Part shown: piece after piece, positions 1 through 64,000 of the stretch
Position numbering within the stretch: position 1 is the first letter of the stretch
How the letters are laid out: the number at the start of each line of letters is the position of its first letter
Source: a virus
DNA: 64,000 nt
Strand: one strand, 5' to 3'
Virus record (IMG/VR): IMGVR_UViG_3300020463_000009
Location: 1-64,000 of that record
Notes under the pieces: model-generated
Told to the model about the DNA's origin: nothing
The model's database searches: none
The model's input: only the letters and a program-made list of their open reading frames with translations
Program-made: the position numbers and the translations under genes

Positions 1-71
1 TTCTTGGCACCAGCCATCAAGTTTTTAATTCCTTCGTCAAGTGTTTTAGCAGTTTGATTTACGATTGTCAT
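1..71 (-). CDS. Partial small protein, N-terminus only
   Basis: The first 23 codons of a minus-strand gene running off the left edge. It starts MTIVNQTAKTLDEG and the start codon at 71-69 is preceded by an AAAAAGGAC ribosome-binding sequence of the same form as the next gene upstream (AAAGGAC). The visible part is hydrophilic and helical in character. It probably shares a transcript with the small membrane protein at 92-274. I do not recognise it and assign no function. Confidence 0.5.
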   Translation of the reverse strand, partial: MTIVNQTAKTLDEGIKNLMAGAK

Positions 72-91
72 AGTGTTGTCCTTTTTGTTAG

Positions 92-274
92 TTATTGAGT
101 TTTAAGCATTAAAAATCCACCAGATATCATCAATGCCATACCGCCTAAAGCGTACATAAACATTTCTAATAGTGAATTTGCATTTTCCATACATTTACCA
201 TCACAATCGCCAGCAGAACCAGCCATCATTGCAATTCCTATAAATATAAGGGTTGAAGAAATAATAGTTTTCAT
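92..274 (-). CDS. Small two-segment membrane protein, hypothetical
   Basis: A 60-residue protein starting MKTIISSTL. I chose the start at 274 rather than an in-frame ATG 39 nt upstream because AAAGGAC lies just before it and because the downstream partial gene has the same leader form (AGGACA-N5-ATG). Residues 1-19 form a hydrophobic segment resembling a signal anchor, residues 20-30 hold two Cys (GDCDGKC), and residues 38-56 form a second hydrophobic segment. It is therefore probably an inner-membrane hairpin with a short Cys-bearing loop. The function is unknown. Strand and sigma70-like promoter suggest expression before the late structural genes. Confidence 0.5.
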   Translation of the reverse strand: MKTIISSTLIFIGIAMMAGSAGDCDGKCMENANSLLEMFMYALGGMALMISGGFLMLKTQ

Positions 275-303
275 AGTGTTTTGTCCTTTCATATTATAGA
301 ACC

Positions 304-332
304 AGTATACCACAGCTAATTATAGAAAGCAA
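304..332 (-). promoter_or_regulatory. Sigma70-like (early) promoter, minus strand
   Basis: On the minus strand, a -35 TTGCTT (332-327) and a -10 TATACT (309-304) are separated by 17 bases, with a TG one base before the -10 (extended -10). It lies about 30 bp upstream of the start at 274 and would transcribe the two left-end genes leftward. The late genes in the window instead have TATAAATA, so this is likely read by unmodified host polymerase. Confidence 0.5.
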
Positions 333-349
333 GCATAAAATTCAAAAAA

Positions 350-553
350 ATGCATAAAAAAACCCTTATAAATCAACGCTTTTTAATTTTTTTTGTTCTA
401 GTTTCGTTCTTTTTTACGATTTCCTGCTCAAAAAACGTTGAAAATTGCGAATATTCGCCGGATTTCGAAATAAACAGCGAATCACTTAGCGAATCACTTG
501 ACGGAATTATTCAAATTGAGAAAATGCGAGCAAAAGCTCGTTGTAGTTTTTAA
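350..553 (+). CDS. Small predicted lipoprotein
   Basis: A 67-residue protein with a basic N-terminus (MHKKTLINQR), a hydrophobic stretch at about residues 11-25, and a lipobox-like TISC ending at Cys26, followed by a short acidic/Ser-rich tail of about 40 residues. This is the architecture of a lipoprotein exported to the outer membrane. Phage lipoproteins of this size can be outer spanins or superinfection-exclusion factors, but I see no Pro-rich Rz1 tail and no overlapping Rz gene, so no role is assigned. No clear Shine-Dalgarno precedes the start, so the start is uncertain. Confidence 0.45.
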   Translation: MHKKTLINQRFLIFFVLVSFFFTISCSKNVENCEYSPDFEINSESLSESLDGIIQIEKMRAKARCSF

Positions 554-557
554 AATA

Positions 558-573
558 CGCTAAAATTTTAGCG
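558..573. repeat. Perfect 16-bp palindrome beside a late promoter
   Basis: CGCTAAAATTTTAGCG is an exact palindrome in the gap between the lipoprotein gene and the Cys-rich peptide gene. Its right end touches the late-promoter-like GATAAATA at 573-580. As RNA it could form a 6-bp stem with an AAUU loop. No T-tract follows on either side, so it is not a classical intrinsic terminator. An operator or RNA-processing site is possible. Confidence 0.5.
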
Positions 574-580
574 ATAAATA
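573..580 (+). promoter_or_regulatory. Variant T4-type late promoter (GATAAATA)
   Basis: One mismatch from TATAAATA. It is followed by AAAAAAGGAAAATAAA and the start of the Cys-rich peptide at 601, the same spacing seen ahead of confirmed structural genes. Confidence 0.5.
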
Positions 581-600
581 GTATAAAAAAGGAAAATAAA

Positions 601-732
601 ATGGAACATTGCAAAAATTGTGGTCATAAACAACATTGTGGACAATCTTGTACACAGGAACACAAAGATGGCGACGGAAAAGACATATTAATATTATGTT
701 GCAATTCTTGTAGATGTGATAAATGTAAATAA
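601..732 (+). CDS. Cys-rich 43-aa peptide (zinc-binding-like)
   Basis: A 43-residue protein with nine cysteines (positions 4, 7, 13, 17, 33, 34, 37, 39, 42) and four histidines (3, 9, 12, 21). The pattern is CxxC near the start and a C-terminal CCxxCxCxxC cluster, typical of a metal-binding peptide or a very small zinc ribbon. It has a good ribosome-binding site (AAAAGGAAAATAAA-ATG) and a late-type promoter at 573-580. I do not recognise a family. Metal sequestration or a structural zinc knuckle are the obvious options. Confidence 0.6.
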   Translation: MEHCKNCGHKQHCGQSCTQEHKDGDGKDILILCCNSCRCDKCK

Positions 733-741
733 TGAGGAATT

Positions 742-1023
742 ATGGCAAAAATGAGAATATTTAAGTTTTGGAATGAAGCAGGTCTCGAAAAAGAGAAAGA
801 GGCAATGAGTTTGAAGAAAGCTACAATGTCTGTACAAGGTGATTTTAAAGATGATATTATAGGAGTTGAGTTTACTAGTAAAAAAGGTAAAAAAATTGAA
901 ACTTCAATAAGAATCCCGATAGGTAGAAAAATAAGAGAAAATGCAATATTAGAAAAGAAGAGATTGGCAATGAAAGCGGCTAGAGAAGCGAAAGAAAAAA
1001 GCAGATATGCCAGCAATAGTTAG
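742..1023 (+). CDS. Hypothetical basic protein upstream of PAAR gene
   Basis: A 93-residue basic protein starting MAKMRIFKFW, with a GAGGAATT ribosome-binding site. It has a globular-looking middle (residues 30-60, including a KKGKK run) and a highly charged helical C-terminus (residues 65-90). It lies 9 bp after the Cys-rich peptide and overlaps the PAAR gene by 17 bp, so the two are probably translationally coupled. No family recognised. Position at the head of the baseplate operon suggests a small virion or assembly protein, which is inference. Confidence 0.6.
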   Translation: MAKMRIFKFWNEAGLEKEKEAMSLKKATMSVQGDFKDDIIGVEFTSKKGKKIETSIRIPIGRKIRENAILEKKRLAMKAAREAKEKSRYASNS

Positions 1024-1309
1024 AAAAGGCGATACTCTAACAACAGGTCACGCTTGTGTAAGTACAACTACACTTAATACACCTGGACAATCAACCGTTT
1101 TTGCAAATAACATATTAGTTGCAAGAATAGGCGACCCTACCGTAGCACACCCAAATCCGCCAGTACCAATATGTCCTAATCACGTTGCAACCGTTAACGC
1201 AGGTTCGCCAAACGTCTATGTTGTTGGTATTAGAGTAGGTAGAATTGGTGATAGTGCAGACGCAGGCGCTATGATTAGTGGTTCGCCAAATGTTTTTGCA
1301 AATGGCTAG
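1007..1309 (+). CDS. PAAR-domain spike-tip protein (gp5.4-like)
   Basis: A 100-residue PAAR-repeat protein, starting MPAIVRKGDTLTTGHAC. PAAR proteins form the sharp cone on the tail central spike (T4 gp5.4 on gp5) and bind a metal ion at the tip. Visible features are the start with GH at residues 14-15, the repeated short beta turns GDPT, GSPNV and GRIGD, and a Cys/His pair near residues 56-59 (CPNH) that could complete the metal site. Length matches T4 gp5.4 and other single-domain PAAR tips. It overlaps the preceding small gene and sits directly before gp25, the expected baseplate setting. Confidence 0.9.
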   Translation: MPAIVRKGDTLTTGHACVSTTTLNTPGQSTVFANNILVARIGDPTVAHPNPPVPICPNHVATVNAGSPNVYVVGIRVGRIGDSADAGAMISGSPNVFANG

Positions 1310-1317
1310 TAAAAACA

Positions 1318-1325
1318 TATAAATA
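1318..1325 (+). promoter_or_regulatory. T4-type late promoter for gp25-gp6 unit
   Basis: Exact TATAAATA lying 8 bp before the gp25 start at 1334. With the usual start point 5-7 bases downstream of the motif, the 5' leader would be only a few nucleotides. Confidence 0.75.
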
Positions 1326-1333
1326 TTAGCGTT

Positions 1334-1759
1334 ATGGCACAATACGACTCGGCATTTAAAAGTAATTCTAAAAGAAACGTAAGAAAGTTTAGTGATATAG
1401 ACTTAAGCTTTACTAGAAATTTGGTTACAAGTGATGTTGTACAAGTTGAAGATGTAATCTCTGTAAAAAGAGCAGTTAAAAATTTAGTTCAAACTGGTTT
1501 TTACGAAAGACCATTTCAACCAGAATTAGGTTGTGGTATTAGAGAATTATTATTTGAAAACTTTACACCAATGACTAAAATCTTTCTTCAAAAAAAGATT
1601 GAAGAGGTATTAATTAATTTTGAACCAAGAGTTAATTTAACTAGTGTTAATGTTGATGATGACCAAGATGGTAATAGATTAGTTGTTGATATAAATTTTT
1701 ATGTAGTAGGAATACCCGGTCCACAAACGGTGCAGACTTTTTTACAAAGGTTAAGATAA
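1334..1759 (+). CDS. 25: Baseplate wedge subunit gp25
   Basis: A 141-residue GPW/gp25-family protein (T4 gp25 is 132 residues). It is a core wedge component that, with gp6 and gp53, ties the wedge to the central hub. The sequence shows the family signature: a middle segment with VKRAVKNLVQTGFYERPFQPELGCGIRELLFE around residues 46-77, and the closing strand ending in the VDINFYVV segment. It is followed after one base by gp6, as in T4-like phages, and preceded by a late promoter. Confident call from the signature and the gene order. Confidence 0.95.
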   Translation: MAQYDSAFKSNSKRNVRKFSDIDLSFTRNLVTSDVVQVEDVISVKRAVKNLVQTGFYERPFQPELGCGIRELLFENFTPMTKIFLQKKIEEVLINFEPRVNLTSVNVDDDQDGNRLVVDINFYVVGIPGPQTVQTFLQRLR

Positions 1760-1760
1760 G

Positions 1761-3617
1761 ATGGCAAATAGCAAGTTAATAGTTTCAGATTTAGATTTTG
1801 ACGCAATCAAAACAAACTTAAAAACATTTTTACAAAGTCAAACACAATTTCAAGATTATGATTTTGAAGGTTCAGGTCTTTCAATCTTAATTGATTTACT
1901 ATCTTACAATACTCACTATATGGCTTATCTTGCCAATATGTCAACTAATGAATTATATCTTGATAGTGCCGATATTAGAAACAATATTGTATCATTAGCA
2001 AAAATGTTAGGTTATACTCCTAACTCACCAAGAGCACCTAGAGCTTCAATCAATATTGTTGTTAATGACGGTTCAGGTACTTCAATTACAATGGCAAAAG
2101 GTACTACTTTTATTTCAAGTGTAAATGAAACCTCTTATCAATATGTAACCAACGAAGATATTACTTCAACACCTGTTGATGGTGTTTATACTTTTTCAAA
2201 TGTAAATTTATATGAGGGTACTTTAGTTAAGTTTAAATATACGGTTGATGAAACAGACGTTGACCAAAAATTTGTAATACCTAGTGAGAACGCAGATACT
2301 TCAACTTTAAAAGTTACCGTACAAAATTCAAGTACAGATACAACACTTACAACTTATTCTTTATCAAGTGGATATAGTGGTGTTGGTTCAGATACAAAAG
2401 CATATTTTATTCAAGAAACAACAGATGGTAAATTTGAAGTTTATTTTGGTGACGGTGTTACCGGACAAAAACTAGTAAATGGTAATGTTGTAATTTTAGA
2501 ATATGTTGTTACCAATAAAACTGCTTCAAATGGTGCAACTACTTTTAATTTACAAGGTAGTGTTGGTGGTTTTACAGATACTACCATTACAACAAATTCA
2601 AATTCTCAAGGTGGTTCTGAAGCTGAAGATAATGAATCAGTTAAGTTCAATGCACCTTTAAATTTTGCGGCTCAAGATAGAGCGGTTACTACAACAGATT
2701 ATGAAACACTTGTAAAACAAATTTATCCTAACTCTTTATCAGTAAGTGCTTGGGGTGGTGAAGATGACGAAACGCCAAGATATGGTATTGTTAAGATTGC
2801 AATTAAGGCAGCTTCAGGTTCTACACTAACAGACCAAACTAAACTAGATATTGTAAACGGTTTAAAAAAATATAATGTTGCTTCTGTTAAACCAGAAATA
2901 GTTGACCCGGAAACTACTTCAATATTATTAACTTCTAATATTAAGTATGACGCTAAATCTACAACTAAATCAGCAACAACTTTAAAATCAGATGTTATTA
3001 ATACAATAACAAATTATAATACAGGCACATTACAAAAATTTGATGGTGTTTTTAGACATTCTAAATTAACAGGACTAATAGACAATACAGACGCAAGTTT
3101 ACTATCGAATATTACTACTTTAAAAATTAGAAAAAACTTTACACCAATAATTAACTCTGCTACAAAATATGATATTTACTTTAGAAATGCATTATACAAT
3201 CCTCATTCAGGACACAACTCAGCTGCTGGTGGTATTTTAAGTTCAACAGGATTTAAAGTAGCTTCAGACGCAACTAATGAAATGTTTTTAGATGATGATG
3301 GTCAAGGTAACGTAAGAAGATATTATCTAGTAAGTGGTGTTAAAACTTATGCTGATAGTACGCAAGGTACTATTAATTATGCAACTGGTCAGGTAACTTT
3401 AAATTTATTGAACATAGCTTCTATATCAAATATTAGAGGAGCTGCTTCAACAATTATAGAGTTAACGGTTACGCCATCTTCAAATGATGTAATTCCTGTA
3501 AGAGACCAGATTGTAGAAATAGATGTAGCAAATTCTTTAATTACCGTAGAAGAGGATACTTTTGTTGGTGGTGCTGCCGAAGCAGGTGTCGGTTATTCAA
3601 CTAGCTCAAGTTATTAA
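1761..3617 (+). CDS. 6: Baseplate wedge subunit gp6
   Basis: A 618-residue protein (T4 gp6 is 660). gp6 dimers form the continuous inner ring of the baseplate. The N-terminus (DLDFDAIKTNLKTFLQSQ; then SGLSILIDLLSYNTHYMAYLAN around residues 38-60) and the segment DRAVTTTDYETLVKQIYPN around residues 307-325 are the strong signatures of the gp6/J-like baseplate family. It starts one base after gp25 and is followed 6 bases later by the next structural gene. Both context and motifs fit. Confidence 0.93.
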   Translation: MANSKLIVSDLDFDAIKTNLKTFLQSQTQFQDYDFEGSGLSILIDLLSYNTHYMAYLANMSTNELYLDSADIRNNIVSLAKMLGYTPNSPRAPRASINIVVNDGSGTSITMAKGTTFISSVNETSYQYVTNEDITSTPVDGVYTFSNVNLYEGTLVKFKYTVDETDVDQKFVIPSENADTSTLKVTVQNSSTDTTLTTYSLSSGYSGVGSDTKAYFIQETTDGKFEVYFGDGVTGQKLVNGNVVILEYVVTNKTASNGATTFNLQGSVGGFTDTTITTNSNSQGGSEAEDNESVKFNAPLNFAAQDRAVTTTDYETLVKQIYPNSLSVSAWGGEDDETPRYGIVKIAIKAASGSTLTDQTKLDIVNGLKKYNVASVKPEIVDPETTSILLTSNIKYDAKSTTKSATTLKSDVINTITNYNTGTLQKFDGVFRHSKLTGLIDNTDASLLSNITTLKIRKNFTPIINSATKYDIYFRNALYNPHSGHNSAAGGILSSTGFKVASDATNEMFLDDDGQGNVRRYYLVSGVKTYADSTQGTINYATGQVTLNLLNIASISNIRGAASTIIELTVTPSSNDVIPVRDQIVEIDVANSLITVEEDTFVGGAAEAGVGYSTSSSY

Positions 3618-3623
3618 TGATAA

Positions 3624-6266
3624 ATGGCAAAGTTTAATGAAAAAATATCAACTATACTTAACAGCCAAATTCCAGAATTTGTTATTGCTGACCACCCAAA
3701 GTTTGCCGAATTTCTAAAAGTCTATTATCAATTATTAGAATCAGCCGAATTACAAGTTAAAGATGTTCAAAACACCGTTGGTGTTTTAATTGAAACTGAA
3801 ACAGGTCAAAATAATAATATAGTATTAAACTCAACTAGAATAGGAAGTGCCATAACTTCTATTGATGAGGGTGATAAAATATTATTAGAAGAAACTGGTT
3901 ATGGTAAATTTATTGTAGGTGAAACCGTAAAAGGTCAAACTTCAGGTGCAGAGGCAAAAGTATTGTCTGAAGATTTGGCGAATGGTAGATTAATAATATC
4001 TGCTAATGATAAATTTATTACAAATGAAATTATAAACGGATTAGAATCTATAGCTTCTGCTACAATCTCAAATTACAGACCACAACCTGTTCAAAATATT
4101 TCCGACCTTGTAAACTTTAGAGACCCCGATAAAGCAATCGAATCTTTTTTAAGTAATTTTAGAAATGAATTTTTAGCAACTTTACCTGAAGTATTAGATA
4201 ACGAAGTTGATAAAAGAAACTTAATTAAAAATGTTAAGTCATTATATAAAGCAAAAGGTACTGCCGCTGGTCACGCATTATTTTTTAGATTGTTATTTAA
4301 TGAAACAACTGAAACACTTTATCCTAGAGAAAACTTATTAAAAGCTTCAGATGGTAATTTTGACTCTTTAAAAATTTTAAGAATTATTGAAAGAGTAGGA
4401 AACACCGAAGGATTAATCGGTAGAACAATTACTGGTAAAGATTCAAAGGCAACTGCTGTTATTGAAAACTTAGCTAGATTTCAATTAGGTAATGATACAA
4501 TTACAGAATTGATTGTTAACAAAGATACTATTAACGGTACTTTTCAAGTTGGCGAAGAAGTATCAGGAACAGCAAGTGATACAGATGACTATTTTATTTT
4601 AGCAGATATAACAGGAATACCTGGTACAAAAACTATTACAAATAACGGTTCACTATATAAAAAATCTGATGGTATTAAAGTTTCAGGTGGTGGAGAAAAT
4701 GCTTTATTTCAAATATCAGAAATAGGAACAGGTGAGATTGATGAAATTGTTTTAGATACTCCTGGTTCTGGTTATGCTATTGGTGATGTAATTAATTTTA
4801 ATAATGATAATACTTTTGGTGCTAACGCTTCAGGTTTTGTTAGTATTGTTACCGGTAGTTTTGTTGACCAAAATGGAAAAATTGACCCACCTGACGGAAC
4901 AGAGGATAGACTTATATTAGAAGATGAAACAACTTCAGGTGATTCATATTCAGGTAGTGAGATTGTACAAGAAACAAATACTATTTCACCAATAGTTCCA
5001 GGTTTTGCAAATTCAGCCGATAATGTTATTGGAGAAATTACAAAAATATTTTTATCTAATTCAGGAAGTGGTTATCAAACAACACCTGTTTTAACAATTA
5101 CTACTTCAGGTGGAACAAATGGTAAAGTAAAAGCCTTTGGTAAAAATATAGGTTCTATTGAAGGTATTAATACAATTGAACACGGTAAAAAATATGAAAC
5201 TTCACCAGCACCAACATTATCTTTCTTTCAAAACATATTAGTAGGTTCTCAAACAGGTAGTTTTACCACAGGAAATACTTTTACTACTTCAGGAAGTAAA
5301 TCAGGTAAAATAGAAATATTGGATCCTGATAGAGGAATTTTAAAATTAAGTAATGTTGTAGGCGGAACAATAGCAATTGGTGAAACAATAACTTCTCAAT
5401 CAGGTGGTACTGCTAAAGTAATAAAAAATAATTTAGCTTCTGCTACCGTAGATGTTGTACCTGTAACCGATACAGATGGTGAATATCTTGACGAAGTTGG
5501 TAAACTTTCTGAAAGTACAATGAGAGTACAAGATAGTTTATACTACCAAGATTTTTCTTATGTAATTAAAGTTGGTCAATCAATCAATGCTTGGCGTAAT
5601 GCATTTAAAAAAACAATGCACACTTCAGGTTTTTATTTTACAGGACAAGTAAACGTTTCAACTAGACTAAACGCACAATTACAATCACCAGTTCTTGGTT
5701 CTGTTTCAGGTGTATCTGATAGTCCATTTATGAGATTAATCAATACTCTATTCTCTACAATATTTGGTAGAAGATTAGGAACAAATACTGACGGAACAAC
5801 AAAGAGAACAAACCCATTATCAAGTGGTGCTATAGATAGCGACGCTACTACTCACGAACATTTTAGTAATAATCAAAGAGACGTAACCTTAACTAGAGAG
5901 CCAATAGTTATTGATTATACTAGTAGAGTAAGAAGACTAATATCAGATGGTACTACAACTTATAATGTTAAATCTGGTCACGCATACGCAGGACCAAGAT
6001 ATACATTTTTAAATAAAAATGCACAAACCATTTACAATCTAGCAGGTTATAATGTTCAGGCTTTTAATGATATTAAGATTATAGGAACAAGAACAGGTTT
6101 AGATGGTAAATCAGCAGTTTTTCTTGCGTCTTCTAATGAATTTGGTAGAAACTTGAAAAGTAATTTTACGATACCAGCCACTATCGCAACAAACAAAAAT
6201 GACTTCTCAAATACAATTACCAACTTCAGCGCTACAACTGCTACGTTTGACGACACAACGCCTTAA
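3624..6266 (+). CDS. Large baseplate/tail structural protein (gp7 position)
   Basis: An 880-residue virion protein. The N-terminus (IPEFVIADHPKFAEFLKVYY, residues 17-36) resembles a domain widespread in structural proteins of marine T4-like phages. The middle holds several beta-rich modules of the form GExI/V-x-G-xxSGAxAxV (near residues 97-115, 308-325 and 580-600), a motif also present in the 2092-aa protein and gp8 here. Between gp6 and gp8 it occupies the T4 gp7 position, but I see no clear gp7 sequence signature, so gp7 is a positional suggestion only. It probably acts as a peripheral wedge or fibre-attachment protein. Confidence 0.75.
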   Translation: MAKFNEKISTILNSQIPEFVIADHPKFAEFLKVYYQLLESAELQVKDVQNTVGVLIETETGQNNNIVLNSTRIGSAITSIDEGDKILLEETGYGKFIVGETVKGQTSGAEAKVLSEDLANGRLIISANDKFITNEIINGLESIASATISNYRPQPVQNISDLVNFRDPDKAIESFLSNFRNEFLATLPEVLDNEVDKRNLIKNVKSLYKAKGTAAGHALFFRLLFNETTETLYPRENLLKASDGNFDSLKILRIIERVGNTEGLIGRTITGKDSKATAVIENLARFQLGNDTITELIVNKDTINGTFQVGEEVSGTASDTDDYFILADITGIPGTKTITNNGSLYKKSDGIKVSGGGENALFQISEIGTGEIDEIVLDTPGSGYAIGDVINFNNDNTFGANASGFVSIVTGSFVDQNGKIDPPDGTEDRLILEDETTSGDSYSGSEIVQETNTISPIVPGFANSADNVIGEITKIFLSNSGSGYQTTPVLTITTSGGTNGKVKAFGKNIGSIEGINTIEHGKKYETSPAPTLSFFQNILVGSQTGSFTTGNTFTTSGSKSGKIEILDPDRGILKLSNVVGGTIAIGETITSQSGGTAKVIKNNLASATVDVVPVTDTDGEYLDEVGKLSESTMRVQDSLYYQDFSYVIKVGQSINAWRNAFKKTMHTSGFYFTGQVNVSTRLNAQLQSPVLGSVSGVSDSPFMRLINTLFSTIFGRRLGTNTDGTTKRTNPLSSGAIDSDATTHEHFSNNQRDVTLTREPIVIDYTSRVRRLISDGTTTYNVKSGHAYAGPRYTFLNKNAQTIYNLAGYNVQAFNDIKIIGTRTGLDGKSAVFLASSNEFGRNLKSNFTIPATIATNKNDFSNTITNFSATTATFDDTTP

Positions 6267-6273
6267 AAATGAT

Positions 6274-6281
6274 TATAAATA
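6274..6281 (+). promoter_or_regulatory. T4-type late promoter
   Basis: Exact TATAAATA 16 bp before the fibre gene start at 6298, in a 31-bp intergenic gap. Confidence 0.75.
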
Positions 6282-6297
6282 GTAGAGAGATTTAAAT

Positions 6298-7887
6298 ATG
6301 CCAAAAAGTACAATAAATTTAGGAAGTTCACCCAATGACGGTACAGGTTCTAACCTACGAACCGGTGGTACTATCATTAACAATAACTTTAATGAGTTAT
6401 ATACAAATTTAGGTGATGGTACTAATTTAAAACCATACATTGATTTTGCAGATGATTCATCTACAACGTTAAGAACAAACATAGGTAACCCTATAACTAT
6501 TGAGGGTGGCTTAGGTATTGATACAGCGGTAACTTCAGGTAAATTTCAAATTAAAGTAAATGCTTCAGTATTAACGGCAACTGCTTCGGCAACTCTTACA
6601 AACAAAGCAATTTCTTTAACTAACAATACTCTTTCAGGAACATTAACAGAATTTAATACAGCAATAAGTGGTACAGATTTTTTATCAACAGACCAAACAC
6701 AAACGGTTACAAATAAAACAATCAATGGTTCACTAAACACATTATCAAATATTGCTAATAACTCACTTTCAAATTCAAGTATTACAATTAGAGATAATAC
6801 TTCAACAACAGATGTTGTAAATTTAGGAGAAACTTTATCTATATTAGGTACTGGTTCAGTATCTTCTACGGTAACAGGAAATACGGTAACTCTAAACGTA
6901 TCTAATTTATCTAACTCTGATTTATCAGGTAGTGCAGGTATAACAAATGCAAATTTAGCTAATTCTTCTTTAACAATTGGTAATACTTCAGTTGCTTTAG
7001 GAGCTACTTTATCTTCAGCAGGAAACTTAAACTTAACAGGTACTTCTTCATTATCTGGTTCAGGTAATATTGACCAAACAGGACAAGGTTCTAAAGTAAG
7101 ACATAACTTTGCTAACGTAGCAAGTTTCCCAACAGCAACAGATTATTCAGGTTTATTTGTTTTAGATGAAACAACATTAAAACCTCATATAGCAACAGCT
7201 TCAGGTTATATTAATATATTAACAGAGAATGATTCAGTATCAAGACACGCAGACGTATTTACAACTGGTATTTCTGATGGTAACGTTTTAAAATGGAATT
7301 CAGGTAATGCACGTTTTGAAGCAGGTGCAGAAGCCGGCGCAATGACGGTACAAGAAGAAGGTTCTTCTTTATCAACGGCAGCCACAACATTAAACTTTGT
7401 AGGTTCTGCTGTAACCGCTACAGGTTCAGGTGCAACAAAAACTATTACAATTACAGGTGGCGCAGTTGCATTAAACGATATTACAGATGTAACCAATACA
7501 TCACCAGTTGCAGGACACACTTTAGTTTATGATGGTTCAGGTTGGGTACAAGCAACAACACCAGTTTCTCAATTATTGGTAACTGCTAGTGGTTCAAGTG
7601 CTTACTTATTTACAGGTGCAGGTTTTCCGTCAACTTCATCTAATAACCCTACTTTACACTTGAAAAAAGGCAATACTTATTACTTTGTAAACAACTCTGG
7701 TGGTTCACATCCGTTTAGAATACAATCAACGACAGGTACAGGTGGTACAGCATATAATACTGGTGTTACCAATAATAATGCGGCTTCTGGTGCAATAATA
7801 TTTCACGTATCTATGGATACACCAGCGACTTTATATTATCAATGTACAAATCACGGAGCAATGCAAGGAACAATTAGTATAACATAG
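6298..7887 (+). CDS. Tail-fibre-like protein with C-terminal cupredoxin-like domain
   Basis: A 529-residue Ser/Thr/Asn-rich beta protein. The start (INLGSSPNDGTGSNLRTGG) followed by NNNFNEL is the common N-terminal motif of phage fibre proteins. Residues 60-430 are low-complexity triple-helix-like repeats. The C-terminal 90 residues form a cupredoxin-like domain: His471 in GGSHPF and Cys516-x2-His519-x2-Met522 in YYQCTNHGAM match the ligand order (His, Cys, His, Met) of type 1 copper proteins such as plastocyanin. Copper binding is inference. It is placed between the 880-aa protein and gp8 behind its own late promoter, so a baseplate-borne fibre or adhesin is likely. Confidence 0.75.
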   Translation: MPKSTINLGSSPNDGTGSNLRTGGTIINNNFNELYTNLGDGTNLKPYIDFADDSSTTLRTNIGNPITIEGGLGIDTAVTSGKFQIKVNASVLTATASATLTNKAISLTNNTLSGTLTEFNTAISGTDFLSTDQTQTVTNKTINGSLNTLSNIANNSLSNSSITIRDNTSTTDVVNLGETLSILGTGSVSSTVTGNTVTLNVSNLSNSDLSGSAGITNANLANSSLTIGNTSVALGATLSSAGNLNLTGTSSLSGSGNIDQTGQGSKVRHNFANVASFPTATDYSGLFVLDETTLKPHIATASGYINILTENDSVSRHADVFTTGISDGNVLKWNSGNARFEAGAEAGAMTVQEEGSSLSTAATTLNFVGSAVTATGSGATKTITITGGAVALNDITDVTNTSPVAGHTLVYDGSGWVQATTPVSQLLVTASGSSAYLFTGAGFPSTSSNNPTLHLKKGNTYYFVNNSGGSHPFRIQSTTGTGGTAYNTGVTNNNAASGAIIFHVSMDTPATLYYQCTNHGAMQGTISIT

Positions 7888-7897
7888 TAAAAAGTAT

Positions 7898-7905
7898 TAT
7901 AAATA
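7898..7905 (+). promoter_or_regulatory. T4-type late promoter for gp8
   Basis: Exact TATAAATA 20 bp before the gp8 start, followed by an AAGGAAAAAG ribosome-binding site. Confidence 0.75.
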
Positions 7906-7925
7906 TTGATTAAGGAAAAAGAAAT

Positions 7926-9389
7926 ATGCCAGCAATTATAACAAACAAGTTTAGAATACACAATTCCGAACAATTTTCTGAATCTTTTACAGAGGCTTCA
8001 GGAAATACGTATTATCTAGGAATTGGTAGGTCTCTACCTTATTCTACTGCTACAAGAGCAGATGGTAGAACAGACAATCAAGGTACAGACGTATTACCTA
8101 TTACACCAGCAGATAACTTAAACGCAGAGTCATTTACTTTTGATGACCTTTTAGCAGTTAAAAAAGTTAGTGATACAGATATTTCATTTGTAGCACCAAG
8201 AAGAAACTGGTTGACTGGCACAACTTACGATATTTACAGACACGATTATGGAGAAAGAATTACTGGTACAACTACTTTACAAACAGCTAATAGTGGTGTA
8301 GCTAATTTATTTGACGCAAATTTCTATGCTCTAAACTCATCAAGAAACGTTTATAAATGTTTAGACAATAATAATAATGCAGCTTCAACGGTAGAACCAA
8401 CTGGTACAAACTCATCTACAATTATATCTACTGCTGATGGTTATAAGTGGAAATATATGTACTCACTTTCTGCTTCTCAACAATCAAATTTCTTATCAAC
8501 AGATTTTATGGCAGTTGCAACAAATTCAGATGTAAATTCTCAAGCAGTTGCAGGTGCAATCAATGTAGTAAAAATTAAAACTGCCGGTTCAGGTGGTGCA
8601 GATGGTACACACACAGGTATTGCTATAAGAGGTGATGGCCAAAACGGTGTTGTATCGGTAACGGTAACATCAGGAGCGGTAACAGCGGTAACGGTAACAA
8701 CTCCGGGAACAGGTTATACTTTTGCTACAATTTCAAATGCTCAAATAGTAGCCGCAGGTGCAACAAGTTTAACAGGTGCAGAATTAGATGTAATTATTCC
8801 ACCAAAAGGCGGACACGGATTTAACGCAATTCAAGAATTAGGTGCTTTCTTTGTAATGACAAATACAAGTTTAGAAGGAACAGAATCAGCAAATACTGGT
8901 GACGTTTCAGTTGCTAACGACTTTAGACGAGTATGTTTAATAAGAGACCCAAAATCAGGTGGTTCAGCTGCTTCAGCTGCCACATTAAGAGCAACAAAAG
9001 CAATTAGATTAACAGGTGTATCTGGTACTTTTGCTGTTGATGAAAAAATTACTCAATCATCTACTGGCGCAATAGGTAAAGTAGTTGAATGGGATTCTTC
9101 AAACGCTATATTATATTATATTCAAACAAGACACAATGACGAAGGTGTTGATAGTAATGGTAATCAAACAGCATTTTCAGGAGCAAACGTTGTGACCGGA
9201 TTAAGTGGCGCAAGTGGAACACCAGAGACTTCACATTCGGCAACAACTAACAATGTAGTATTCGTCAGCGGATATTCTGTACCAGAAATTGACCACGATT
9301 CAGGTGATGTTTTGTACGTAGAGAACAGAGCACCAATAACAAGAGCGGCAGACCAGACAGAAAATATCAAGTTGATTATAGAATTTTAA
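7926..9389 (+). CDS. 8: Baseplate wedge protein gp8
   Basis: A 487-residue protein (T4 gp8 is 334). The N-terminal part matches gp8 in order: NKFRIHNSEQF, YYLGIGRSLPY, then SFVAPRRNW around residues 89-97, YKCLDN, and DGYKWKYMYSL. The C-terminus (GDVLYVENRAPITRAADQTE, then NIKLIIEF) is nearly collinear with the end of T4 gp8, which I recall as GEMIYMENRPPI...DQTEEINILFTF. The extra length lies in the middle and includes a GAIGKVVEW beta module related to those in its neighbours. gp8 forms dimers linking the wedge to gp7 and gp10 in T4. Confidence 0.92.
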   Translation: MPAIITNKFRIHNSEQFSESFTEASGNTYYLGIGRSLPYSTATRADGRTDNQGTDVLPITPADNLNAESFTFDDLLAVKKVSDTDISFVAPRRNWLTGTTYDIYRHDYGERITGTTTLQTANSGVANLFDANFYALNSSRNVYKCLDNNNNAASTVEPTGTNSSTIISTADGYKWKYMYSLSASQQSNFLSTDFMAVATNSDVNSQAVAGAINVVKIKTAGSGGADGTHTGIAIRGDGQNGVVSVTVTSGAVTAVTVTTPGTGYTFATISNAQIVAAGATSLTGAELDVIIPPKGGHGFNAIQELGAFFVMTNTSLEGTESANTGDVSVANDFRRVCLIRDPKSGGSAASAATLRATKAIRLTGVSGTFAVDEKITQSSTGAIGKVVEWDSSNAILYYIQTRHNDEGVDSNGNQTAFSGANVVTGLSGASGTPETSHSATTNNVVFVSGYSVPEIDHDSGDVLYVENRAPITRAADQTENIKLIIEF

Positions 9390-9403
9390 GGGGATAACAG
9401 ACT

Positions 9404-12400
9404 ATGCCAAGTCCAACTGATTTTAACTTATCGCCCTATTATGATGATTTTGCTGAAGCAAAGAATTTTCACAGAATTCTTTTTAGACCAGCATTTGCCG
9501 TACAAGCGAGAGAGTTAACACAATCACAAACTATTATACAAAACCAAATTGAAAGATTTGGTGACCATATGTTCAAACAAGGAGCAATGGTTATTCCTGG
9601 TCAAGTTTCAATTGACACACAATACACTTCTATAAAGTTAACTTCTAAATCAGCCTCTTCAATAGATTCTTATAACAATGCAACATTAACAGGTAATACT
9701 TCAGGTGTTGTCGCTGATGTTGTTGGCGTATCTGCTGCTGATGGTACAGACCCCGATACTTTATTCATAAAATATAATAAAACTGGTACTGATAATGCAA
9801 CTAATGTTTTTGCAGCCGGTGAAACTTTAACTTCAAGTGCTTCTGGTACTCCAACGGTTGTTGTTGCAACAACTCACACAGGTTCAGCTGCCGCTATTCA
9901 AAGTGGTATATATTATATTAATGGATTTTTTGTTCAAGTTTCAGCTTCAACTTTAATACTTGACAAATATACAAACACACCATCATATAGAATTGGTTTA
10001 GCAGTTGCAGAATCTTTTATAACACCGAGTGGTGACCCTACTCTAAATGACCAAGCTCAAGGCGTATCAAATACAAATGCTCCGGGTGCTCATAGATTTA
10101 AAATAGATTTAACATTAACAAAGAAAACATTAGCGTCTGCTGATGATAACAATTTCTTTGAAATCGCTAGAGTTGATAATGGCAATATAAAAAATATGGT
10201 CAGAAATACAGAGTATGCAGTTCTTGAAGAAACTTTAGCAAGAAGAACGTTTGACGAATCTGGTGATTATACATTAACAAATCCAGACTTTGATGTCAGA
10301 GAACATTTAATTTCAGGAAATAATAGAGGTATATTTACTTCATCTAATGGTGGTTTAGAAACTAAATTAGCTGTTGGTGTTTCGCCATTTAAATCATATG
10401 TAAATGGTTATGAAAATATAAAAACTAATACAACTTTTATTGATGTAGATAAAGCTAGAGATTTCGATACAGCAAATAATAATAAAACTAGATTTGCAGT
10501 AGATAATTATTTTAACGTAACCAATGTATTTAATACACCAGATATAGGATTTGTTTCTGGTGATGTAGCCGCATTTAAAAATGTAAATCTATTTAATGAA
10601 TCAACGGTCAATAGAGGTAGTTCGCAAACAACTTTAGGTTTTGACGTTCCTCAAATTGGTCGTGCTAAGTCAAGAGGTTTCCAATATGTAAGTGGTACAG
10701 AAACAAATGATATCTTAGCTAATACAGGAGTATTTCGACATTATCTTTTTGATATTGAAATGTTTACTCAAATTAATTTACTTACAGCAGTTTCATTTAC
10801 AACAGGTGAAATTGTAACCGGTTCTACTTCAGGTGCAACAGGTGTTGTACAAGGTATATCGGTAACAGGAACATTTACGCCTACGGATATTTCCGTTGCA
10901 AGTCCTGGAGTTGCAACTTTAAGTAATCACGGATTTAGGGACGGTCAACAGGTAACATTATCTGGTGGTAATTTTGAAATAGGTGGTTCTGCTTATACAC
11001 CAGGTATTTTTTCAATAAGAAATGCAACTCAAAACACTTTTGAATTGTTTAGTTCAGATGGTTTAACGGCACAAAACGTTACCGCTTTTACTTCAGGTCC
11101 TAATATTCAACACGCATTAGCAGTTTTATCAAATGTAAAAGGTTCTTTTTCAAATGGCGAAACTATTACAGGTCAGACTTCAAGCAATTCAGCAGTAATT
11201 CAAGCAGATGTAAATGGTAGAAAAGGTATTTTAGCTTCAGATATTAGTTCAGTAAAACAAATTGGTATGGCAGGTTCGCCACAATATACTGCTGACACAG
11301 ATTTATCATCTACTTACGGATTAAATGAAACAATTTCAGGTAACGTATCAATAGCAAATAGTTCAAAAGTTTTACAAGGTAAAGGTACAAACTTTACACT
11401 TGATTTAAAAATTGGTGATAGTATAACTTTTACTAATGACGCTGGTGGCACAATTAATGCAATTGTTCAAAACGTTATATCACAAACAGAGGCAACTTTA
11501 GCAGCTGCTGTTGGTGGTTCAGATGTTTCAACTGCTTCTATCTTAACAAGAAAAAGAGCAAAATTACAAAATCCAGAAAACAATATTTTAATATTTAATT
11601 TACCTTATAAAACGGTAAAAACATTAAAGACTGCTACAAACAATGGTGCTACTGATACAAATTATAATGTAAGAAGACAATTCGTTCAAACATTATCATC
11701 AAATGGTGACGCAACAATATCAGCAGGTACAAACGAAACTTTTGGTTCTTTATTAAATTCAGACTTTGCAGTTTCTATAATGACACTTGGCTCAGGTAGT
11801 ACAGGTGCAGCTGGTGATGTATTAAGTGTATCAGGTACAAACCACGAAGGTGATTCAATATTTAATTTAACAGGTTCGCCAACAGGTAAAACTTTAAACC
11901 TAGACTTTGGTGCTAACTTTGCAGGACATAAAGTAAAAATCTTGGCAACGGTCAGTAGGTCAATTGCAGGTTCAAAAACAAAATCTTTAAATACAAACCA
12001 AAACGCAACTATAGCTACTCAATCAGTTATTGAAAGTGGTATAGTGCCAATTGGTAAAGCAGATATATTTAAAATTAATAGTGTAAAAATGTCGGGTGCT
12101 TTTGGTTCAGCACCATCAGTTTCAGATACAGATATTACCGATAGATTTGATTTAGATAATGGACAAAGAGATAACTTTTATGATATTGGTAGATTAAAAT
12201 TAAAACCTGGTGCAATCGTACCATCAGGTCAATTACTTGTAAACTTTGAGTTCTTTTCTCACGGTTCAGGCGATTACTTTGATGTTGATTCATATTCAGG
12301 TGTTGTAAGTTATGAAGCTATACCAAGTTATACTTCAGACACTTCAGGAACAACTTATCAATTAAGAGACGTTATAGATTTTAGACCAAGAGTAGATGAC

Positions 12401-15400
12401 GCAAGTACAATTGATAGTGGTAGTATAGATAGGTCTTATGATGGTACAGGTGCTTCTACTATTGATGTTCCTAAATTTGGTTCTGATATAACTTCAGATT
12501 TAGAATTTTATTTAAATAGAATAGACAAACTCTTTCAAACAAGAGAAGGACAATTAAGAACGGTTAAAGGTGCTTCAGATTTAAACCCATTATCACCATC
12601 TAATTTAGATGGCCATATGTTATTGGCAACTTTAAGTATACCTTCTTATACTTTAGATACCGAAGATGTTAAAGTAGAAAAAGAAGATAATAGAAGATAC
12701 ACAATGAGAGACATTGGTAATCTTGAAAACAGAATTAAAAATATAGAATACTATACTCAACTTTCTCTATTAGAAGCAGACGCTCAAGGTTTACAAATAC
12801 AAGACGCAGATGGTTTTGATAGATTTAAAAATGGTTTTGTTGTTGATAACTTTTCAGGCCACAATGTTGGTGATGTAGGTAACAATGATTATAAACTATC
12901 AATTGATAGAGCAAGAGGTGAGGCTAGAACGTGGTTTACGGAAGATATAATAGAATTAGAAGAACGTGATGATGATGGTACATCAATACTTGCTTCAGAT
13001 AGAACAGATGGTAATTATGCTAAAACAGGTGATTTAATTACTTTACCATTTACAGAAACAAATTTTTTACAACAACCATTTGCTACTAAAACAGAAAACT
13101 TAAATCCATTCTTAATATTTAATTGGATTGGTGATGTTGAATTAAATCCACCAGTTGATGAATGGAGAGATACAGAGGTAGCACCTGAAGTAGTTGCTAA
13201 TGTTCAAGGTACTTTTGATAACTTAGCAAGAGAAAGAGGATTAACAAATAGTAATATTTCATCTATACCAATGGGTACAGAATGGAATGGTTGGCAAGAC
13301 CAATGGTCTGGTAATCCTAGGTCAAATGCAAGTTGGCAAGGTAATAGTTTAGTTCAAACAACTTCAAGAGACGTTGTACAAACAAGAAGTGGTATTAGAA
13401 CAACGGCAGTACCTCAAACTTTAAGACAAAGTTTAGGTGAAAGAGTTATATCAGTTGCTTTTGTTCCTTTTATAAGAAGTAGAACAATAGAATTCCAAGG
13501 TTACGGATTAAGACCAAATACTAGAGTTTATCCTTTCTTTGATGAACAAGCAGTTTCAACTTATGTAACCCCAGATGGTGGTTCAGCCGGTGGTAATTTA
13601 ATTACAGACGCAAACGGATATGTAAAAGGAACCTTTGCAATACCTGACCCGAACAATACAGCAAATCCAAGATGGCGAACAGGTAATAGAGTATTCAGAT
13701 TAACAAGTTCATCTACAAATAGTCAAGATAGAACAGACGTAGCAACTTCAGCTGAAGGCGATTACGTTGCAAAAGGTTTACAACAAACGGTACAAGAAGC
13801 TATTATTGCAAGTAGAGAAACAAGTACCGTAAGAAATCAGGTAACTGGTTCAAGAAGTTTTACAAGAAGTGCTAGTAGAGTAATTGCAGTTAGACAACCA
13901 CCACAAGATAGAGGTGGAGGTGGTGAAGGTGGAGACAATAATGGTGACCCATTAGCACAATCATTTATGGTTGATGAAGAAGACGGTATTTTTATAACTT
14001 CACTTGACGCTTTCTTTGCAACTAAATCAAGTACGGTTCCTGTTAAAGCAGAAATTAGAAATATGGTTAACGGTTATCCTGGTCCACAGGTTTTACCTTT
14101 CGCAAGAAAATGGATAAATCCAAGTTCAGTAAATACAAGTACAGATGGTACAACAGCAACAACATTTACATTTGACTCACCTGTTTACTTACAAGAGGGT
14201 GTTGAGTATTGTGTAGTATTATATTCTGACTCAACTGAATATACGGCTTATGTTGCAAGATTAGGTGATAAAATTATTAATTCTAATAGAACGGTATCAT
14301 CACAGCCAAATATAGGTGTTTTATTTAAGTCTGCTAACAATAGAAGTTGGACTGCTGAACAAATGGAAGATATGAAACTGACTATTAAGAAAGCAGTATT
14401 TGATACATCAGCAAATGGTAGTGTAACCTTATCTAATGCAACTTTACCTACAAAATTATTAAAACAAAATCCAATAAGAACATTTAATGGTTCAGGTGTT
14501 ATAAGAATATTCCAAAAAAATCACGGTATGCATAGTACAACAGACAACGTAACCATTTCTGGTGTTGCTTCAGGTACTTACAATGGTATTGCACACTCTG
14601 ATATTAACGGAACATATACTAGTATTTCAAACGTAACCCTAGATAGTTATGACTTAACAACTTCAGGAACGGCAACAGCTACAGGTGATACTGGTGGTTC
14701 AGCCGTAAATGCAACTAAAAATGTTCCTTTCAATGTATTACAATTACAAATAGGACACGTATTACATCCACAAACAAATTTAACGGGTACTATTAGAACA
14801 ACAACTGGTAAATCAATTCACGGTGTAGAAACACCATTTAGTTTAACAGGTACAGCAGATAAGAAAACAATTGTACTAGGTGATAATATTTACTTTACAG
14901 AACCTAAACTTGTTGCAAGTGGTATTAATGAGACAAACGAAATGGCAGGTTCTAAATCAATGTTTGTAGAATTAACTTTAAGTTCTTCAAATGTTAACGT
15001 ATCGCCAGTTGTAGATTTAAAAAGAGTTAATGCTTTTGGTATTGCAAACAGATTAAATAAACCTGAAGTATCATCTACTAATACATTTACAGGTGATGGT
15101 TCAACAACAGGATTTAGTTTATCATCTACGCCTGCTAGTGTTCATTTATTATCTGTTAAAAAATCAGGTAAAAAATTATCGCCTGTCGTAGATTTTTCTC
15201 TTGCAGGCTCAACTATAACATTGGTAACTGCTCCGGCTGCAGGTGCAAAAATTATTGCTAAAGTATCTAACACCGTAAATTATGAAGATGATACTGCTAC
15301 AGAGGGTGGTTCTTCAGAGGGTGTTTACTTAACTAAACCTGTAAACTTGGAAAATCCTTCAACTGCTATTGAAGTAAGAGTAGCGGCTAGTGTAAGGTCA

Positions 15401-15682
15401 AGTTCATCAATTAAAATGTTTTTTAGACTAACTGGTGGTGAAGAAACAAGACGTATTCAAGATATAGAGTTTACACCATTTAATACAGACGGTTCATCCG
15501 ATAGTGTAATATCTCCTTCTCAAGGTGATGAAGTTCTTGATAAAGATTTTAAAGATTACAAATTTAGTGTAAAAGATTTACCAGAGTTTACTTCATTCCA
15601 AGTTAAAGTAGTATTTAACGGAACAAACTCTGCTTATCCAGCAAGATTAAAAGATTTTAGAGCAATAGCATTGGCAATATAA
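9404..15682 (+). CDS. Giant virion structural protein, DUF4815-type
   Basis: A 2092-residue protein, the largest in the window. The N-terminus (NLSPYYDDFAEAKNFHRILF, then FRPAFAVQARELTQSQ) is the DUF4815-type module found in large structural proteins of T4-like cyanophages. The middle has several GExI-TG-xTSGA beta modules (near residues 465-480 and 585-600). Residues about 1350-1420 hold the conserved VPFIRSRTIEFQGYGLRPNT segment followed by a Ser/Thr-rich linker, and a Gly-rich hinge (GGGGEGGDNNGD) lies near 1505. No enzyme motif is visible. It probably forms the outer baseplate or a long fibre base. It starts 14 bp after gp8. Confidence 0.8.
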   Translation: MPSPTDFNLSPYYDDFAEAKNFHRILFRPAFAVQARELTQSQTIIQNQIERFGDHMFKQGAMVIPGQVSIDTQYTSIKLTSKSASSIDSYNNATLTGNTSGVVADVVGVSAADGTDPDTLFIKYNKTGTDNATNVFAAGETLTSSASGTPTVVVATTHTGSAAAIQSGIYYINGFFVQVSASTLILDKYTNTPSYRIGLAVAESFITPSGDPTLNDQAQGVSNTNAPGAHRFKIDLTLTKKTLASADDNNFFEIARVDNGNIKNMVRNTEYAVLEETLARRTFDESGDYTLTNPDFDVREHLISGNNRGIFTSSNGGLETKLAVGVSPFKSYVNGYENIKTNTTFIDVDKARDFDTANNNKTRFAVDNYFNVTNVFNTPDIGFVSGDVAAFKNVNLFNESTVNRGSSQTTLGFDVPQIGRAKSRGFQYVSGTETNDILANTGVFRHYLFDIEMFTQINLLTAVSFTTGEIVTGSTSGATGVVQGISVTGTFTPTDISVASPGVATLSNHGFRDGQQVTLSGGNFEIGGSAYTPGIFSIRNATQNTFELFSSDGLTAQNVTAFTSGPNIQHALAVLSNVKGSFSNGETITGQTSSNSAVIQADVNGRKGILASDISSVKQIGMAGSPQYTADTDLSSTYGLNETISGNVSIANSSKVLQGKGTNFTLDLKIGDSITFTNDAGGTINAIVQNVISQTEATLAAAVGGSDVSTASILTRKRAKLQNPENNILIFNLPYKTVKTLKTATNNGATDTNYNVRRQFVQTLSSNGDATISAGTNETFGSLLNSDFAVSIMTLGSGSTGAAGDVLSVSGTNHEGDSIFNLTGSPTGKTLNLDFGANFAGHKVKILATVSRSIAGSKTKSLNTNQNATIATQSVIESGIVPIGKADIFKINSVKMSGAFGSAPSVSDTDITDRFDLDNGQRDNFYDIGRLKLKPGAIVPSGQLLVNFEFFSHGSGDYFDVDSYSGVVSYEAIPSYTSDTSGTTYQLRDVIDFRPRVDDASTIDSGSIDRSYDGTGASTIDVPKFGSDITSDLEFYLNRIDKLFQTREGQLRTVKGASDLNPLSPSNLDGHMLLATLSIPSYTLDTEDVKVEKEDNRRYTMRDIGNLENRIKNIEYYTQLSLLEADAQGLQIQDADGFDRFKNGFVVDNFSGHNVGDVGNNDYKLSIDRARGEARTWFTEDIIELEERDDDGTSILASDRTDGNYAKTGDLITLPFTETNFLQQPFATKTENLNPFLIFNWIGDVELNPPVDEWRDTEVAPEVVANVQGTFDNLARERGLTNSNISSIPMGTEWNGWQDQWSGNPRSNASWQGNSLVQTTSRDVVQTRSGIRTTAVPQTLRQSLGERVISVAFVPFIRSRTIEFQGYGLRPNTRVYPFFDEQAVSTYVTPDGGSAGGNLITDANGYVKGTFAIPDPNNTANPRWRTGNRVFRLTSSSTNSQDRTDVATSAEGDYVAKGLQQTVQEAIIASRETSTVRNQVTGSRSFTRSASRVIAVRQPPQDRGGGGEGGDNNGDPLAQSFMVDEEDGIFITSLDAFFATKSSTVPVKAEIRNMVNGYPGPQVLPFARKWINPSSVNTSTDGTTATTFTFDSPVYLQEGVEYCVVLYSDSTEYTAYVARLGDKIINSNRTVSSQPNIGVLFKSANNRSWTAEQMEDMKLTIKKAVFDTSANGSVTLSNATLPTKLLKQNPIRTFNGSGVIRIFQKNHGMHSTTDNVTISGVASGTYNGIAHSDINGTYTSISNVTLDSYDLTTSGTATATGDTGGSAVNATKNVPFNVLQLQIGHVLHPQTNLTGTIRTTTGKSIHGVETPFSLTGTADKKTIVLGDNIYFTEPKLVASGINETNEMAGSKSMFVELTLSSSNVNVSPVVDLKRVNAFGIANRLNKPEVSSTNTFTGDGSTTGFSLSSTPASVHLLSVKKSGKKLSPVVDFSLAGSTITLVTAPAAGAKIIAKVSNTVNYEDDTATEGGSSEGVYLTKPVNLENPSTAIEVRVAASVRSSSSIKMFFRLTGGEETRRIQDIEFTPFNTDGSSDSVISPSQGDEVLDKDFKDYKFSVKDLPEFTSFQVKVVFNGTNSAYPARLKDFRAIALAI

Positions 15683-15900
15683 TGAGTAAAATTAAAGTAG
15701 AAGGACAAGAGCATTTAATAAGAGACATAAGTTCAAATGCTATTGTGAATACTAATGCTACAGAGTATCAACTTTATATGGCTAGAATACAAGAGAGAAA
15801 AAGCAATAGCGACCAAATTAAAGGTGCTTGTAGAGAGATAAATAATCTAAAGCAAGAGTTAAGAGAAATTAAAGGGTTAATTAAGGAATTAATAAAATAA
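15682..15900 (+). CDS. Small coiled-coil protein, hypothetical
   Basis: A 72-residue hydrophilic protein. Its start codon overlaps the stop of the giant structural gene by one base (TAATG), so it is translationally coupled. Residues 35-72 are rich in Glu, Lys and Leu with heptad-like spacing (NNLKQELREIKGLIKEL), which suggests a short coiled coil. A small chaperone or clamp for the neighbouring fibre proteins is possible but not shown. Confidence 0.6.
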   Translation: MSKIKVEGQEHLIRDISSNAIVNTNATEYQLYMARIQERKSNSDQIKGACREINNLKQELREIKGLIKELIK

Positions 15901-15901
15901 A

Positions 15902-16804
15902 ATGGCAATAAGACAAATAAATGTAACCGATAGTTTAGAGACATTAAGAAGTCAATTTAATGCATTGGCTTCCCAAGACTTTGGCGATATTGCAAATTTA
16001 GATAGTTCTATTACTGCTACAAATATTGTTGGCGCAATGAACGAAGTTATTAATATCGTTGGTGCCTCTGAAGGTTTTTTTATTGTTGATGAATCATCTA
16101 CTAGACAATTAATTGGTGCAGGTCAAGAATTACAAATTAAAGGTACAGCAAATGAAACTACGGTAGCTGTTCAAGCAACAGACACTTTAGTAATTGGTTT
16201 ACCGTCAGACGTAACCGTATCAAATGGTTTAACGGTTGGTAGTGGTGGTATTAGTTCATCAGGAAATATTGCAACAACAGGTTCAGCTGCTGTAAAAACA
16301 AATACTATTGATGATGTATCAGGTGGTGTTATAAACATTAACTCTGCTATTATTACAAGTGGTGACGCAACTCTTGGTTCGATTAACATTTCTGGTAATA
16401 CTATTACATCAAATAACTCAAACACAATTACCGTTAACGATAATTTAACAATATCAGCAGGGTTAACTTTTACAACACCTACAATAACAGCGGCTTCAGG
16501 TAACTTAGCAGTCAGTTCAGATATAACAATGGCGCCAGGTAAATTAGTAATATTTGAAGGTGCTACAGATGATGGTTTTGAAACAGCAATTACGGTAACA
16601 GACCCAACTGCTGATAGAGTAATTACTTTTCCTGACGCAGGTGGAACCGTATTACTTACAGGTACAACTGGTTCAATAACAGGTGCAATGATATCAGACG
16701 ATACAATTACAGGTAATAAATTAAAAAGCACGGTAACTTTAGTATTATACAATAGTTCAGGTGTTGCACAAAAAACAATTTATGGTGCAGGTGCTTTATC
16801 ATAA
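15902..16804 (+). CDS. Fibre-like structural protein
   Basis: A 300-residue protein. The N-terminus (INVTDSLETLRSQFNALA, residues 6-23) is a phage fibre attachment motif. Residues 105-230 are Gly/Ser/Asn/Thr-rich short beta repeats typical of trimeric fibres. The C-terminal segment, with VTDPTADRVITFPDAGGTV near residues 233-251, is a motif also found, as VVEPTGDRIIRLPNVSG, in the small protein at 34789-35220. No tip or enzymatic domain is visible. It is likely a short fibre or a whisker-like decoration. Confidence 0.7.
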   Translation: MAIRQINVTDSLETLRSQFNALASQDFGDIANLDSSITATNIVGAMNEVINIVGASEGFFIVDESSTRQLIGAGQELQIKGTANETTVAVQATDTLVIGLPSDVTVSNGLTVGSGGISSSGNIATTGSAAVKTNTIDDVSGGVININSAIITSGDATLGSINISGNTITSNNSNTITVNDNLTISAGLTFTTPTITAASGNLAVSSDITMAPGKLVIFEGATDDGFETAITVTDPTADRVITFPDAGGTVLLTGTTGSITGAMISDDTITGNKLKSTVTLVLYNSSGVAQKTIYGAGALS

Positions 16805-16822
16805 TAGATATGGAATTAGATT

Positions 16823-17779
16823 ATGGCAGTAAGAAGACCAATATTTTTAAATAACGGTAACATCCAGCAAATGGATGATACTATGTTTGGTTTATTAAAA
16901 GATAAATTCAGATACGAATTTCAACAAGCAAGTCCAATATCATTATCAGTTGTATCAAGTGGTGGAAGTTTAGGTACTTTAGTTGATACTCGTATGATAT
17001 CAGGTGGTCAACAAAATAATGGTTCAAGATTTCCTACAGAAGCAGAAACACCTGAGCCAACATCAACTTCAGTAAGTTATGCTAAAATAACTCAATCAGT
17101 TGCCTCAGCTCCTTCAATTACAAGTGATAGTGGTAAAAGATATTTTTCTTACATAGACGGTGACGCAAATGTTCAAGTAATGTCATATCAAGATATGTTA
17201 GATAGTATAGTAAGACCTGTAATTGATGAATTAACTTCAGGTAATAATACCAATCAACAAGCAGGAACATATTTTATAGATACTAATTCAGTAGCTTCAG
17301 GTGATGAATCTTTAGTTTCAAGTACGGCAGTTTTTATAGATACAAGAGCAAATACTTCATCTTTTCAAGCGTCAAATATTCCATCATCTACAAATGCAAC
17401 ATTAGATTATCCACAAACTATTAATAATTATTATTTAAAAAAGAATACAATATCATCACCTACACTTTCAGTATTACCATTAAAGATAAGGTCTGATAAT
17501 GATGTACAAGAGTTTACAACTTCAGAAATTGCTACAATAGCAAATGAGTTAATGAGAAATGAAACGATTGATAGTGCAGGCGGATATAAAATTAGATATA
17601 ACATTAATGGTACAGGAACAACTAAAGGTTCAGTTATGATTGACACTAGATTGACAGGTGGTTCTGGTAATTATCAACAAAGACAATTACACGCTGATGA
17701 TTATAGAGCAATGGAGTTTCCAGACGGAACAGCAACAACAATTAACTCTTATACTTTTAAAATACAAAAAACATCTTAA
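16823..17779 (+). CDS. Virion structural protein, hypothetical
   Basis: A 318-residue Ser/Thr/Asn-rich protein starting MAVRRPIFLNNGNIQQMDD. It has no enzyme motifs, no signal peptide and no membrane segment. The composition and the position at the end of the baseplate/fibre run suggest a virion component; similar N-termini occur in structural genes of marine T4-like phages, as far as I recall. It is preceded by a GGAATTAG ribosome-binding site and is the last plus-strand structural gene before the accessory cassette. Confidence 0.6.
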   Translation: MAVRRPIFLNNGNIQQMDDTMFGLLKDKFRYEFQQASPISLSVVSSGGSLGTLVDTRMISGGQQNNGSRFPTEAETPEPTSTSVSYAKITQSVASAPSITSDSGKRYFSYIDGDANVQVMSYQDMLDSIVRPVIDELTSGNNTNQQAGTYFIDTNSVASGDESLVSSTAVFIDTRANTSSFQASNIPSSTNATLDYPQTINNYYLKKNTISSPTLSVLPLKIRSDNDVQEFTTSEIATIANELMRNETIDSAGGYKIRYNINGTGTTKGSVMIDTRLTGGSGNYQQRQLHADDYRAMEFPDGTATTINSYTFKIQKTS

Positions 17780-17788
17780 TTATGAATT

Positions 17789-18517
17789 ATGAATATATTA
17801 TTAACAGGCGGTGATGGCTTTATAGGACAAAATCTATATAATCATCTTATCAAAAATCACAAAGTAATTAACATAGACAAAGTTTCAGGTTATGATTTAT
17901 TAACTTGTAATTTACACTATAACGCAGACTTGGTAATTCATTTAGCAGGTCTATCAGGTGTTAGAGATAGTTTAGATAAGCCTGAAGAATATTGGAAACA
18001 AAATGTTATTGCAGGCCAGAGAGTATTTGATTTCTTTTCAGATACTAAAATATTATATGCTAGTTCATCTACTGCTTGGGAACCTTGGCGTAATCCTTAT
18101 GCTATGAGTAAATATAGTCTTGAACAAATAGCACCAGAAAATAGTTTAGGTATGAGATTTACAACCGTTTATGGACCTAGTGCAAAACCTAATATGTTAA
18201 TACCTAAAATTTTAAGAAATGATGTACAATATATTAATACAAATCATAAAAGAGATTTTATACACGTAGATGATATTATTAGTGCAATAGATATATTAAT
18301 GAGAGAAAATGTAAATGGTGCCATAGATATAGGTACAGGTCATACACACGAATTGGTGGACATTGTAGATTATTTTAAAATAGATTGTGAGAGAAAAATG
18401 GGTGGCGAAAACGAAAGACTAGATAATAAGGCTGATACAACAACACTAAATAGATTAGGGTGGAAACCTAAAATAAATTTATATAATTATATTAAGGAAA
18501 ATAGAAATGTTAACTAA
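17789..18517 (+). CDS. NAD-dependent epimerase/dehydratase (extended SDR)
   Basis: A 242-residue sugar-nucleotide epimerase/dehydratase-like enzyme. The Rossmann motif is GGDGFIG (residues 7-13), the catalytic Tyr-x3-Lys is Y104-K108 (YAMSK), and the active-site Ser cluster SSST lies at residues 92-95. At 242 residues it is shorter than the usual 310-340; the loss seems to be in the C-terminal substrate-binding lobe, so the substrate cannot be guessed. It opens the accessory cassette and would fit nucleotide-sugar supply for the glycosyltransferases that follow on the other strand. No promoter motif lies directly upstream, so it is probably cotranscribed from the structural unit. Confidence 0.85.
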   Translation: MNILLTGGDGFIGQNLYNHLIKNHKVINIDKVSGYDLLTCNLHYNADLVIHLAGLSGVRDSLDKPEEYWKQNVIAGQRVFDFFSDTKILYASSSTAWEPWRNPYAMSKYSLEQIAPENSLGMRFTTVYGPSAKPNMLIPKILRNDVQYINTNHKRDFIHVDDIISAIDILMRENVNGAIDIGTGHTHELVDIVDYFKIDCERKMGGENERLDNKADTTTLNRLGWKPKINLYNYIKENRNVN

Positions 18518-19001
18518 AGTGAATTTGAAAGACCATTTTGTAAATGCTGTATATGTCAATAATGAAAGAACATTAATAGAAGTTTTTTATACTTCACCAG
18601 ATTTCAAAGAAACTCATAACGCAATCATAGAACACGATACTGAACATCCAGACTTTCAACATTTAATGAAATTTGTAAGTGTAGATGATTTACACGAAAA
18701 TACTTACAATCAAAAAAAATTAGAAAGAAAAGAGTTTGAAGAAGAAGCTATTAAGATTGCTAAAAAATCTGGTCTAGTTTTTGATTACAATAGAATTGAT
18801 ACTAAATTTTTTCCTGCTTTAGTAAAAGCATTATTTGTAGATGAAGAAAATGATGACCACTTATTTGCTTTAAAACTTGCATTATTCGAAGTAGAAAAAA
18901 TTAGAGATACAAAAAACGAAGATTTAAAAGTAGAGTTAAGAAAATCTAAAACAAAACTAGAAGCTTTAGATAAAGCAATTAATATTTTAAGAAGTAATTA
19001 G
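18507..19001 (+). CDS. Hypothetical charged protein
   Basis: A 164-residue acidic/basic-rich protein overlapping the epimerase by 11 bp. Residues 70-90 and 125-160 are strongly helical with Lys/Glu heptads. Its 3' end overlaps the convergent glycosyltransferase gene by 23 bp, so the two transcripts are antisense over the stop codons. No family recognised. Similar proteins occur in T4-like cyanophages next to tail genes, to my recollection, so it may be a structural-module gene and not part of the metabolic cassette. Confidence 0.55.
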   Translation: MLTKVNLKDHFVNAVYVNNERTLIEVFYTSPDFKETHNAIIEHDTEHPDFQHLMKFVSVDDLHENTYNQKKLERKEFEEEAIKIAKKSGLVFDYNRIDTKFFPALVKALFVDEENDDHLFALKLALFEVEKIRDTKNEDLKVELRKSKTKLEALDKAINILRSN

Positions 19002-19551
19002 ACCACCAGCCAGACCAACCTTTTTCCATAAGGTGTTGCATTTGACCAAAAGTAATCATATTTTCTTTAGTAGGTTTATCGTGAATATGGTTTTTAATTG
19101 ATGAACAAAAATGTCTACCATAAGTATAGTATTTAATTTCGTGATAATAAAACTCATCACTACCCTTATTGTATTTCTTTAAGTAATATTCGTCATTTGA
19201 TTTAAACTTATCCCAAATATAAGATACATCACCTGTCCAAGATACGACAGACGAGTTTAAAGGTGTATGGGCTTTCTCTCGCCACCAAGAATCATCTAGT
19301 AATGTAAAATGTTTTCTAACTAATGGTCTTAACTTATCAAATATACATACGTCTAAATCAAAGTATAAATTTTCACCGTCTCTAAACATATCATACATTT
19401 GAAGTTTGTTATACCAATTACCATATAAATCTTTTTCAATGACCTCAAACTTATCATACTTGATACCTGAATAAGTATCAATCATATGTTTTAAATTATC
19501 AACGTGCCATTGAGTAAACTTATCACCAAATCTACAACAAATTATTCTCAT
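18979..19551 (-). CDS. Putative glycosyltransferase (GT-A, DxD)
   Basis: A 190-residue protein with a GT-A type fold pattern: a beta strand at the N-terminus (MRIICCRFGDKF) and an acidic DxD-like motif at Asp65-Leu-Asp67 within LYFDLDVCIF, the site that binds the metal and nucleotide sugar. Several Trp/Tyr-rich segments follow (DDSWWREKAH; GWSGWWSNYF at the end). It resembles small GT8-like or capsule-type transferases encoded by marine phages. It is the last gene of the minus-strand operon and overlaps the upstream gene by 4 bp. Donor and acceptor are unknown. Confidence 0.65.
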   Translation of the reverse strand: MRIICCRFGDKFTQWHVDNLKHMIDTYSGIKYDKFEVIEKDLYGNWYNKLQMYDMFRDGENLYFDLDVCIFDKLRPLVRKHFTLLDDSWWREKAHTPLNSSVVSWTGDVSYIWDKFKSNDEYYLKKYNKGSDEFYYHEIKYYTYGRHFCSSIKNHIHDKPTKENMITFGQMQHLMEKGWSGWWSNYFLKY

Positions 19552-20417
19552 TTTATTTCTGTTATCTTAATGCCTCTATTTCTATGAGAGTTTATTTTAA
19601 ACTCTGCTTTTTCAGGTATGTTATGAGTATTACCATATGGGTCTTTTACTTGACCTTTATCTTTAGTTATGTCAACTATTTTTGCTTTTCTCATTTGTTT
19701 ACCAGTTCTAGGGTGTGTTTCTTGGTCAGTTATTGTAATCTTACTACCATTAGCAGCGCCTAACATTAATTCAGTTTCGTCAGATTCCCAACGAGGTTTA
19801 TCATTTCTAGGATAACCAATACCTAAACCATAACATATTTCTTTGGTACCATTTTTTATGTCATCCATAATACCTAATTTTTTAGGCCAATAATCATCAC
19901 CATTTAAATCATTATGACTTTTATTAGCGCCTGTGGCAAATCCCATTGAGGCAGCTGCTTTCATTGTTAGACCTAAAGATATACCAATACTACAATAGGC
20001 ATTTTGCCATCTGTTTTTATCTGTATTAGATTTTAAAGTACCATCAGCGTGAGAGTTTAATTGACTATTAGGTTCTTTTGCCACCCATACCATATAGATA
20101 CTAGCATTTGATTGTGAGTTTCTCCAGTTTGCTGGAGGATTTCTTCTATGAGTATAACCCCAAGTATATCTTGATATCTCTTGTATTACTTTTCTATCAG
20201 CCGTATAATATACATCAAAATATCCTTCGTGTTGTTTAGTAGGACTATTTGTTGCTATCCATAATAATTCATTAACAATATCATCTACTAAAAGAGGGTT
20301 TAATTTACTCCACTTTTCATAATCCCAATTTCTTTGGCATTTTTGAATTTTATTATATATTTCTCTTTCTTTGTCCCATTCATAAAACATATGCATAATT
20401 TTATTCTCAACGTCCAT
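19548..20417 (-). CDS. Nitroreductase-family flavoprotein with C-terminal extension
   Basis: A 289-residue protein with nitroreductase-family features: TNSPTKQHEGYFDVYYTAD near residues 56-74 (the SPS/TxxNxQPW-like FMN-binding region), a central NAYCSIGISLGLTMKAAASM segment near 139-158 (the family's long dimer helix, with G-F-A-T-G following), and GLGIGYPRN near 198-206. The last 60-70 residues, rich in Lys, Gly and beta strands, are an extension not usual for the family. FMN-dependent oxidoreduction is likely; the substrate is unknown. It abuts the upstream gene with no gap. Confidence 0.65.
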   Translation of the reverse strand: MDVENKIMHMFYEWDKEREIYNKIQKCQRNWDYEKWSKLNPLLVDDIVNELLWIATNSPTKQHEGYFDVYYTADRKVIQEISRYTWGYTHRRNPPANWRNSQSNASIYMVWVAKEPNSQLNSHADGTLKSNTDKNRWQNAYCSIGISLGLTMKAAASMGFATGANKSHNDLNGDDYWPKKLGIMDDIKNGTKEICYGLGIGYPRNDKPRWESDETELMLGAANGSKITITDQETHPRTGKQMRKAKIVDITKDKGQVKDPYGNTHNIPEKAEFKINSHRNRGIKITEIK

Positions 20418-21122
20418 TTAAATATCCTTTATCTTATTATCAGGTCCAGCATAATGTATAATCTTTATATACTTATGTGCCTCACCCATTATTGCATAGT
20501 CTGTTTTAAATTTTTTGCAATATAATTTCTGTAATTCTAAATCTTTTCTAAAATCATTTGATTTTTTGTATAAAATTCTACCTGGTAATTTTTTAACTTT
20601 ATATCTTTCTTTAGCCGTTGAATTAACATAGTTTTGTTCACCATAATATTTTTTATGTACAATACCTTCATTATAATAATAGTTTTGTTTATAGTCTGGA
20701 TTTAGTTCAAAATCTTCCCATATCATTTTTAAAGTACCAGATTTAAATTTATAAAAACCACCGTTCATACCTAATTTATTATCCCACCAAGCGTCATAAG
20801 TTAATAACTCACCATCTTTTACTTTAGCAGTTAATATATCATCAATATTATTAACTATTACCTGGTCAATATCCATAATTATAATATCATCACCTGGTTT
20901 TTGATAACCATATAAAGGACTAAAGAATTTTAATTTATGCCAATGTTTTTTTATATTACTATGATGATTATAAGGTAATACTATATCTGCCTCAACATCC
21001 GTATCACTAATACATACAGATTGAAAAGGCACACTACTATGCTTTCTAATACTATTATAAAAATTAGATACGTAGTCTGGTGTATATAGACCTTTAAAAT
21101 ATACGGTACATATTTTAAGCAT
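20418..21122 (-). CDS. Putative glycosyltransferase (GT-A, DxD)
   Basis: A 234-residue protein starting MLKICTVYFKGLYTPDYVSN. The motif IIIMDIDQVIV places a DxD at Asp84-Ile-Asp86, followed by the usual MNGGFYKFKSG acceptor-side loop near residues 119-129 and a conserved IIHYAGP near the end. These are hallmarks of GT8-like or related retaining GT-A enzymes. It overlaps the next upstream glycosyltransferase by 8 bp. The acceptor may be a virion or surface glycan, which is inference. Confidence 0.7.
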   Translation of the reverse strand: MLKICTVYFKGLYTPDYVSNFYNSIRKHSSVPFQSVCISDTDVEADIVLPYNHHSNIKKHWHKLKFFSPLYGYQKPGDDIIIMDIDQVIVNNIDDILTAKVKDGELLTYDAWWDNKLGMNGGFYKFKSGTLKMIWEDFELNPDYKQNYYYNEGIVHKKYYGEQNYVNSTAKERYKVKKLPGRILYKKSNDFRKDLELQKLYCKKFKTDYAIMGEAHKYIKIIHYAGPDNKIKDI

Positions 21123-21942
21123 TTACATTTCTCCAAACAATATCAAATCTTTTGTTGATAGCGTGTATTAATTTTGTATCTTCAGGTATGAATAAGTTAT
21201 CATAGAAAAAGTAATGCCATTTATCATCAAGCCATTGTACAGATACATCTTTTTCTTTTAACTTAACACTAAACAAAGTTTCATTATCATAACCAAAGTA
21301 ATCTACTATTTTTTTAGGAAACATACTTTTGTCAAATTTTAATTGTGTCATTGTAATCATATCTTGGTCAAATTGATTAAAATACTCTAGTTGAAATAAA
21401 TGAGATTTATCTATACCTATAATACCAGTATTAACTACATCAACCTCTGAGCTAAGACCTCTATGTAATAACATTGCTTGAGCATTGTAATACTTTGAGT
21501 TAGGACTTCTAATTGTTTGAGAAGTTTCAGATATATCTTCTATCTTAGCGACCTTATTATTATTATTTGCAATAGCAATACCTTTAGATAAATCAAATAC
21601 TTCAAAAAAGTTTTCTTTAGTATTAGGCACCACATCAAAATCAATGTATAACATCTGGTCGTACTTTGAAGAAAACTTATAGAGTAAATATATCTTAAAA
21701 AAGTTTATTATGTTGTAAGTTGTTAAGAAAGGATATTTACCTTTCATTTCATCATAATATTCTTTATACTTATTTACTAATACAAAGTCAGCACCAATAC
21801 TATCAGCATATTCTTTTTTACAATCAATAAGTCTTTGATAGTTTTCTTTAAACTCATTTTTTGTATTTAAGTTTGTTTTTTGATTATCAACAAACTCGTT
21901 ATCAGGTACTTCAATGTATATACTATAAATTAATTTTTTCAT
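21115..21942 (-). CDS. Putative glycosyltransferase (GT-A, DxD)
   Basis: A 275-residue protein starting MKKLIYSIYIEVPD. I prefer the ATG at 21942 over a TTG four codons upstream. The motif MLYIDFDVVPN gives a DxD at Asp101-Phe-Asp103, and VVNTGIIGIDKSH around residues 169-181 is the typical sugar-acceptor loop. The gene overlaps the methyltransferase-like gene by 20 bp. It is the third GT-A enzyme of the operon; the three differ in sequence, which suggests different linkages in one oligosaccharide. Confidence 0.7.
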   Translation of the reverse strand: MKKLIYSIYIEVPDNEFVDNQKTNLNTKNEFKENYQRLIDCKKEYADSIGADFVLVNKYKEYYDEMKGKYPFLTTYNIINFFKIYLLYKFSSKYDQMLYIDFDVVPNTKENFFEVFDLSKGIAIANNNNKVAKIEDISETSQTIRSPNSKYYNAQAMLLHRGLSSEVDVVNTGIIGIDKSHLFQLEYFNQFDQDMITMTQLKFDKSMFPKKIVDYFGYDNETLFSVKLKEKDVSVQWLDDKWHYFFYDNLFIPEDTKLIHAINKRFDIVWRNVNA

Positions 21943-22519
21943 ATTTTCCAACAAGAGTAAATCTCAAGCCTCTTTCATCTTCGATTATACCTTTATCTAA
22001 AACTCTTGCATTGTCTGGTAATTGTTTTTGAAACTCATCAATACCACCAACACAATTAGTATGGTCTTTTATACTTCTCATATTATTTGATTGATAGGCA
22101 AAATAGGCATTCGTATCTAGTCTTAATTCTTTCATAGGTCGCATATGTTCGCAAGACGTATTAATAATTAAATTTGCATTTTGTATTCTACCTAATCTAT
22201 CTTCATTCCAAACATCACTTGTAATAAAATCAACATTATCATAATGATTAAATAATCTATGTTTAGCTAAACCAAGAACCTCATCATTTAAATCTATTAA
22301 GGTTATTCTTTTTACTTGTTTAAAAGCAGGTATTAATATACTACCATACCAACCACCAAGTATAACTATTTCACTATCACTATCAACCATATTTAAATCA
22401 TTAACCATTTTAATTAGCATTTCTTTAGATTTAAATTGATTAGGACTAAATGAATCTAAAAGGTCCATATTATGCCTACCTTCTCTCATTATATTTTTAA
22501 ATAATTGTAAATCTATCAT
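21923..22519 (-). CDS. Methyltransferase-like Rossmann protein
   Basis: A 198-residue protein. Residues 51-60 (IVILGGWYGS) resemble motif I of SAM-dependent methyltransferases, with Asp76 (ITLIDLND) as the expected acidic ribose-binding residue and DNVDFITSDVWN near residues 93-104 as the adenine-side motif. A stretch LIINTSCEHM near 116-125 follows as motif IV. The glycine loop is GGWYGS, not GxGxG, so cofactor binding is likely but not certain. It overlaps the small ORF upstream by 4 bp (ATGA). Confidence 0.6.
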   Translation of the reverse strand: MIDLQLFKNIMREGRHNMDLLDSFSPNQFKSKEMLIKMVNDLNMVDSDSEIVILGGWYGSILIPAFKQVKRITLIDLNDEVLGLAKHRLFNHYDNVDFITSDVWNEDRLGRIQNANLIINTSCEHMRPMKELRLDTNAYFAYQSNNMRSIKDHTNCVGGIDEFQKQLPDNARVLDKGIIEDERGLRFTLVGKYEKINL

Positions 22520-22614
22520 TTTAATTTCCCCATAACTATTAGTCTTGCAATTTTAGGTGAATAATTGTTAATACAAATATATTCTACCAATCTTTTTCTA
22601 AACATAAAAAGCAT
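22516..22614 (-). CDS. Small basic 32-aa peptide in operon junction
   Basis: A 32-residue ORF (starts MLFMFRKRLVEYIC, ends VMGKLK) that fills exactly the gap between the nitroreductase and the methyltransferase-like gene. Its start overlaps the upstream stop as TAATG and its stop overlaps the next start as ATGA. Double coupling makes translation plausible, at least to carry ribosomes across the junction. Basic and slightly hydrophobic; no family recognised. Confidence 0.4.
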   Translation of the reverse strand: MLFMFRKRLVEYICINNYSPKIARLIVMGKLK

Positions 22615-23303
22615 TACTTCTTCCATTTAATAATCTCCTCATACTCTGGTTTAATATCTTCTTTTTCTCTTCCGTAAGACCTTAACATTTCATATCTATA
22701 AAGTTCACTATATCCTGCTGACATTAAAACTATTGGTCTATAATCAGCGTCTTTTAATCCTATGTCGTGCCATTTTTCTATCTCTCTAAAAAAACAAGAA
22801 GTATATGATACATCTATATTTTGTTCAAGTAAATAACTTGATAAATTTTGTATAAACATTCCTACTTCAACTGCCGAAGTATCAATAAAATTGTGTACTC
22901 TACTTGGCCAGGCTTGGTCAAAAAACATTCCTTCTTCAACTTGTTTTTCATAAAATTTATTAGGATTTCTAGGTTGAGCGTGAATACAAAATAAGTAAGG
23001 ATTAGATTTTATATGTTCATAGTAGGGGTTTGGTTTACCACTCTCTGTTCTTGTTGCCTCACCTCTTTGCATTGCTCTTTTCTCGGCGTCTTTATGATTT
23101 TCTGCAACCATTTTCCAAACTTTTATTTTTTCTTCTTTATGTTCAGGACCATAAACAATTACTTTCCAAGGCATAGCATTATTTTTAGATGGTGATGTTT
23201 TCCAGGCCTGCCATAATGCAAACTCTATTTTATCTTTTGGTGGCACATCATCTTTATAAAATCTAACGTGATGTCTTTTTTCTAATAAATCAAACGTACT
23301 CAT
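22614..23303 (-). CDS. Nitroreductase-family FMN oxidoreductase
   Basis: A 229-residue protein. Arg10-His-His-Val-Arg14 (EKRHHVRFY) is the N-terminal RxxR FMN-phosphate contact of nitroreductases, TSPSKNNAMPWKVIVYG near residues 36-52 is the conserved SPSxxNxQPW segment, and AVEVGMFIQNLSSYLLEQ near 144-161 is the dimer/FMN helix. Length is normal for the family. It overlaps the carbamoyltransferase by 4 bp. The reaction is unknown; in natural-product operons such enzymes oxidise or reduce pathway intermediates. Confidence 0.8.
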   Translation of the reverse strand: MSTFDLLEKRHHVRFYKDDVPPKDKIEFALWQAWKTSPSKNNAMPWKVIVYGPEHKEEKIKVWKMVAENHKDAEKRAMQRGEATRTESGKPNPYYEHIKSNPYLFCIHAQPRNPNKFYEKQVEEGMFFDQAWPSRVHNFIDTSAVEVGMFIQNLSSYLLEQNIDVSYTSCFFREIEKWHDIGLKDADYRPIVLMSAGYSELYRYEMLRSYGREKEDIKPEYEEIIKWKK

Positions 23304-24787
23304 TTATACATAACCTTATCATTAATTACTAATATATCTAATGCAGTTTTTTTAAAAGTTTTTAAAGCGTGTTCAGGTGAATCTACAATAGGTTCTTGAC
23401 AATTAAAACTTGTATTTAATAACATAGGTACACCTGTCTCTTTGTAAAATGCATTTATAATATCGTAAAACTTTTGATTAAACTTTCTATTGACCGTTTG
23501 TATTCTTGCAGTATTATCAACGTGAGTAATACCAGGTACTTCAGCTGATTTAACTTTACATATACGAGACATAAAAGGACTTGGTAATCTTGTATCAAAA
23601 TAATCTTGATAATGTTCTTCTAATACTGCTGGTGCAAATGGTCTAAAATCTTCTCTATTTTTAATTGTACTATTAATAATATTCTTAATATTAGGATTTC
23701 TAGGGTCTGCTAATATACTTCTATTACCTAATGCACGATTACCACTTTCTGCTCTATCTTGAAACCAACCAACTATTTTACCACTAGCGATTTCTTTTGC
23801 AATCTTTTCATAGTCAGCGTATATAAAACCAGGAAAAGAATAATTAGAACCAGCAAAAGTATCTGTTTTATGTACTTCATCATTTAAATTATAACTTGCG
23901 TGTTGATAAACACCTAATGCTTGGCCTTCATCACCTACAGCAGGTGGTACATATACGTTTTCATAATGATTTAAAAACTCTTCATTCATATAACCATTGT
24001 ATGCAACACCACCAGCAATACAAAGATTTTCGCAAGTTTTAAGTGGATAGATATGCTCTTTTATTTTGTCTAAAGTAAATTTTTGTAGAGTATGTGCTAA
24101 GTCTTCTTTACCATACTTTTCTATATTAATCAGATTGTGTATATCATACTTCTTCTCTCGGATATCGCCGGAGATTATCGTTTCAAACACATCATAGTAG
24201 TATTGATTAAAACTACCATAGCCGACTAACCCCATCAGTTTACTTGCGCCTAATGAACCAAATCCAGTCAGTTTAGCCATTTGATTCCATAACCACCCTA
24301 TTGGTAACTCTTTTGATAGGTCTTTTATGTTTGTATCTTTATCAACAAATATACATCTAAATTTAGCACCTATTCCGTCAATGGCAAGTATATCTGAAAA
24401 CTCAAAGTCAGAATTTATCAAAGCATATGTGGCGTGAGCTTGGTGGTGGTCACAATAGTAAATATCATCTTTGAACACATAGTCAAATAATTTAGTTGGT
24501 ACAAAATTAAGAAACTCTTTATCAATAATTTCTTTTATCATTCTAATACCACCTAGAGTATAAGAAAATGCTAACACACCATCTGTCTTCTTAAAATATT
24601 CATTTACAAATTCATTGTTTAGTTTATAATCATTTGTATTTAACTTATCATTATCGTGGTCATATGCTTCTACGTGATAAGGTAGATTATGTTTAAATCT
24701 AGTATATCTTTCCATTTGTTTATGTAATTTGCCATCATAAACATTATGGTCGTGTAAGTTTAAAGCTACAGCAGTTATTTTATGCAT
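23300..24787 (-). CDS. NodU/CmcH-type carbamoyltransferase
   Basis: A 495-residue enzyme of the carbamoyltransferase family (NodU, CmcH, TobZ), which transfers a carbamoyl group from carbamoyl phosphate through a carbamoyl-adenylate. Seen: an N-terminal LHDHNVYDG (residues 11-19), the metal-binding DHHQAHATYA (His114, His115, His118), IDGIGAK near 134-140, CIAGGVAYNGYMNEE in the Kae1-like domain, and the YrdC-side signature RAESGNRALGNRSILADPR. It is somewhat shorter than NodU (about 560-600). The acceptor could be a sugar or a hydroxymethylated base. It overlaps both neighbours. Confidence 0.92.
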   Translation of the reverse strand: MHKITAVALNLHDHNVYDGKLHKQMERYTRFKHNLPYHVEAYDHDNDKLNTNDYKLNNEFVNEYFKKTDGVLAFSYTLGGIRMIKEIIDKEFLNFVPTKLFDYVFKDDIYYCDHHQAHATYALINSDFEFSDILAIDGIGAKFRCIFVDKDTNIKDLSKELPIGWLWNQMAKLTGFGSLGASKLMGLVGYGSFNQYYYDVFETIISGDIREKKYDIHNLINIEKYGKEDLAHTLQKFTLDKIKEHIYPLKTCENLCIAGGVAYNGYMNEEFLNHYENVYVPPAVGDEGQALGVYQHASYNLNDEVHKTDTFAGSNYSFPGFIYADYEKIAKEIASGKIVGWFQDRAESGNRALGNRSILADPRNPNIKNIINSTIKNREDFRPFAPAVLEEHYQDYFDTRLPSPFMSRICKVKSAEVPGITHVDNTARIQTVNRKFNQKFYDIINAFYKETGVPMLLNTSFNCQEPIVDSPEHALKTFKKTALDILVINDKVMYK

Positions 24788-25604
24788 TTAACACCTTCGC
24801 ATATTTTCTAAAAGGAAAATGACCTTTTGGTGGTACCCATTCGGTACAAGTTTTACAATAGTTCTCATACTTAAATAATTGCCAGTTCATCATCTTATCT
24901 ATATTCTCTTGCGTTAAGTCAAACGTTTTAGATAGTTCTTTATTATTAGCAAACTTTTTACTACAATGTACAATATGTCTCTTTTCAAAATCTATTACAG
25001 GCACCTGTGGAAAAGCTGCACACATTTTCCTATCTATCTCTTCAGCCTGTATAACATCTGTAAATTCTGGTGACCTGCCGTTAAATGCTTTCCACATAGT
25101 ATTCTTATGATTTAATTTTTCTAATACTTCAGGATATTTGTCTTTGTATTTAAAGTAATTTGGTGTTCTAACAACAACGTTAAAATTATTCTTATCATTT
25201 TCTGATACATAATCAAAATTACCTAGTTTTTTAACCTCATCTTCATACCAATCTAATATATTATGTTCAACATATAATATATCTTTATCTTCTAATATAT
25301 GAGGATATCTTTTTCTAATAAATGAGTTTGATAATACTGAACATATAAAATTAGGATACTTTTTAATTTCATTAATAACCTCATCTAAATTTTTAATTAA
25401 ACCTGGCTCACCACCTAATAAGTTAATTCTTACTTTATAATTTTTTAAATACTCTAAACACATTTTCAAAAAATCCATATCAACCGTTAAGTTTCTCATT
25501 TCTAAAGTATAACTTGTACAATAATGACAATCTTTATTACACGACATAGATAGAAAGAAATCTATCGCTCTATAATTATCTTGTATTTCTTTAAATGTTT
25601 TCAT
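24780..25604 (-). CDS. Radical SAM enzyme with C-terminal Cys motif
   Basis: A 274-residue protein with the radical SAM cluster motif Cys22-x3-Cys26-x2-Cys29 (MSCNKDCHYC) and the glycine-rich SAM-binding NLLGGEP at about residues 57-63. Towards the C-terminus, CAAFPQ, HCSKK and YCKTCTEW give further Cys residues that could bind an auxiliary cluster as in SPASM-type enzymes, although spacing is shorter. The substrate is unknown. It overlaps the neighbouring genes by 8 and 14 bp, so it is an integral member of the operon. Confidence 0.85.
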   Translation of the reverse strand: MKTFKEIQDNYRAIDFFLSMSCNKDCHYCTSYTLEMRNLTVDMDFLKMCLEYLKNYKVRINLLGGEPGLIKNLDEVINEIKKYPNFICSVLSNSFIRKRYPHILEDKDILYVEHNILDWYEDEVKKLGNFDYVSENDKNNFNVVVRTPNYFKYKDKYPEVLEKLNHKNTMWKAFNGRSPEFTDVIQAEEIDRKMCAAFPQVPVIDFEKRHIVHCSKKFANNKELSKTFDLTQENIDKMMNWQLFKYENYCKTCTEWVPPKGHFPFRKYAKVLNA

Positions 25605-25896
25605 ATATTGTTTTAAAAAAGAAAGTATTAAATGCTATTAATAATTTTTCTTTTGGTTTATCTGTTAAGTATGAAGTTATATCAATCCATTCTGGCATTT
25701 GATAGGTCTTCTCAATTAAATAGTGGTAGATATCTTCTACCTCTTTATCAACTAAACTTTCATCAAACATATCATCACCAACAACTTTTCGCATAGTTTG
25801 ACAAAGTGCAATCGGACACTTATCAGTTATATCAATCATATTACCTTTTTTGTCAATATAACTAAATTGAGTAAAAGATTTATTGTGTTCTATCAT
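25591..25896 (-). CDS. Hypothetical small protein between radical SAM and aminotransferase
   Basis: A 101-residue acidic protein, starting MIEHNKSFTQFSYIDKKG. It has two Cys (CPIALC, residues 28-33) and otherwise a helical pattern. No membrane segment. It overlaps the aminotransferase by 4 bp and the radical SAM gene by 14 bp. Size and position would suit a carrier or partner protein of the radical SAM enzyme, but there is no phosphopantetheine Ser motif or peptide leader motif, so this remains a guess. Confidence 0.55.
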   Translation of the reverse strand: MIEHNKSFTQFSYIDKKGNMIDITDKCPIALCQTMRKVVGDDMFDESLVDKEVEDIYHYLIEKTYQMPEWIDITSYLTDKPKEKLLIAFNTFFFKTIYENI

Positions 25897-26936
25897 ATTA
25901 ATAGTAAGATAGTATTAATTACTTTATCTAGTTCCTCTTTTTTCATAAACGGATGTAAAGGTAATGTTAATATTGAATCACAAACTATTCGTGTAATAAA
26001 ATCATCATCTTTTCTATGTTCTATATTTTCATACATTATATTATCTGAAATAGGTTTATCATAATGTATTTGACCTAATTTAGCCTTTACTCTGTCTCTT
26101 ACTTCTTTGTTTTGAAATCTAACTACATATTTGTGGTAGTTATGATTTAGATTATCAGGATTACTTTGTACGGTTACATATTCTTTTAATTTATCATCAT
26201 AGTATCTGGCATTTGCCTGTCTTCTTTGAATATAATCACCTAGTTTTTTTAATCTAAAATTAATAAATTCAGCATTAAATAATAACATTTTAGAATTGTA
26301 ACCTAGTTGTTTATGTTCGCCGTGTTTTCTTAATCTTTTAAATATCTCTGTATTACCATTTGTTAGTATCGCACCACCACCAGCAATACCAGCCACAACT
26401 TTATTTGCATTAAAACTTAACGTACTAATATCACCGATTGTTCCTGCTAAAGTACCATTTAAACTAGAACCAAGAGATTGGCAAGCGTCTTCTATAAAAT
26501 GAATATTTTTCTCTTGACAAAATTGTTTTATCTTGCTAGTATCAGACATATTACCAAATAAGTGAGGATAAATTATGGCTTTTACTTTGTCAGAATACAT
26601 CCTTTTAATACTATCTAAAGACATATGATAATCAGGCATATTAATATCACAAAATACTGGTGTCGCACCTACCATTGATATACAAGACGCAGTTGATATC
26701 CAAGAAAAGTTTGTTGTTAATACTTCATCACCTTTACCAACACCTATTTTTAATAATGAAAAAAATAATGCGTCTGTACCACTATTACAAACAACAACAT
26801 TTCTACCAAACATATCAGATAAACTATCTTCAAGAAACTCGATATTACCTTCTTGATTATCTTGTCTCATAACTTTATCAAATAGTTTTAAATATTCGCC
26901 AGTATAAATTTCGTATTCTTTATCCCAACCGTGCAT
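25893..26936 (-). CDS. DegT/DnrJ/EryC1/StrS PLP aminotransferase
   Basis: A 347-residue sugar aminotransferase-family protein. Seen: NSGTDALFFSLLKIGVGKGD (residues 51-70, PLP-phosphate region), ATPVFCDI (91-98), IEDACQSLGS with Asp150, and the PLP lysine Lys179 in STLSFNANKVVAGIAGGG. Length is normal to slightly short. The family makes 3- or 4-amino-deoxy sugars on nucleotide donors. It overlaps the SGNH-like gene by 17 bp. It supports a sugar-tailoring role for the operon. Confidence 0.92.
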   Translation of the reverse strand: MHGWDKEYEIYTGEYLKLFDKVMRQDNQEGNIEFLEDSLSDMFGRNVVVCNSGTDALFFSLLKIGVGKGDEVLTTNFSWISTASCISMVGATPVFCDINMPDYHMSLDSIKRMYSDKVKAIIYPHLFGNMSDTSKIKQFCQEKNIHFIEDACQSLGSSLNGTLAGTIGDISTLSFNANKVVAGIAGGGAILTNGNTEIFKRLRKHGEHKQLGYNSKMLLFNAEFINFRLKKLGDYIQRRQANARYYDDKLKEYVTVQSNPDNLNHNYHKYVVRFQNKEVRDRVKAKLGQIHYDKPISDNIMYENIEHRKDDDFITRIVCDSILTLPLHPFMKKEELDKVINTILLLI

Positions 26937-27606
26937 ATAACTCCTCCGCTATTACTTGATGACCTTTTTCATTAGGGTGGCCATCTTCTCTTGATATGTA
27001 ATCTTCAGGTTTTTTCATAAAGTCTTGCATAGAAAAACCACCAAGTTCTTTACTAGGAAAACCTATAAAATTATCATCAATTAAATTATATAAGGGATTT
27101 TTTTGCATTTCAAAATAATGTTCTTGCCTTGTTAAAAGTTTACCTCTAGCTTTAGGCCAGACTTCGGGGTTATCAGTCCACCTTGCAGTTTCATATGAAT
27201 CAATTATTTGTACTTGTTTATATTTTAATCCTAATGATTTACATAATTGTTGAAAACTATATTGAAACATTAAAGTTCTACCTATAAAATAATGATTGTC
27301 GCCTTTTTCGTCCCAAATGTCATTATTCCAATGAGACTTATCTAAATAATAATAATCTCTACGTGCAGCTCTTGACCAACCTGCTAACACTAGACCTATA
27401 TTTTTTGCGTTTATATTTTTGACAATACTTGTATAAATGTATTCTTGACCGGCACCTGATTGACCTACGTTTATACAATTCATATCTAACTTTTTAGCTA
27501 AGAGTTGAGGCCATTTTGGCCAAGAACAATCTAACTCTGGATGATGAGCAGATTGATAATTTTCTGTCGTATAACTACAACCACTAACTAATAATATTTT
27601 TTTCAT
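26920..27606 (-). CDS. SGNH/GDSL-like hydrolase
   Basis: A 228-residue protein with SGNH-hydrolase blocks: block I GCSYT (Ser11), an Asn/Gly region CINVGQSGAGQEY near residues 44-56, and block V Asp208-Gly-His210 (DGHPNEKGH). The Ser-Asp-His triad is therefore present in order. Such enzymes add or remove acyl groups on sugars or lipids. A central Trp-rich portion (ETARWTDNPEVWPKA) is unlike typical GDSL esterases. It overlaps both neighbours and belongs to the same operon. Confidence 0.75.
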   Translation of the reverse strand: MKKILLVSGCSYTTENYQSAHHPELDCSWPKWPQLLAKKLDMNCINVGQSGAGQEYIYTSIVKNINAKNIGLVLAGWSRAARRDYYYLDKSHWNNDIWDEKGDNHYFIGRTLMFQYSFQQLCKSLGLKYKQVQIIDSYETARWTDNPEVWPKARGKLLTRQEHYFEMQKNPLYNLIDDNFIGFPSKELGGFSMQDFMKKPEDYISREDGHPNEKGHQVIAEELYARLG

Positions 27607-28480
27607 TTATAGTCTCAATCAATTTTACTAATATTTTTGCATTATCTGAATACATCTTTTTTGTAGGCACAGGTCGTTTCATATAAACAGGACCGCCATC
27701 TTTTATATTTTTATCTCTTAAATATTCTATATTTTTACCTAGCCATTTACATTCTTGTATAAGTCTTGGCGCTGGGTCATAATAATTCTTTGTATAAACA
27801 TATGTGTTAAAAAGACCTAATAAATTATGAACAGGCGCAATTATATTATTGTAGTCTATTATAGTATAATCCTCGTCATATGTCAATATTCCGTGTGATG
27901 TAAAGCACCTAGGACACTCTTTTATCCATCTATCCACCTCTTTATAATACACGTCATTTGTGCCTAAAAATAGATACTCAAATTGTACGTCATTTTTTAC
28001 TGGTTTATACTCTTCAAAATTAATCATTTTCTCATATTGAGTACCAACACCATTAGGGTAAACATCATAATCGCATAAGTCATAAACTTCTTTAGGTTTA
28101 AAATATTCTAGTGCAATCGGATATTCTTTTACGTGATTTTCAGAATATACAGATATCAGCTTATTGTTAAACAATAGATGACCAGTCATTAATTGGTCAG
28201 TAGAATATTCGTCTCTACTTTTCCATAACAAAGTTAACATACTTCTACCTAATATAAAAGTAATATCATTTGTTTCTGGTGTATAGAAATCAAATATTAT
28301 ATTAGTACAAGTTTTGTACTTTTCTGTTATTGCGTCTATGTAATGTTTTTTTGAAAAGTTATAATGAGTGATTATTACTAATTGAGCTTCAATCCCTATC
28401 GAGTTTAAATAACAACAATGCTCATAACTATAACAAAGCAATCCATCACCAGGTTTACTGGTACATACTATATTAATCAT
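27584..28480 (-). CDS. Putative glycosyltransferase, first gene of minus operon
   Basis: A 298-residue protein. The N-terminus (INIVCTSKPGDGLLCYSYEH) and the C-terminal block PRLIQECKWLGKNIEY (about residues 248-263) look like a GT-B-type transferase. No DxD is obvious, consistent with GT-B. The start lies at 28480, 5 bp from the minus-strand late promoter at 28486-28493, with no ribosome-binding site between them, so the transcript may be leaderless. It overlaps the SGNH-like gene by 23 bp. Confidence 0.55.
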   Translation of the reverse strand: MINIVCTSKPGDGLLCYSYEHCCYLNSIGIEAQLVIITHYNFSKKHYIDAITEKYKTCTNIIFDFYTPETNDITFILGRSMLTLLWKSRDEYSTDQLMTGHLLFNNKLISVYSENHVKEYPIALEYFKPKEVYDLCDYDVYPNGVGTQYEKMINFEEYKPVKNDVQFEYLFLGTNDVYYKEVDRWIKECPRCFTSHGILTYDEDYTIIDYNNIIAPVHNLLGLFNTYVYTKNYYDPAPRLIQECKWLGKNIEYLRDKNIKDGGPVYMKRPVPTKKMYSDNAKILVKLIETINEKNIIS

Positions 28481-28485
28481 ACGGA

Positions 28486-28493
28486 TATTTATA
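28486..28493 (-). promoter_or_regulatory. Late promoter driving the minus-strand operon
   Basis: TATTTATA on the plus strand, that is TATAAATA read leftward. It is the only such site upstream of the 13-gene minus-strand operon and shares two bases with the rightward promoter at 28492-28499; together the two sites make the exact 14-bp palindrome TATTTATATAAATA. Confidence 0.65.
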
Positions 28494-28499
28494 TAAATA
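28492..28499 (+). promoter_or_regulatory. Late promoter driving the plus-strand oxygenase operon
   Basis: Exact TATAAATA, overlapping its leftward twin by two bases. The first gene begins at 28529 after an AAAGGTGATGAA ribosome-binding sequence. Confidence 0.75.
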
Positions 28500-28528
28500 G
28501 GAGGAACATATATTTTAAAGGTGATGAA

Positions 28529-29146
28529 ATGAATTATAATAATTTACTGACTTTTGGTGATGTTATAGAATTGAGATTAAATTGTAATGTCTCTAAGCTT
28601 CTGTATAATACAAAACAATATGAATGGAAGCGATATAACCCCAGAAAAGATATTCCTAGATACGGCTTAAGTGTTACCAGTTTAGACGGTAGTTTAAACG
28701 GCATAGATTTAGATTCTATTGCAGAATACAATAAAGAGAATGGTACATCATATAACGAAAGTTCATTTAAAACTTTTACAGACGTATATAAGAATTGTTA
28801 TGAAACAAGAAAACTAGTAGAGCCCTTTGAGCCTTGGTTATGGCGAACACATTATTTAAATTTTAAAAGAGGTGGATTTTTTCCACCACATAGAGATATG
28901 AGACACGTAGGTGAACAAGAGTCTTTTAGAATATTAGTGCCTTTAAAATGTTGTAATCCACCAGGTATGTTTTTTATGTATGACGGTAAACCTTTACATT
29001 TTAATATGGGTACAGCATACTTTGTAAACACAAATAAAATGCATAGTATATTTTCGTATGAAGATAATGCTTATATGATGGTAATGAATGTAGAATGTAA
29101 TGAAGAATCTTTAAAAAAAGTAGGTGAATTAATCAGATGGAAATAA
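28529..29146 (+). CDS. 2OG-Fe(II) oxygenase-like protein
   Basis: A 205-residue protein. I start it at 28529, after AAAGGTGATGAA and downstream of the late promoter; a longer reading from 28418 would cross the promoter. The iron-binding facial triad is His121-x-Asp123 (PPHRDMRH) and His172 (NKMHSIFS), with FRILVPL between them as the core strand. This is the pattern of small aspartyl/asparaginyl-hydroxylase-like or prolyl-4-hydroxylase-like oxygenases. The substrate is unknown. It overlaps the next gene by 10 bp. Confidence 0.75.
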   Translation: MNYNNLLTFGDVIELRLNCNVSKLLYNTKQYEWKRYNPRKDIPRYGLSVTSLDGSLNGIDLDSIAEYNKENGTSYNESSFKTFTDVYKNCYETRKLVEPFEPWLWRTHYLNFKRGGFFPPHRDMRHVGEQESFRILVPLKCCNPPGMFFMYDGKPLHFNMGTAYFVNTNKMHSIFSYEDNAYMMVMNVECNEESLKKVGELIRWK

Positions 29147-29838
29147 CTAGAGAAAAAGTATTTACAGATTTAGTATGTGTTGCTAATATAGGTCAAGTGA
29201 GTCCTGAAGAAGAATTAAAATTAGCAGAGTCTTTAGGTAAAGTTCAAAAGCCAGAGAACGAAAGACAATTAGAATTACATAAACAATTTAAAGGAGAATT
29301 ACCTGGTATAGTTCACGTTACCGAAGGTGGTTTATTTGGTCATAAAAAACTTTTAGATTGGCACGCCAATAAACCTAGCGACCCTAATAGAGCTTCGATA
29401 GTTTGGATTTATGCAGTTAAAGGTAGTGAGGGTAGTATCACTAGTTGGATTGATAATAAGAAAGCATATGAAGATTTACCAGATGATATAAAAGCACATT
29501 GTCATAATGTAAAATTTACCTGTGGTTTTAAAAGAGGTGGTTATACAGACGACCCTACTTTTAAAGAACATCATAATAAAGATAAAGAATATAAATTAAT
29601 CTATATAAATGAATATGGTCAAAAAGGATTATTCTTTCCTTTTTTACAAATTATGGATGGAATACCAAAGGCATTATACGATTACTTAAAGAATCATATT
29701 TTAAAAGATAAATATAGATATGACCATCATTGGAAAGATGGCGATTTAGTTGTTAGTGAACAATGGTTAACAATACACAAAAGACACGCCTTTGAAAAGA
29801 TGAATGAAAGGCTAATGCATAGAATAGCAATATGGTAG
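29137..29838 (+). CDS. TauD/TfdA-like oxygenase
   Basis: A 233-residue protein resembling the TauD/TfdA family of 2OG-Fe(II) dioxygenases. LDWHANKPSDPNRASIVWIY near residues 73-92 is the strand carrying the proximal ligand; here it reads His76-x-Asn78, where most members have His-x-Asp. The distal His is probably His214 in WLTIHKRHAF, followed by the terminal Arg-rich RLMHRIAIW. The Asn may weaken iron binding or mark a different reaction (halogenase-like members lack the acidic ligand, though typically as Ala or Gly). It overlaps the desaturase gene by 7 bp. Confidence 0.75.
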   Translation: MEITREKVFTDLVCVANIGQVSPEEELKLAESLGKVQKPENERQLELHKQFKGELPGIVHVTEGGLFGHKKLLDWHANKPSDPNRASIVWIYAVKGSEGSITSWIDNKKAYEDLPDDIKAHCHNVKFTCGFKRGGYTDDPTFKEHHNKDKEYKLIYINEYGQKGLFFPFLQIMDGIPKALYDYLKNHILKDKYRYDHHWKDGDLVVSEQWLTIHKRHAFEKMNERLMHRIAIW

Positions 29839-30464
29839 AAACATTAATTTTAGGAACAATCTGGTATCAAATAATAGCAATATTTGGCCTATCAATAGGA
29901 TTACATAGATACTTTACTCATAGACAAAATTTTAAAATGTCTCCTATGTTAGAAAATATAATATTATATTTAATTGTATTAACAGGTGCTAAATCACCAT
30001 TAGGTTGGGCAGCTGCTCATAGAGTTCATCATCAACATTCTGATACTGAAAAAGACCCACACTCTCCTAAACATAAAGGTTTTTGGTATGTTCTTTTAAA
30101 TAGATGGATGTTTGAATATCCTAATATTAAAAGAAGTCTAGTAAAAGATTTATTGAAAAATCCTAGAGTTATGTTCTTTCATAGAAACTATAATAAGATA
30201 CACTTAATTAGTGCTGTTTTATCTTTATTAATTAGTTTTAAATTTTTTATTGGTTTTATTGTAATGCCTTTTGTATTGAGTTATATATTTTATGGTTTGT
30301 TTAATACATTAGGTCATAAGAATGGTAAACCAGTAACCAATCATATCATAAATTTATTTGCAGCTGGTGAAGGATATCACGATACACACCACGAAAATTG
30401 GAAGAAAATAAGATTAGGTAAGTATGACTTATCAGGATTGATAATTGAGAAAGTATTAAGATGA
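29832..30464 (+). CDS. Membrane fatty-acid desaturase (delta-9-like)
   Basis: A 210-residue integral-membrane di-iron desaturase. All three His boxes are present: His25-x4-His30 (HRYFTH), His63-x2-His66-His67 (HRVHH), and His183-x2-His186-His187 (HDTHH). Hydrophobic segments lie near residues 5-23, 42-60 and 122-160. Full-length acyl-CoA/acyl-lipid desaturases are about 270-330 residues; this compact form lacks some terminal sequence but keeps the metal ligands. It would introduce a double bond into host fatty acids and so change membrane fluidity. It overlaps the neighbours by 7 and 4 bp. Confidence 0.9.
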   Translation: MVETLILGTIWYQIIAIFGLSIGLHRYFTHRQNFKMSPMLENIILYLIVLTGAKSPLGWAAAHRVHHQHSDTEKDPHSPKHKGFWYVLLNRWMFEYPNIKRSLVKDLLKNPRVMFFHRNYNKIHLISAVLSLLISFKFFIGFIVMPFVLSYIFYGLFNTLGHKNGKPVTNHIINLFAAGEGYHDTHHENWKKIRLGKYDLSGLIIEKVLR

Positions 30465-31063
30465 AGAATAGAAATGATTTACCTAATTATAAAAAAATAG
30501 GTGTAAAAGTTGATACAGGTAAAATACTTAAAATTTTAGAAGATAATAAACATAAACTTATTAAGTACAGAGATAATTTAAATGTTAAATGTGCTACGCC
30601 ATTTTTAAATGAATTATATGAACAAATACCTATTACAGAATTAACAGAGGGTAGTGATTACACTTTACCTTTAGCTGGTCATAGAGACGTTAAATATGAT
30701 GAAAGAAATTATACAACTTTAATAGAATGTTTGAGAGGTACATATATTGAAGAAGTAATGAATATGTTTAAATCAAAACCTACAAGAGCAAGATTTATAA
30801 TTAAGAAACCTGGTGCTCATATTTTACCTCATATGGATTATGATACGACTTATAGTGTGAGATATTTTATTCCCTTAAAAACAAACGAATGGTCGTTTAC
30901 AGCAGTTAAGAGAAAGAATGAAGAACCAGAATTATTAAGTATGAAAGCAGATGGTTCAGTTTACTTTGTTAATCAAGGTTGGACACACTCTGCTTGGAAT
31001 TTTGGTAAAGAAGATTGTATTAGATTAATAGTTGCAGTAAATGGACAAACAGATTTACATTAA
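30461..31063 (+). CDS. 2OG-Fe(II) oxygenase, Asp/Asn hydroxylase-like
   Basis: A 200-residue protein with His124-x-Asp126 (LPHMDYD), His176 (WTHSAWN) and Arg188 (CIRLIVAV), which are the two His, one Asp and the 2-oxoglutarate-binding Arg of the cupin-fold dioxygenases related to aspartyl/asparaginyl beta-hydroxylase. VRYFIPLK and GSVYFVNQG are the core strands around the site. It is distinct in sequence from the oxygenase at 28529. It overlaps the desaturase by 4 bp and the next gene by 23 bp. Confidence 0.8.
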   Translation: MKNRNDLPNYKKIGVKVDTGKILKILEDNKHKLIKYRDNLNVKCATPFLNELYEQIPITELTEGSDYTLPLAGHRDVKYDERNYTTLIECLRGTYIEEVMNMFKSKPTRARFIIKKPGAHILPHMDYDTTYSVRYFIPLKTNEWSFTAVKRKNEEPELLSMKADGSVYFVNQGWTHSAWNFGKEDCIRLIVAVNGQTDLH

Positions 31064-31604
31064 CGATATTATTGAAGATAAAGATAAGTTAATTAAACTA
31101 TCGAAAGAAGCTTCAATAGATTCACCACATAACTTTCACGATTTTGAAAAAAGAATACCAGACTATTTAAATTATCACGTTGTAGAATTAGATGATGAAG
31201 TTATTGCAATGGCAGGTATGTTTCAAAGTAAATTTTGGCCATCTGATTATGTAAGAGTATTAGATAGATGTTATTACTTTAAGAAAGCTAGAAGTAGCAC
31301 ATTATCATTTTATAATGAAAAAGACTTAAAGGCAACAGCTTCAAATTATCTATTGCCAATTCATTTAGAAATTGCTATATCTAAACACTTAACACCTTTC
31401 TTCTCAATTGCAGGTATTCATAGAAGACCAGCTATGGAAAGAATGATAGATATATGGAATAAAAAGAATAGTCTAAAACTAAAAGTATTAGATAAAATGT
31501 ATTTCACCTGTAATCACAAAGTATCAGACAACACAAACGATATGTGTTGGCAGAATATAGCTATACCTGAAGAGTACGATAGATTTGATTTGCCTACTCG
31601 GTAG
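31041..31604 (+). CDS. Hypothetical protein, last gene of oxygenase operon
   Basis: A 187-residue protein. YHVVELDDEVIAMAGMFQS near residues 45-63 resembles the first strands of GNAT N-acyltransferases, and FSIAGIHRRPAMERMIDIW near 121-139 could be the later helix, but I do not see the Q/RxxGxG/A acetyl-CoA loop, so the family is unproven. It overlaps the upstream oxygenase by 23 bp and the convergent gene at 31594 by 11 bp. Confidence 0.55.
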   Translation: MDKQIYINDIIEDKDKLIKLSKEASIDSPHNFHDFEKRIPDYLNYHVVELDDEVIAMAGMFQSKFWPSDYVRVLDRCYYFKKARSSTLSFYNEKDLKATASNYLLPIHLEIAISKHLTPFFSIAGIHRRPAMERMIDIWNKKNSLKLKVLDKMYFTCNHKVSDNTNDMCWQNIAIPEEYDRFDLPTR

Positions 31605-31911
31605 GATAAGAATCACCGTGTTGAGAAAGTTCAACGGTTATACCATTAGCATTTAAATGATTTGTTCTTGCAATCTCATTCGCTTTATACTCATCTGTAT
31701 CGTCAAAACCTAATGATGTATCAACTGAAGTAAAACAAATTTTATAGTATTGTTTTAATTTATCACCTGATTCGGATATTTCATAAGCAGTAATCTTAGC
31801 TGGGTCTGAAGTCTTCCAATTCTCGATTACGGCCATAACTTCATCTGAAGGCACAAACCAAGGTGTGAGTACATTCGGTCTTGTATAGGTCACTTTTGTC
31901 CAAAATGCCAT
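31594..31911 (-). CDS. Hypothetical 105-aa protein, probably structural
   Basis: A 105-residue protein starting MAFWTKVTYTRPN, with a GGAGAAAAATT ribosome-binding site and its own minus-strand late promoter at 31934-31941. Single globular domain by composition; no motif recognised. It is transcribed alone and towards the oxygenase operon, which it overlaps by 11 bp at the 3' end. A virion component expressed late is plausible. Confidence 0.6.
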   Translation of the reverse strand: MAFWTKVTYTRPNVLTPWFVPSDEVMAVIENWKTSDPAKITAYEISESGDKLKQYYKICFTSVDTSLGFDDTDEYKANEIARTNHLNANGITVELSQHGDSYPTE

Positions 31912-31933
31912 AATTTTTCTCCTATTCTATCTT

Positions 31934-31941
31934 TATTTATA
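31934..31941 (-). promoter_or_regulatory. Minus-strand late promoter (back-to-back pair)
   Basis: TATTTATA on the plus strand, i.e. TATAAATA leftward, one base from the rightward TATAAATA at 31943-31950. The gene at 31911 starts 22 bp downstream. Confidence 0.7.
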
Positions 31942-31942
31942 A

Positions 31943-31950
31943 TATAAATA
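31943..31950 (+). promoter_or_regulatory. Plus-strand late promoter (back-to-back pair)
   Basis: Exact TATAAATA followed by AAGGAGAAATTG and the start at 31974. With its leftward twin it forms a 17-bp palindrome with a single central base. Confidence 0.75.
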
Positions 31951-31973
31951 GTATAGTACAAGGAGAAATTGAT

Positions 31974-32201
31974 ATGATTAACATAGATGGCAAGACATAT
32001 GACGAAGCGAAATTTAGTCCTGAATTACAAAATTACCTTGTGGTAAGACAAGAAATTCAGGTTAATGCTACAAGACACAGACTTGAGCTTGAAAAAATAG
32101 AAGTTTTGACGAATCATTATAACGCTAAAATAGTAGAATTAATTAAAAAAGAAGCACCAGAGACAGAAATTAAAGAAGTCAAAGAAACAGAGAAAAAATA
32201 G
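31974..32201 (+). CDS. Small charged protein, hypothetical
   Basis: A 75-residue protein starting MINIDGKTYDEAKF, with an AAGGAGAAATTG ribosome-binding site. Residues 15-60 are helical, and the tail is a Glu/Lys-rich run ending in KEVKETEKK. It resembles small coiled-coil accessory proteins in fibre modules. The stop codon is immediately followed by the start of the next gene, so they are coupled. Confidence 0.65.
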   Translation: MINIDGKTYDEAKFSPELQNYLVVRQEIQVNATRHRLELEKIEVLTNHYNAKIVELIKKEAPETEIKEVKETEKK

Positions 32202-32534
32202 ATGGCCGCTATAGCTAATTTAACCATAGACCAAGGCGCAACTTTTACCTCGGATGTGACCGTAAAAGACGCAAATGGTAATGCTTTTGACCTGACAGGT
32301 TATACTGCTAGGGCAAAATTAGCGAAAGGCTATCAATCCACAAAAACAAGGCAAGATTTCACTGCCACAATTGCTAATGCAACAGGAGGCGTAGTTACCT
32401 TATCGTTAACAGCGACACAAACTACTGCTCTTGATGATACAAGATACGTATATGATTTAGAGATTGTTACCGGTGATGTAGTGACCAGAGTAATTGAGGG
32501 ATTAATCTCTGTACGTCCACAGGTTACTACTTAA
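32202..32534 (+). CDS. Beta-sandwich structural protein, hypothetical
   Basis: A 110-residue protein. IDQGATFTSDVTVKDANGNAF (residues 9-29) then DLTGYTARAKL is a motif shared by small Ig-like or BppU-N-like domains of phage fibre and baseplate-attachment proteins. The rest is alternating beta strands ending ISVRPQVTT. It begins directly after the preceding stop. Likely a connector or adaptor for the fibre array downstream; this is inference. Confidence 0.7.
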   Translation: MAAIANLTIDQGATFTSDVTVKDANGNAFDLTGYTARAKLAKGYQSTKTRQDFTATIANATGGVVTLSLTATQTTALDDTRYVYDLEIVTGDVVTRVIEGLISVRPQVTT

Positions 32535-32551
32535 TTCTAGCGTCTTTTTGT

Positions 32552-32559
32552 TATAAATA
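32552..32559 (+). promoter_or_regulatory. T4-type late promoter
   Basis: Exact TATAAATA 20 bp before the start at 32580, followed by AGAGAGGGAG. Confidence 0.75.
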
Positions 32560-32579
32560 TACAAAAGAGAGGGAGTTTA

Positions 32580-32828
32580 ATGCCTGATATAACAGCAAAA
32601 ATTAATGTAAATACAAGTGCCGGTCCACAAAAAGTTTCTGTACAACTTCCCTCAGCTCAGGCAGCTGGGAACGCCACTTTACAATTAAAACTTTTAGGTG
32701 ATGTTGATACAACTGAATTAAATGATGGTGCATTATTACAATATAGAGCTTCAGACGGTAAGTTTGTAACCAGAACGGAGATAGTAACCACAACCGGAAC
32801 GCTCTTATTTAATTGTGGTAACTTTTAA
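32580..32828 (+). CDS. Small structural protein, hypothetical
   Basis: An 82-residue protein starting MPDITAKINVNTSAGPQKVS. The C-terminal half LLGDVDTTELNDGALLQYRAS (residues 37-57) is a short repeat often found in phage fibre proteins just upstream of fibre stems. It ends 9 bp before a 569-residue fibre and has a strong GAGAGGGAG ribosome-binding site. It is probably part of the fibre or its chaperone. Confidence 0.65.
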   Translation: MPDITAKINVNTSAGPQKVSVQLPSAQAAGNATLQLKLLGDVDTTELNDGALLQYRASDGKFVTRTEIVTTTGTLLFNCGNF

Positions 32829-32837
32829 GGATAAAAA

Positions 32838-34547
32838 ATGGCAACTATAATTCAGATAAAAAGAAGTAATGCAGCTTCAGCACCTAGTACACTAAAACAA
32901 GGTGAAATGGGTCTTACGTTTGGGGCAGGTACTCAAGCAAATTTAGGTGATAGACTTTTCATAGGAACAGGTTCAGTAGATTCAAATGGTGACGCAACTA
33001 GTATTGACGTTATCGGCGGTAAATATTTTGCAGATTTAAATGACCACGCTCACGGTACATTAACTGCTAACTCAACAATAATTGTTGACTCAAACAAATC
33101 AATAGATGAATTAATTGTAGGTAACTCTGCTACAGCAGGTGGTACAATTAAATTTAATGAAGGCACAAATAACGGCTCTAACTTTGTTGCCTTAAAAGCA
33201 CCTAATAATACGGCTGCTTCAACAACATTTACATTACCAGATGGTGATGGTACAGCAGGTCAGTTTATGAAAACTGACGGTGGTGGAAATCTATCTTTCG
33301 AAACAATCTTTTCAAACATAGATATGGCCGGTGATACTGGTACAGACACTTACAATACTAATGAGACTTTGACTTTTGCCGGTGGTGCTGGTATGCAAGC
33401 TGTGGTTACAGATAATACGGTAACTATTAATGCAACAGGTTTAACTAATTCAAATTTATCTGGTTCAGCTGCTATTGCAAATGCAAACTTAGCTAATCCA
33501 ACAATAACTTTAGGTTCATCTACATTAACATTAGGTGCAACAACGCAAGATATTGCCGGATTAACTTCTTTAGTAGTTGATGATATTACAATTAATGGCC
33601 AAACACTTTCAACAGGAAGTGCAAACAAAGATATTAATATAAATCCACACGGCACAGGTACGGTAAAAGTTCCTAGTGGTTATGAAGATAGAAGTGGTTT
33701 TGATAATCAATCATTAGCAAACAAAGCTTACGTTGACCAAGTTGCTCAAGGTTTAGATACTAAACCATCTTGTAGAGCGGCTACAACTGCTGACTTATCA
33801 GCAACATATAATAACGGAAGTTCAGGTGTTGGTGCAACATTAACAGCAGGTTCAAATGGCGCAATTGTTATTGATGGTGTATCTGCTAGTGTAAACGATA
33901 GAATTTTAGTTAAAAATCAATCAACAGCTTCTGAAAACGGTATATATGTTGTTTCAACGCAAGGTGATGGTTCAACTGCTTTTGTATTAACAAGAGCAAC
34001 TCCTGAAGACCAACCATCAGAATTATCAGGTGGTGCTTTCGTATTCGTAGAAGAAGGTACGGCTGGTTCTAATAACGGTTATGTATTTACACACACAGGT
34101 GCTCCAACTTTTGGAACAACTGCTTTAGATGTTGTACAATTCTCTGGTGCAGGTTCAGTAATTGCAGGTGCAGCTTTAACTAAATCAGGTAATACTTTAG
34201 ATGTTGCAGTAGATGATAGTTCAATTGAAGTTGCTACAGATTCATTAAGAGTTAAATCATTAGGTATTACAAATGCTATGTTAGCAGGTAGTATTGCAAG
34301 TTCAAAACTAGCAGACCCTATTTTCTTTACAGACGAATCATCAACGCAAGGTCAAGTATCAGTTGGTGGTACTTTAGAATTTATAACAGGCGAAGGTATT
34401 AATACAACTGCCAGCGGAAATAAATTAACTATCGCAGGTGAGTTAGCAAGTACAACAAATATCGGTGTCGCAAAATTTAACGCAACCAATTTTAACGTAA
34501 CCTCTGGTGATGTTGAAATTGATACTATTGACGGAGGAAGTTTCTAG
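32838..34547 (+). CDS. Fibre-like structural protein
   Basis: A 569-residue protein. The N-terminus (IQIKRSNAASAPSTLKQGEM) followed by LTFG is the attachment motif of phage fibres, seen again in short form at 34789. Residues 60-230 contain beta repeats such as LTNSNLSGSAAIANANLANP, similar to the 6298 fibre. Residues 287-420 carry NKAYVDQVAQGLDTKPSCRA and VNDRILVKNQSTASENGIYV, segments typical of long fibre shafts. No tip domain is recognised. It is coupled to the next gene by TAGTG. Confidence 0.75.
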   Translation: MATIIQIKRSNAASAPSTLKQGEMGLTFGAGTQANLGDRLFIGTGSVDSNGDATSIDVIGGKYFADLNDHAHGTLTANSTIIVDSNKSIDELIVGNSATAGGTIKFNEGTNNGSNFVALKAPNNTAASTTFTLPDGDGTAGQFMKTDGGGNLSFETIFSNIDMAGDTGTDTYNTNETLTFAGGAGMQAVVTDNTVTINATGLTNSNLSGSAAIANANLANPTITLGSSTLTLGATTQDIAGLTSLVVDDITINGQTLSTGSANKDININPHGTGTVKVPSGYEDRSGFDNQSLANKAYVDQVAQGLDTKPSCRAATTADLSATYNNGSSGVGATLTAGSNGAIVIDGVSASVNDRILVKNQSTASENGIYVVSTQGDGSTAFVLTRATPEDQPSELSGGAFVFVEEGTAGSNNGYVFTHTGAPTFGTTALDVVQFSGAGSVIAGAALTKSGNTLDVAVDDSSIEVATDSLRVKSLGITNAMLAGSIASSKLADPIFFTDESSTQGQVSVGGTLEFITGEGINTTASGNKLTIAGELASTTNIGVAKFNATNFNVTSGDVEIDTIDGGSF

Positions 34548-34786
34548 TGTTTACTATTATCAAAAAATGGTTTGATGGTGTTTTAAAATCTTATGAGAAA
34601 AAACCAGTAAATTATTTATCAGGTAAAAAAAAATCAGCAACAATTAGAGTTGGTGATTTAGAATACAAAACAAAAAAAGAATTAGAAACTATCGGTAGAA
34701 AAATCGGTATAGAATTAGATAGAAGATTAACTAAAACAAAATTAATTAATAAAATTAAATATAAAGTAAAGAATAGAAATAGATAA
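34547..34786 (+). CDS. Small basic protein, GTG start
   Basis: A 79-residue very basic protein (about 21 Lys and 7 Arg by eye), with start GTG at 34547 overlapping the preceding stop (TAGTG) and a GGAGGAAG ribosome-binding site inside the fibre gene. Residues 45-75 (TKKELETIGRKIGIELDRRL) are Lys-rich helical and might form a SAP-like or rho-N-like helix-turn module, but this is tentative. A fibre chaperone or a nucleic-acid-binding protein are alternatives. Confidence 0.55.
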   Translation: MFTIIKKWFDGVLKSYEKKPVNYLSGKKKSATIRVGDLEYKTKKELETIGRKIGIELDRRLTKTKLINKIKYKVKNRNR

Positions 34787-34788
34787 TT

Positions 34789-35220
34789 ATGGCTGTTGTA
34801 ATTAAACCAAAACGTTCAGAAACTTCATTACAAATACCATCAGCTGCTGCTTTGCAAGTTGGTGAGTTAGCTATGAATGCTACAGACGGAAAGTTTTTTA
34901 CTAAACTTTCTAATGGTACCGTAAGAGAGCTAGGTGGTGCAGGTTCAGTTATTCTACAAGACGTTACCACTAACGGTAATATTACTACAAACGATTTAAT
35001 TTTAAACGGTTCAAACCTAATATTTGAAGGTCTATTAGAAAACGCCTTTGAAACTACTTTAAAAGTTGTAGAGCCAACTGGTGATAGAATTATCAGATTA
35101 CCAAATGTATCTGGTGATGTTATCACAACTGGTAATTTAACTAAAGACGGTACTGCTACTGGTGACCCATTAGCTGCCGAGGGAGACGCCGTTGCTTTTG
35201 CTATAGCATTAGGGGGTTAA
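34789..35220 (+). CDS. Short fibre-like structural protein
   Basis: A 143-residue protein. The start (VVIKPKRSETSLQIPSAAAL) and LQVGELAMNATDGKFFTKLS (residues 22-41) form the fibre N-terminal module that elsewhere precedes long shafts. It ends with VVEPTGDRIIRLPNVSGDV, similar to the closing module of the 15902 protein. It therefore looks like a stand-alone attachment head without a shaft, either a truncated fibre or an adaptor. It starts 2 bp after the basic protein. Confidence 0.65.
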   Translation: MAVVIKPKRSETSLQIPSAAALQVGELAMNATDGKFFTKLSNGTVRELGGAGSVILQDVTTNGNITTNDLILNGSNLIFEGLLENAFETTLKVVEPTGDRIIRLPNVSGDVITTGNLTKDGTATGDPLAAEGDAVAFAIALGG

Positions 35221-35226
35221 TAGATT

Positions 35227-35556
35227 ATGGCTAGTTCATTTATAAATGCAGGCGCTCAATTAACAATAACAGACGCTACTGGTGCTAATATATACACTTG
35301 TCCGGCGGGTACAAAAGCAGTTATTCACGCTTGTATGGTATCAAATTTAAACAATTCTGGTACTTCAAAAGGCACAATTAAGATTACAACTGACGGTGGT
35401 TCTACGTTTAGAACGGTTTTAAAAGACGCAGAGATACCACCCAACGATACTTTACAGATGGATAAGCCTCTGAATCTAGAGGCAAATGATATAATAAGAA
35501 TATATGGTACAAGCACTAATATGGAATGTTTTTTATCTATATTAGAATTAACGTAA
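35227..35556 (+). CDS. Beta-rich structural protein, hypothetical
   Basis: A 109-residue protein starting MASSFINAGAQLTITD. It resembles the small beta-sandwich domain (IYTCPAGTKAVIHACMVSN; then DTLQMDKPLNLEANDIIRIY) that recurs in phage tail and decoration proteins and is often annotated as a structural protein. Two Cys at residues 24 and 36 are probably reduced. It closes the operon started at 32580. Confidence 0.65.
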   Translation: MASSFINAGAQLTITDATGANIYTCPAGTKAVIHACMVSNLNNSGTSKGTIKITTDGGSTFRTVLKDAEIPPNDTLQMDKPLNLEANDIIRIYGTSTNMECFLSILELT

Positions 35557-35564
35557 TAAAGTTT

Positions 35565-35572
35565 TATAAATA
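35565..35572 (+). promoter_or_regulatory. T4-type late promoter
   Basis: Exact TATAAATA 28 bp before the gene at 35601, followed by TTAGGAGATATTA. Confidence 0.75.
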
Positions 35573-35600
35573 TAGATAGAATTTAAGTTAGGAGATATTA

Positions 35601-36047
35601 ATGGCACTAGTAGTAAATAAAGTTTACAACGCTAAAGACGCAAATGGTAAAACGATTACTAGTGAATATAGTTTCCACGGATTAAGTCGTGATGGAGATG
35701 GTCTTTTAACATATACTAAAAGTAATTGGTATAGTGGTGATTCAATTAATATGGACAATGGTGAAGGAACAGCTTACAATTCAGTAGGTGAGTTTCAAAA
35801 AAATGAGTTAACGTATGCTAGTGGTTCTTATTCAGTAGGACATAATATTAATGATATACCTATTGATTATAGTTCAACAACTGACCCTAGACAAGCGAAT
35901 ACTATAAACAGAAAATATGAGCAACACGTATTTGATGAAAACAAAGCGACTTACTTTATTAATGCTGACGGTTATTTGGTATTGAGAATTGGAAATGAAT
36001 ATACATACGGTGCTCAAGATGGTGCAACAGGTAACTGGACCACTTAA
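35601..36047 (+). CDS. Structural protein, hypothetical
   Basis: A 148-residue Tyr/Asn-rich protein starting MALVVNKVYNAKDANGK. The middle (YSFHGLSRDGDGLLTYTKSN, residues 23-42) and the end are beta-rich. No recognised domain. It has a strong GGAGATATTA ribosome-binding site and its own late promoter, and directly precedes the long fibre at 36070, suggesting a tail/fibre role. Confidence 0.6.
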   Translation: MALVVNKVYNAKDANGKTITSEYSFHGLSRDGDGLLTYTKSNWYSGDSINMDNGEGTAYNSVGEFQKNELTYASGSYSVGHNINDIPIDYSSTTDPRQANTINRKYEQHVFDENKATYFINADGYLVLRIGNEYTYGAQDGATGNWTT

Positions 36048-36069
36048 TAAGGAAATATAGGAAAAAACA

Positions 36070-39000
36070 ATGGCAGATTTTGTACTAGGTAGATTAAAGT
36101 TTCACTTCAAAGGTGCTTGGACTACTGGAACGGCTTATATAAAAGATGACGTACTTACTTATGGTGGTAATGCGTTTGTATGTAAAGTAAACCATACAGC
36201 AAATGCAGATTTTTATGTAGATTTAAACCACGGTACGCCAAAATGGGCAAAGATGGCCGGCGGTTTCGAATACAAAGGAAATTGGGCAGCTACAACTCTT
36301 TACAAAATTGATGATATCGTAACCTACGGTGGTTCGACTTATAGATGTTTAACAGGTCATACTTCACAAGCAGACTTATATGATGACACGGCAAAATGGC
36401 AAACATTTGCCGCTGGTTTAGCTTGGAGAGGTGATTGGGCAACATCAACTGGTTACAGAAATGATGACATTGTAAAATACGGTGCAAACACATATCTATG
36501 TACAACTCAACACACATCTTCAGGTACAACATTAGACGAAAGTAAATTTACTTTATTCGTATCAGGACTAGAATTTGAAAATTCTTGGTCATCTTCAACT
36601 TTATACCAATTAGGTGATATTGTTACCTACGGTGGTTATAACTACGTTGCTGAAAGAGCAAACAATAATGTTATACCTTACAACAATGCTTCAGATTGGA
36701 AATTATTTACAACAGGATTTACCAACACAGGTACTTGGTCAAACTCAACAGCATATAAAACTGGTGATACCGTAAACCACGGTGGTCATTATTATGTGGC
36801 TAAAATTGACGGAACAAACCAAGAGCCAACAGGTACAACTAACTCATATTGGGATTTAGTTGTAGAAGGATTATATTGGAGAAACAATTGGGCAACTGCT
36901 ACTGCTTACAAAATTGGTGACGCAGTTTCTTATGGAGCTTCTTCTTACAGAGCAAAAACAAATCATACTTCATCAGCTTCTAATAGACCAGATGTTTCAG
37001 GTCAAACAGATTGGGACTTACTTGCAGAAGGAGATTCAAACGCAACTCTAACTACAAGAGGTGATATATTAACTAGAGACGCAACTCAACGAGTTAGATT
37101 ACCAATCGGTGCAGCTGGTACTTTCTTAAAATCAGATGGTACAGATGTTGTATGGGCATTACCAAATGTAGCAAACAAAGTTTATTATGTATCTACTTCA
37201 GGTACAGACAATACAGATACAGGTAGAGGTACTTCTCCTGAATTACCTTGGAGAACAATTAAATATGCTTGTTCACAAGTAGCTTCAGACACAACAAATT
37301 TCAAAACAATTAAAGTTGCAACAGGAACATATACTGAACAATTACCAATTACGGTTGCAAGAAAAACTGCTATAATAGGTGATAACTTACGAAGTGTTAC
37401 CGTTTCGCCAGATACTACAACTGACAATGGTGCAGGTGCAGGTATATCAAGTGATGGTTCAACACCAAATAACAGACAGACTATGTTTAGATTAAATGAC
37501 TCTGTTACCTTATCTGGTATGACATTTAGTGGAATGACAGGTCAATTAGCTGGTTCAGCAAGTGCTGACGGTTTAACAAGACCAACAACTGCTACAGGTG
37601 CAACAGCAACAGGTGTTGTTTGTGCTCTTGACCCAGGTTCAGGTCCTACTGATACTTCAGTTCACATTGTTGCAAGGTCACCTTTTGTACAAAACTGCTC
37701 ATCTATTGGTACTAGAGCTGTTGGTATTAAAATTGATGGTTCTTTACACAATGCAGGTAATAAATCAATACTTGCAAATGACTTTACACAGGTCATTGAT
37801 AACGGTTTCGGTGTATGGATATTAAATGGTGCAAAATCAGAATTAGTATCTGTATTTACTTATTACTGCTACGTTGGTTATCTTGCCGACTCAGGTGGTG
37901 TAATGCGTTCACTAAACTCTAACAACTCATATGGTGAAAGAGGTTCAGTTGCTTCAGGTGTTGACCCTAACGAAACACCGGTTACAGCAACGGTAAATAA
38001 TAGAGACAATGAGGCAATCATTGGTAGAGCATTAGTATCAAACGCTGGTGTTTACAGATTAGAACAAGAATACGCAGGTGAAACTTATACATCTGCTTCA
38101 GAAACAATTACAGGTTCAGGCGCAAATGCTAACTTCACGGCAGACATAGTTGATGGTGCAGTTAAACATATTGATACAACAACAAATGGTGCAGGTCACT
38201 TTACAACCATTGGTGTTGCTCAAGGCGGTTCAACAACAACTATCAGATTAGCGGCTGCCGATACACAAGCGGATGATTTCTATAACGGTATGAGAATTAC
38301 GGTTACAACTGGTACTGGTTCAGGTCAAACTGCTTACATTGGTGATTATGCAACAGCAACAAAAACTGCTACCGTTTTCAAAGAAGATGGTTCAGCAGGT
38401 TTTGATGTATTTGGTCCAACTTCAGTTGCAGTTGCTCCAGACGCAACAACAAATTATGAAATTGAGCCAAGAGTTACCATCACAGGCGGTGGTTCTCCTA
38501 CAAGAAACGCATTAGCAAGAGTTATAATTGAAAATCAAATAATTAAAAAATTCTTAATCATTGATGGTGGTGCAGGTTATTCAACTGCTCCTTCAATTTC
38601 GGTAACAGACCCTAACGCAACAACCGTTGGTACTGGTACTGCTACAATTGGTGACGGAGTAATTTCAAGATGGACATATGTAGCTGCAGGTTCAGGTTAT
38701 AAACAAGAAAACACGGCAGGTACCGTATCTGGTGATGGTTATGCTGAAATCTTACCAGTTGGTGCAACGGTAAAAACTTCAGGTTTAGCTTCTCAACCAA
38801 AAGCAGGTTCAAGTATTGTATTTTCAAATGCTTCAAGTGTAAGTTATATTATAGTAAGTGTTCTTGCACACGCAAATGGCGGTATAACAAGTATGGAAGT
38901 ATCACCAAATATTTCAAAAACAAATGCTCCTACTCAAGGGGTTACTGCTACGGTTAGACAAAATTATTCAAACATAAGATTAACAGGTCACGACTTCCTA

Positions 39001-39771
39001 GATATTGGTACAGGTGGTATATCAACTACAAATTATCCTGACTTAAATGGTTATACACAAGCGCCAGACCAATCAGACGAAGTTTACGATTTAGATAGAG
39101 GTAGAGTATTCTATACTTCAACCGACCAAGATGGTAACTTTAGAGTTGGTGAATTGTTTAGAGTAGAACAATCAACAGGTAAGGCAACATTGAACGCAGA
39201 AGCTTTTGACCTTTCTGGATTAAGACAATTATCTCTAGGTTCAGTTGCATTAGGAAATTTTGGTGCAACAATTTCAGAATTTAGTACAGATGGTACTTTA
39301 GGCGATAACTCTGATAACGCTCTCGTAACCGAGAAAGCAATTAGAACATTCGTTGAAAACCAATTAGGTGGTGGTCAAAACAACTTGACCGTTAACTCTG
39401 CTCAAATTGGTGATATAACAATTTCAGGAAGTAATATCTCTGCTTCAACTGGAAATACAACAACATTTACAACAATTCCACAAACAAGTGTCTCACCAAC
39501 TAGTGCAAATCACTTGACTAACAAAGCATACGTAGATGAAAATGTAACCCCTAATTTACAAACTCTATCTTTTGATAAAGACACAGGTCAATTGAATAGA
39601 CAAGTGGTAACAAATTTTAATACGGTAACTCAAAACGTAGATACTTTAATTAATTCAGCTGAAGAAAATTTAGGTTTCGAAGTTATAAATGGTTCAATGA
39701 GAATTGAGTTAGACAAAGGTGGTAATTTAGTTTATAGAACAATAGCTGATGAATCAAAAGCTGAGGCATAA
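36070..39771 (+). CDS. Long fibre/adhesin with six N-terminal W/Y repeats and a beta-helix-like body
   Basis: A 1233-residue protein. Residues 5-330 hold six tandem repeats of about 50 residues, each of the form W-x5-Y-x3-D-D/A-V-x-Y-G-G-x-Y-x-C/A, resembling carbohydrate-binding modules of the CBM5/12 type. From about residue 370, VYYVSTSGTDNTDTGRGTSP followed by PWRTIKYA marks the start of a pectate-lyase-like right-handed helix, and LNNRDNEAIIGRALVSN-like segments follow. The C-terminal 120 residues carry fibre motifs (SANHLTNKAYVDENVTPNL). Likely a receptor-binding fibre; no catalytic residues identified. Confidence 0.8.
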   Translation: MADFVLGRLKFHFKGAWTTGTAYIKDDVLTYGGNAFVCKVNHTANADFYVDLNHGTPKWAKMAGGFEYKGNWAATTLYKIDDIVTYGGSTYRCLTGHTSQADLYDDTAKWQTFAAGLAWRGDWATSTGYRNDDIVKYGANTYLCTTQHTSSGTTLDESKFTLFVSGLEFENSWSSSTLYQLGDIVTYGGYNYVAERANNNVIPYNNASDWKLFTTGFTNTGTWSNSTAYKTGDTVNHGGHYYVAKIDGTNQEPTGTTNSYWDLVVEGLYWRNNWATATAYKIGDAVSYGASSYRAKTNHTSSASNRPDVSGQTDWDLLAEGDSNATLTTRGDILTRDATQRVRLPIGAAGTFLKSDGTDVVWALPNVANKVYYVSTSGTDNTDTGRGTSPELPWRTIKYACSQVASDTTNFKTIKVATGTYTEQLPITVARKTAIIGDNLRSVTVSPDTTTDNGAGAGISSDGSTPNNRQTMFRLNDSVTLSGMTFSGMTGQLAGSASADGLTRPTTATGATATGVVCALDPGSGPTDTSVHIVARSPFVQNCSSIGTRAVGIKIDGSLHNAGNKSILANDFTQVIDNGFGVWILNGAKSELVSVFTYYCYVGYLADSGGVMRSLNSNNSYGERGSVASGVDPNETPVTATVNNRDNEAIIGRALVSNAGVYRLEQEYAGETYTSASETITGSGANANFTADIVDGAVKHIDTTTNGAGHFTTIGVAQGGSTTTIRLAAADTQADDFYNGMRITVTTGTGSGQTAYIGDYATATKTATVFKEDGSAGFDVFGPTSVAVAPDATTNYEIEPRVTITGGGSPTRNALARVIIENQIIKKFLIIDGGAGYSTAPSISVTDPNATTVGTGTATIGDGVISRWTYVAAGSGYKQENTAGTVSGDGYAEILPVGATVKTSGLASQPKAGSSIVFSNASSVSYIIVSVLAHANGGITSMEVSPNISKTNAPTQGVTATVRQNYSNIRLTGHDFLDIGTGGISTTNYPDLNGYTQAPDQSDEVYDLDRGRVFYTSTDQDGNFRVGELFRVEQSTGKATLNAEAFDLSGLRQLSLGSVALGNFGATISEFSTDGTLGDNSDNALVTEKAIRTFVENQLGGGQNNLTVNSAQIGDITISGSNISASTGNTTTFTTIPQTSVSPTSANHLTNKAYVDENVTPNLQTLSFDKDTGQLNRQVVTNFNTVTQNVDTLINSAEENLGFEVINGSMRIELDKGGNLVYRTIADESKAEA

Positions 39772-39774
39772 GAG

Positions 39775-39782
39775 TATAAATA
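39775..39782 (+). promoter_or_regulatory. T4-type late promoter, very short leader
   Basis: Exact TATAAATA ending only 9 bp before the ATG at 39792. A GGATAGAAA ribosome-binding-like sequence lies between, so it would be partly lost if transcription starts at the usual distance. Confidence 0.65.
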
Positions 39783-39791
39783 GGATAGAAA

Positions 39792-42700
39792 ATGGCAATT
39801 ACTAAAACAAATATTGGAAACTTGTGGTTTAATTATCGTGGTGATTACGATAATACTGCTAGTTATAACAAAGATGATGTTGTAATCTGGAACAATACAG
39901 ATTATTTGAATGTCAGAGAATCAGCAACAACAGGAAAAAGACCTGAACAAAATACTCAATATTATTACAATGTTGAAGTTGCAAACGACCCATTAGACTC
40001 AACAAACAAATTTAAAGTTGACGCAGACGTAACCTCTACAATAGAATATGCGCCTACTCTTTATGTAAGAAAAGGTGATAAGATTGTTTTTTATCAAAAC
40101 AATAATAATAATGACGATAATCCTCTTGCAATGTCAACTTCAGCTACGTCTCAATCTTCAAACTATTTAACTGAAGGTGTTTCGTTTTATCATAATGAAG
40201 AGCCAGTTTCAAGAACAGATTATATTAATACTTCAAAATTTAATACAAAGACAGCTAGAAAAGTAGTTGTAGAATTTACAAAAGATACACCAAGTGAAGT
40301 TTATTATTTCTCAACAGGTAACGCAAGTTATGGTGCTAAAATAGTTGTTGCAGAATGGGACACTTGGAGACCTTTAAGAAACTCATTTAAATGGAGAGGT
40401 TTACACGTAAACACTTCAGGACAAATTTATTACGAAAATGATGTTGTACAAATTAGAGTTGGTATTAACAATGACAGAGGTACAGATTATGAGCCTTATC
40501 AAGTTAAAGAAACATTAACAACTTACATATGTTTAAGACAACATACAACAGATGGAACAGACAGATTTTTACCTTATAACAGAAATGTAGATACTAATGC
40601 TAATATGTATTGGTTGAAAATGGGTACAGAATATGAAGCAGACGACCAACAATGGGAAGACAATGGTGTTATTTCAAGTGTAAATAATATTTCAGCTGCT
40701 GACGCAAACAGATTACACGGTACTTATAGATTTGTAAGTGCTAAATCATCTTCAAGAAGTGGTGCATATCCAGGTATGTTCAAAATTGAAATGCAAGGTA
40801 ATGGAAATATTCTTGCAGTTGATAACTTTGCGGCTGCAAATTCTTCAAGAACAGCAGGAACATATACAAATTTATCTCAAAGTGCAACAACAGGTGTTGG
40901 TACAGGTGCAACTTTTAATATTACAATTGATAGTACAGGTGCAGCTTCAAAAGTAGAAATTATAAAACAAAGAAATAAAACATCTACTCCAACGGGTGGT
41001 TCAGGTTATGTTAATGACGAAACGGTAACAATTGCTGATGGTTCATTAGGTGGCGGTGGTGCTCCCGACTTTACGGTTCAAGTAAATGGTGTTGGTGTTG
41101 CAGGTGCGGCTACGGTAACCGTAGAAGATACAAGATACGATTCAAGAAGAGAGAGAAGATATTTTAACGACACAGGTCAATTAGCAGGTGGTGAAGATAA
41201 CCAAGTTGGTGATACAATTACAATTGATGGTGATGTATTCATTAAATCTGGTGGCACAGCTGCTACTGATTTAACTTTCCAAGTTGCTACCGTTGAAAAA
41301 CAATTAAGAGGTAGTTCAGATTTATTTACAGGTAACCCACACGAATGTATATCATTAGCAAACAGAGGTCCTGTATTTACAGATAATAGATATGAAAGAT
41401 TAGGACCTGAAAGAACATTTAGAAATTCATATAATAATCCAGGATTTATTGGTGGTACAGGTAACGTTTGGATATGGGGTACTACTTCAAATGGTAGTAA
41501 TGCATTTAACCACGACTTAATGACAGGAAGACAAATAACTTTCCACCACTATGATTGGTGGAGAAGTACAGACAATGGCGGAACAGGTGTTCACACAACT
41601 CCTGACGGAGAAATTCCTAAAATAATTCAATTAGAAATGGGTTTTGAGTGTGGTATGGCACTTATGAATTCTGGTGAATTATATCATTGGGGTTATGGTG
41701 GTCACGGTCAAAATGGTGACGCCTCAACTTCTAACAGAGACCACCCGGTAAGAGTTGGTGGTTCTAACCAAAACGTTTACTTAGCAGCTAATAGTTCAAC
41801 GCACATATTTAAAGATGTAAGAATTAAAAGATGTTGGATTTCAAACGTTATGGACGGACAAAATACAAATACACACTCTTGTTATGCTTTAGATGAAAAC
41901 GGAAATTTATATTCTTGGGGTTATAACGGATATGGTCAATTAGGTACTAACAATACAACTAACTATAACACACCTCAATTAATTCCAAAAGCAACTTACT
42001 TTAACGGTAATGAAATTGAGCATATGTGGTGTTCAGGTGGTAACTATGTATTTGTTCACGCAGTTGACACAGCAGGAAATTTATATGCTTGGGGTAGAAA
42101 CAATGATGGTCAATTAGGTGTAGGTAATACATCCGACCAAAATACACCTCAACAAATTTCTTCACCGGCATTTACAGACGCAGGTGTTGGTAGAATTAAA
42201 AGATTACTACAAGATACAGATTCAGACGACCAAAGAGCTGCAATCTTGACAGAAAGAGGAAATATTTACTTTACAGGTTACAATGGTCACGGTGGTTTTG
42301 GTAATGGTAATACTACTTCTTTAAACACATTTACAATTGCTTCTAATGGTTGTGGTAATGCAGCTAATTCAGACGCACACAATATGTGGTTTACAGGTAG
42401 TTCTAACTATGATATGACTTGGATAGAAGATAGTATGGGTAATATTCAATGTGCTGGTTACAATAACTACTATCAATTAGGTATTGGTAATAACTCAACT
42501 CAAAATAGTTGGCAAACACCAAAAGTACAAGTTGGTTCTAACACACAAAAAGATATTCACAACGTAAAACAAATTTCAAGTTATTCACATTATAACGATA
42601 CCTCTGTAAGAATATTAACTTGGGACGGAATAATGTATTCAGCAGGTAGAAATACTTATGGTATGGCTGCTGTAGGTTTTAGTACAGGTAATTGTAATAC

Positions 42701-42959
42701 AGATAGAGACGCAGAGAATGGTAAAGACCACTTTAATGATGGTTACTTTATACAAAATAAATTACCACCATCTATGATTGGAAACGTTGAAGATGTAAAC
42801 GGTTGTGGTTATGGTGATAACTCTGACTCAAACTATGGTTTCTTTGAATATAAAACATTTGATAACAGATATTACTTAAACGGATACGGTGGCGGTTATA
42901 TGCAAGGACAATGGGACGGACAATATAATTGTATTCCTCATCCACCTATTTTAGGATAA
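39792..42959 (+). CDS. RCC1-repeat tail fibre/adhesin
   Basis: A 1055-residue protein. The N-terminus (LWFNYRGDYDNTASYNKDDV) is one copy of the W/Y repeat of the 36070 fibre; a second copy lies near residue 200 (FKWRGLHVNTSGQIYYENDV). Residues 75-195 resemble the cupredoxin-like domain of two other fibres but lack its Cys and His ligands. From about residue 555 to the end are RCC1-like beta-propeller repeats, e.g. YHWGYGGHGQNGD (633), YSWGYNGYGQLGT (706) and YAWGRNNDGQLGV (765). RCC1 repeats form seven-bladed propellers for protein or glycan binding, so receptor binding is likely. Confidence 0.8.
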   Translation: MAITKTNIGNLWFNYRGDYDNTASYNKDDVVIWNNTDYLNVRESATTGKRPEQNTQYYYNVEVANDPLDSTNKFKVDADVTSTIEYAPTLYVRKGDKIVFYQNNNNNDDNPLAMSTSATSQSSNYLTEGVSFYHNEEPVSRTDYINTSKFNTKTARKVVVEFTKDTPSEVYYFSTGNASYGAKIVVAEWDTWRPLRNSFKWRGLHVNTSGQIYYENDVVQIRVGINNDRGTDYEPYQVKETLTTYICLRQHTTDGTDRFLPYNRNVDTNANMYWLKMGTEYEADDQQWEDNGVISSVNNISAADANRLHGTYRFVSAKSSSRSGAYPGMFKIEMQGNGNILAVDNFAAANSSRTAGTYTNLSQSATTGVGTGATFNITIDSTGAASKVEIIKQRNKTSTPTGGSGYVNDETVTIADGSLGGGGAPDFTVQVNGVGVAGAATVTVEDTRYDSRRERRYFNDTGQLAGGEDNQVGDTITIDGDVFIKSGGTAATDLTFQVATVEKQLRGSSDLFTGNPHECISLANRGPVFTDNRYERLGPERTFRNSYNNPGFIGGTGNVWIWGTTSNGSNAFNHDLMTGRQITFHHYDWWRSTDNGGTGVHTTPDGEIPKIIQLEMGFECGMALMNSGELYHWGYGGHGQNGDASTSNRDHPVRVGGSNQNVYLAANSSTHIFKDVRIKRCWISNVMDGQNTNTHSCYALDENGNLYSWGYNGYGQLGTNNTTNYNTPQLIPKATYFNGNEIEHMWCSGGNYVFVHAVDTAGNLYAWGRNNDGQLGVGNTSDQNTPQQISSPAFTDAGVGRIKRLLQDTDSDDQRAAILTERGNIYFTGYNGHGGFGNGNTTSLNTFTIASNGCGNAANSDAHNMWFTGSSNYDMTWIEDSMGNIQCAGYNNYYQLGIGNNSTQNSWQTPKVQVGSNTQKDIHNVKQISSYSHYNDTSVRILTWDGIMYSAGRNTYGMAAVGFSTGNCNTDRDAENGKDHFNDGYFIQNKLPPSMIGNVEDVNGCGYGDNSDSNYGFFEYKTFDNRYYLNGYGGGYMQGQWDGQYNCIPHPPILG

Positions 42960-42962
42960 ATA
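42955..42962 (+). promoter_or_regulatory. Variant late promoter (GATAAATA)
   Basis: One mismatch from TATAAATA, overlapping the stop codon of the preceding fibre and 15 bp before the ATG at 42978. Confidence 0.5.
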
Positions 42963-42977
42963 TAAAGAGAGATAAAA

Positions 42978-45900
42978 ATGGCAAAAGTAAATTTAGGACG
43001 TATAAAATTCAGTTTCCAAGGCGATTGGAATAAAAATACAAACTACTCTAAAGATGATGTAGTTTGGTTTGCAAACTCATTGTGGATTTGTAAAAATCCT
43101 TATCTCTCAACTGGTTATGAAGAGTGTGCTCCTGGTGATAAACAATCAGGTTATAAATGGACTAGAACATTATCTAATGACCCCGATTTTAGAAGTGGTT
43201 ATCATACCGTTAGAGATTACGACCAAAGAAATGACGCTACAGGTAGAAGAATTGTAAACACATCAAGATATGGTAATGATGAAAATACACAAAACTCTAC
43301 AAGAACGCCTTTCGAACAATCTAATTATAGTAATGTTTCAAATGGTATGTTCTTGGATTATCAATATCATTTACTACACGAAAAAGAAGATTACGCTCAA
43401 GGTGATAGAAGTAATTTCTATGGCTATGGCGAATTAAATACAGAAAAAAATGCTTTCTATCAATCTTACACACCAGTTCATAATAACTTTTATGTAGAAG
43501 CGGTAACTTCTCCTTCAAATCAATTTAAATTTGATAATAGATTACCAAGTGTAGATTTAGGCCAAGAACAAGATGGCGACAGAAACTTTACTCACTTTAG
43601 AGAAGGTGAAAAATATAGATTTCATCAAAGAGACGAATCAAATAAAACTTTTCCATTAGCGTTTTCAACAACCGTTGATGGTACTCACGGTTCAGGTACT
43701 TCACTTTCAGCTGACAATGATGGTCCTTACTATGTTGTAGGTACTAATTCAAATGGTCAATCAGGTGTATTCTATCCATTGTATCTATCAAGTACAGGTG
43801 CAAATGCTGAAGACACTAGAATGGGTGGAGCAGGTGCTTCAACTAGTTTTACATTTTCAGAAATAATAAGAGGTCCAAATAACGAAACGGTATCTAACGA
43901 TAGTACAACTTTCCATTTACCAAATATGATAGATGGTACTGCTGTTGACGAAAGAATTTTTGAAGTTGCAGTAGTTTCAGGTAACCCTAGTGACCACCCT
44001 TATTACAATACAGGTTCTACAAACAAATATTCAATAGACGGTGTAACCGCTACGGCTAATGTTGCATTAAATTTAACAGAGGGTAAAACTTATAGATTCG
44101 ACCAATCAGATAGTTCAAATGCAAATCACCCTTTAAAATTATCAACAACTGCTAATGGTTCACACGCTTCAGGTTCAGCATACACAACTGGCGTAACCGT
44201 TGTTGGTACACCAGGTAAAAAAGGTGCATATACAGAAATTAAAGTAAGAGCAAGTACACCAAAACTTTATTACTATTGTACATCACATTCAGGTATGGGT
44301 TGGTCAGCAGAGACAAATGCTCCACAAACAAGAGCAAGGTCTTATGTTCCAACAAACATTCCAATGTGGAGAGGTGCAGGTAAAAATGGTTACGTAAGAT
44401 ACTTCTTAAATAACAGACAGGTTACAGAAGCACAATACATCAATTCATTAAATGATACTTTTGCAAATAGTGGTGGTAATTATACTGGTGATATGCCGTC
44501 ATACACTACTGAAGATGGTTCTACAAGAGGTGGTAGTGAATTTTCTTTTGAAAAAAACCAAGATAGAGTTGTAGAAATTTATATACCTATCGGTTACAGA
44601 AATTCATATACAAAAATTTATCCTTATTGTTCAGCAACAGGTAAAACTGCTATGTATGGTAATAACGCAAGCATAGGTTTTGATATAGAACAATCTTGGA
44701 GAGGACATAAACATTGGGACAGACTACAAACAGGTATTAAATTTAGAGGTGAATATAATCCTTATACTCATTATTCTTATAATGATGTTGTAATTTATAG
44801 ACCACAAAAAAGAAGAAGTGATGGTGAAATAATTTACAAAGGTCCTACAGGTATGTACAGAGCTTTAAGAGATACGCAAGGTAGATATCCTCATTTTGGT
44901 CCTCAAGAAAGAACAAGGTCTCCTTTGATGGCAAAATCTACAACAACAAGTGGTAGATTAATTAAAGAAGATTACGAAGATTATCCAGCACATATTCAAT
45001 CATACTTTAATGATTGGCAATCTTTTGGTAGAATGGTTAACCAAGAAGAAAATGCTGCCGCTTTCTTTGGTCCAGAACCAATGCATTGGCCATACAAATA
45101 TCACAATAACGTTTCTATAAGTGTTGATAATGCTAATAGATACATTGATAAAAACGGTGTTCTATGGGGTATGGGATATCCTAGAACAGGATTCCAAGAT
45201 TCACAATCTCATTACTCATCATACTTTGGTGAAATGAATATGAGATTTTGGGAATACAGACGTTCAGAGGATATGAACGCAGGTGGTTACCAAGAAATGA
45301 GAGGTCATCACACAAATCCTAGAAGACAAGAATTTACAACACCAAGAGTTATACAATTACACGAAGAAAGAGATAGTTGTATGCTTCTTATGGAAAATGG
45401 AGAATTATACAGAAACGGTGAACAATCAAATGGTGAAATGGGACACGGTAATACTCAATCAGACAGAAATGGTTTTTACAGAGTTCACGGTTTAGAAGAT
45501 ACAAGAGTTATTAAATCTTGTTGTTATCCTTGGAACAACACTAAACAAGTTATGTGTTTAGATGAATTAGGTCACGTTTGGGTTTGGGGTTATAATGACC
45601 AAGGTCAAGTAGGTGATGGTAGAACACAAAACAAAACAGCACCTTACAGAATACCAGCAAAATATTTTGATAACGAAAAAATTATTGATATCGGTTCAAC
45701 AGGTAATAGTTCGTATGCTAGAACAGCAAGCGACCAAATATATGCTTGGGGTAATAACGGTATCGGACAATTAGGTGATGGTACTACAACTGACAAATAC
45801 AGACCTGTAAAAATGACAGGTTGGGATCCAGTTGCTAACAATGGTATCGCTGTGTTTATGTGTGAAGGACAAGGTGATGATACTTGGGTTGTTATATTAG

Positions 45901-46559
45901 ATGGTAATGGTTACACACACTGGTGTGGTGAAAACAACTACGGTAACTTTGGTAATGGTACTACAACAAACACAACTACTTTTACTAAAAACGAAACAAC
46001 ACCTAACGGAGATATTGTTGACATTTGGATTCATTATTACAATGGTTACAAATCAGGTTACTTTAGAACAAAAGATGGTACAACTTACGGATATGGCCAC
46101 GCAGGTACATATTACGCATTAGGAACAGGTAATACAGGTAACGTTACCACTCCAGCAGTTGTACAAAAGGTTACAAATTTAAAAGAAGTTAAAACTTCTT
46201 GCAACTATTCAGACCAAGCTAGAACATTCTGGATAACAGATAGTGGTGAATCATTCTGTTATGGTTATGACTCAAGAAATTCTATGTTGCACCCACAGGC
46301 AGGTACAAACTGGACTGGTGAAGATGGTAACTATCATCCTTTCCACTGGTATATGCCTAACTCAAAACCGGTTACAATGAGAATTACAACAGATGACCAA
46401 GGCTCTGCTGAATATGCAGGTACTTATCACTTTATTGATGAGTTCGGAAAAGTATATTATTGGGGTCGTTCAAACTGGTTGTCTTCAACACATAACTGGT
46501 GGGGACATAGTTGGACATCACCTAATGGCCAACCAACATCAACAGGTCAAGGAAGATAA
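42978..46559 (+). CDS. RCC1-repeat tail fibre/adhesin with cupredoxin-like domain
   Basis: A 1193-residue protein. One W/Y repeat is at the N-terminus (FSFQGDWNKNTNYSKDDVVW) and another near residue 585 (FRGEYNPYTHYSYNDVV). Residues about 355-445 form a cupredoxin-like domain with ligand-type residues His384, Cys434, His437 and Met440 (YYYCTSHSGM); a degenerate copy lies around residues 180-270. From residue 725 onward RCC1-like repeats include VWVWGYNDQGQVGDG (near 868) and IYAWGNNGIGQLGDG (near 921). Same overall plan as 39792, so the two are paralogues. Likely a receptor-binding fibre. Confidence 0.8.
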   Translation: MAKVNLGRIKFSFQGDWNKNTNYSKDDVVWFANSLWICKNPYLSTGYEECAPGDKQSGYKWTRTLSNDPDFRSGYHTVRDYDQRNDATGRRIVNTSRYGNDENTQNSTRTPFEQSNYSNVSNGMFLDYQYHLLHEKEDYAQGDRSNFYGYGELNTEKNAFYQSYTPVHNNFYVEAVTSPSNQFKFDNRLPSVDLGQEQDGDRNFTHFREGEKYRFHQRDESNKTFPLAFSTTVDGTHGSGTSLSADNDGPYYVVGTNSNGQSGVFYPLYLSSTGANAEDTRMGGAGASTSFTFSEIIRGPNNETVSNDSTTFHLPNMIDGTAVDERIFEVAVVSGNPSDHPYYNTGSTNKYSIDGVTATANVALNLTEGKTYRFDQSDSSNANHPLKLSTTANGSHASGSAYTTGVTVVGTPGKKGAYTEIKVRASTPKLYYYCTSHSGMGWSAETNAPQTRARSYVPTNIPMWRGAGKNGYVRYFLNNRQVTEAQYINSLNDTFANSGGNYTGDMPSYTTEDGSTRGGSEFSFEKNQDRVVEIYIPIGYRNSYTKIYPYCSATGKTAMYGNNASIGFDIEQSWRGHKHWDRLQTGIKFRGEYNPYTHYSYNDVVIYRPQKRRSDGEIIYKGPTGMYRALRDTQGRYPHFGPQERTRSPLMAKSTTTSGRLIKEDYEDYPAHIQSYFNDWQSFGRMVNQEENAAAFFGPEPMHWPYKYHNNVSISVDNANRYIDKNGVLWGMGYPRTGFQDSQSHYSSYFGEMNMRFWEYRRSEDMNAGGYQEMRGHHTNPRRQEFTTPRVIQLHEERDSCMLLMENGELYRNGEQSNGEMGHGNTQSDRNGFYRVHGLEDTRVIKSCCYPWNNTKQVMCLDELGHVWVWGYNDQGQVGDGRTQNKTAPYRIPAKYFDNEKIIDIGSTGNSSYARTASDQIYAWGNNGIGQLGDGTTTDKYRPVKMTGWDPVANNGIAVFMCEGQGDDTWVVILDGNGYTHWCGENNYGNFGNGTTTNTTTFTKNETTPNGDIVDIWIHYYNGYKSGYFRTKDGTTYGYGHAGTYYALGTGNTGNVTTPAVVQKVTNLKEVKTSCNYSDQARTFWITDSGESFCYGYDSRNSMLHPQAGTNWTGEDGNYHPFHWYMPNSKPVTMRITTDDQGSAEYAGTYHFIDEFGKVYYWGRSNWLSSTHNWWGHSWTSPNGQPTSTGQGR

Positions 46560-46568
46560 AAAAATTAT

Positions 46569-46576
46569 TATAAATA
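46569..46576 (+). promoter_or_regulatory. T4-type late promoter
   Basis: Exact TATAAATA 27 bp before the gene at 46604, followed by AAAGGAGAAAAC. Confidence 0.75.
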
Positions 46577-46603
46577 GTAATAATACTAAAGGAGAAAACT
46601 AAA

Positions 46604-47020
46604 ATGGCACAGAAAATTTATGGTGTAAATGATATTGCTCAAGAAGACGATTTTGTCGCTCCTGTGGTAACTGAAGATAAGACGCCAGATTACATTGATA
46701 ACATTGACGGAAAAGCTTACTTTTCTTATGATGACTCAAAGGTAACGGTTGACGCTTCAGGTACAAATGCTTCAAAATACGGTGTTGCTGTATTAGACGC
46801 TTCAGACGCAGACGACTTGGTAATATTAAATAAACTTAAAACTACAAACAAAATACAGGTTGCAGTTGCAGAAATTCAATCTACTTTTGATGTAGCAAAT
46901 CCTAGGCATTTACAACTTGAAGGTCTTGTAGCTAATGAATCAGGTTTAGCAACTAAAATTGCAACTTTAAAATCTGACATTAACGCAATATATTCAGGTT
47001 ACGGTCTGCCAACAGATTAA
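46604..47020 (+). CDS. Hypothetical structural protein
   Basis: A 138-residue acidic protein starting MAQKIYGVNDIAQEDDF. It has a strong AAAGGAGAAAACT ribosome-binding site and its own late promoter. Residues 45-80 are Asp/Ala-rich and the C-terminus is helical. It sits between two RCC1 fibres, suggesting a fibre accessory, capping protein or chaperone. No domain recognised. Confidence 0.6.
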   Translation: MAQKIYGVNDIAQEDDFVAPVVTEDKTPDYIDNIDGKAYFSYDDSKVTVDASGTNASKYGVAVLDASDADDLVILNKLKTTNKIQVAVAEIQSTFDVANPRHLQLEGLVANESGLATKIATLKSDINAIYSGYGLPTD

Positions 47021-47044
47021 TAGGAATTAATAAGGAAAAATAAT

Positions 47045-49282
47045 ATGTCTTTTGATTTAAAAGATTTTAAACTAAAGTGGCAAGGACCTTGGAAAGATAG
47101 GACTGCTTATTCTAAAAACGATATCGTTTCTTGGAAAGGTAAGTCTTATAGATGTATTCAAGATTGTCCTATTGCATATTCAATATCAATAGATGGTTTA
47201 GTTAACACTAACAACTATTCTTTTGACCCACCAAGGTTGGTTCAAAAATCTTTTAGACCAGACAATGCAAAATATTGGCAACTATTTTTACGTTCAACAG
47301 ATGATATTGGCGAATGGGAAATGTGGAGACAATACGAGCCAGGTGAAATGACTACGGTTGGTAGAAGAATTTACCAATGTATAAAAAGAACAAGAAAATA
47401 TAATACTTGGGTTGTAGAACACGACGGAAGAGATTCAGAATATTGGGTGATGATTTATGAATCACCTTTTGCATATCCAGATAGAAACAAAGTTGTATCA
47501 TACACTAACAGAGCTCCTTTAGGGTGGAAATACAATATGGGTAGAAACTCATACGAGAGACAAGCCAACTATACAATGGGTGTAATTGAAGCAAATGGTG
47601 ATTTCGTAGGTCACGGTGGTAATAACACAACTGGTCAAATGGGATTTGGTGATGGTCAAGACGGAAATTCAAGAATGGGTAGAAGTCGTTATACTGGATT
47701 TACTATGGTTGACTGGATGACTTCTACTGACAATAAAAATTTAACACAAACTGAACATACAGGTAGAATGGTAACACCTGATGGTAAGGCACCAAAAGTA
47801 ATTCAACACGTATCAAGCACAAACTCTAGTTTCTGGTTAATGAATAACGGAGAAGTTTATTCTGCTGGTGATAACTCAACATACGATTTAGGTCATCACA
47901 TAGCGGTAACAAATACTTCAGATAGACCTTATGCAAATAGAGTATCAGCAGATGATACGGTAGATTGGTTAGGTGAAACTATACGTTCATTTAACAATAC
48001 AAAAATTGTAAAAATAGGTTCTTCAGGTCAAGGTCAAAACTCTGAAGGTAATCAACAATTTGCATTAGGCGAAGACGGTTCAGTATGGACTTGGGGTAGA
48101 AACAACCAAGCACAATTTGGTGGTGGTAACCCAGGAATAAACAACTCAACTGACTTTAATGGTGGTTCGCCTTACTCATTTTCATTTTACTCAACAAACG
48201 TAAAAAGACCAATTAAAATTCCTCAAGAATTTTTTAACAACAAAAGAATCGTTGATATGTGGGCAGAGGGCTGTACTGAGCCATCATTTCACGCATTAGA
48301 CGAAGATGGTTGGTTATGGTTCTGGGGTCAATCAGTTCACGGTGGTGCTGGTGTAGGTTCTAACTCACACACTTCCGAAGGAACATATTACTATTATATT
48401 CCTAGAAGAGTTGAAGTAGATTGGAACAAATACGGTGGTATGAAAATGCTACAACATTGGGGATATTCAACTCAATCACACGTAGGTACTTGGGTACTTG
48501 ATGGCGAAGGCTACTTATGGTACACAGGTTACTATACAAGTGGACAGGCACCAGGTTTCTATGGTATAGGTGATAACTCAACTAGATATCAGTCTATGTT
48601 TAAAAGAGGAGACTTTCATTTAAACGGAGATATTGATGAATTCTGGTTAGGTGGTGATGAACATAAATGGATGTACATAAGACAAAAATCAACAGGTATG
48701 TTATGGATTTCTGATGGTAACTATGGTACTTATGGTACAAGAGGTTCACGTTCACAAAACGGATATTGGTATAATTCAGGTGGTATTCACGGAATGTTCT
48801 CACACGTAAGAGGACCAGCATATACTAAATGGGTTACAGGTCAAAACGAAGGAAGAGGTGATGGTTCATACATTTATGACTCACCAATTATATTAGATGA
48901 AGACGGTAGTTTCTGGTACGGTAATTCTTATAACTATTCATTTACGGCTTCAGGTTATAATGATTCACCTAGTGATGGCTCTGATGGATATTGGCATATG
49001 CCTTCTCAAGGTTTTGAAGATAACTCTACAAACAGACATAGAAAAAGAAGAGGTGTACAACCAATGAATAGTAGATTAACAGATTTACACTGCTATGGTT
49101 ACCCTACAGCTCAAAACTATGCATACAGAAATTGGGACGGTAAAATATTCCTATCAGGTTATTCACCAAATAACCAAACTTACCTATATGACGGTATGCC
49201 TTATAGATATCAGTCAGCAACTGGTTCATCTTGGGGTAGTAATAACTATCGTTCTCATATGAAATCTCCTCCAGGAGATTAA
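47045..49282 (+). CDS. RCC1-repeat tail fibre/adhesin, short form
   Basis: A 745-residue protein. It opens with the shared W/Y repeat (LKWQGPWKDRTAYSKNDIVS) and, unlike its paralogues, goes almost directly into RCC1-like repeats from about residue 180: VYSAGDNSTYDLGHH (near 270), VWTWGRNNQAQFGGG (near 348), WLWFWGQSVHGGAG (near 422). It lacks the cupredoxin-like domain. Its stop codon lies in an inverted repeat (49263-49280). Probably the most compact of three related receptor-binding propeller proteins. Confidence 0.8.
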   Translation: MSFDLKDFKLKWQGPWKDRTAYSKNDIVSWKGKSYRCIQDCPIAYSISIDGLVNTNNYSFDPPRLVQKSFRPDNAKYWQLFLRSTDDIGEWEMWRQYEPGEMTTVGRRIYQCIKRTRKYNTWVVEHDGRDSEYWVMIYESPFAYPDRNKVVSYTNRAPLGWKYNMGRNSYERQANYTMGVIEANGDFVGHGGNNTTGQMGFGDGQDGNSRMGRSRYTGFTMVDWMTSTDNKNLTQTEHTGRMVTPDGKAPKVIQHVSSTNSSFWLMNNGEVYSAGDNSTYDLGHHIAVTNTSDRPYANRVSADDTVDWLGETIRSFNNTKIVKIGSSGQGQNSEGNQQFALGEDGSVWTWGRNNQAQFGGGNPGINNSTDFNGGSPYSFSFYSTNVKRPIKIPQEFFNNKRIVDMWAEGCTEPSFHALDEDGWLWFWGQSVHGGAGVGSNSHTSEGTYYYYIPRRVEVDWNKYGGMKMLQHWGYSTQSHVGTWVLDGEGYLWYTGYYTSGQAPGFYGIGDNSTRYQSMFKRGDFHLNGDIDEFWLGGDEHKWMYIRQKSTGMLWISDGNYGTYGTRGSRSQNGYWYNSGGIHGMFSHVRGPAYTKWVTGQNEGRGDGSYIYDSPIILDEDGSFWYGNSYNYSFTASGYNDSPSDGSDGYWHMPSQGFEDNSTNRHRKRRGVQPMNSRLTDLHCYGYPTAQNYAYRNWDGKIFLSGYSPNNQTYLYDGMPYRYQSATGSSWGSNNYRSHMKSPPGD
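49263..49280. repeat. Inverted repeat at the end of the fibre array
   Basis: AATCTCCT-CC-AGGAGATT: 8-bp arms with a 2-base centre, spanning the last codons and first stop base of the RCC1 fibre gene. It could form a 7-bp RNA stem with a UCCA loop. No T-run follows, so a classical terminator is doubtful; transcript processing or attenuation before the bilin module is possible. Confidence 0.5.
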
Positions 49283-49288
49283 TAAATA
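49281..49288 (+). promoter_or_regulatory. Weak late-promoter-like site (AATAAATA)
   Basis: One mismatch from TATAAATA, 36 bp before the gene at 49325 and immediately after the inverted repeat. It is the only candidate promoter for the bilin module. Confidence 0.35.
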
Positions 49289-49324
49289 CTTTATAGTATA
49301 TTATTATTAACAAAGTGAGTTGAA

Positions 49325-49981
49325 ATGTATAAAACAAGTTTAAATCTAAAAAATTTTAAGAATCATAAAGTCTTTTCTGACTTTTCAGATACTTCAATCT
49401 ATCCCATAGAACAACAAGCACAATATTGGTGGAACGTTTGGACTTATATTGATAGACTTGAAGGTATGATGACAGAGATTGAATTTGAACATTTAAATCA
49501 AGGTCCTAAATTATTTAAAATGTGGAAAGATAAATGGCCTTTTGATTTAACACCTGAAATAGGTGGTGCTCCAGCTCACGCAACTTTACCAACACAATTA
49601 GATGGTTTTTCATATGTTGGTGAACAATTTAATTTTTATGGTATTAGACAACATAGAGTAGATATACCAAAAGATTGGTTTGATTTACAAGTTGTTTATA
49701 TTACAATGCTATCTATGTATTCACAATTGTTAAATGTTGATGAAGATATAAAAGCATTTACATTACCATTATTTAAATACAATCCTAAAAAATTTAAAAG
49801 AGTACAAATAAAAGTTGTTAGTGCAATTGTTAATGTATCTGATTTTGTTATTGCAACACCAGATGTATTTAAAGAAACTAAAGAAATGGGCGAATGGCGA
49901 TTAAAAGAAGCTGATAAACAAATTGGTGCTTGGAAAGAAGGATATCAAATAAACGAAGATGGTACAAGAGAAGAAATATAG
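49325..49981 (+). CDS. Unknown protein coupled to heme oxygenase
   Basis: A 218-residue protein starting MYKTSLNLKNFKNHKVFSDF, with an AAAGTGAG-like ribosome-binding site. It is Trp/Tyr-rich at the N-terminus (EQQAQYWWNVWTYIDRLEGM) and appears mostly helical; the middle has PAHATLPTQLDGFSYVGEQF. I do not recognise a family. It overlaps the heme oxygenase gene by 23 bp, so it is cotranslated with the bilin genes and may be part of the pathway or of a tail structure; a bilin- or heme-related role is inference from position only. Confidence 0.6.
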   Translation: MYKTSLNLKNFKNHKVFSDFSDTSIYPIEQQAQYWWNVWTYIDRLEGMMTEIEFEHLNQGPKLFKMWKDKWPFDLTPEIGGAPAHATLPTQLDGFSYVGEQFNFYGIRQHRVDIPKDWFDLQVVYITMLSMYSQLLNVDEDIKAFTLPLFKYNPKKFKRVQIKVVSAIVNVSDFVIATPDVFKETKEMGEWRLKEADKQIGAWKEGYQINEDGTREEI

Positions 49982-50561
49982 AATTACCGAGTTAACTTGG
50001 GAATATCATAAAAATGCAGAGCGTCAAGCTTTTGTAAGTCAATTATTATCAGGTAATATTGATGAAAAACTATATGCAACTTATTTGTATAATCAATTAA
50101 AATGTTATTCTAAACTAGAACAATATTGTTTAGAAAGCTCTTTGTTTATAGATACAAGAAATTTACCAAGAGCTGAACATATATTTTATGATTATAAATC
50201 TTTATGGGTAGATATTGGTAGTCCACCAATAGAAACTGAAAGTACAAAAGCATATGTTGAACATTTAGATACAATAAGAGGTGAAAATGAAAAATTATAT
50301 GCTCACGTATATGTTAGGCATTTAGGCGATTTATCAGGTGGTCAAATGATTAAAAGAAAAACACCTGGACCTAATAGATATTATATTTTTAAACACAATG
50401 AAGCTAAAGAATATAAAAGAATTGTAAAAGAAAGAATTGAAAGTTATTTAAATGTATATGAAATAAACGTGTTGCCTGAAGCAATATTTTGTTTTGAAAG
50501 TGCAACAAAACTATTTAAGGAAATGTATGATTTGGGAAAGACTAATCAAGTGGCAGAATGA
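49959..50561 (+). CDS. ho1: Heme oxygenase
   Basis: A 200-residue heme oxygenase of the HO-1 fold, which opens heme to biliverdin IX-alpha, iron and CO using ferredoxin electrons. The proximal ligand is His17 in WEYHKNAER, and the distal-helix signature YVRHLGDLSGGQMI (residues 118-131) carries the glycines that flex over the heme. Length is typical of phage and bacterial HO (about 200-240). It overlaps the bilin reductase by 35 bp, the same pairing seen in cyanophages (ho1 with pebS) and in marine pcyX phage contigs. Confidence 0.93.
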   Translation: MVQEKKYRITELTWEYHKNAERQAFVSQLLSGNIDEKLYATYLYNQLKCYSKLEQYCLESSLFIDTRNLPRAEHIFYDYKSLWVDIGSPPIETESTKAYVEHLDTIRGENEKLYAHVYVRHLGDLSGGQMIKRKTPGPNRYYIFKHNEAKEYKRIVKERIESYLNVYEINVLPEAIFCFESATKLFKEMYDLGKTNQVAE

Positions 50562-51234
50562 GACTATTGAAGTCTTAAATAAAAATCTGGTTGAATATAA
50601 CGAACCAGGTATGGAAAGATTCAATGATGAGAAGTTAGGTTGGGTTAATAGAACCTGGAATAACAGATACATTAGACGAGCTCATTTAGATGTTGTTGAT
50701 GTAAGAGAAACTAAAGGATTATGGATGGCTCATCTATGTCTTTTTCCTATGTTAACAAACGGTGGACCAATTTATGGTTTTGATATTATTGCAGGTCAAA
50801 AAAAGGTAACAGGTGCCTTTCACGATTTTAGTCCATTATTACAAAAAGACCACCCATTAACAAAGTGGTTTATAGAAGAAAATAAATGGTACAAACCTAG
50901 CAAAGAGAGAGAGTTGCCAGATTGGGCGAAGGCTATCTTTAGTGGGGGAATGATAGCCGCTGGCAATGTACGAGAAGAAGACGAATTAAATAAAATTTGT
51001 AATATGGCTGTTTCTAATTTAAATAATTATATAGATAAAATTAGAAATCACGAAGGCGAAGCACAAATGTTAGACGTAATTAAAGCACAAAATTACTATT
51101 CTGAACACCAACAAAAAAATCCTCATACACCTAGAGTTATGCAATCTCTTGGTTTACCAGACGAAGACATCAAATTATTCTGTTCCGACAACTTATTTCC
51201 GATAGTATCAGAAAATCAACCCTATCTGAAATAA
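50527..51234 (+). CDS. Ferredoxin-dependent bilin reductase (PcyX/PcyA-like)
   Basis: A 235-residue bilin reductase. I start at 50527 after TTAAGGAAATGT; a longer reading begins at 50494. The family core is ETKGLWMAHLCLFP (61-74) and PIYGFDIIAG (81-90), then AFHDFSP. His69 and Asp86 are 17 residues apart, the spacing of PcyA's catalytic His88 and Asp105; PcyA's Glu76 has no acidic counterpart at the aligned place. That pattern fits PcyX, reported to make phycoerythrobilin from biliverdin in marine phages. The product here is inference. It lies directly after ho1, forming a complete heme-to-bilin route. Confidence 0.88.
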   Translation: MIWERLIKWQNETIEVLNKNLVEYNEPGMERFNDEKLGWVNRTWNNRYIRRAHLDVVDVRETKGLWMAHLCLFPMLTNGGPIYGFDIIAGQKKVTGAFHDFSPLLQKDHPLTKWFIEENKWYKPSKERELPDWAKAIFSGGMIAAGNVREEDELNKICNMAVSNLNNYIDKIRNHEGEAQMLDVIKAQNYYSEHQQKNPHTPRVMQSLGLPDEDIKLFCSDNLFPIVSENQPYLK

Positions 51235-51238
51235 TTAT

Positions 51239-51246
51239 TATAAATA
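51239..51246 (+). promoter_or_regulatory. T4-type late promoter for neck/terminase unit
   Basis: Exact TATAAATA 21 bp before gp13, followed by AAAAGGGTATAAC. Confidence 0.75.
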
Positions 51247-51267
51247 TACCAGAAAAGGGTATAACAA

Positions 51268-52074
51268 ATGGCAGAACCAGCAAGTAGAGAGAATTTAAAA
51301 CAATATGCTTTAAGAGCATTAGGTAAACCTGTAATTGAAATCAATGTTGATGATGACCAACTTGAAGATAGAATTGATGAGGCATTACAATATTTTGCTC
51401 AATACCATTATGATGGTGTAAAAAGAACATATTTAAAATATCAATATACATCAGCAGATAAGACTAGAATGACCGGTGATTCTACTGAATCAGCGACTCA
51501 AGGTTCTGTTACCACAAGCTGGAAAGAGGGTAATAATTTTTTAATAATACCAAATTCAATTGTTTCAATAATCAATATATTTCCATTCTCAAACAAAGGT
51601 AATCTAAATTTATTTGATGTTAGATATCAATTAAGATTAAATGACTTATATGATTTTTCATCTACTTCAATAATAAACTATGATGTAGTTTTAAGACATT
51701 TAGATTTTTTAGACCACGTTTTAGTTGGTGAAAAACCAATGAGATTTAATCAACACGAAAACAAATTATATGTTGATATGGATTGGAAAAATGATTTACA
51801 AGTTGGTGAATATCTGGTAATTGAAGCATATAGAAAATTAGACCCAGCAAACAATACAGACGTTTTTAATGATATATTTTTGAAAAGATATGTAACCGCT
51901 TTATTTAAAAAACAATGGGGCGCTAACTTATCTAAATTTGGTGGTGTTCAAATGATAGGTGGAGTAACCTTGAACGGACAACAAATATTTTCAGAAGCAA
52001 TGCAAGATGTTGATAAATTAGAAACAGAGATTAGAAGCACATATGAATTAAATCCAGCTATAATGATAGGGTAG
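51268..52074 (+). CDS. 13: Neck protein gp13
   Basis: A 268-residue protein (T4 gp13 is 309). gp13 and gp14 form the neck that joins the packaged head to the tail. The N-terminus (YALRALGKPVIEINVDDDQL, residues 12-31) and EALQYFAQYHYDG (36-48) are the family signature. The second half (EAYRKLDPANNTDVFNDIFL; then KRYVTALFKKQWGANLSKF) is also conserved. It is the first gene of a T4-ordered run 13-14-15-16-17-18-19-20. Confidence 0.93.
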   Translation: MAEPASRENLKQYALRALGKPVIEINVDDDQLEDRIDEALQYFAQYHYDGVKRTYLKYQYTSADKTRMTGDSTESATQGSVTTSWKEGNNFLIIPNSIVSIINIFPFSNKGNLNLFDVRYQLRLNDLYDFSSTSIINYDVVLRHLDFLDHVLVGEKPMRFNQHENKLYVDMDWKNDLQVGEYLVIEAYRKLDPANNTDVFNDIFLKRYVTALFKKQWGANLSKFGGVQMIGGVTLNGQQIFSEAMQDVDKLETEIRSTYELNPAIMIG

Positions 52075-52079
52075 TAATT

Positions 52080-52901
52080 ATGGCAATTAACCATTACTTT
52101 CAAGGTGGCAGAGGCATTGGTAATAATGCTGAAAAAAGATTACACGAAGACCTTATTATAGAGGGATTAAAAATATACGGTCAAGACGTATATTATCTTC
52201 CAAGAACACTAGTAAACAGAGACCTTGTAATGGGTGAGGATACGTCAAGTCGTTTTGACGATTCTTATATGATTGAAATGTATTTTGAAACGCAAGAAGG
52301 CTTTGCTGGTGAACAAGAATTAATTAACAAATTTGGTTTAGAAATAAGAGAAGATACAACACTTGTTGTTTCTAAAAGAAGATTTGAGGAACACGTTGCA
52401 AGTAAAGCTAATTTAATTGCAACTGGAAGACCTAATGAGGGTGATGTAATTTATTTACCTTTAATGAATTCATTTTTTGAAATACAATTTGTTGAAGACC
52501 AAGAGCCATTCTTTCAATTAGGTAACTTGCCTGTTTACAAATTAAGGGTAACTAGATTTGAATATGCAAATGAAGAGATTAATACTGGTAATGAAATACT
52601 TGACCAAGCTGAAGATAAGTATTCATTAAACGAATTAAACCACAAAATGTCATTAGAGAGTGGCCAAGTTGCATTAACAGGTGATGGTTCAATTGAATTA
52701 GAAGATACTTTTGATTATTCAACAGGTCAAAAAGCATTATTAATGTTAGAGACATTTACTGGTTCTAAAACAATACAAGTACAATCTCCTTATGCAAGTA
52801 ACCTAGATATGAATACAGCGGCTGGTTATGATACGGTTGGTACAGCTGATGATATATTAGACTTTACAGAAAGAAACCCTTTCGGAGAGGTAGATGAATA
52901 A
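52080..52901 (+). CDS. 14: Neck protein gp14
   Basis: A 273-residue protein (T4 gp14 is 256), partner of gp13 in the neck. The N-terminus NHYFQGGRGIGNNAEKRLHE (residues 4-23) and the segment DVYYLPRTLVNRDLVMGEDT (36-55) are hallmarks of the family. The acidic stretch TGNEILDQAEDKYS follows near 172-185. The last codons overlap gp15's start (AATG). Position and signature agree. Confidence 0.93.
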   Translation: MAINHYFQGGRGIGNNAEKRLHEDLIIEGLKIYGQDVYYLPRTLVNRDLVMGEDTSSRFDDSYMIEMYFETQEGFAGEQELINKFGLEIREDTTLVVSKRRFEEHVASKANLIATGRPNEGDVIYLPLMNSFFEIQFVEDQEPFFQLGNLPVYKLRVTRFEYANEEINTGNEILDQAEDKYSLNELNHKMSLESGQVALTGDGSIELEDTFDYSTGQKALLMLETFTGSKTIQVQSPYASNLDMNTAAGYDTVGTADDILDFTERNPFGEVDE

Positions 52902-53707
52902 TGTTTGGAACACATTTTTATAACGAAGGTATTAGAAGATTAACAATTGCTTTTGGTCAATTGTTTAATAATGTTATTGTACAAAATAAATCTTCAACTG
53001 GTGCAGTAACCAAAAGATATAGAGTGCCTTTAGCATATGCACCTAAAGAAAAATTTTTAGTAAGATTAGATGAACAAGCTAATTTAGAAAGTAGAGAATT
53101 TGCAGTAACCTTACCTAGAATGGGATTTGAAATGACAGGTCTAACTTATGACCCTACTAGGAAGTTAAATAAAATGCAAAAATTCAGGCAGGTTAAAACT
53201 GGAGAAAATGGTAAAGTTTTAAACTTTAATTATACACCTGTGCCGTACAATGTAAGTTATACCCTAAATATTTTCACAGCAACGGCAGAGAATGGATTAA
53301 TTATTGTTGAACAAATTTTACCATTTTTCCAACCTGAATATACGGTAACAATTAATATGGTGCCTGATTTAGGTATTAAAAGAGACGTACCAATTATTTT
53401 AAATAATGTAAATTATCAAGATAGTTATGATGGTAATTTTACAACAAGAAGAGCTGTAATATATACATTAGATTTTACAGCAAAAACATATTTATTTGGA
53501 CCTATGACTAATCAAAAAGTTATTAAAAAGGTACAAGATGATTTATATACTGACACACAGAAACCACCAGCGACAAGAGAGGAACGAATTATAGTTGTGC
53601 CTAATCCTACAACGGCTGACGCAGATGATGATTTTGGTTTTACAACAACAATATCAAATTTTGCAGACGGTAAAAATTATAATCCGGTAACAGATACAGA
53701 TGAGTAA
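52901..53707 (+). CDS. 15: Tail sheath stabiliser gp15
   Basis: A 268-residue protein (T4 gp15 is 272) that caps the tail and forms the hexameric ring binding the head-neck complex. Signature segments are FGTHFYNEGIRRLTIAFGQL (residues 2-21), RVPLAYAPKEKFLVRLDEQ (near 41-59) and PRMGFEMTGLTYDPTRKLN (near 71-89), followed by VPYNVSYTLNIFT. Start overlaps gp14's stop, and the next gene overlaps its end by 8 bp. Confidence 0.94.
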   Translation: MFGTHFYNEGIRRLTIAFGQLFNNVIVQNKSSTGAVTKRYRVPLAYAPKEKFLVRLDEQANLESREFAVTLPRMGFEMTGLTYDPTRKLNKMQKFRQVKTGENGKVLNFNYTPVPYNVSYTLNIFTATAENGLIIVEQILPFFQPEYTVTINMVPDLGIKRDVPIILNNVNYQDSYDGNFTTRRAVIYTLDFTAKTYLFGPMTNQKVIKKVQDDLYTDTQKPPATREERIIVVPNPTTADADDDFGFTTTISNFADGKNYNPVTDTDE

Positions 53708-54176
53708 ACTTGAAGATAACGTAAATGATATTTTAGGTATTGAAAAGAAAACTGAAGTTGCAGTAAAAGACTTTGAGCAACCAGCACCAGTACCTAGAGT
53801 AGTTGATGAAAATAAAGATGATGTTGATAATGATTATACACATAGTAGAGATAATTATTACAATCTAATTGATAAAGGTAATGAAGCAATTGATGGTATA
53901 TTAGAAATTGCAAAAGAAGGTCAACACCCTAGAGCATATGAAGTTGCAGGACAATTAATAAATCAAGTTGCAACTACCGTTGACAAACTACAAGACTTAC
54001 AAAAAAAATTAAAAGATTTAAAAGAAGTACCTAACAAAACAAGTGCTAATATTAAAAACGCATTATTTGTAGGTTCAACAGCAGAATTACAAAAAATGTT
54101 AAATCGGAAAAACGAAGATGAAATTATTGAAGGCGAAGCAAGTAAACCCAAAGAAGATAATACTGGAGATAAGTAA
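53700..54176 (+). CDS. 16: Small terminase subunit gp16
   Basis: A 158-residue protein (T4 gp16 is 164). The small terminase recognises phage DNA and stimulates the gp17 packaging motor. The central helical region DNYYNLIDKGNEAIDGILEI (residues 51-70), EGQHPRAYEVAGQLINQVAT (near 73-92) and the coiled-coil DKLQDLQKKLKDLKE (94-108) fit the family. The N- and C-terminal arms are acidic and flexible. It overlaps gp15 by 8 bp and the following ParB-like gene by up to 59 bp. Confidence 0.9.
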   Translation: MSKLEDNVNDILGIEKKTEVAVKDFEQPAPVPRVVDENKDDVDNDYTHSRDNYYNLIDKGNEAIDGILEIAKEGQHPRAYEVAGQLINQVATTVDKLQDLQKKLKDLKEVPNKTSANIKNALFVGSTAELQKMLNRKNEDEIIEGEASKPKEDNTGDK

Positions 54177-54450
54177 AATTCAGTATATTAAATCTATGAC
54201 ACCTTTACCAGAATTATTAGCTGGTGAAGAGTTGCAGTTTCCAATAGAAGTTAGAAAACATATAATTAGTAATACACCTAGAAAAGGTGTTGGTGGTGTT
54301 GAATATATAGAGAAAGAGTATAGTGTTTTTAGAGGTAGTCAAAGAGTACAGGCTGCTTTAAAATTAGGATACACACATATAGAGGGTGTTGTTTTAAATG
54401 AGCAAACAGAAAGTCAAAGATTACAAGAAGAATTAGAGCCAATAATATGA
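54118..54450 (+). CDS. ParB/sulfiredoxin-like domain protein between terminase genes
   Basis: A protein of up to 110 residues. EYSVFRGSQRVQAALKLGYT (near residues 68-87) then HIEGVVLNE has the G-x-R/H-R-x2-A-x3-G pattern of the ParB N-terminal/sulfiredoxin-like fold (DNA-associated nucleotidase or partition domain). The start is uncertain: 54118 as given, ATG 54196, or a non-ATG start near 54178 downstream of a GGAG. It lies between gp16 and gp17, a position normally without an extra gene in T4. It overlaps gp17 by 4 bp. Confidence 0.6.
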   Translation: MKLLKAKQVNPKKIILEISKIQYIKSMTPLPELLAGEELQFPIEVRKHIISNTPRKGVGGVEYIEKEYSVFRGSQRVQAALKLGYTHIEGVVLNEQTESQRLQEELEPII

Positions 54451-56078
54451 GTACAGACGCATATCTAGGAAATCCAAATCTAAAAAAAGTAAATACACCT
54501 GTTGAATTTACTAAAGAACAGATTATAGAATATCAAAAATGTGGTAAAGACCCTATTTACTTTATGAAAAATTATATAAGGATAGTTTCTCTTGATGAAG
54601 GACTTATTCCTTTTAAGATGTATAAGTTTCAAGAACACATTGTTAATACAATTCACGATAATAGATTTACCATATGTAAATTACCTAGACAATCAGGTAA
54701 ATCAACAACGGTTGTATCTTACTTATTACATTATGCATTATTTAATCCTAATTCTAACATTGCAATATTGGCCAATAAATCTACAACTGCTAGAGATATA
54801 TTAAGTAGAGTACAATTAGCATATGAAAATTTACCGAAATGGTTACAACAAGGTGTAATTAACTGGAACAAAGGTAATATAGAATTAGAAAATAAATCAA
54901 CTATTGTGGCGGCTGCAACTTCTTCAAGTGCAATTCGAGGTGGTTCTTATAATATTATTTTTCTTGATGAGTTTGCTTTCGTACCTGCTAATATTGCCGA
55001 AATGTTTTTTAGCTCTGTTTATCCTACAATATCTTCTGGTACAAAAACAAAACTAGTTATAGTATCTACACCTTATGGTATGAATCAATTTTATAAGTTA
55101 TGGTCAGACGCAGAAAATGGTAGAAACGATTATATACCTATTGACGTGCATTGGTCAGAGGTACCAGGTCGTGATGAAAAGTGGAAAGAAGATACAATTA
55201 GAAACACCTCACCTGAGCAGTTTCAACAAGAGTTTGAATGTGAATTTTTAGGTTCAGTAAACACATTAATTAGTCCTGCTAAAATTAAAAATATAGTATT
55301 TAAAACACCTATAAAATCAAATGCAGGTATAGATGTTTATGAAGACCCTATAAAAGATAGAACATATGTTTGTTGTGTTGACGTAGCTAGAGGTGTTAAT
55401 AAAGATTACTCTGCTTTTGTTATAATAGATGTATCTCAAATGCCTTATAAGGTAGTTTGTAAATATAGAAGTAATGATGTAAAACCTATTTTATTTCCTC
55501 ACACAATTGATAGAGTATGTAAGGCATATAATCACGCACACATTTTAGTAGAAACAAATGACCTTGGCCAACAAATAGCAGAAGCATTACAATTTGAATT
55601 AGAATACGATAATTTATTAATGACAACACAAAGAGGTCGTGCTGGTCAAATACTAGGTGCCGGATTTAGTGGCAGAGGTTCTGGTTTTGGTGTAAGAATG
55701 ACTAAACAAATTAAAAAAATAGGTTGTTCTAACATTAAAACATTAATAGAAAGTGATAAGATTTTAGTAAACGATTTTAACATTATAGAAGAAATGTCAA
55801 CCTTTATTAAAAAAGGTCAGAGTTGGATGGCCGAAGAAGGCTGTACAGACGATTTAATGATGTGTCTAGTAGTCTTTGGTTGGTTATCTAATCAACCATT
55901 TTTTAAAGAAATGACCGATACTAATGCTAGGCAACAACTATATGAAGAACAACAAAATTTAATTGAGCAAGATATGTCGCCTTTTGGTTTCGTAGATGAT
56001 GGCTTTCCAGACCACGAAAAACCTGAAGTTGACGAATATGGTACGGTTTGGCACCCGGTAGTACGCAAAGGTCAGTAG
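54447..56078 (+). CDS. 17: Large terminase subunit gp17
   Basis: A 543-residue packaging motor (T4 gp17 is 610). The N-terminal ATPase has Walker A RQSGKSTT (residues 81-88) and Walker B IIFLDEF with Asp174-Glu175. The C-terminal RNaseH-fold nuclease has CCVDVARGVNKDYSAFVIID with catalytic Asp312, IDRVCKAYNHAHILVETNDL near 352-371, and CTDDLMMCLVVFGWL near 468-482. It pumps DNA into the prohead and cuts the concatemer. It overlaps the ParB-like gene by 4 bp. Confidence 0.97.
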   Translation: MSTDAYLGNPNLKKVNTPVEFTKEQIIEYQKCGKDPIYFMKNYIRIVSLDEGLIPFKMYKFQEHIVNTIHDNRFTICKLPRQSGKSTTVVSYLLHYALFNPNSNIAILANKSTTARDILSRVQLAYENLPKWLQQGVINWNKGNIELENKSTIVAAATSSSAIRGGSYNIIFLDEFAFVPANIAEMFFSSVYPTISSGTKTKLVIVSTPYGMNQFYKLWSDAENGRNDYIPIDVHWSEVPGRDEKWKEDTIRNTSPEQFQQEFECEFLGSVNTLISPAKIKNIVFKTPIKSNAGIDVYEDPIKDRTYVCCVDVARGVNKDYSAFVIIDVSQMPYKVVCKYRSNDVKPILFPHTIDRVCKAYNHAHILVETNDLGQQIAEALQFELEYDNLLMTTQRGRAGQILGAGFSGRGSGFGVRMTKQIKKIGCSNIKTLIESDKILVNDFNIIEEMSTFIKKGQSWMAEEGCTDDLMMCLVVFGWLSNQPFFKEMTDTNARQQLYEEQQNLIEQDMSPFGFVDDGFPDHEKPEVDEYGTVWHPVVRKGQ

Positions 56079-56091
56079 AAACCTAGCTTAT

Positions 56092-56099
56092 TATAAATA
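56092..56099 (+). promoter_or_regulatory. T4-type late promoter with long leader for gp18
   Basis: Exact TATAAATA 103 bp before the gp18 ATG, unlike the 8-30 bp leaders elsewhere. The leader 56100-56202 holds CGTAT-GAATA-ATACG (56129-56143), a possible 5-bp hairpin, and ends in AAAAAAGGAGAAACCC. Confidence 0.7.
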
Positions 56100-56202
56100 T
56101 CAGTAGAGTATGAAATTTGACTATGGGCGTATGAATAATACGACTTTTGAAAGATATGAGTAAAAATAATTTGCAAATTAAGATAAAAAAGGAGAAACCC
56201 TA

Positions 56203-58122
56203 ATGGCATTTCAAGTATCACCAGGTGTTCTCGTACAGGAAAAAGACTTAACAAGAATCATACCTGCTGTTTCGACTTCAATCGGAGCCTTCGCTGGAAC
56301 TTTCAGAAAAGGACCATTGGATGAAGTAGTAAGTATTTCTAGTGAGCAAGAACTTGTAGCAACTTTTGGTAAACCGGATAACGATAATTTCGAAGACTTT
56401 TTTTCGGCTGCTAACTTTCTACAATATTCTAATGCTTTAAGAGTTGTACGTGTACAGAATTCATCTGTCTCAAACGCTACTGAATCAGGTTCAGCGTTTG
56501 TAATAAAAAATACTACTGATTATACTAATAGCTATGCCGCTGGTCAAGCTTCTGTTGGAATGTGGGCTGCTAGAACAGCTGGCGCATTTGGAAATTCTTT
56601 ACAGATTTCCTCTTGTCCATCTGCTACTGCCTATGAAGAAGTTAACAAAACTACCGTTGCTGACGCCGCTATGGCTGTTGGTGACACGGTTGTTACCGTT
56701 ACCTCATCCTCAGGAATTACAGCAGGCGATATAGTTAATTTTGGTGACAATTTTGAATACAGAGTAATTAGCGTTGCTACTAACGATTTAAATATTGTTA
56801 GAAAAGAGGAACCTATGTACTTTGGAACGTCTGATTCTTCAGGTTTACACGAAGCACCAACAAACGGTGCTCAAGTAAGACGAAGATGGAAATATTACGA
56901 CCAATTTGATAGAGCGCCAGGAACTTCACCATATGCACAAGCAAAAGGTGGAACTAATGACGAACTTCACATAATCGTGATTGACGAAGATGGTGAAATT
57001 ACAGGAACTAAAGGCGAAATTTTAGAAAAATTTGAAGCAACTTCAAAAGCTTCAGACGCTAAAACAGCTCAAGGTTCTGTAAATTACTATCCAGATGTTT
57101 TATACAAATCTTCAAACTACGTTTACTGGATGGACCACAATCCATCAGGTTCTAACTGGGGCTCTGCTGCTTCAGGAACAACGTTTACAGATGTAACCTC
57201 TGTATCTAATGTATCACTACAAAGTGGTTCAAACGGAACAGCGGCAACAACTGGCCAAACAAAAACAGCATATGAAAAATTTGCTGATGGCGAAACGGTT
57301 GATGTAGGATTAATCATAGCAGGTAAAGGTGACGCTACACATATCGGTAACCTAATCACGATTGCAGAAAACAGAAAAGACTCTGTTGTATTTGCAAGTC
57401 CTGAAAGGTCTGATGTTGTAGGTATCGCTGACGCAAATACACAAAAGACTAATGTTGTATCATTCTTTAATACGATACAATCATCTTCTTACATTGTATT
57501 TGATAGCGGTTACAAATACGGTTACGACAGATATAATGACGTATATCGTTTTGTTCCTTTAAACGGAGATATCGCAGGTTTGGCAGCAAGAACTGACCTT
57601 ATCGCAGACGCTTGGTTCTCACCAGCAGGTCTGAATAGAGGTATAGTTAGAGGCGCAGTTAAACTAGCATTTAATCCAACTAAAGCTCAAAGAGACGAAT
57701 TGTACAGAGCAAGAGTAAATCCTGTGGCAACTTTCCCAGGACAAGGTACGGTTCTTTTCGGTGACAAAACTGGATTAACAGCTCCGAGTGCTTTTGATAG
57801 AATCAACGTAAGACGATTGTTTATCACTTTAGAGAAGGCGATAGCAACTGCTTCTAAATTCCAACTTTTTGAATTCAATGATGAATTTACAAGAGCTAAC
57901 TTTAGAAACATTGTAGAACCTTTTTTAAGAGAAGTACAAGGTAGACGAGGTATCACAGACTTTTTAGTTGTTTGTGATGAAACTAATAACACAGGCGAAG
58001 TAATTGATAGAAATGAATTTATAGCAGAAATCTTTGTGAAACCTGCTAGAAGTATCAACTTTATCACATTACAATTTATCGCTACTAGAACTGGCGTCTC
58101 ATTTGACGAAGTTGCTGGTTAA
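56203..58122 (+). CDS. 18: Tail sheath protein gp18
   Basis: A 639-residue contractile sheath subunit (T4 gp18 is 659). The N-terminus AFQVSPGVLVQEKDLTRIIP (residues 2-21) then STSIGAFAGTFRKGP is the sheath signature; the conserved C-terminal domain contains DRINVRRLFITLEKAIATAS (near 528-547), FEFNDEFTRANFRNIVEPFL and the strand KPARSINFITLQFIATRTGV near the end that interlocks neighbouring subunits. It is preceded by a strong AAAAGGAG site and followed 22 bp later by gp19. Confidence 0.97.
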   Translation: MAFQVSPGVLVQEKDLTRIIPAVSTSIGAFAGTFRKGPLDEVVSISSEQELVATFGKPDNDNFEDFFSAANFLQYSNALRVVRVQNSSVSNATESGSAFVIKNTTDYTNSYAAGQASVGMWAARTAGAFGNSLQISSCPSATAYEEVNKTTVADAAMAVGDTVVTVTSSSGITAGDIVNFGDNFEYRVISVATNDLNIVRKEEPMYFGTSDSSGLHEAPTNGAQVRRRWKYYDQFDRAPGTSPYAQAKGGTNDELHIIVIDEDGEITGTKGEILEKFEATSKASDAKTAQGSVNYYPDVLYKSSNYVYWMDHNPSGSNWGSAASGTTFTDVTSVSNVSLQSGSNGTAATTGQTKTAYEKFADGETVDVGLIIAGKGDATHIGNLITIAENRKDSVVFASPERSDVVGIADANTQKTNVVSFFNTIQSSSYIVFDSGYKYGYDRYNDVYRFVPLNGDIAGLAARTDLIADAWFSPAGLNRGIVRGAVKLAFNPTKAQRDELYRARVNPVATFPGQGTVLFGDKTGLTAPSAFDRINVRRLFITLEKAIATASKFQLFEFNDEFTRANFRNIVEPFLREVQGRRGITDFLVVCDETNNTGEVIDRNEFIAEIFVKPARSINFITLQFIATRTGVSFDEVAG

Positions 58123-58144
58123 GAAAGGCTAAGGAGAAAATAAA

Positions 58145-58672
58145 ATGGCAAACATAAATGACTTCAAAGCTAAACTTGCAGGCGGCGGCGCAAGAGCCAA
58201 TCAGTTTAAGGTTACAATGCCTTTTCCTGGTTACGCACAGGTTGGTGGCGAAATAGAGGAACTAGCATTCTTATGTAAGGGCACTCAACTTCCGGCAATG
58301 ACAATACCGTCATTTACGGTTCCGTTCAGAGGCAGACAAATTAAGATTGCTGGTGATAGAACATACGCTGATTGGACAATCACGGTACTAAACGATACAA
58401 ACTTCAAATTAAGAAACGCATTTGAAAGATGGTCGAATGGTATTAACAATGCAACAGATGGTGAAGGATTAACAAATCCTGCTGACTATCAAGTTGACGC
58501 ATTTGTTGACCAATTGGATAGAAACGGTGCAACTATTAAGTCGTACACTTTACGAGGTGCTTTCCCGACTGAAATAGCTGCAATTGACTTGGCATACGAC
58601 ACCAATGACGCTGTTGAAGAGTTTGGTGTTACCTTTGCTTATCAATATTTTGAAAGTAATACTACTACATAA
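58145..58672 (+). CDS. 19: Tail tube protein gp19
   Basis: A 175-residue tube monomer (T4 gp19 is 163). Signatures are NDFKAKLAGGGARANQFKVT (residues 4-23), ELAFLCKGTQLPAMTI (near 39-54), RGRQIKIAGDRTYADWTITV (near 62-81) and AFVDQLDRNGATIKSYTLRG. Hexamers stack inside the sheath around the tape measure. It has an AAGGAGAAAAT ribosome-binding site and no promoter motif of its own, so it is cotranscribed with gp18. Confidence 0.96.
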   Translation: MANINDFKAKLAGGGARANQFKVTMPFPGYAQVGGEIEELAFLCKGTQLPAMTIPSFTVPFRGRQIKIAGDRTYADWTITVLNDTNFKLRNAFERWSNGINNATDGEGLTNPADYQVDAFVDQLDRNGATIKSYTLRGAFPTEIAAIDLAYDTNDAVEEFGVTFAYQYFESNTTT

Positions 58673-58679
58673 TAAGTAG

Positions 58680-58687
58680 TATAAATA
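58680..58687 (+). promoter_or_regulatory. T4-type late promoter for gp20
   Basis: Exact TATAAATA, 28 bp before the gp20 start at 58716, followed by AAGTAAGGATATATA. Confidence 0.75.
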
Positions 58688-58715
58688 TTAGTAATATAAA
58701 AAGTAAGGATATATA

Positions 58716-60239
58716 ATGGCACAATTATTTGGATTTTCTATCACTAGGGTTAAACAACCCCAGGATCCAAAACAAAGCTTTACTACACCACAAGCGGAAG
58801 ACGGTACACAAACCGTCGCCGCTGGTGGTTATTTTGGCCAGTACCTTGATATGGAAGGTACTGCTAAAAATGAGCAGGAACTTATTAGAAGATATAGAGA
58901 GATTGCATTACACCCCGAGTGTGATATGGCAATTGAAGATATTGTTAACGAGGCTATCGTTGCTAATGAGTTGAAAGACGCAGTTAAGCTTGACTTGGAT
59001 AATGTAGAATATGGAAAAGAAATCAAAGGCAAAATAGATAACGAATTTAAAGAAATATTGAGGTTGATGAACTTCAATACTAGAGGTCACGATTTATTTA
59101 GAAGATGGTATGTTGATGGCAGAATCTATTATCATAAAATTATAGATAGAGATTCACCAGTAAAAGGTATAACTGAATTAAGATATATCGACCCTAGAAA
59201 AATTAAAAAAATTAGAGAAATTAGAAAGAAAAGACCTGATGGTGCTACACCATATGGTCTTACGGTTGTTGATGAGTTTGAAGAATACTTTATCTACAAC
59301 GAGAAAGGTGTATCTAATACTACTTCAGGTGGTATTAAGATTGCTCCAGACGCAATATCATTTTGTCCGTCTGGTATAATTGACCAAAATAAAAATTTGG
59401 TTTTATCTTATTTACATAAGGCAATTAAACCTGTAAATCAGTTGCGTATGATTGAAGACGCTTCTGTTATTTACAGAATAGCAAGAGCACCTGAAAGAAG
59501 AATATTTAAAATTGATGTTGGTAATTTACCTAAAGTAAAAGCTGAACAATATCTACGTGATGTTATGGCAAGATATAGAAATAAACTTGTCTATGACGCA
59601 AGCACAGGTGAAATCAAAGACGATAGAAACTATATGTCTATGTTGGAAGATTTCTGGTTGCCAAGTAGAGAAGGTGGTAGAGGTACACAAATTGATACTT
59701 TACCAGGTGGTGCTAATTTAGGAGAAATTGCAGACATAGAATATTTTAGAGCGAAGTTATATCGTTCTTTAAATGTTCCTGTAAGTAGATTAGAGTCTTC
59801 TTCAGGATTTAATTTAGGTCGTTCTACTGAAATAACAAGAGACGAATTGAAATTTACTAAATTTGTTCAAAGATTAAGAAAGAAATTTACTGAACTCTTT
59901 AACGATTTATTAAGAACACAATTAGTCTTAAAAGGTGTTATTGCTGAAGAAGAATGGCATAATTTAAGAGATAGAATTCAATATAGTTTTTTACAAGATG
60001 GACACTTTGCAGAATTGAAAGAGTCAGAAATGTTAATGGAAAGATTGAGATTGGCAGATTCAATGAGAGACTATGTTGGTAAATACTATTCTGTTGAATT
60101 TATCAGAAAACAAGTATTAAGACAAACTGATAAAGAAATACAGGATATTGACAAACAAATTAGAACAGAAATTGATGACGGTATAATATCAGTACCAACA
60201 GGCTTTGGTGGTGATGACTTTACTAGAGAAATCAAATAA
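58716..60239 (+). CDS. 20: Portal vertex protein gp20
   Basis: A 507-residue portal subunit (T4 gp20 is 524). Dodecamers form the DNA entry and exit channel and the prohead assembly start point. Conserved segments include YREIALHPECDMAIEDIVNE (near residues 60-79), NTRGHDLFRRWYVDGRIYYH (near 121-140), IDPRKIKKIREIRK and IARAPERRIFKIDVGNLPKV (near 254-273), then QIDTLPGGANLGEIADIEYF and the LNVPVSRLESSSGFNLGRST clip region. Widely used marker for marine T4-like phage diversity. Confidence 0.97.
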   Translation: MAQLFGFSITRVKQPQDPKQSFTTPQAEDGTQTVAAGGYFGQYLDMEGTAKNEQELIRRYREIALHPECDMAIEDIVNEAIVANELKDAVKLDLDNVEYGKEIKGKIDNEFKEILRLMNFNTRGHDLFRRWYVDGRIYYHKIIDRDSPVKGITELRYIDPRKIKKIREIRKKRPDGATPYGLTVVDEFEEYFIYNEKGVSNTTSGGIKIAPDAISFCPSGIIDQNKNLVLSYLHKAIKPVNQLRMIEDASVIYRIARAPERRIFKIDVGNLPKVKAEQYLRDVMARYRNKLVYDASTGEIKDDRNYMSMLEDFWLPSREGGRGTQIDTLPGGANLGEIADIEYFRAKLYRSLNVPVSRLESSSGFNLGRSTEITRDELKFTKFVQRLRKKFTELFNDLLRTQLVLKGVIAEEEWHNLRDRIQYSFLQDGHFAELKESEMLMERLRLADSMRDYVGKYYSVEFIRKQVLRQTDKEIQDIDKQIRTEIDDGIISVPTGFGGDDFTREIK

Positions 60240-60251
60240 CGGAGATAAATT

Positions 60252-60569
60252 ATGACGGAAAAAATTAAAGATTTTGTGGACAAATTATCCACAGGAGATA
60301 ATGCTGGCGCAGGCGAAGCTTTTAAAAATGCTTTAAGAGATAAGGTTGCTTCTAGTTTAGATAGTCAAAGGCAAGACATTGCAAGTAGAATATTTGCAGA
60401 TGTTCAACCTGAAGCACATAGCGACCCTAAACCGGCGGTTACTGAACCTAGCGAAAAAACTGACCAAATTATTGACACTAGTGGACAAGAAATAAAGTTT
60501 ACGCCAAATACAGAGGCGCCAACGGCAGAGGCACCAGCGACAAATGATGAGAGTCAGCCAAGCAATTAA
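60252..60569 (+). CDS. 67: Prohead core protein gp67-like
   Basis: A 105-residue protein. KIKDFVDKLSTGDNAGAGEA (residues 4-23), then FKNALRDKVASSLDSQRQDI and ASRIF, follows the layout of T4 gp67 (80 residues; an N-terminal helical domain with a D/N-x-x-x-A-x-x-x-F pattern, then an acidic tail). Here the tail is Pro/Thr/Glu-rich. gp67 is an internal scaffold component cleaved by gp21. It lies directly after the portal gene, as in T4. Called from pattern and position. Confidence 0.75.
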   Translation: MTEKIKDFVDKLSTGDNAGAGEAFKNALRDKVASSLDSQRQDIASRIFADVQPEAHSDPKPAVTEPSEKTDQIIDTSGQEIKFTPNTEAPTAEAPATNDESQPSN

Positions 60570-60774
60570 ACAAGACATTGTTGACTCTTCAACATTTAAA
60601 GAATTGCCACCTTTACACAAAGATGTGGTAACAGATTTTTATAATACGGTTGATTATGATAATGATGATATTGTTAAAGAAGTAGAAACTACAATAGACA
60701 AGGTTTCAGTTAAGTATAATGTAAATACAGATGTAATGTATAATTACATAGATAAGGAAATAGGACTAGAATAA
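60544..60774 (+). CDS. Small acidic protein (gp68 position)
   Basis: A 76-residue protein overlapping the end of gp67 by 26 bp and the start of the next gene by one base (AATGG). It is acidic and helical: SQAIKQDIVDSSTFKELPPL (residues 5-24), then DNDDIVKEVETTIDKVSVKY. In T4, gp68 follows gp67 and is a prohead core protein; I see no sequence proof, so this is positional. The double overlap makes it a genuine coding gene. Confidence 0.6.
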   Translation: MMRVSQAIKQDIVDSSTFKELPPLHKDVVTDFYNTVDYDNDDIVKEVETTIDKVSVKYNVNTDVMYNYIDKEIGLE

Positions 60775-61583
60775 TGGCATATGTAGTAGTACCAGGTTCA
60801 AACGATACGTTAGAATACGATAACGCAGCCACAGCTTCGTTATATACTGATTCTGCCGTAGGTGCTAACTCGGTTATTTCTAGTGGTATAAGAACATATA
60901 CTAAACCAGGAACTAGTGATACGGTACAAACATATATTAGAACTAGAATGAAAGGTGCAATAAACCTTCAAACTCGTTCAGACGATTTTAATAGTTGGTC
61001 AAATAAAGGTCAAATTACTTTAACAACTGGACAAGAAGACCCTAATGGTAATACAACTGCTACAAATATAAAAGATGATGGTGATGGTAATGAAAACAAT
61101 AGACTTGTTTGGGAAAATGGAATACTACCAACTGGTTCTACAACTTACACACAATCTTGTTATGTAAAAAGTAATCAAAATAATTTATTTCAATTATCTT
61201 TTAGAGGTGCTTCAACTAACGTATCCTCAGCAGTTTTTAATTTAGATACTGGCGTTGTAGCACACACATATAATTCAGGTAATAATACACTAGGCCAAAC
61301 ATCAATACACGCTTTAGACAATGGTTGGTTTAGATGTAGATTAACTGCTACTTTAGGAACTTTAGGTGATGGAAGAGTTTCATTTGGACCTATTGATGAA
61401 ACTGGTAATTTATCAAATTTTGGTTATGCAAGATATGTAGGAAATGGAAATACAGGTTGTGATATATGGGGTTATATGGTAAGTGAGGGTGCAAATTTAA
61501 GAAAATATATTAGAACAACTGCTTCAGCTTCATCAACAATTGAAACTGGTGAGTTGTCAAAAACTTATTATGATGGTCAATAA
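60774..61583 (+). CDS. Beta-sandwich/carbohydrate-binding-like structural protein
   Basis: A 269-residue protein. Residues 65-225 look like a jelly-roll module similar to carbohydrate-binding domains on phage spikes: NLQTRSDDFNSWSNKGQITL (near 64-83), TYTQSCYVKSNQNNLFQLSF (near 121-140), and DNGWFRCRLTATLGTLGDGR (near 178-197). The N-terminus (YVVVPGSNDTLEYDNAATAS) is separate. It stands between prohead core genes and the protease, an unusual place for a glycan-binding protein, and may be a head decoration or fibre. Confidence 0.65.
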   Translation: MAYVVVPGSNDTLEYDNAATASLYTDSAVGANSVISSGIRTYTKPGTSDTVQTYIRTRMKGAINLQTRSDDFNSWSNKGQITLTTGQEDPNGNTTATNIKDDGDGNENNRLVWENGILPTGSTTYTQSCYVKSNQNNLFQLSFRGASTNVSSAVFNLDTGVVAHTYNSGNNTLGQTSIHALDNGWFRCRLTATLGTLGDGRVSFGPIDETGNLSNFGYARYVGNGNTGCDIWGYMVSEGANLRKYIRTTASASSTIETGELSKTYYDGQ

Positions 61584-61972
61584 TGACAATACTTTGGTTT
61601 GATAATACTGATACTGAATCAAAGTCAATTGTTCATAAGGTTGACGATAACTTTAAAGTTATAACAAACATTAAAGGTATTCAATCTGATGGTGGTATGG
61701 TAGTTGATGTTTCTAAATTAACAAACGCAACTAGTGAACCTAAAATTAGTATTGCAAATGTTAATTATGAAATATTTGGAACAGGTAACGTTAAACTGAC
61801 ACTAGGTAAACAAGAATTGAATATTAGTGGTAGAGGTAATTATGGATTAAAACCAACTGAAGCAAAGTTGGTTGATGAGGCAGAGCAGAGTGTACAAATA
61901 TTAGCAGACTCTACGGTGCCAAAATTTAATATAAGTTTAGAGTGTCATAAAGAATCAGGATTTGAGGTATAA
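61583..61972 (+). CDS. Hypothetical structural protein
   Basis: A 129-residue beta-rich protein starting MTILWFDNTDTESKSIVHKV. The start overlaps the preceding stop (TAATG). Residues 40-105 show alternating strands with a SGRGNYGLKPTEAKLVDEA segment near 82-100. It is similar in size to the next gene and both appear to be head or decoration proteins, as inferred from their location between core and protease genes. No family recognised. Confidence 0.6.
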   Translation: MTILWFDNTDTESKSIVHKVDDNFKVITNIKGIQSDGGMVVDVSKLTNATSEPKISIANVNYEIFGTGNVKLTLGKQELNISGRGNYGLKPTEAKLVDEAEQSVQILADSTVPKFNISLECHKESGFEV

Positions 61973-61975
61973 CAA

Positions 61976-62368
61976 ATGGCAGATACGGTAACAACACAAA
62001 CAATAGCAGATACAACAGGCGTAAAGTTTGTTGTTAAGATGACTAATTTTTCAGATGGCACAGGCGAGAATTTAGTAAATAAAATAGACGCTTCAGAGGT
62101 TACATTTATGACCGAAGACGCAAATAGAAAACTAGCTAAGATTTGGTACTCAATAAATTCAGCTAACCCTAAATCAGCAGTAGAGTTGATATGGGCAGGT
62201 GGTACTAATGCAACTATGGTTATATTAGGTGGTAATGGGTATTGGGATTTAAGAACAGCTGGAAACGAAGTAATTAACACTGCTACAACACCAACAGGTG
62301 ATGTACTATTATCTACAAAAAATTTTGCTTTAGGCGATAATTACACAATAATTGCAGAATTCAGGTAA
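61976..62368 (+). CDS. Hypothetical structural protein
   Basis: A 130-residue protein starting MADTVTTQTIADTTGVKFVV, two codons after the previous gene. Beta-rich with WYSINSANPKSAVELIWAG near residues 62-80 and GNGYWDLRTAGNEVINTATT near 85-104. Small proteins of this kind occur before the prohead protease in marine T4-like phages to my recollection. A head accessory role is inference. Confidence 0.6.
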   Translation: MADTVTTQTIADTTGVKFVVKMTNFSDGTGENLVNKIDASEVTFMTEDANRKLAKIWYSINSANPKSAVELIWAGGTNATMVILGGNGYWDLRTAGNEVINTATTPTGDVLLSTKNFALGDNYTIIAEFR

Positions 62369-62375
62369 TAATTGT

Positions 62376-62383
62376 TATAAATA
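62376..62383 (+). promoter_or_regulatory. T4-type late promoter for gp21
   Basis: Exact TATAAATA, 19 bp before gp21, followed by GGTAGAGAGAGAC. Confidence 0.75.
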
Positions 62384-62402
62384 TAGGTAGAGAGAGACAA
62401 AA

Positions 62403-63047
62403 ATGAAACTAATATCGGAAGAAATTTCACAAGCAGAATATATTGTGGAAGAAAAGAATGGTAAGAAAGACTACAAGATACGTGGTGTTTTCTTACAATC
62501 AGATATAAAAAACAGAAACGGAAGAATATATGAGAATGATATTCTTGCGAAAGAAGTAAACCGATATAACAGAGAATTTATCCAAAAAAATCGTGCATTT
62601 GGTGAACTTGGCCATCCTGATGGTCCAGTTGTTAATTTAGAGAGAGTATCACATATGGTAACCGCTCTAACACCTGATGGTAAAAATTTTATGGGTGAAG
62701 CCAAGATTATGAACACACCATACGGTAAGATTGTAAAAAATCTTATAGATGAAGGCGCTCAATTAGGAGTATCTTCAAGAGGTATGGGTTCCTTGGTTCA
62801 AAAGAACGGTAGTAATTACGTAGGAAAAGATTTCTATTTAGCTACAGCCGCTGACATTGTTGCAGACCCAAGCGCTCCAGACGCTTTCGTAGAAGGTATT
62901 ATGGAAAATAAAGAGTGGGTATGGGACAATGGTGTAATAAAACAAAGAGATATTGAAGAATATAAAGAGCATATACAGAAAGCAAAGGCAATCAAATTAG
63001 CAGAGGCTAAGGCGGAAGTCTTTAAATCCTTTCTTAAAAAGCTCTAA
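62403..63047 (+). CDS. 21: Prohead core protease gp21
   Basis: A 214-residue protein (T4 gp21 is 212), a herpesvirus-assemblin-like serine protease that cleaves scaffold and capsid proteins during prohead maturation. Catalytic residues are likely His71 (GELGHPDGP) and Ser124 or Ser125 (QLGVSSRGMGS). RNGRIYENDILAKEVNRYNR near residues 38-57 and DIVADPSAPDAFVEGIMENK are other family segments. It precedes gp22 and is preceded by a late promoter. Confidence 0.95.
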   Translation: MKLISEEISQAEYIVEEKNGKKDYKIRGVFLQSDIKNRNGRIYENDILAKEVNRYNREFIQKNRAFGELGHPDGPVVNLERVSHMVTALTPDGKNFMGEAKIMNTPYGKIVKNLIDEGAQLGVSSRGMGSLVQKNGSNYVGKDFYLATAADIVADPSAPDAFVEGIMENKEWVWDNGVIKQRDIEEYKEHIQKAKAIKLAEAKAEVFKSFLKKL

Positions 63048-63050
63048 TAT

Positions 63051-63058
63051 TATAAATA
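63051..63058 (+). promoter_or_regulatory. T4-type late promoter for gp22
   Basis: Exact TATAAATA directly after the gp21 stop codon and 48 bp before gp22; ATAAGGAGATTTCTAA supplies the ribosome-binding site. Confidence 0.75.
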
Positions 63059-63106
63059 TCAATAGAAAAGAAAATAAACGTTTATTTTTAATAAGGAGAT
63101 TTCTAA

Positions 63107-64000
63107 ATGGCCGAGACAGACAATAAAGTAGAGGCTTTGGAAAAAGAAGCGGTAGTAGAAGCTAGTGCTAACCCACAAGCTGACGCTCCGAAGAAGAATG
63201 CTGTACCGGCTGAACCTTCAAAAATGTCCAACGAGGCAGAAGATTTAGGTCCAGCGGTTGTAAAACCTACAGATTCTAATCCAGACGCTACGAAAAAAAC
63301 TAAACAAGTTTCTGGCGATGCTCAACAAAAATCTGCTGGTCCTGCTGACGCAATGCCAAAGATTAAAGAAGAGTCGGAAGAAACTAACGAAGGTTCGGAA
63401 GAAATCAAAGAAGGCGAAATGCCAAAAGCAGCTCTTGACGCTCTTAAAAAACATAATGATAAGAAAGAAGACAAGTCCGAGAAATCAGAATCAGATGAGA
63501 AAAAATCTGAAAAAGAAGGATACGGAATGAAGTCAGCTTCTTACAAAATGAAAAAAGAGGAAGTTGATGAGCATATGGACGCATTAGTAGCTGGACAAGA
63601 TGATTTATCCGAAGAATTTAAAACAAAAGCTGCAACCGTTTTTGAATCAGCAGTCAATTCTAAAGTAAAAGAAATTGCTGAAACAATGGATGCAGATTAC
63701 AACACGAAATTAGAGCAAGAAAGTGGAAAAGCAAAAGAAGAGTTAACTGAAAAAGTTGATTCTTACTTGTCTTACGTTGTTGAAGAGTGGATGAAAGAAA
63801 ACGAAATCGCTCTTGAACGAGGAATTAAAGGCGAGATTGCTGAAGACTTTATTACAGGTCTTAAAAAACTTTTCTCTGAACATTATATTGATGTTCCAGA
63901 TGAGAAGTATGACGTTTTAGAAGCGCAAGCAGCTAAAATTGAAGAACTGAATAAAAAGTTAAACGAGCAAATTGAATCGAATGTTGAACTAAACAAAGAC
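63107..64000 (+). CDS. 22: Prohead scaffolding core protein gp22 (partial)
   Basis: Open to the right edge; 298 codons visible. The N-terminal third is Lys/Glu/Ala/Ser-rich and flexible. The conserved core follows: ATVFESAVNSKVKEIAETMD, then a signature helix YVVEEWMKENEIALERGIKG (near residues 223-242) and EDFITGLKKLFSEHYIDVP, as in T4 gp22 family scaffolds. gp22 builds the prohead core and is degraded by gp21. It starts after AAGGAGATTTCTAA and is expected to be followed by the major capsid gene. Confidence 0.93.
   Translation, partial: MAETDNKVEALEKEAVVEASANPQADAPKKNAVPAEPSKMSNEAEDLGPAVVKPTDSNPDATKKTKQVSGDAQQKSAGPADAMPKIKEESEETNEGSEEIKEGEMPKAALDALKKHNDKKEDKSEKSESDEKKSEKEGYGMKSASYKMKKEEVDEHMDALVAGQDDLSEEFKTKAATVFESAVNSKVKEIAETMDADYNTKLEQESGKAKEELTEKVDSYLSYVVEEWMKENEIALERGIKGEIAEDFITGLKKLFSEHYIDVPDEKYDVLEAQAAKIEELNKKLNEQIESNVELNKD

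Follow-up and report, generated by a model that had tools for sequence, protein, structure and literature searches.

A putative glycan-building gene cassette in the host recognition cluster of T4-like phages infecting SAR11

The DNA analysed here (the window, 64,000 nt, positions 1 to 64,000 of IMG/VR record IMGVR_UViG_3300020463_000009) comes from a pelagimyophage, a T4-like myovirus infecting SAR11, and carries on its antisense strand a cassette that we consider rather probably to be a late-expressed glycan-building module. Its product would most likely be an amino- and carbamoyl-bearing sugar chain, both built and attached by the encoded enzymes. Of the readings offered by the first-pass annotation, a decorated-glycan pathway fits best. 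The cassette occupies the identical site in the isolate Mosig EXVC030M (a Pelagibacter phage) and is found in over a hundred IMG/VR contigs, and is therefore more than a chance arrangement. A literature search found no paper describing this operon or its exact gene set.

Gene content and layout

Thirteen open reading frames follow one another on the antisense (-) strand between 18979 and 28480, each junction either overlapping or abutting. This agrees with the first-pass description of 13 overlapping or abutting genes with one zero-gap junction, the overlaps being re-measured as 4-32 nt, and the single transcript proposed there is plausible. Twelve of the thirteen are conserved with homologues in relatives. 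The exception is a 36-codon ORF (22516-22626, overlapping by 4 nt (ATGA) the ORF ending at 22519 and by 13 nt that at 22614-23303), which matched only the window's own copy and is probably no functional gene.

The first gene, g12 (27584-28480), belongs to no family by sequence, but its structural model (pLDDT 90.5) matches GT-B enzymes (8xsg at 2.5e-4, BshA, T4 alpha-glucosyltransferase and WaaG/WaaC), and on this model g12 is a GT-B glycosyltransferase. It overlaps by 23 nt an SGNH/GDSL-like hydrolase or acyltransferase (26920-27606; PF13472 3.9e-4, under the cut-off; GCS, GxSG and DGHP motifs by eye), which in turn overlaps by 17 nt a DegT/DnrJ/EryC1/StrS sugar aminotransferase (25893-26936; PF01041 1.2e-67) whose closest solved structures include scyllo-inositol transaminase (7b0d, 2.3e-51) and QdtB. 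The 101-aa protein that follows (25591-25896, 4-nt overlap) is the detached C-terminal domain of this aminotransferase, since 48 of 79 loci, among them that of Mosig, encode the two as an in-frame fusion. A 14-nt overlap leads to a radical SAM enzyme (24780-25604; PF04055 4.4e-8), and one of 8 nt to the carbamoyltransferase (23300-24787). The latter has both the Carbam_trans_N and Carbam_trans_C domains (PF16861 5.7e-65, PF02543 6e-20), matches GdmN (3.3e-45) and TobZ (1e-40) and aligns with both at the HHxAH motif, which places it with the O-carbamoyltransferases of the NodU/TobZ/WapO type, although its N-terminal domain is shorter. WapO modifies a heptose of the LPS core (PMC8005017).

The remaining genes begin, after a 4-nt overlap, with a nitroreductase-family FMN enzyme (22614-23303; PF00881 1e-13), an accessory member that is present in 33/42 loci and mobile within the cassette. 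Beyond the 36-codon ORF lies g05 (21923-22519), a Rossmann methyltransferase-like protein (profile A4 against the PDB: MJ0882 methyltransferase, 3.6e-6). Its overlap with g04 (21115-21954), a GT8-like glycosyltransferase (MLYIDFDVV; PF01501 7.1e-5, just below the Pfam cut-off), is 32 nt from the listed TTG start or about 20 nt from an ATG four codons in. Next, overlapping by 8 nt, comes g03 (20418-21122), a GT-A-type glycosyltransferase (IIIMDIDQV; PHROG 1962 3.4e-13), which abuts with zero gap a divergent nitroreductase-like flavoprotein (19548-20417). This accessory protein, found in 18 of 42 g01-centred loci, scores 13.5 bits for PF00881 (E 0.082) against a cut-off of 23.5, and its profile (A3) has as top PDB matches reductases of the same fold at weak E values of 0.07-0.2. 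The last gene (18979-19551, 4-nt overlap) encodes a small GT-A-type glycosyltransferase-like protein, also conserved in relatives, with a DxD motif (YFDLDVCI, D65/D67 invariant in alignment A6) and a match to PHROG 1962 glycosyltransferase at 6e-6. By profile scores, the initial labels for the carbamoyltransferase, DegT protein, radical SAM enzyme and nitroreductase at 22614-23303 are solid, whereas those for the GT8 and SGNH proteins are weak and that for the second nitroreductase is only suggestive. An Rfam search gave no match.

Two sense-strand (+) genes flank the cassette, one resembling sugar epimerases/dehydratases (17789-18517; PF01370 5.1e-24) and the other encoding 164 aa (18507-19001); gene orders in relatives place both next to the cassette whichever way the cassette points.

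Linkage, exchange and inversion among relatives

Comparison of loci separates the cassette into a fixed core and an exchangeable part. The core consists of the carbamoyltransferase, the methyltransferase-like protein and three GT-A-type glycosyltransferases, usually with the GT-B and SGNH proteins; g03, g04 and g05 are present in 71/71 distinct carbamoyltransferase loci, so that independent scattering of the members among relatives does not hold for the core. The exchangeable, sugar-making part comprises the radical SAM enzyme and the aminotransferase, with the nitroreductases as optional additions. In view of this division, the one pathway proposed earlier is correct only in part. The radical SAM gene is present in 61/69 loci, and of these 61/61 have the 101-aa domain and 60/61 an orthologous DegT gene, while the remaining eight have neither. 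On the tree, this joint loss corresponds to about two independent events, too few for the sign test for co-loss to reach significance. In three loci (L180, L183 and L219) the missing part is replaced by an SDR nucleotide-sugar epimerase/dehydratase and another DegT protein, a swap to be anticipated if the keto-sugar otherwise comes from the radical SAM enzyme. A radical SAM-carbamoyltransferase fusion in two loci (L138 and L285) was also considered; its fused domain is a protein different from the radical SAM enzyme of the cassette. The whole block has been inverted at least four times among relatives, and no terminal repeats able to drive inversion were found inside either end region, each searched on its own.

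In Mosig the cassette (Mosig_00082 to 00094) shares strand and flanks with that of the window, and the common core genes are about 40-86% identical. It differs in the fusion of the aminotransferase with the 101-aa domain, in two additional radical-SAM-type genes, and in the position of the nitroreductase corresponding to 22614-23303, which lies at the other end, 5' of g12, as in other relatives. Several of these Mosig genes are annotated only as hypothetical or as molybdenum cofactor enzymes.

Synteny with the VrlC, baseplate and tail-fibre genes of Mosig, together with the glycosyltransferases, locates the cassette in the host recognition cluster. This hypervariable region of pelagimyophages starts at VrlC, ends at the neck gene gp14 and contains tail fibres as well as glycosyltransferases, GT8 among them (Zaragoza-Solas et al. 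2020, PMC7029224). It shares the phage group, the hypervariability and the GT8-containing glycosyltransferase content with the present locus, and provides the relevant context, rather than the lipopolysaccharide clusters of P-SSM2 used for comparison initially. That paper mentions radical SAM cassettes in pelagimyophages; its main text mentions neither carbamoyltransferase nor nitroreductase, and no description of the present gene set was found in it. Relative to that text, the division into fixed core and exchangeable part, the block inversion and the promoters are new here. A cellular origin was considered as well, but in the genome collection the radical SAM gene occurs on only three MAG contigs, at least two of which (L084 and L085), with their phage flanks, probably represent binned phage. 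Among 197 SAR11-family genomes the sole homologue lies on a contig (L083) bearing cassette genes only, and was not accepted as a host homologue.

Proposed chemistry and alternative products

The radical SAM protein contains a CX3CX2C cluster motif with C22, C26 and C29 invariant, as well as four invariant auxiliary cysteines (C195, C214, C250 and C253). In its model, which has low confidence in the C-terminal part, a hairpin (202-213) lies between the first two of these and a helix (232-239) precedes the CXXC, which matches the Cys - beta hairpin - Cys - helix - CXXC ligand layout of twitch domains. The best Foldseek match is BtrN, which oxidises a hydroxyl of an aminocyclitol, and SpeY, a twitch radical SAM dehydrogenase, also matched. 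The reaction is not fixed by these comparisons, since the model, limited by an alignment of 22 close sequences, is poor (mean pLDDT 67, best Foldseek E 1.3e-3) and the sequence matches the profiles of viperin and QueE equally well or better. The butirosin 2-deoxystreptamine pathway likewise pairs a twitch-type radical SAM enzyme with an adjoining DegT/DnrJ-type aminotransferase and oxidises before aminating; however, sequence similarity to BtrN is very weak (E about 0.1) and the phage protein is only a putative dehydrogenase.

From the joint presence and absence of the radical SAM, aminotransferase and 101-aa genes, and their replacement by SDR and DegT genes, we infer oxidation followed by amination of a sugar, and extend this to an ordered scheme of substrate, steps, product and acceptor. 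The radical SAM enzyme would most likely oxidise a sugar (or cyclitol) at one hydroxyl, and the DegT enzyme, together with its C-terminal domain, would turn the resulting ketone into an amine. After amination, the carbamoyltransferase would cap a hydroxyl, and the methyltransferase-like, SGNH and optional nitroreductase proteins may add further trimmings. The three GT-A-type and one GT-B glycosyltransferases would put the decorated chain together on its acceptor, which is probably either a virion protein, of the tail or elsewhere, or an outer-membrane glycan of the host. More tentatively, and with doubt prevailing, the radical SAM enzyme may stand in for the NAD-dependent nucleotide-sugar enzyme that usually makes the keto-sugar, and pass its product on to a dedicated aminotransferase and an O-carbamoyltransferase, a route absent from the searched host genomes and varied between phages by exchange of the sugar-making part.

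Besides the core linkage, the SDR/DegT swap and the enzyme comparisons above, glycan synthesis is supported by the location in the host recognition cluster, the late promoter, the lack of a base hydroxymethylase in the records searched and host homologues of the carbamoyltransferase, which lie within nonulosonate clusters (NeuB, DegT, SDR, Gfo/Idh/MocA and methyltransferases) of two SAR11-family genomes among those examined. Counting against it, the nitroreductases have no obvious place in such a pathway, and a nucleotide-sugar pyrophosphorylase, flippase, polymerase and ligase are all absent from the cassette. The likeness of g12 to T4 alpha-glucosyltransferase, which acts on DNA, also counts against it and would suit DNA hypermodification, in which a carbamoyltransferase and glycosyltransferases tailor hydroxymethylated bases. 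A phage carbamoyltransferase of the same superfamily does act on 5-hydroxymethylcytosine (MetaGPA, PMC8670742), but carbamoyltransferase and PF00303 (dCMP hydroxymethylase/thymidylate synthase) co-occur there on modified contigs only, the carbamoyltransferases of unmodified contigs being flanked by, for example, glycosyltransferases, as here. The first-pass annotation had seen no base hydroxymethylase, and PF00303 was found in none of six possibly incomplete records (G000, Mosig, two contigs of 166-171 kb and two smaller ones), using a search whose control was positive in 9/14 genomes. Of four records, two use ThyX, namely Mosig and a large contig. Because a base hydroxymethylase was not found, DNA hypermodification is very improbable; a Tet_JBP search, whose control was silent, carries no weight either way.

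Peptide natural-product clusters commonly contain radical SAM and flavin nitroreductase-fold enzymes, and a soluble small molecule or RiPP-like product might be read from the radical SAM enzyme, nitroreductases and small protein. No conserved precursor peptide gene was found in the cassette: the sole small conserved protein (101 aa) proved to be the DegT domain and the 36-codon ORF is unconserved. Moreover, three GT-A-type enzymes count among the parts that vary least, and the nitroreductases are optional, making this reading improbable too, if slightly less so than DNA modification.

Late expression and the acceptor

Expression late in infection, as first proposed, is supported by a late-promoter motif, TATAAATA, lying directly 5' of the first cassette gene as in a T4-type late transcription unit; 14/17 motifs of this type in the window are located 5-29 nt ahead of an ATG. 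A divergent late-promoter palindrome, TATTTATATAAATA (28486-28499), lies between the cassette and a sense-strand gene. Antisense cassettes are predicted usually to have their own late promoter, and co-oriented cassettes, which have none and lie directly 3' of virion-region genes, to ride on tail-gene transcription.

These patterns bear on whether the glycan decorates the virion or, instead, SAR11 lipopolysaccharide or another surface glycan during infection, blocking superinfection or altering receptor display. The two differ in acceptor only, the glycan chemistry being common to both. Envelope remodelling is quite possible, if somewhat short of probable. It is in line with the GT8 and GT-B enzymes and carbamoyl groups of bacterial LPS cores (wapO, PMC8005017), the host carbamoyltransferase relatives in surface-glycan clusters and the same role proposed for pelagimyophage glycosyltransferases by Zaragoza-Solas et al. 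(PMC7029224). A near-perfect sigma-70-type promoter (at least 10/12) 5' of the cassette in 35/45 antisense relatives, against 7% of shuffles, could also permit early expression. However, close relatives of the window have the late-type promoter only (best sigma-70 match 9/12), co-oriented cassettes have no promoter of their own and follow virion-region genes directly, and neither a membrane transporter nor an acyl-carrier step is encoded.

Few organisms and viruses in the ocean are as abundant as SAR11 bacteria and their phages, and because cultured Mosig, grown on HTCC1062, has the cassette, the prediction of a phage-made glycan is directly testable. If true, it would account for some of the pelagimyophage host recognition cluster, which is poorly annotated, provide an example of antigen-like variation in a phage-made glycan and extend amino-sugar biosynthesis by a radical SAM route.

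Gene content and fixed core

The minus-strand cassette at 18979-28480 holds 12 conserved genes and one non-conserved 36-codon ORF, and all of its junctions overlap (by 4-32 nt) or abut. The packed operon described in the first-pass annotation is borne out beyond chance, and the sign of both GC and AT skew switches across the cassette, as expected for genes on the opposite strand. Family matches are firm for the carbamoyltransferase (23300-24787, with both domains and the HHxAH motif), the DegT aminotransferase (25893-26936), the radical SAM enzyme (24780-25604) and one of two nitroreductases (22614-23303 and 19548-20417), and of lesser strength for the GT8-like protein (g04, 21115-21954), the SGNH protein (26920-27606) and the second, very divergent nitroreductase. 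Two further cassette proteins match a PHROG glycosyltransferase family and have invariant DxD motifs in the alignments inspected, a motif also present in g04, and the methyltransferase-like protein (g05, 21923-22519) gives a profile match to MJ0882. Sequence searches found no family for the first gene (g12, 27584-28480), which is predicted by a confident model (pLDDT 90.5) to have a GT-B glycosyltransferase fold. The annotated molybdenum cofactor enzyme Mosig_00083 of phage Mosig (MT647606.1) is a homologue of this protein.

The modelled resemblance of g12 to the T4 alpha-glucosyltransferase would fit hypermodification of DNA bases, to which a small chance is given. A hydroxymethylase (PF00303), already noted as not visible in the first-pass annotation, was not found in the six records examined, and the presence of ThyX instead in two of them also counts against this explanation. 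So does the MetaGPA pattern, in which carbamoyltransferase and PF00303 occur together on modified contigs only and the carbamoyltransferase neighbours on unmodified contigs include glycosyltransferases (PMC8670742).

Among 42 loci with at least 9.5 kb 5' of the last gene (18979-19551), selected by similarity and hence a non-random sample of marine phages that includes near-identical contigs, g03 (20418-21122, GT-A-type), g04, g05 and the radical SAM gene are each present in all 42, the carbamoyltransferase in 41, DegT in 39, SGNH in 37 and g12 in 34. The trio g03-g05 also occurs in 71/71 carbamoyltransferase-centred loci, likewise selected by similarity, identical sequences being counted once. 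Core members are therefore not scattered independently among relatives. The first interpretation is right in kind, with a late decorated-glycan route as the best fit. The nitroreductases had been misjudged as elements of it: found in just 33/42 and 18/42 loci, they are optional accessories.

An exchangeable, probably sugar-making part

The 101-aa protein (25591-25896) is the C-terminal domain of the aminotransferase; 48 of 79 loci, including Mosig, encode both as a single polypeptide. The radical SAM gene is present in 61 of 69 distinct loci, accompanied by the 101-aa domain in 61/61 and the orthologous DegT in 60/61; the other eight have neither (0/8 each), although on the carbamoyltransferase tree this joint presence and absence comes down to some two independent events, a number too small to test. 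In loci L180, L183 and L219 the exchangeable slot holds another DegT along with an SDR nucleotide-sugar epimerase/dehydratase, and in L100, L138 and L285 it holds other radical SAM genes, among them an in-frame fusion with the carbamoyltransferase. The fusions (L100:3846-6713, L138:2645-5527, L285:3994-6900; ~960 aa) join a radical SAM domain to the carbamoyltransferase N-terminus and adjoin two other radical SAM genes; the N-terminal part in L138 is SPASM-like. Mosig_00085 resembles a detached SPASM domain, and PP-loop proteins that resemble QueC and have Cys motifs at the C-terminus lie beside variant cassettes (L219:19566-20285, L296:7570-8391, L085:8-730).

Replacement of the radical SAM and aminotransferase pair by a classical keto-sugar maker with an aminotransferase points to the radical SAM enzyme as the ketone maker, whose keto-sugar product the aminotransferase would then use. 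In keeping with this, the protein has CX3CX2C plus four further invariant cysteines, and its model places a predicted hairpin and helix where they would be expected in a twitch domain whose cluster is fully ligated. The best fold match is BtrN, with the twitch radical SAM dehydrogenase SpeY also among the matches. Confidence in this model is low, however, and the core domain resembles viperin and QueE profiles just as visibly, so the ketone-making step is put forward only as a hypothesis.

Site, orientation and promoters

Mosig EXVC030M, isolated on Ca. Pelagibacter ubique HTCC1062, carries the same genes at the same site, flanked by an epimerase gene 3' of VrlC on one side and by oxygenase, desaturase and tail-fibre genes on the other. 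This site is the host recognition cluster of Zaragoza-Solas et al. 2020 (PMC7029224), where the authors noted glycosyltransferases along with cassettes of radical SAM genes; a term search of the paper's main text found neither carbamoyltransferase nor nitroreductase. In the window, a divergent plus-strand block (28418-31604) encodes TauD-like oxygenase, fatty-acid-desaturase-like and Asp/Arg-hydroxylase-like proteins, and its members differ strongly among relatives. Among 50,697 phage records, Mosig alone has the first gene, the last gene and the radical SAM gene at E 1e-5; in IMG/VR the radical SAM protein is encoded on 155 stretches. Three GTDB MAG contigs labelled Pelagibacter (L083), Rhodobiaceae (L084) and Gammaproteobacteria (L085) are probably pelagimyophage fragments binned into bacterial MAGs; in L084 and L085 phage genes flank the cassette, and L083 has cassette genes only.

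The 79 carbamoyltransferase loci whose flanks could be read comprise 65 in which the cassette runs antisense to the neighbouring genes and 14 in which it is co-oriented. The same two flanking genes adjoin it in either orientation, and the tree requires at least four orientation changes, bootstraps included. Where an antisense copy begins with the GT-B gene, it has the late motif NATAAATA in 41/45 cases (vs 13% of shuffles) and a sigma-70-like promoter (at least 10/12) in 35/45 (vs 7% of shuffles); the corresponding counts in co-oriented copies are 1/14 and 0/14. The window has a pair of such motifs in palindromic arrangement, TATTTATATAAATA, that would act as a promoter in both directions. Of the TATAAATA motifs there, whose total count is not above chance, 14/17 lie 5-29 nt before an ATG. 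On the minus strand of the window (28480-28499) and in several distinct relatives (L005, L086, L087, L104, L177, L185), the distance from the start of TATAAATA to the cassette's first AUG is exactly 13 nt. By T4 rules such spacing would begin the mRNA at the AUG, giving a leaderless late transcript.

Host parallels and the destination of the proposed glycan

A carbamoyltransferase homologue occurs in 113 of 197 SAR11-family genomes, and the radical SAM protein in one only, on contig L083. In two genomes examined the homologues adjoin NeuB, DegT, SDR, Gfo/Idh/MocA and methyltransferase genes, with a cytidylyltransferase also alongside in one, neighbourhoods which by gene content are nonulosonate surface-glycan clusters; a third has its homologue near DegT, methyltransferase and ABC-transporter genes. 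In the SAR11-family genomes L324 and L326 the NodU-type carbamoyltransferase lies in or beside such a NeuB/DegT/SDR cluster.

Part of the evidence, namely the late-type promoters and the predicted shared transcription with genes of the virion region, favours decoration of the virion as the destination of the proposed glycan, and another part, the sigma-70-type promoters in relatives and the host carbamoyltransferase-cluster parallels, favours remodelling of the host envelope. What is new is the organisation of the module, in which a fixed core is combined with an exchangeable sugar part, inversion of the block and a switch of promoters.

Follow-up and report, generated by a model that had tools for sequence, protein, structure and literature searches.

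A perfect 14-bp palindrome, TATTTATATAAATA, lies between two divergent sets of accessory genes in this marine T4-like phage, and it raises the question of whether one short site can serve as a late promoter in both directions. The window (the whole stretch of DNA analyzed, 64,000 nucleotides) is part of a 109,063-base record whose closest annotated relative is the Pelagibacter phage Mosig EXVC030M (Kyanoviridae), with 73% identity over the region. The palindrome is very probably a compact bidirectional late promoter for the two gene sets.

A palindrome between divergent gene sets

The palindrome is composed of two TATAAATA boxes on opposite strands, pointing apart and sharing two bases, just as the original prediction described it, and the match to the T4-type late box (TATAAATA or NATAAATA) is exact on both strands. 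This is the only exact copy of the 14-mer in the window and in the whole record, for which a Markov model of the record gives an expectation of 0.015 copies. TATAAATA alone is near chance frequency in the window (17 seen, 14.3 expected) and thus not enriched, so the case rests on position and conservation rather than on count. A host sigma-70 promoter at the palindrome was considered and rejected, as a consensus scan of positions 28300-28700 is empty at this site.

The genes flanking the palindrome are divergently transcribed, and Pfam matches in both arms are mostly metabolic or transferase-like (Table 1). The leftward arm, which includes GDSL-like, DegT aminotransferase, radical SAM, carbamoyltransferase, nitroreductase, and GT8-like genes among others, contains 12 ORFs rather than the 13 genes first proposed, and its first gene has no match in Pfam or PHROG. 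The rightward arm does contain the five genes proposed; the Mosig homologue of the first is annotated Asp_Arg_Hydrox. Mechanical first-ATG calling gives upstream in-frame ATGs that overlap the promoter in the window and in related locus L007, but these were rejected and the starts set by homologues. The only further sense-oriented NATAAATA in either arm is GATAAATA at 29707, within a rightward gene.

The record (G000) also codes for a gp55 late sigma (68879-69388, 79% identical to Mosig_00029) and a gp45 sliding clamp (81585-82244, 81% identical to that of Mosig). With these genes present and the layout kept in relatives, the proposal of back-to-back late boxes is supported. A 72-aa gp33 co-activator query, for which there was no positive control, found nothing in the 109-kb record, which is incomplete.

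Table 1. Features of the palindromic junction and its two arms (window coordinates)
Feature	Position	Strand	Remark
14-bp palindrome TATTTATATAAATA, overlapping late boxes	28486..28499	.	Intact at 12 distinct divergent junctions collected independently of the motif
Leftward late box TATAAATA	28486..28493	-	Exact match
Rightward late box TATAAATA	28492..28499	+	Exact match
Spacer TCCGT (5 nt), box to left ATG	28481..28485	-	No Shine-Dalgarno; length kept while letters vary
Predicted leftward +1, A of ATG	28480	-	From the T4 box at -13 to -6 and the -1 pyrimidine
First leftward gene, 298 aa	27584..28480	-	N terminus conserved in homologues
Leftward arm, 12 ORFs	18979..28480	-	ORF list and Pfam matches
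Predicted rightward +1	28505	+	From box geometry; 25 bp from leftward +1
Predicted 24-nt leader with Shine-Dalgarno AAAGGTGATG	28505..28528	+	
First rightward gene, 205 aa	28529..29146	+	Start set by homologues (MSYN..)
Rightward arm, 5 ORFs	28529..31604	+	TauD-like dioxygenase, FA desaturase, Asp/Asn hydroxylase, others
Second back-to-back late box pair, 1-bp gap	31934..31950	.	Shine-Dalgarno leaders on both arms

Start codon spacing and predicted leaderless messages

The original prediction overlooked the position of the left ATG, which lies 5 nt from its box and foretells a leaderless message. The T4 late box spans -13 to -6 (PMC1524935), and with a 5-nt spacing the +1 is therefore expected on the A of the ATG; only the spacer separates box and ATG, and there is no Shine-Dalgarno sequence between the predicted +1 and the start codon. 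The right side is unlike the left, with its ATG 29 nt from the box and AAAGGTGATG upstream. The base at -1 of the predicted rightward +1 is a G rather than the usual pyrimidine, which counts against the bidirectional reading.

The same spacing recurs elsewhere. At the loci fetched by protein similarity, which are related and not independent, TATAAATA-to-ATG distances peak at exactly 5 nt (28 sites, with none at 3, 4, 6, or 7 nt), and a second peak spans 16 to 33 nt. In ten T4-like genomes, NATAAATA is found 5 nt from an ATG at 40 sites, compared with 2, 1, 1, and 1 at 3, 4, 6, and 7 nt, respectively. Of these 40, 39 have a pyrimidine just upstream of the ATG (P = 1.7e-12 relative to the pre-ATG background), and among the leadered promoters of the same genomes 78% have a purine at position 6 past the box. 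The 5-nt sites are spread among HTVC008M, G002, and G006 (nine each), Mosig (six), Melnitz (three), P-HM2 (two), S-PM2 and the window's own record (one each), and there are none in T4 or AG-345-L05. G006 is a 202-kb contig in which gp23 matches just two distant fragments (32168-32287 and 74728-74802), reflecting either a split gene or assembly errors. The palindrome most likely belongs to a widespread group whose messages, for one arm or for both, are predicted to start right at the initial base of the ATG.

The bidirectional promoter can be pictured as follows. Host RNA polymerase carrying the phage gp55-type late sigma, recruited by the sliding clamp, would bind this AT-rich stretch shared by the two arms facing one way or the other, never both at once. 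Leftward transcripts would begin with the A of the first start codon and be leaderless, and rightward transcripts, initiated about 25 bp away, would carry a 24-nt leader that includes a Shine-Dalgarno sequence. The two boxes, their exact spacing and conservation, and the gp55 and gp45 genes can be read directly from the DNA; recognition by this gp55, the start sites, leaderless translation, and mutual exclusion are what we infer. Clamp orientation on the DNA could also bias the direction taken.

Conservation at related junctions and alternative readings

Related loci were collected by similarity with the first protein of each arm as the query, without use of the motif, and Mosig was added. The 14-mer is intact at 12 distinct divergent junctions (the window, L001 [Mosig], L004, L007, L010, L011, L013, L014, L016, L020, L021, and L022), and two more have variant double boxes, with a 3-bp gap in L015 and a face-to-face arrangement in L044, where the boxes form CATATAAATATTTATATG together with both start codons. 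In Mosig the 14-mer is at 60971-60984, for which the predicted starts are 60990 (plus strand, the A of the ATG of Mosig_00082) and about 60965 (minus strand). The first genes beside the conserved 14-mer vary and include a 291- to 298-aa family, nitroreductase-like families, and a 263-aa family. The left ATG keeps its 5-nt distance from the box at the palindromic junctions of the relatives too, with varying letters in between.

L016 and L020 share 99% identity across 700 bp to one side, and L014 and L054 share 98%. Within each of these pairs, one contig has a single whole gene, gained or lost, immediately next to the palindrome that the other lacks, and whichever gene comes first keeps the 5-nt spacing. 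It is possible that the palindrome at these loci is a site of gene exchange by short homology. These observations bear on an alternative in which just the rightward late promoter works, the left box being an AT-rich by-product and the left arm using other promoters, such as a sigma-70 site within its first gene. A perfect sigma-70 consensus, TTGACA-17-TATAAT, does lie inside the first leftward gene (27886-27858, minus strand), where it could drive early expression of later left-arm genes, and the lack of a Shine-Dalgarno sequence upstream of the left ATG also fits this alternative. However, replacement of the gene and changes in the spacer letters both leave the left box in place, exactly 5 nt from the start codon, and the 5-nt class is found genome-wide, making a one-sided promoter unlikely.

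The distance between the boxes is less constant than their spacing from the genes. The same gene pair is found with boxes overlapping by 4 bp in L288, L299, and L338 and by 2 bp in L107, and another pair has a 3-bp gap in L015 and a 2-bp overlap in L006 to L012. Both 5-nt spacings are kept through these shifts of register, which indicates that the conserved element is the two boxes, not the palindrome as such. What stays constant is two boxes with 5 nt between each one and its start codon; the palindrome follows from their overlap. An operator for a dimeric regulator, rather than a double promoter, would account for the perfect two-fold symmetry at a divergent junction, but a dimer site needs a fixed half-site spacing, and homologous junctions shift the inter-box distance while keeping the boxes and their 5-nt spacings, with the boxes of L044 even facing each other; this explanation was rejected and is very improbable. 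A chance arrangement in a 33% GC genome, which the near-chance frequency of TATAAATA would permit, is scarcely credible for a 14-mer so rarely expected that is placed precisely between divergent genes and is found again at related junctions collected without the motif.

The gene pair can exist without the palindrome, the arrangement being replaced in one sister clade. L029, L033, and L048 have the same gene pair without the palindrome and carry a degenerate late box (TCTAAATA or ACTAAATA, the former in L029 and L033) 5 nt from one ATG. In L029 and L033, the two sequences checked, a sigma-70 promoter, TTGAC(G/A)-17-TATAAT, lies 5 nt from the other ATG. The -10 box of this promoter is the part 5 nt from the ATG; the promoter lies upstream of the MKNVNIV gene (about 7924-7992), which is possibly expressed early from a leaderless message. 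The original prediction named absence of the motif from close relatives that keep the two operons as evidence against it, and on this point the outcome is divided: it is absent from these three loci but intact at the 12 junctions above.

Two-sided junctions in viral contigs and known systems

Two-sided junctions are common in viral contigs. A pattern scan of 2.9 million contigs for CAT-N-palindrome-N-ATG with set spacings found the overlap-2 palindrome with 5-nt spacing on both sides in 33 stretches, compared with none at 4/4 and four at 6/6. These 33 represent 20 distinct junctions, of which 16 are flanked by ORFs left and right; the preference for a -1 pyrimidine is weaker here (23/32). The 12-bp core with a 4-bp overlap (TATTTATAAATA) is found at 5/5 spacing in 113 stretches and 74 distinct junctions, 63 of them with ORFs on both sides, and a pyrimidine is at -1 in 122 of 126 cases. 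The face-to-face 18-mer is present at 35 distinct junctions (18 with both ORFs), for which the -1 base is fixed by the search pattern. Several long two-sided contigs code for a T4-type portal or gp23, and many others are uninformative fragments. In L102 (1-3014), a two-sided palindrome is located between glycosyltransferase and tail tube genes with gp23 nearby, showing that the layout serves structural genes too.

We lean toward the broader view that marine T4-like phages widely use overlapping two-way late promoters with leaderless mRNAs on both sides and intergenic regions of ∼22 to 24 bp (down to 12 bp when face to face), and that these sites act as docking points for accessory gene exchange with start-codon precision. 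If so, many late genes in some of the most abundant phages of the ocean would lack both a leader and a Shine-Dalgarno sequence, which bears on how late messages are translated in these phages. Prediction of late promoters in pelagimyophages was reported to be unsuccessful (PMC7029224), and such a layout may help to explain this. It would also let such genes be annotated simply by looking for a late box followed after 5 nt by ATG, suggest how polymerase could be physically limited to one of two gene sets at a time, and point to a place where accessory cassettes might swap genes exactly.

Overlap of late boxes has a precedent in T4 itself, where a pair between genes 26 and 51 was reportedly described by Scarlato et al. 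in 1989 (Virology), so the earlier statement that no such T4-like overlap is known does not hold. In the T4 genome (NC_000866), TATTTATAAATA at 116450-116461 likewise consists of a pair of overlapping TATAAATA boxes that point apart toward divergent genes, but the boxes share 4 bp (a 12-bp core) rather than 2 bp. The ATGs are 21 and 17 nt from the T4 boxes, and with leaders on both sides, neither side is leaderless. The 14-mer is absent from T4, KVP40, HTVC008M, S-PM2, P-SSM2, P-HM2, P-TIM68, Melnitz-2, and two single-cell marine viruses.

The NATAAATA late promoters of cyanophages and other T4-like phages have the same box and the same late sigma family but are described as single and upstream of late genes (PMC2984593, PMC1524935), whereas the promoters here include a two-sided form and a class with 5-nt spacing that is predicted to be leaderless. 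In the literature searched, which covered few subscription papers, we found no description of a +1 on the start codon, of leaderless late messages in T4-like phages, or of the two-sided form.

The sigma-70 bidirectional promoters of bacteria described by Warman, Grainger, and co-workers offer a second comparison. These have a pseudo-symmetric -10 region that RNA polymerase binds either way (PMC12825309, PMC10268837), with closely placed starts on opposite strands, a layout like the one predicted for the phage site. Polymerase bound in one direction blocks the other (PMC12825309), and by analogy mutual exclusion of the two phage arms is sterically likely and the arms may compete. In Escherichia coli, competition is seen just at high activity (PMC12825309), so the original suggestion that the arms stay balanced is not established. 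The bacterial promoters depend on sigma-70 and have -10 hexamers in common, 18 bp being the most frequent distance between starts, whereas here two full gp55-type boxes overlap. As in the bacterial case, elements on opposite strands overlap, in this instance by the 2 bp common to the boxes, and the 25-bp separation of starts predicted from box geometry compares with the 7 to 25 bp by which bacterial bidirectional promoters are defined (PMC10268837).
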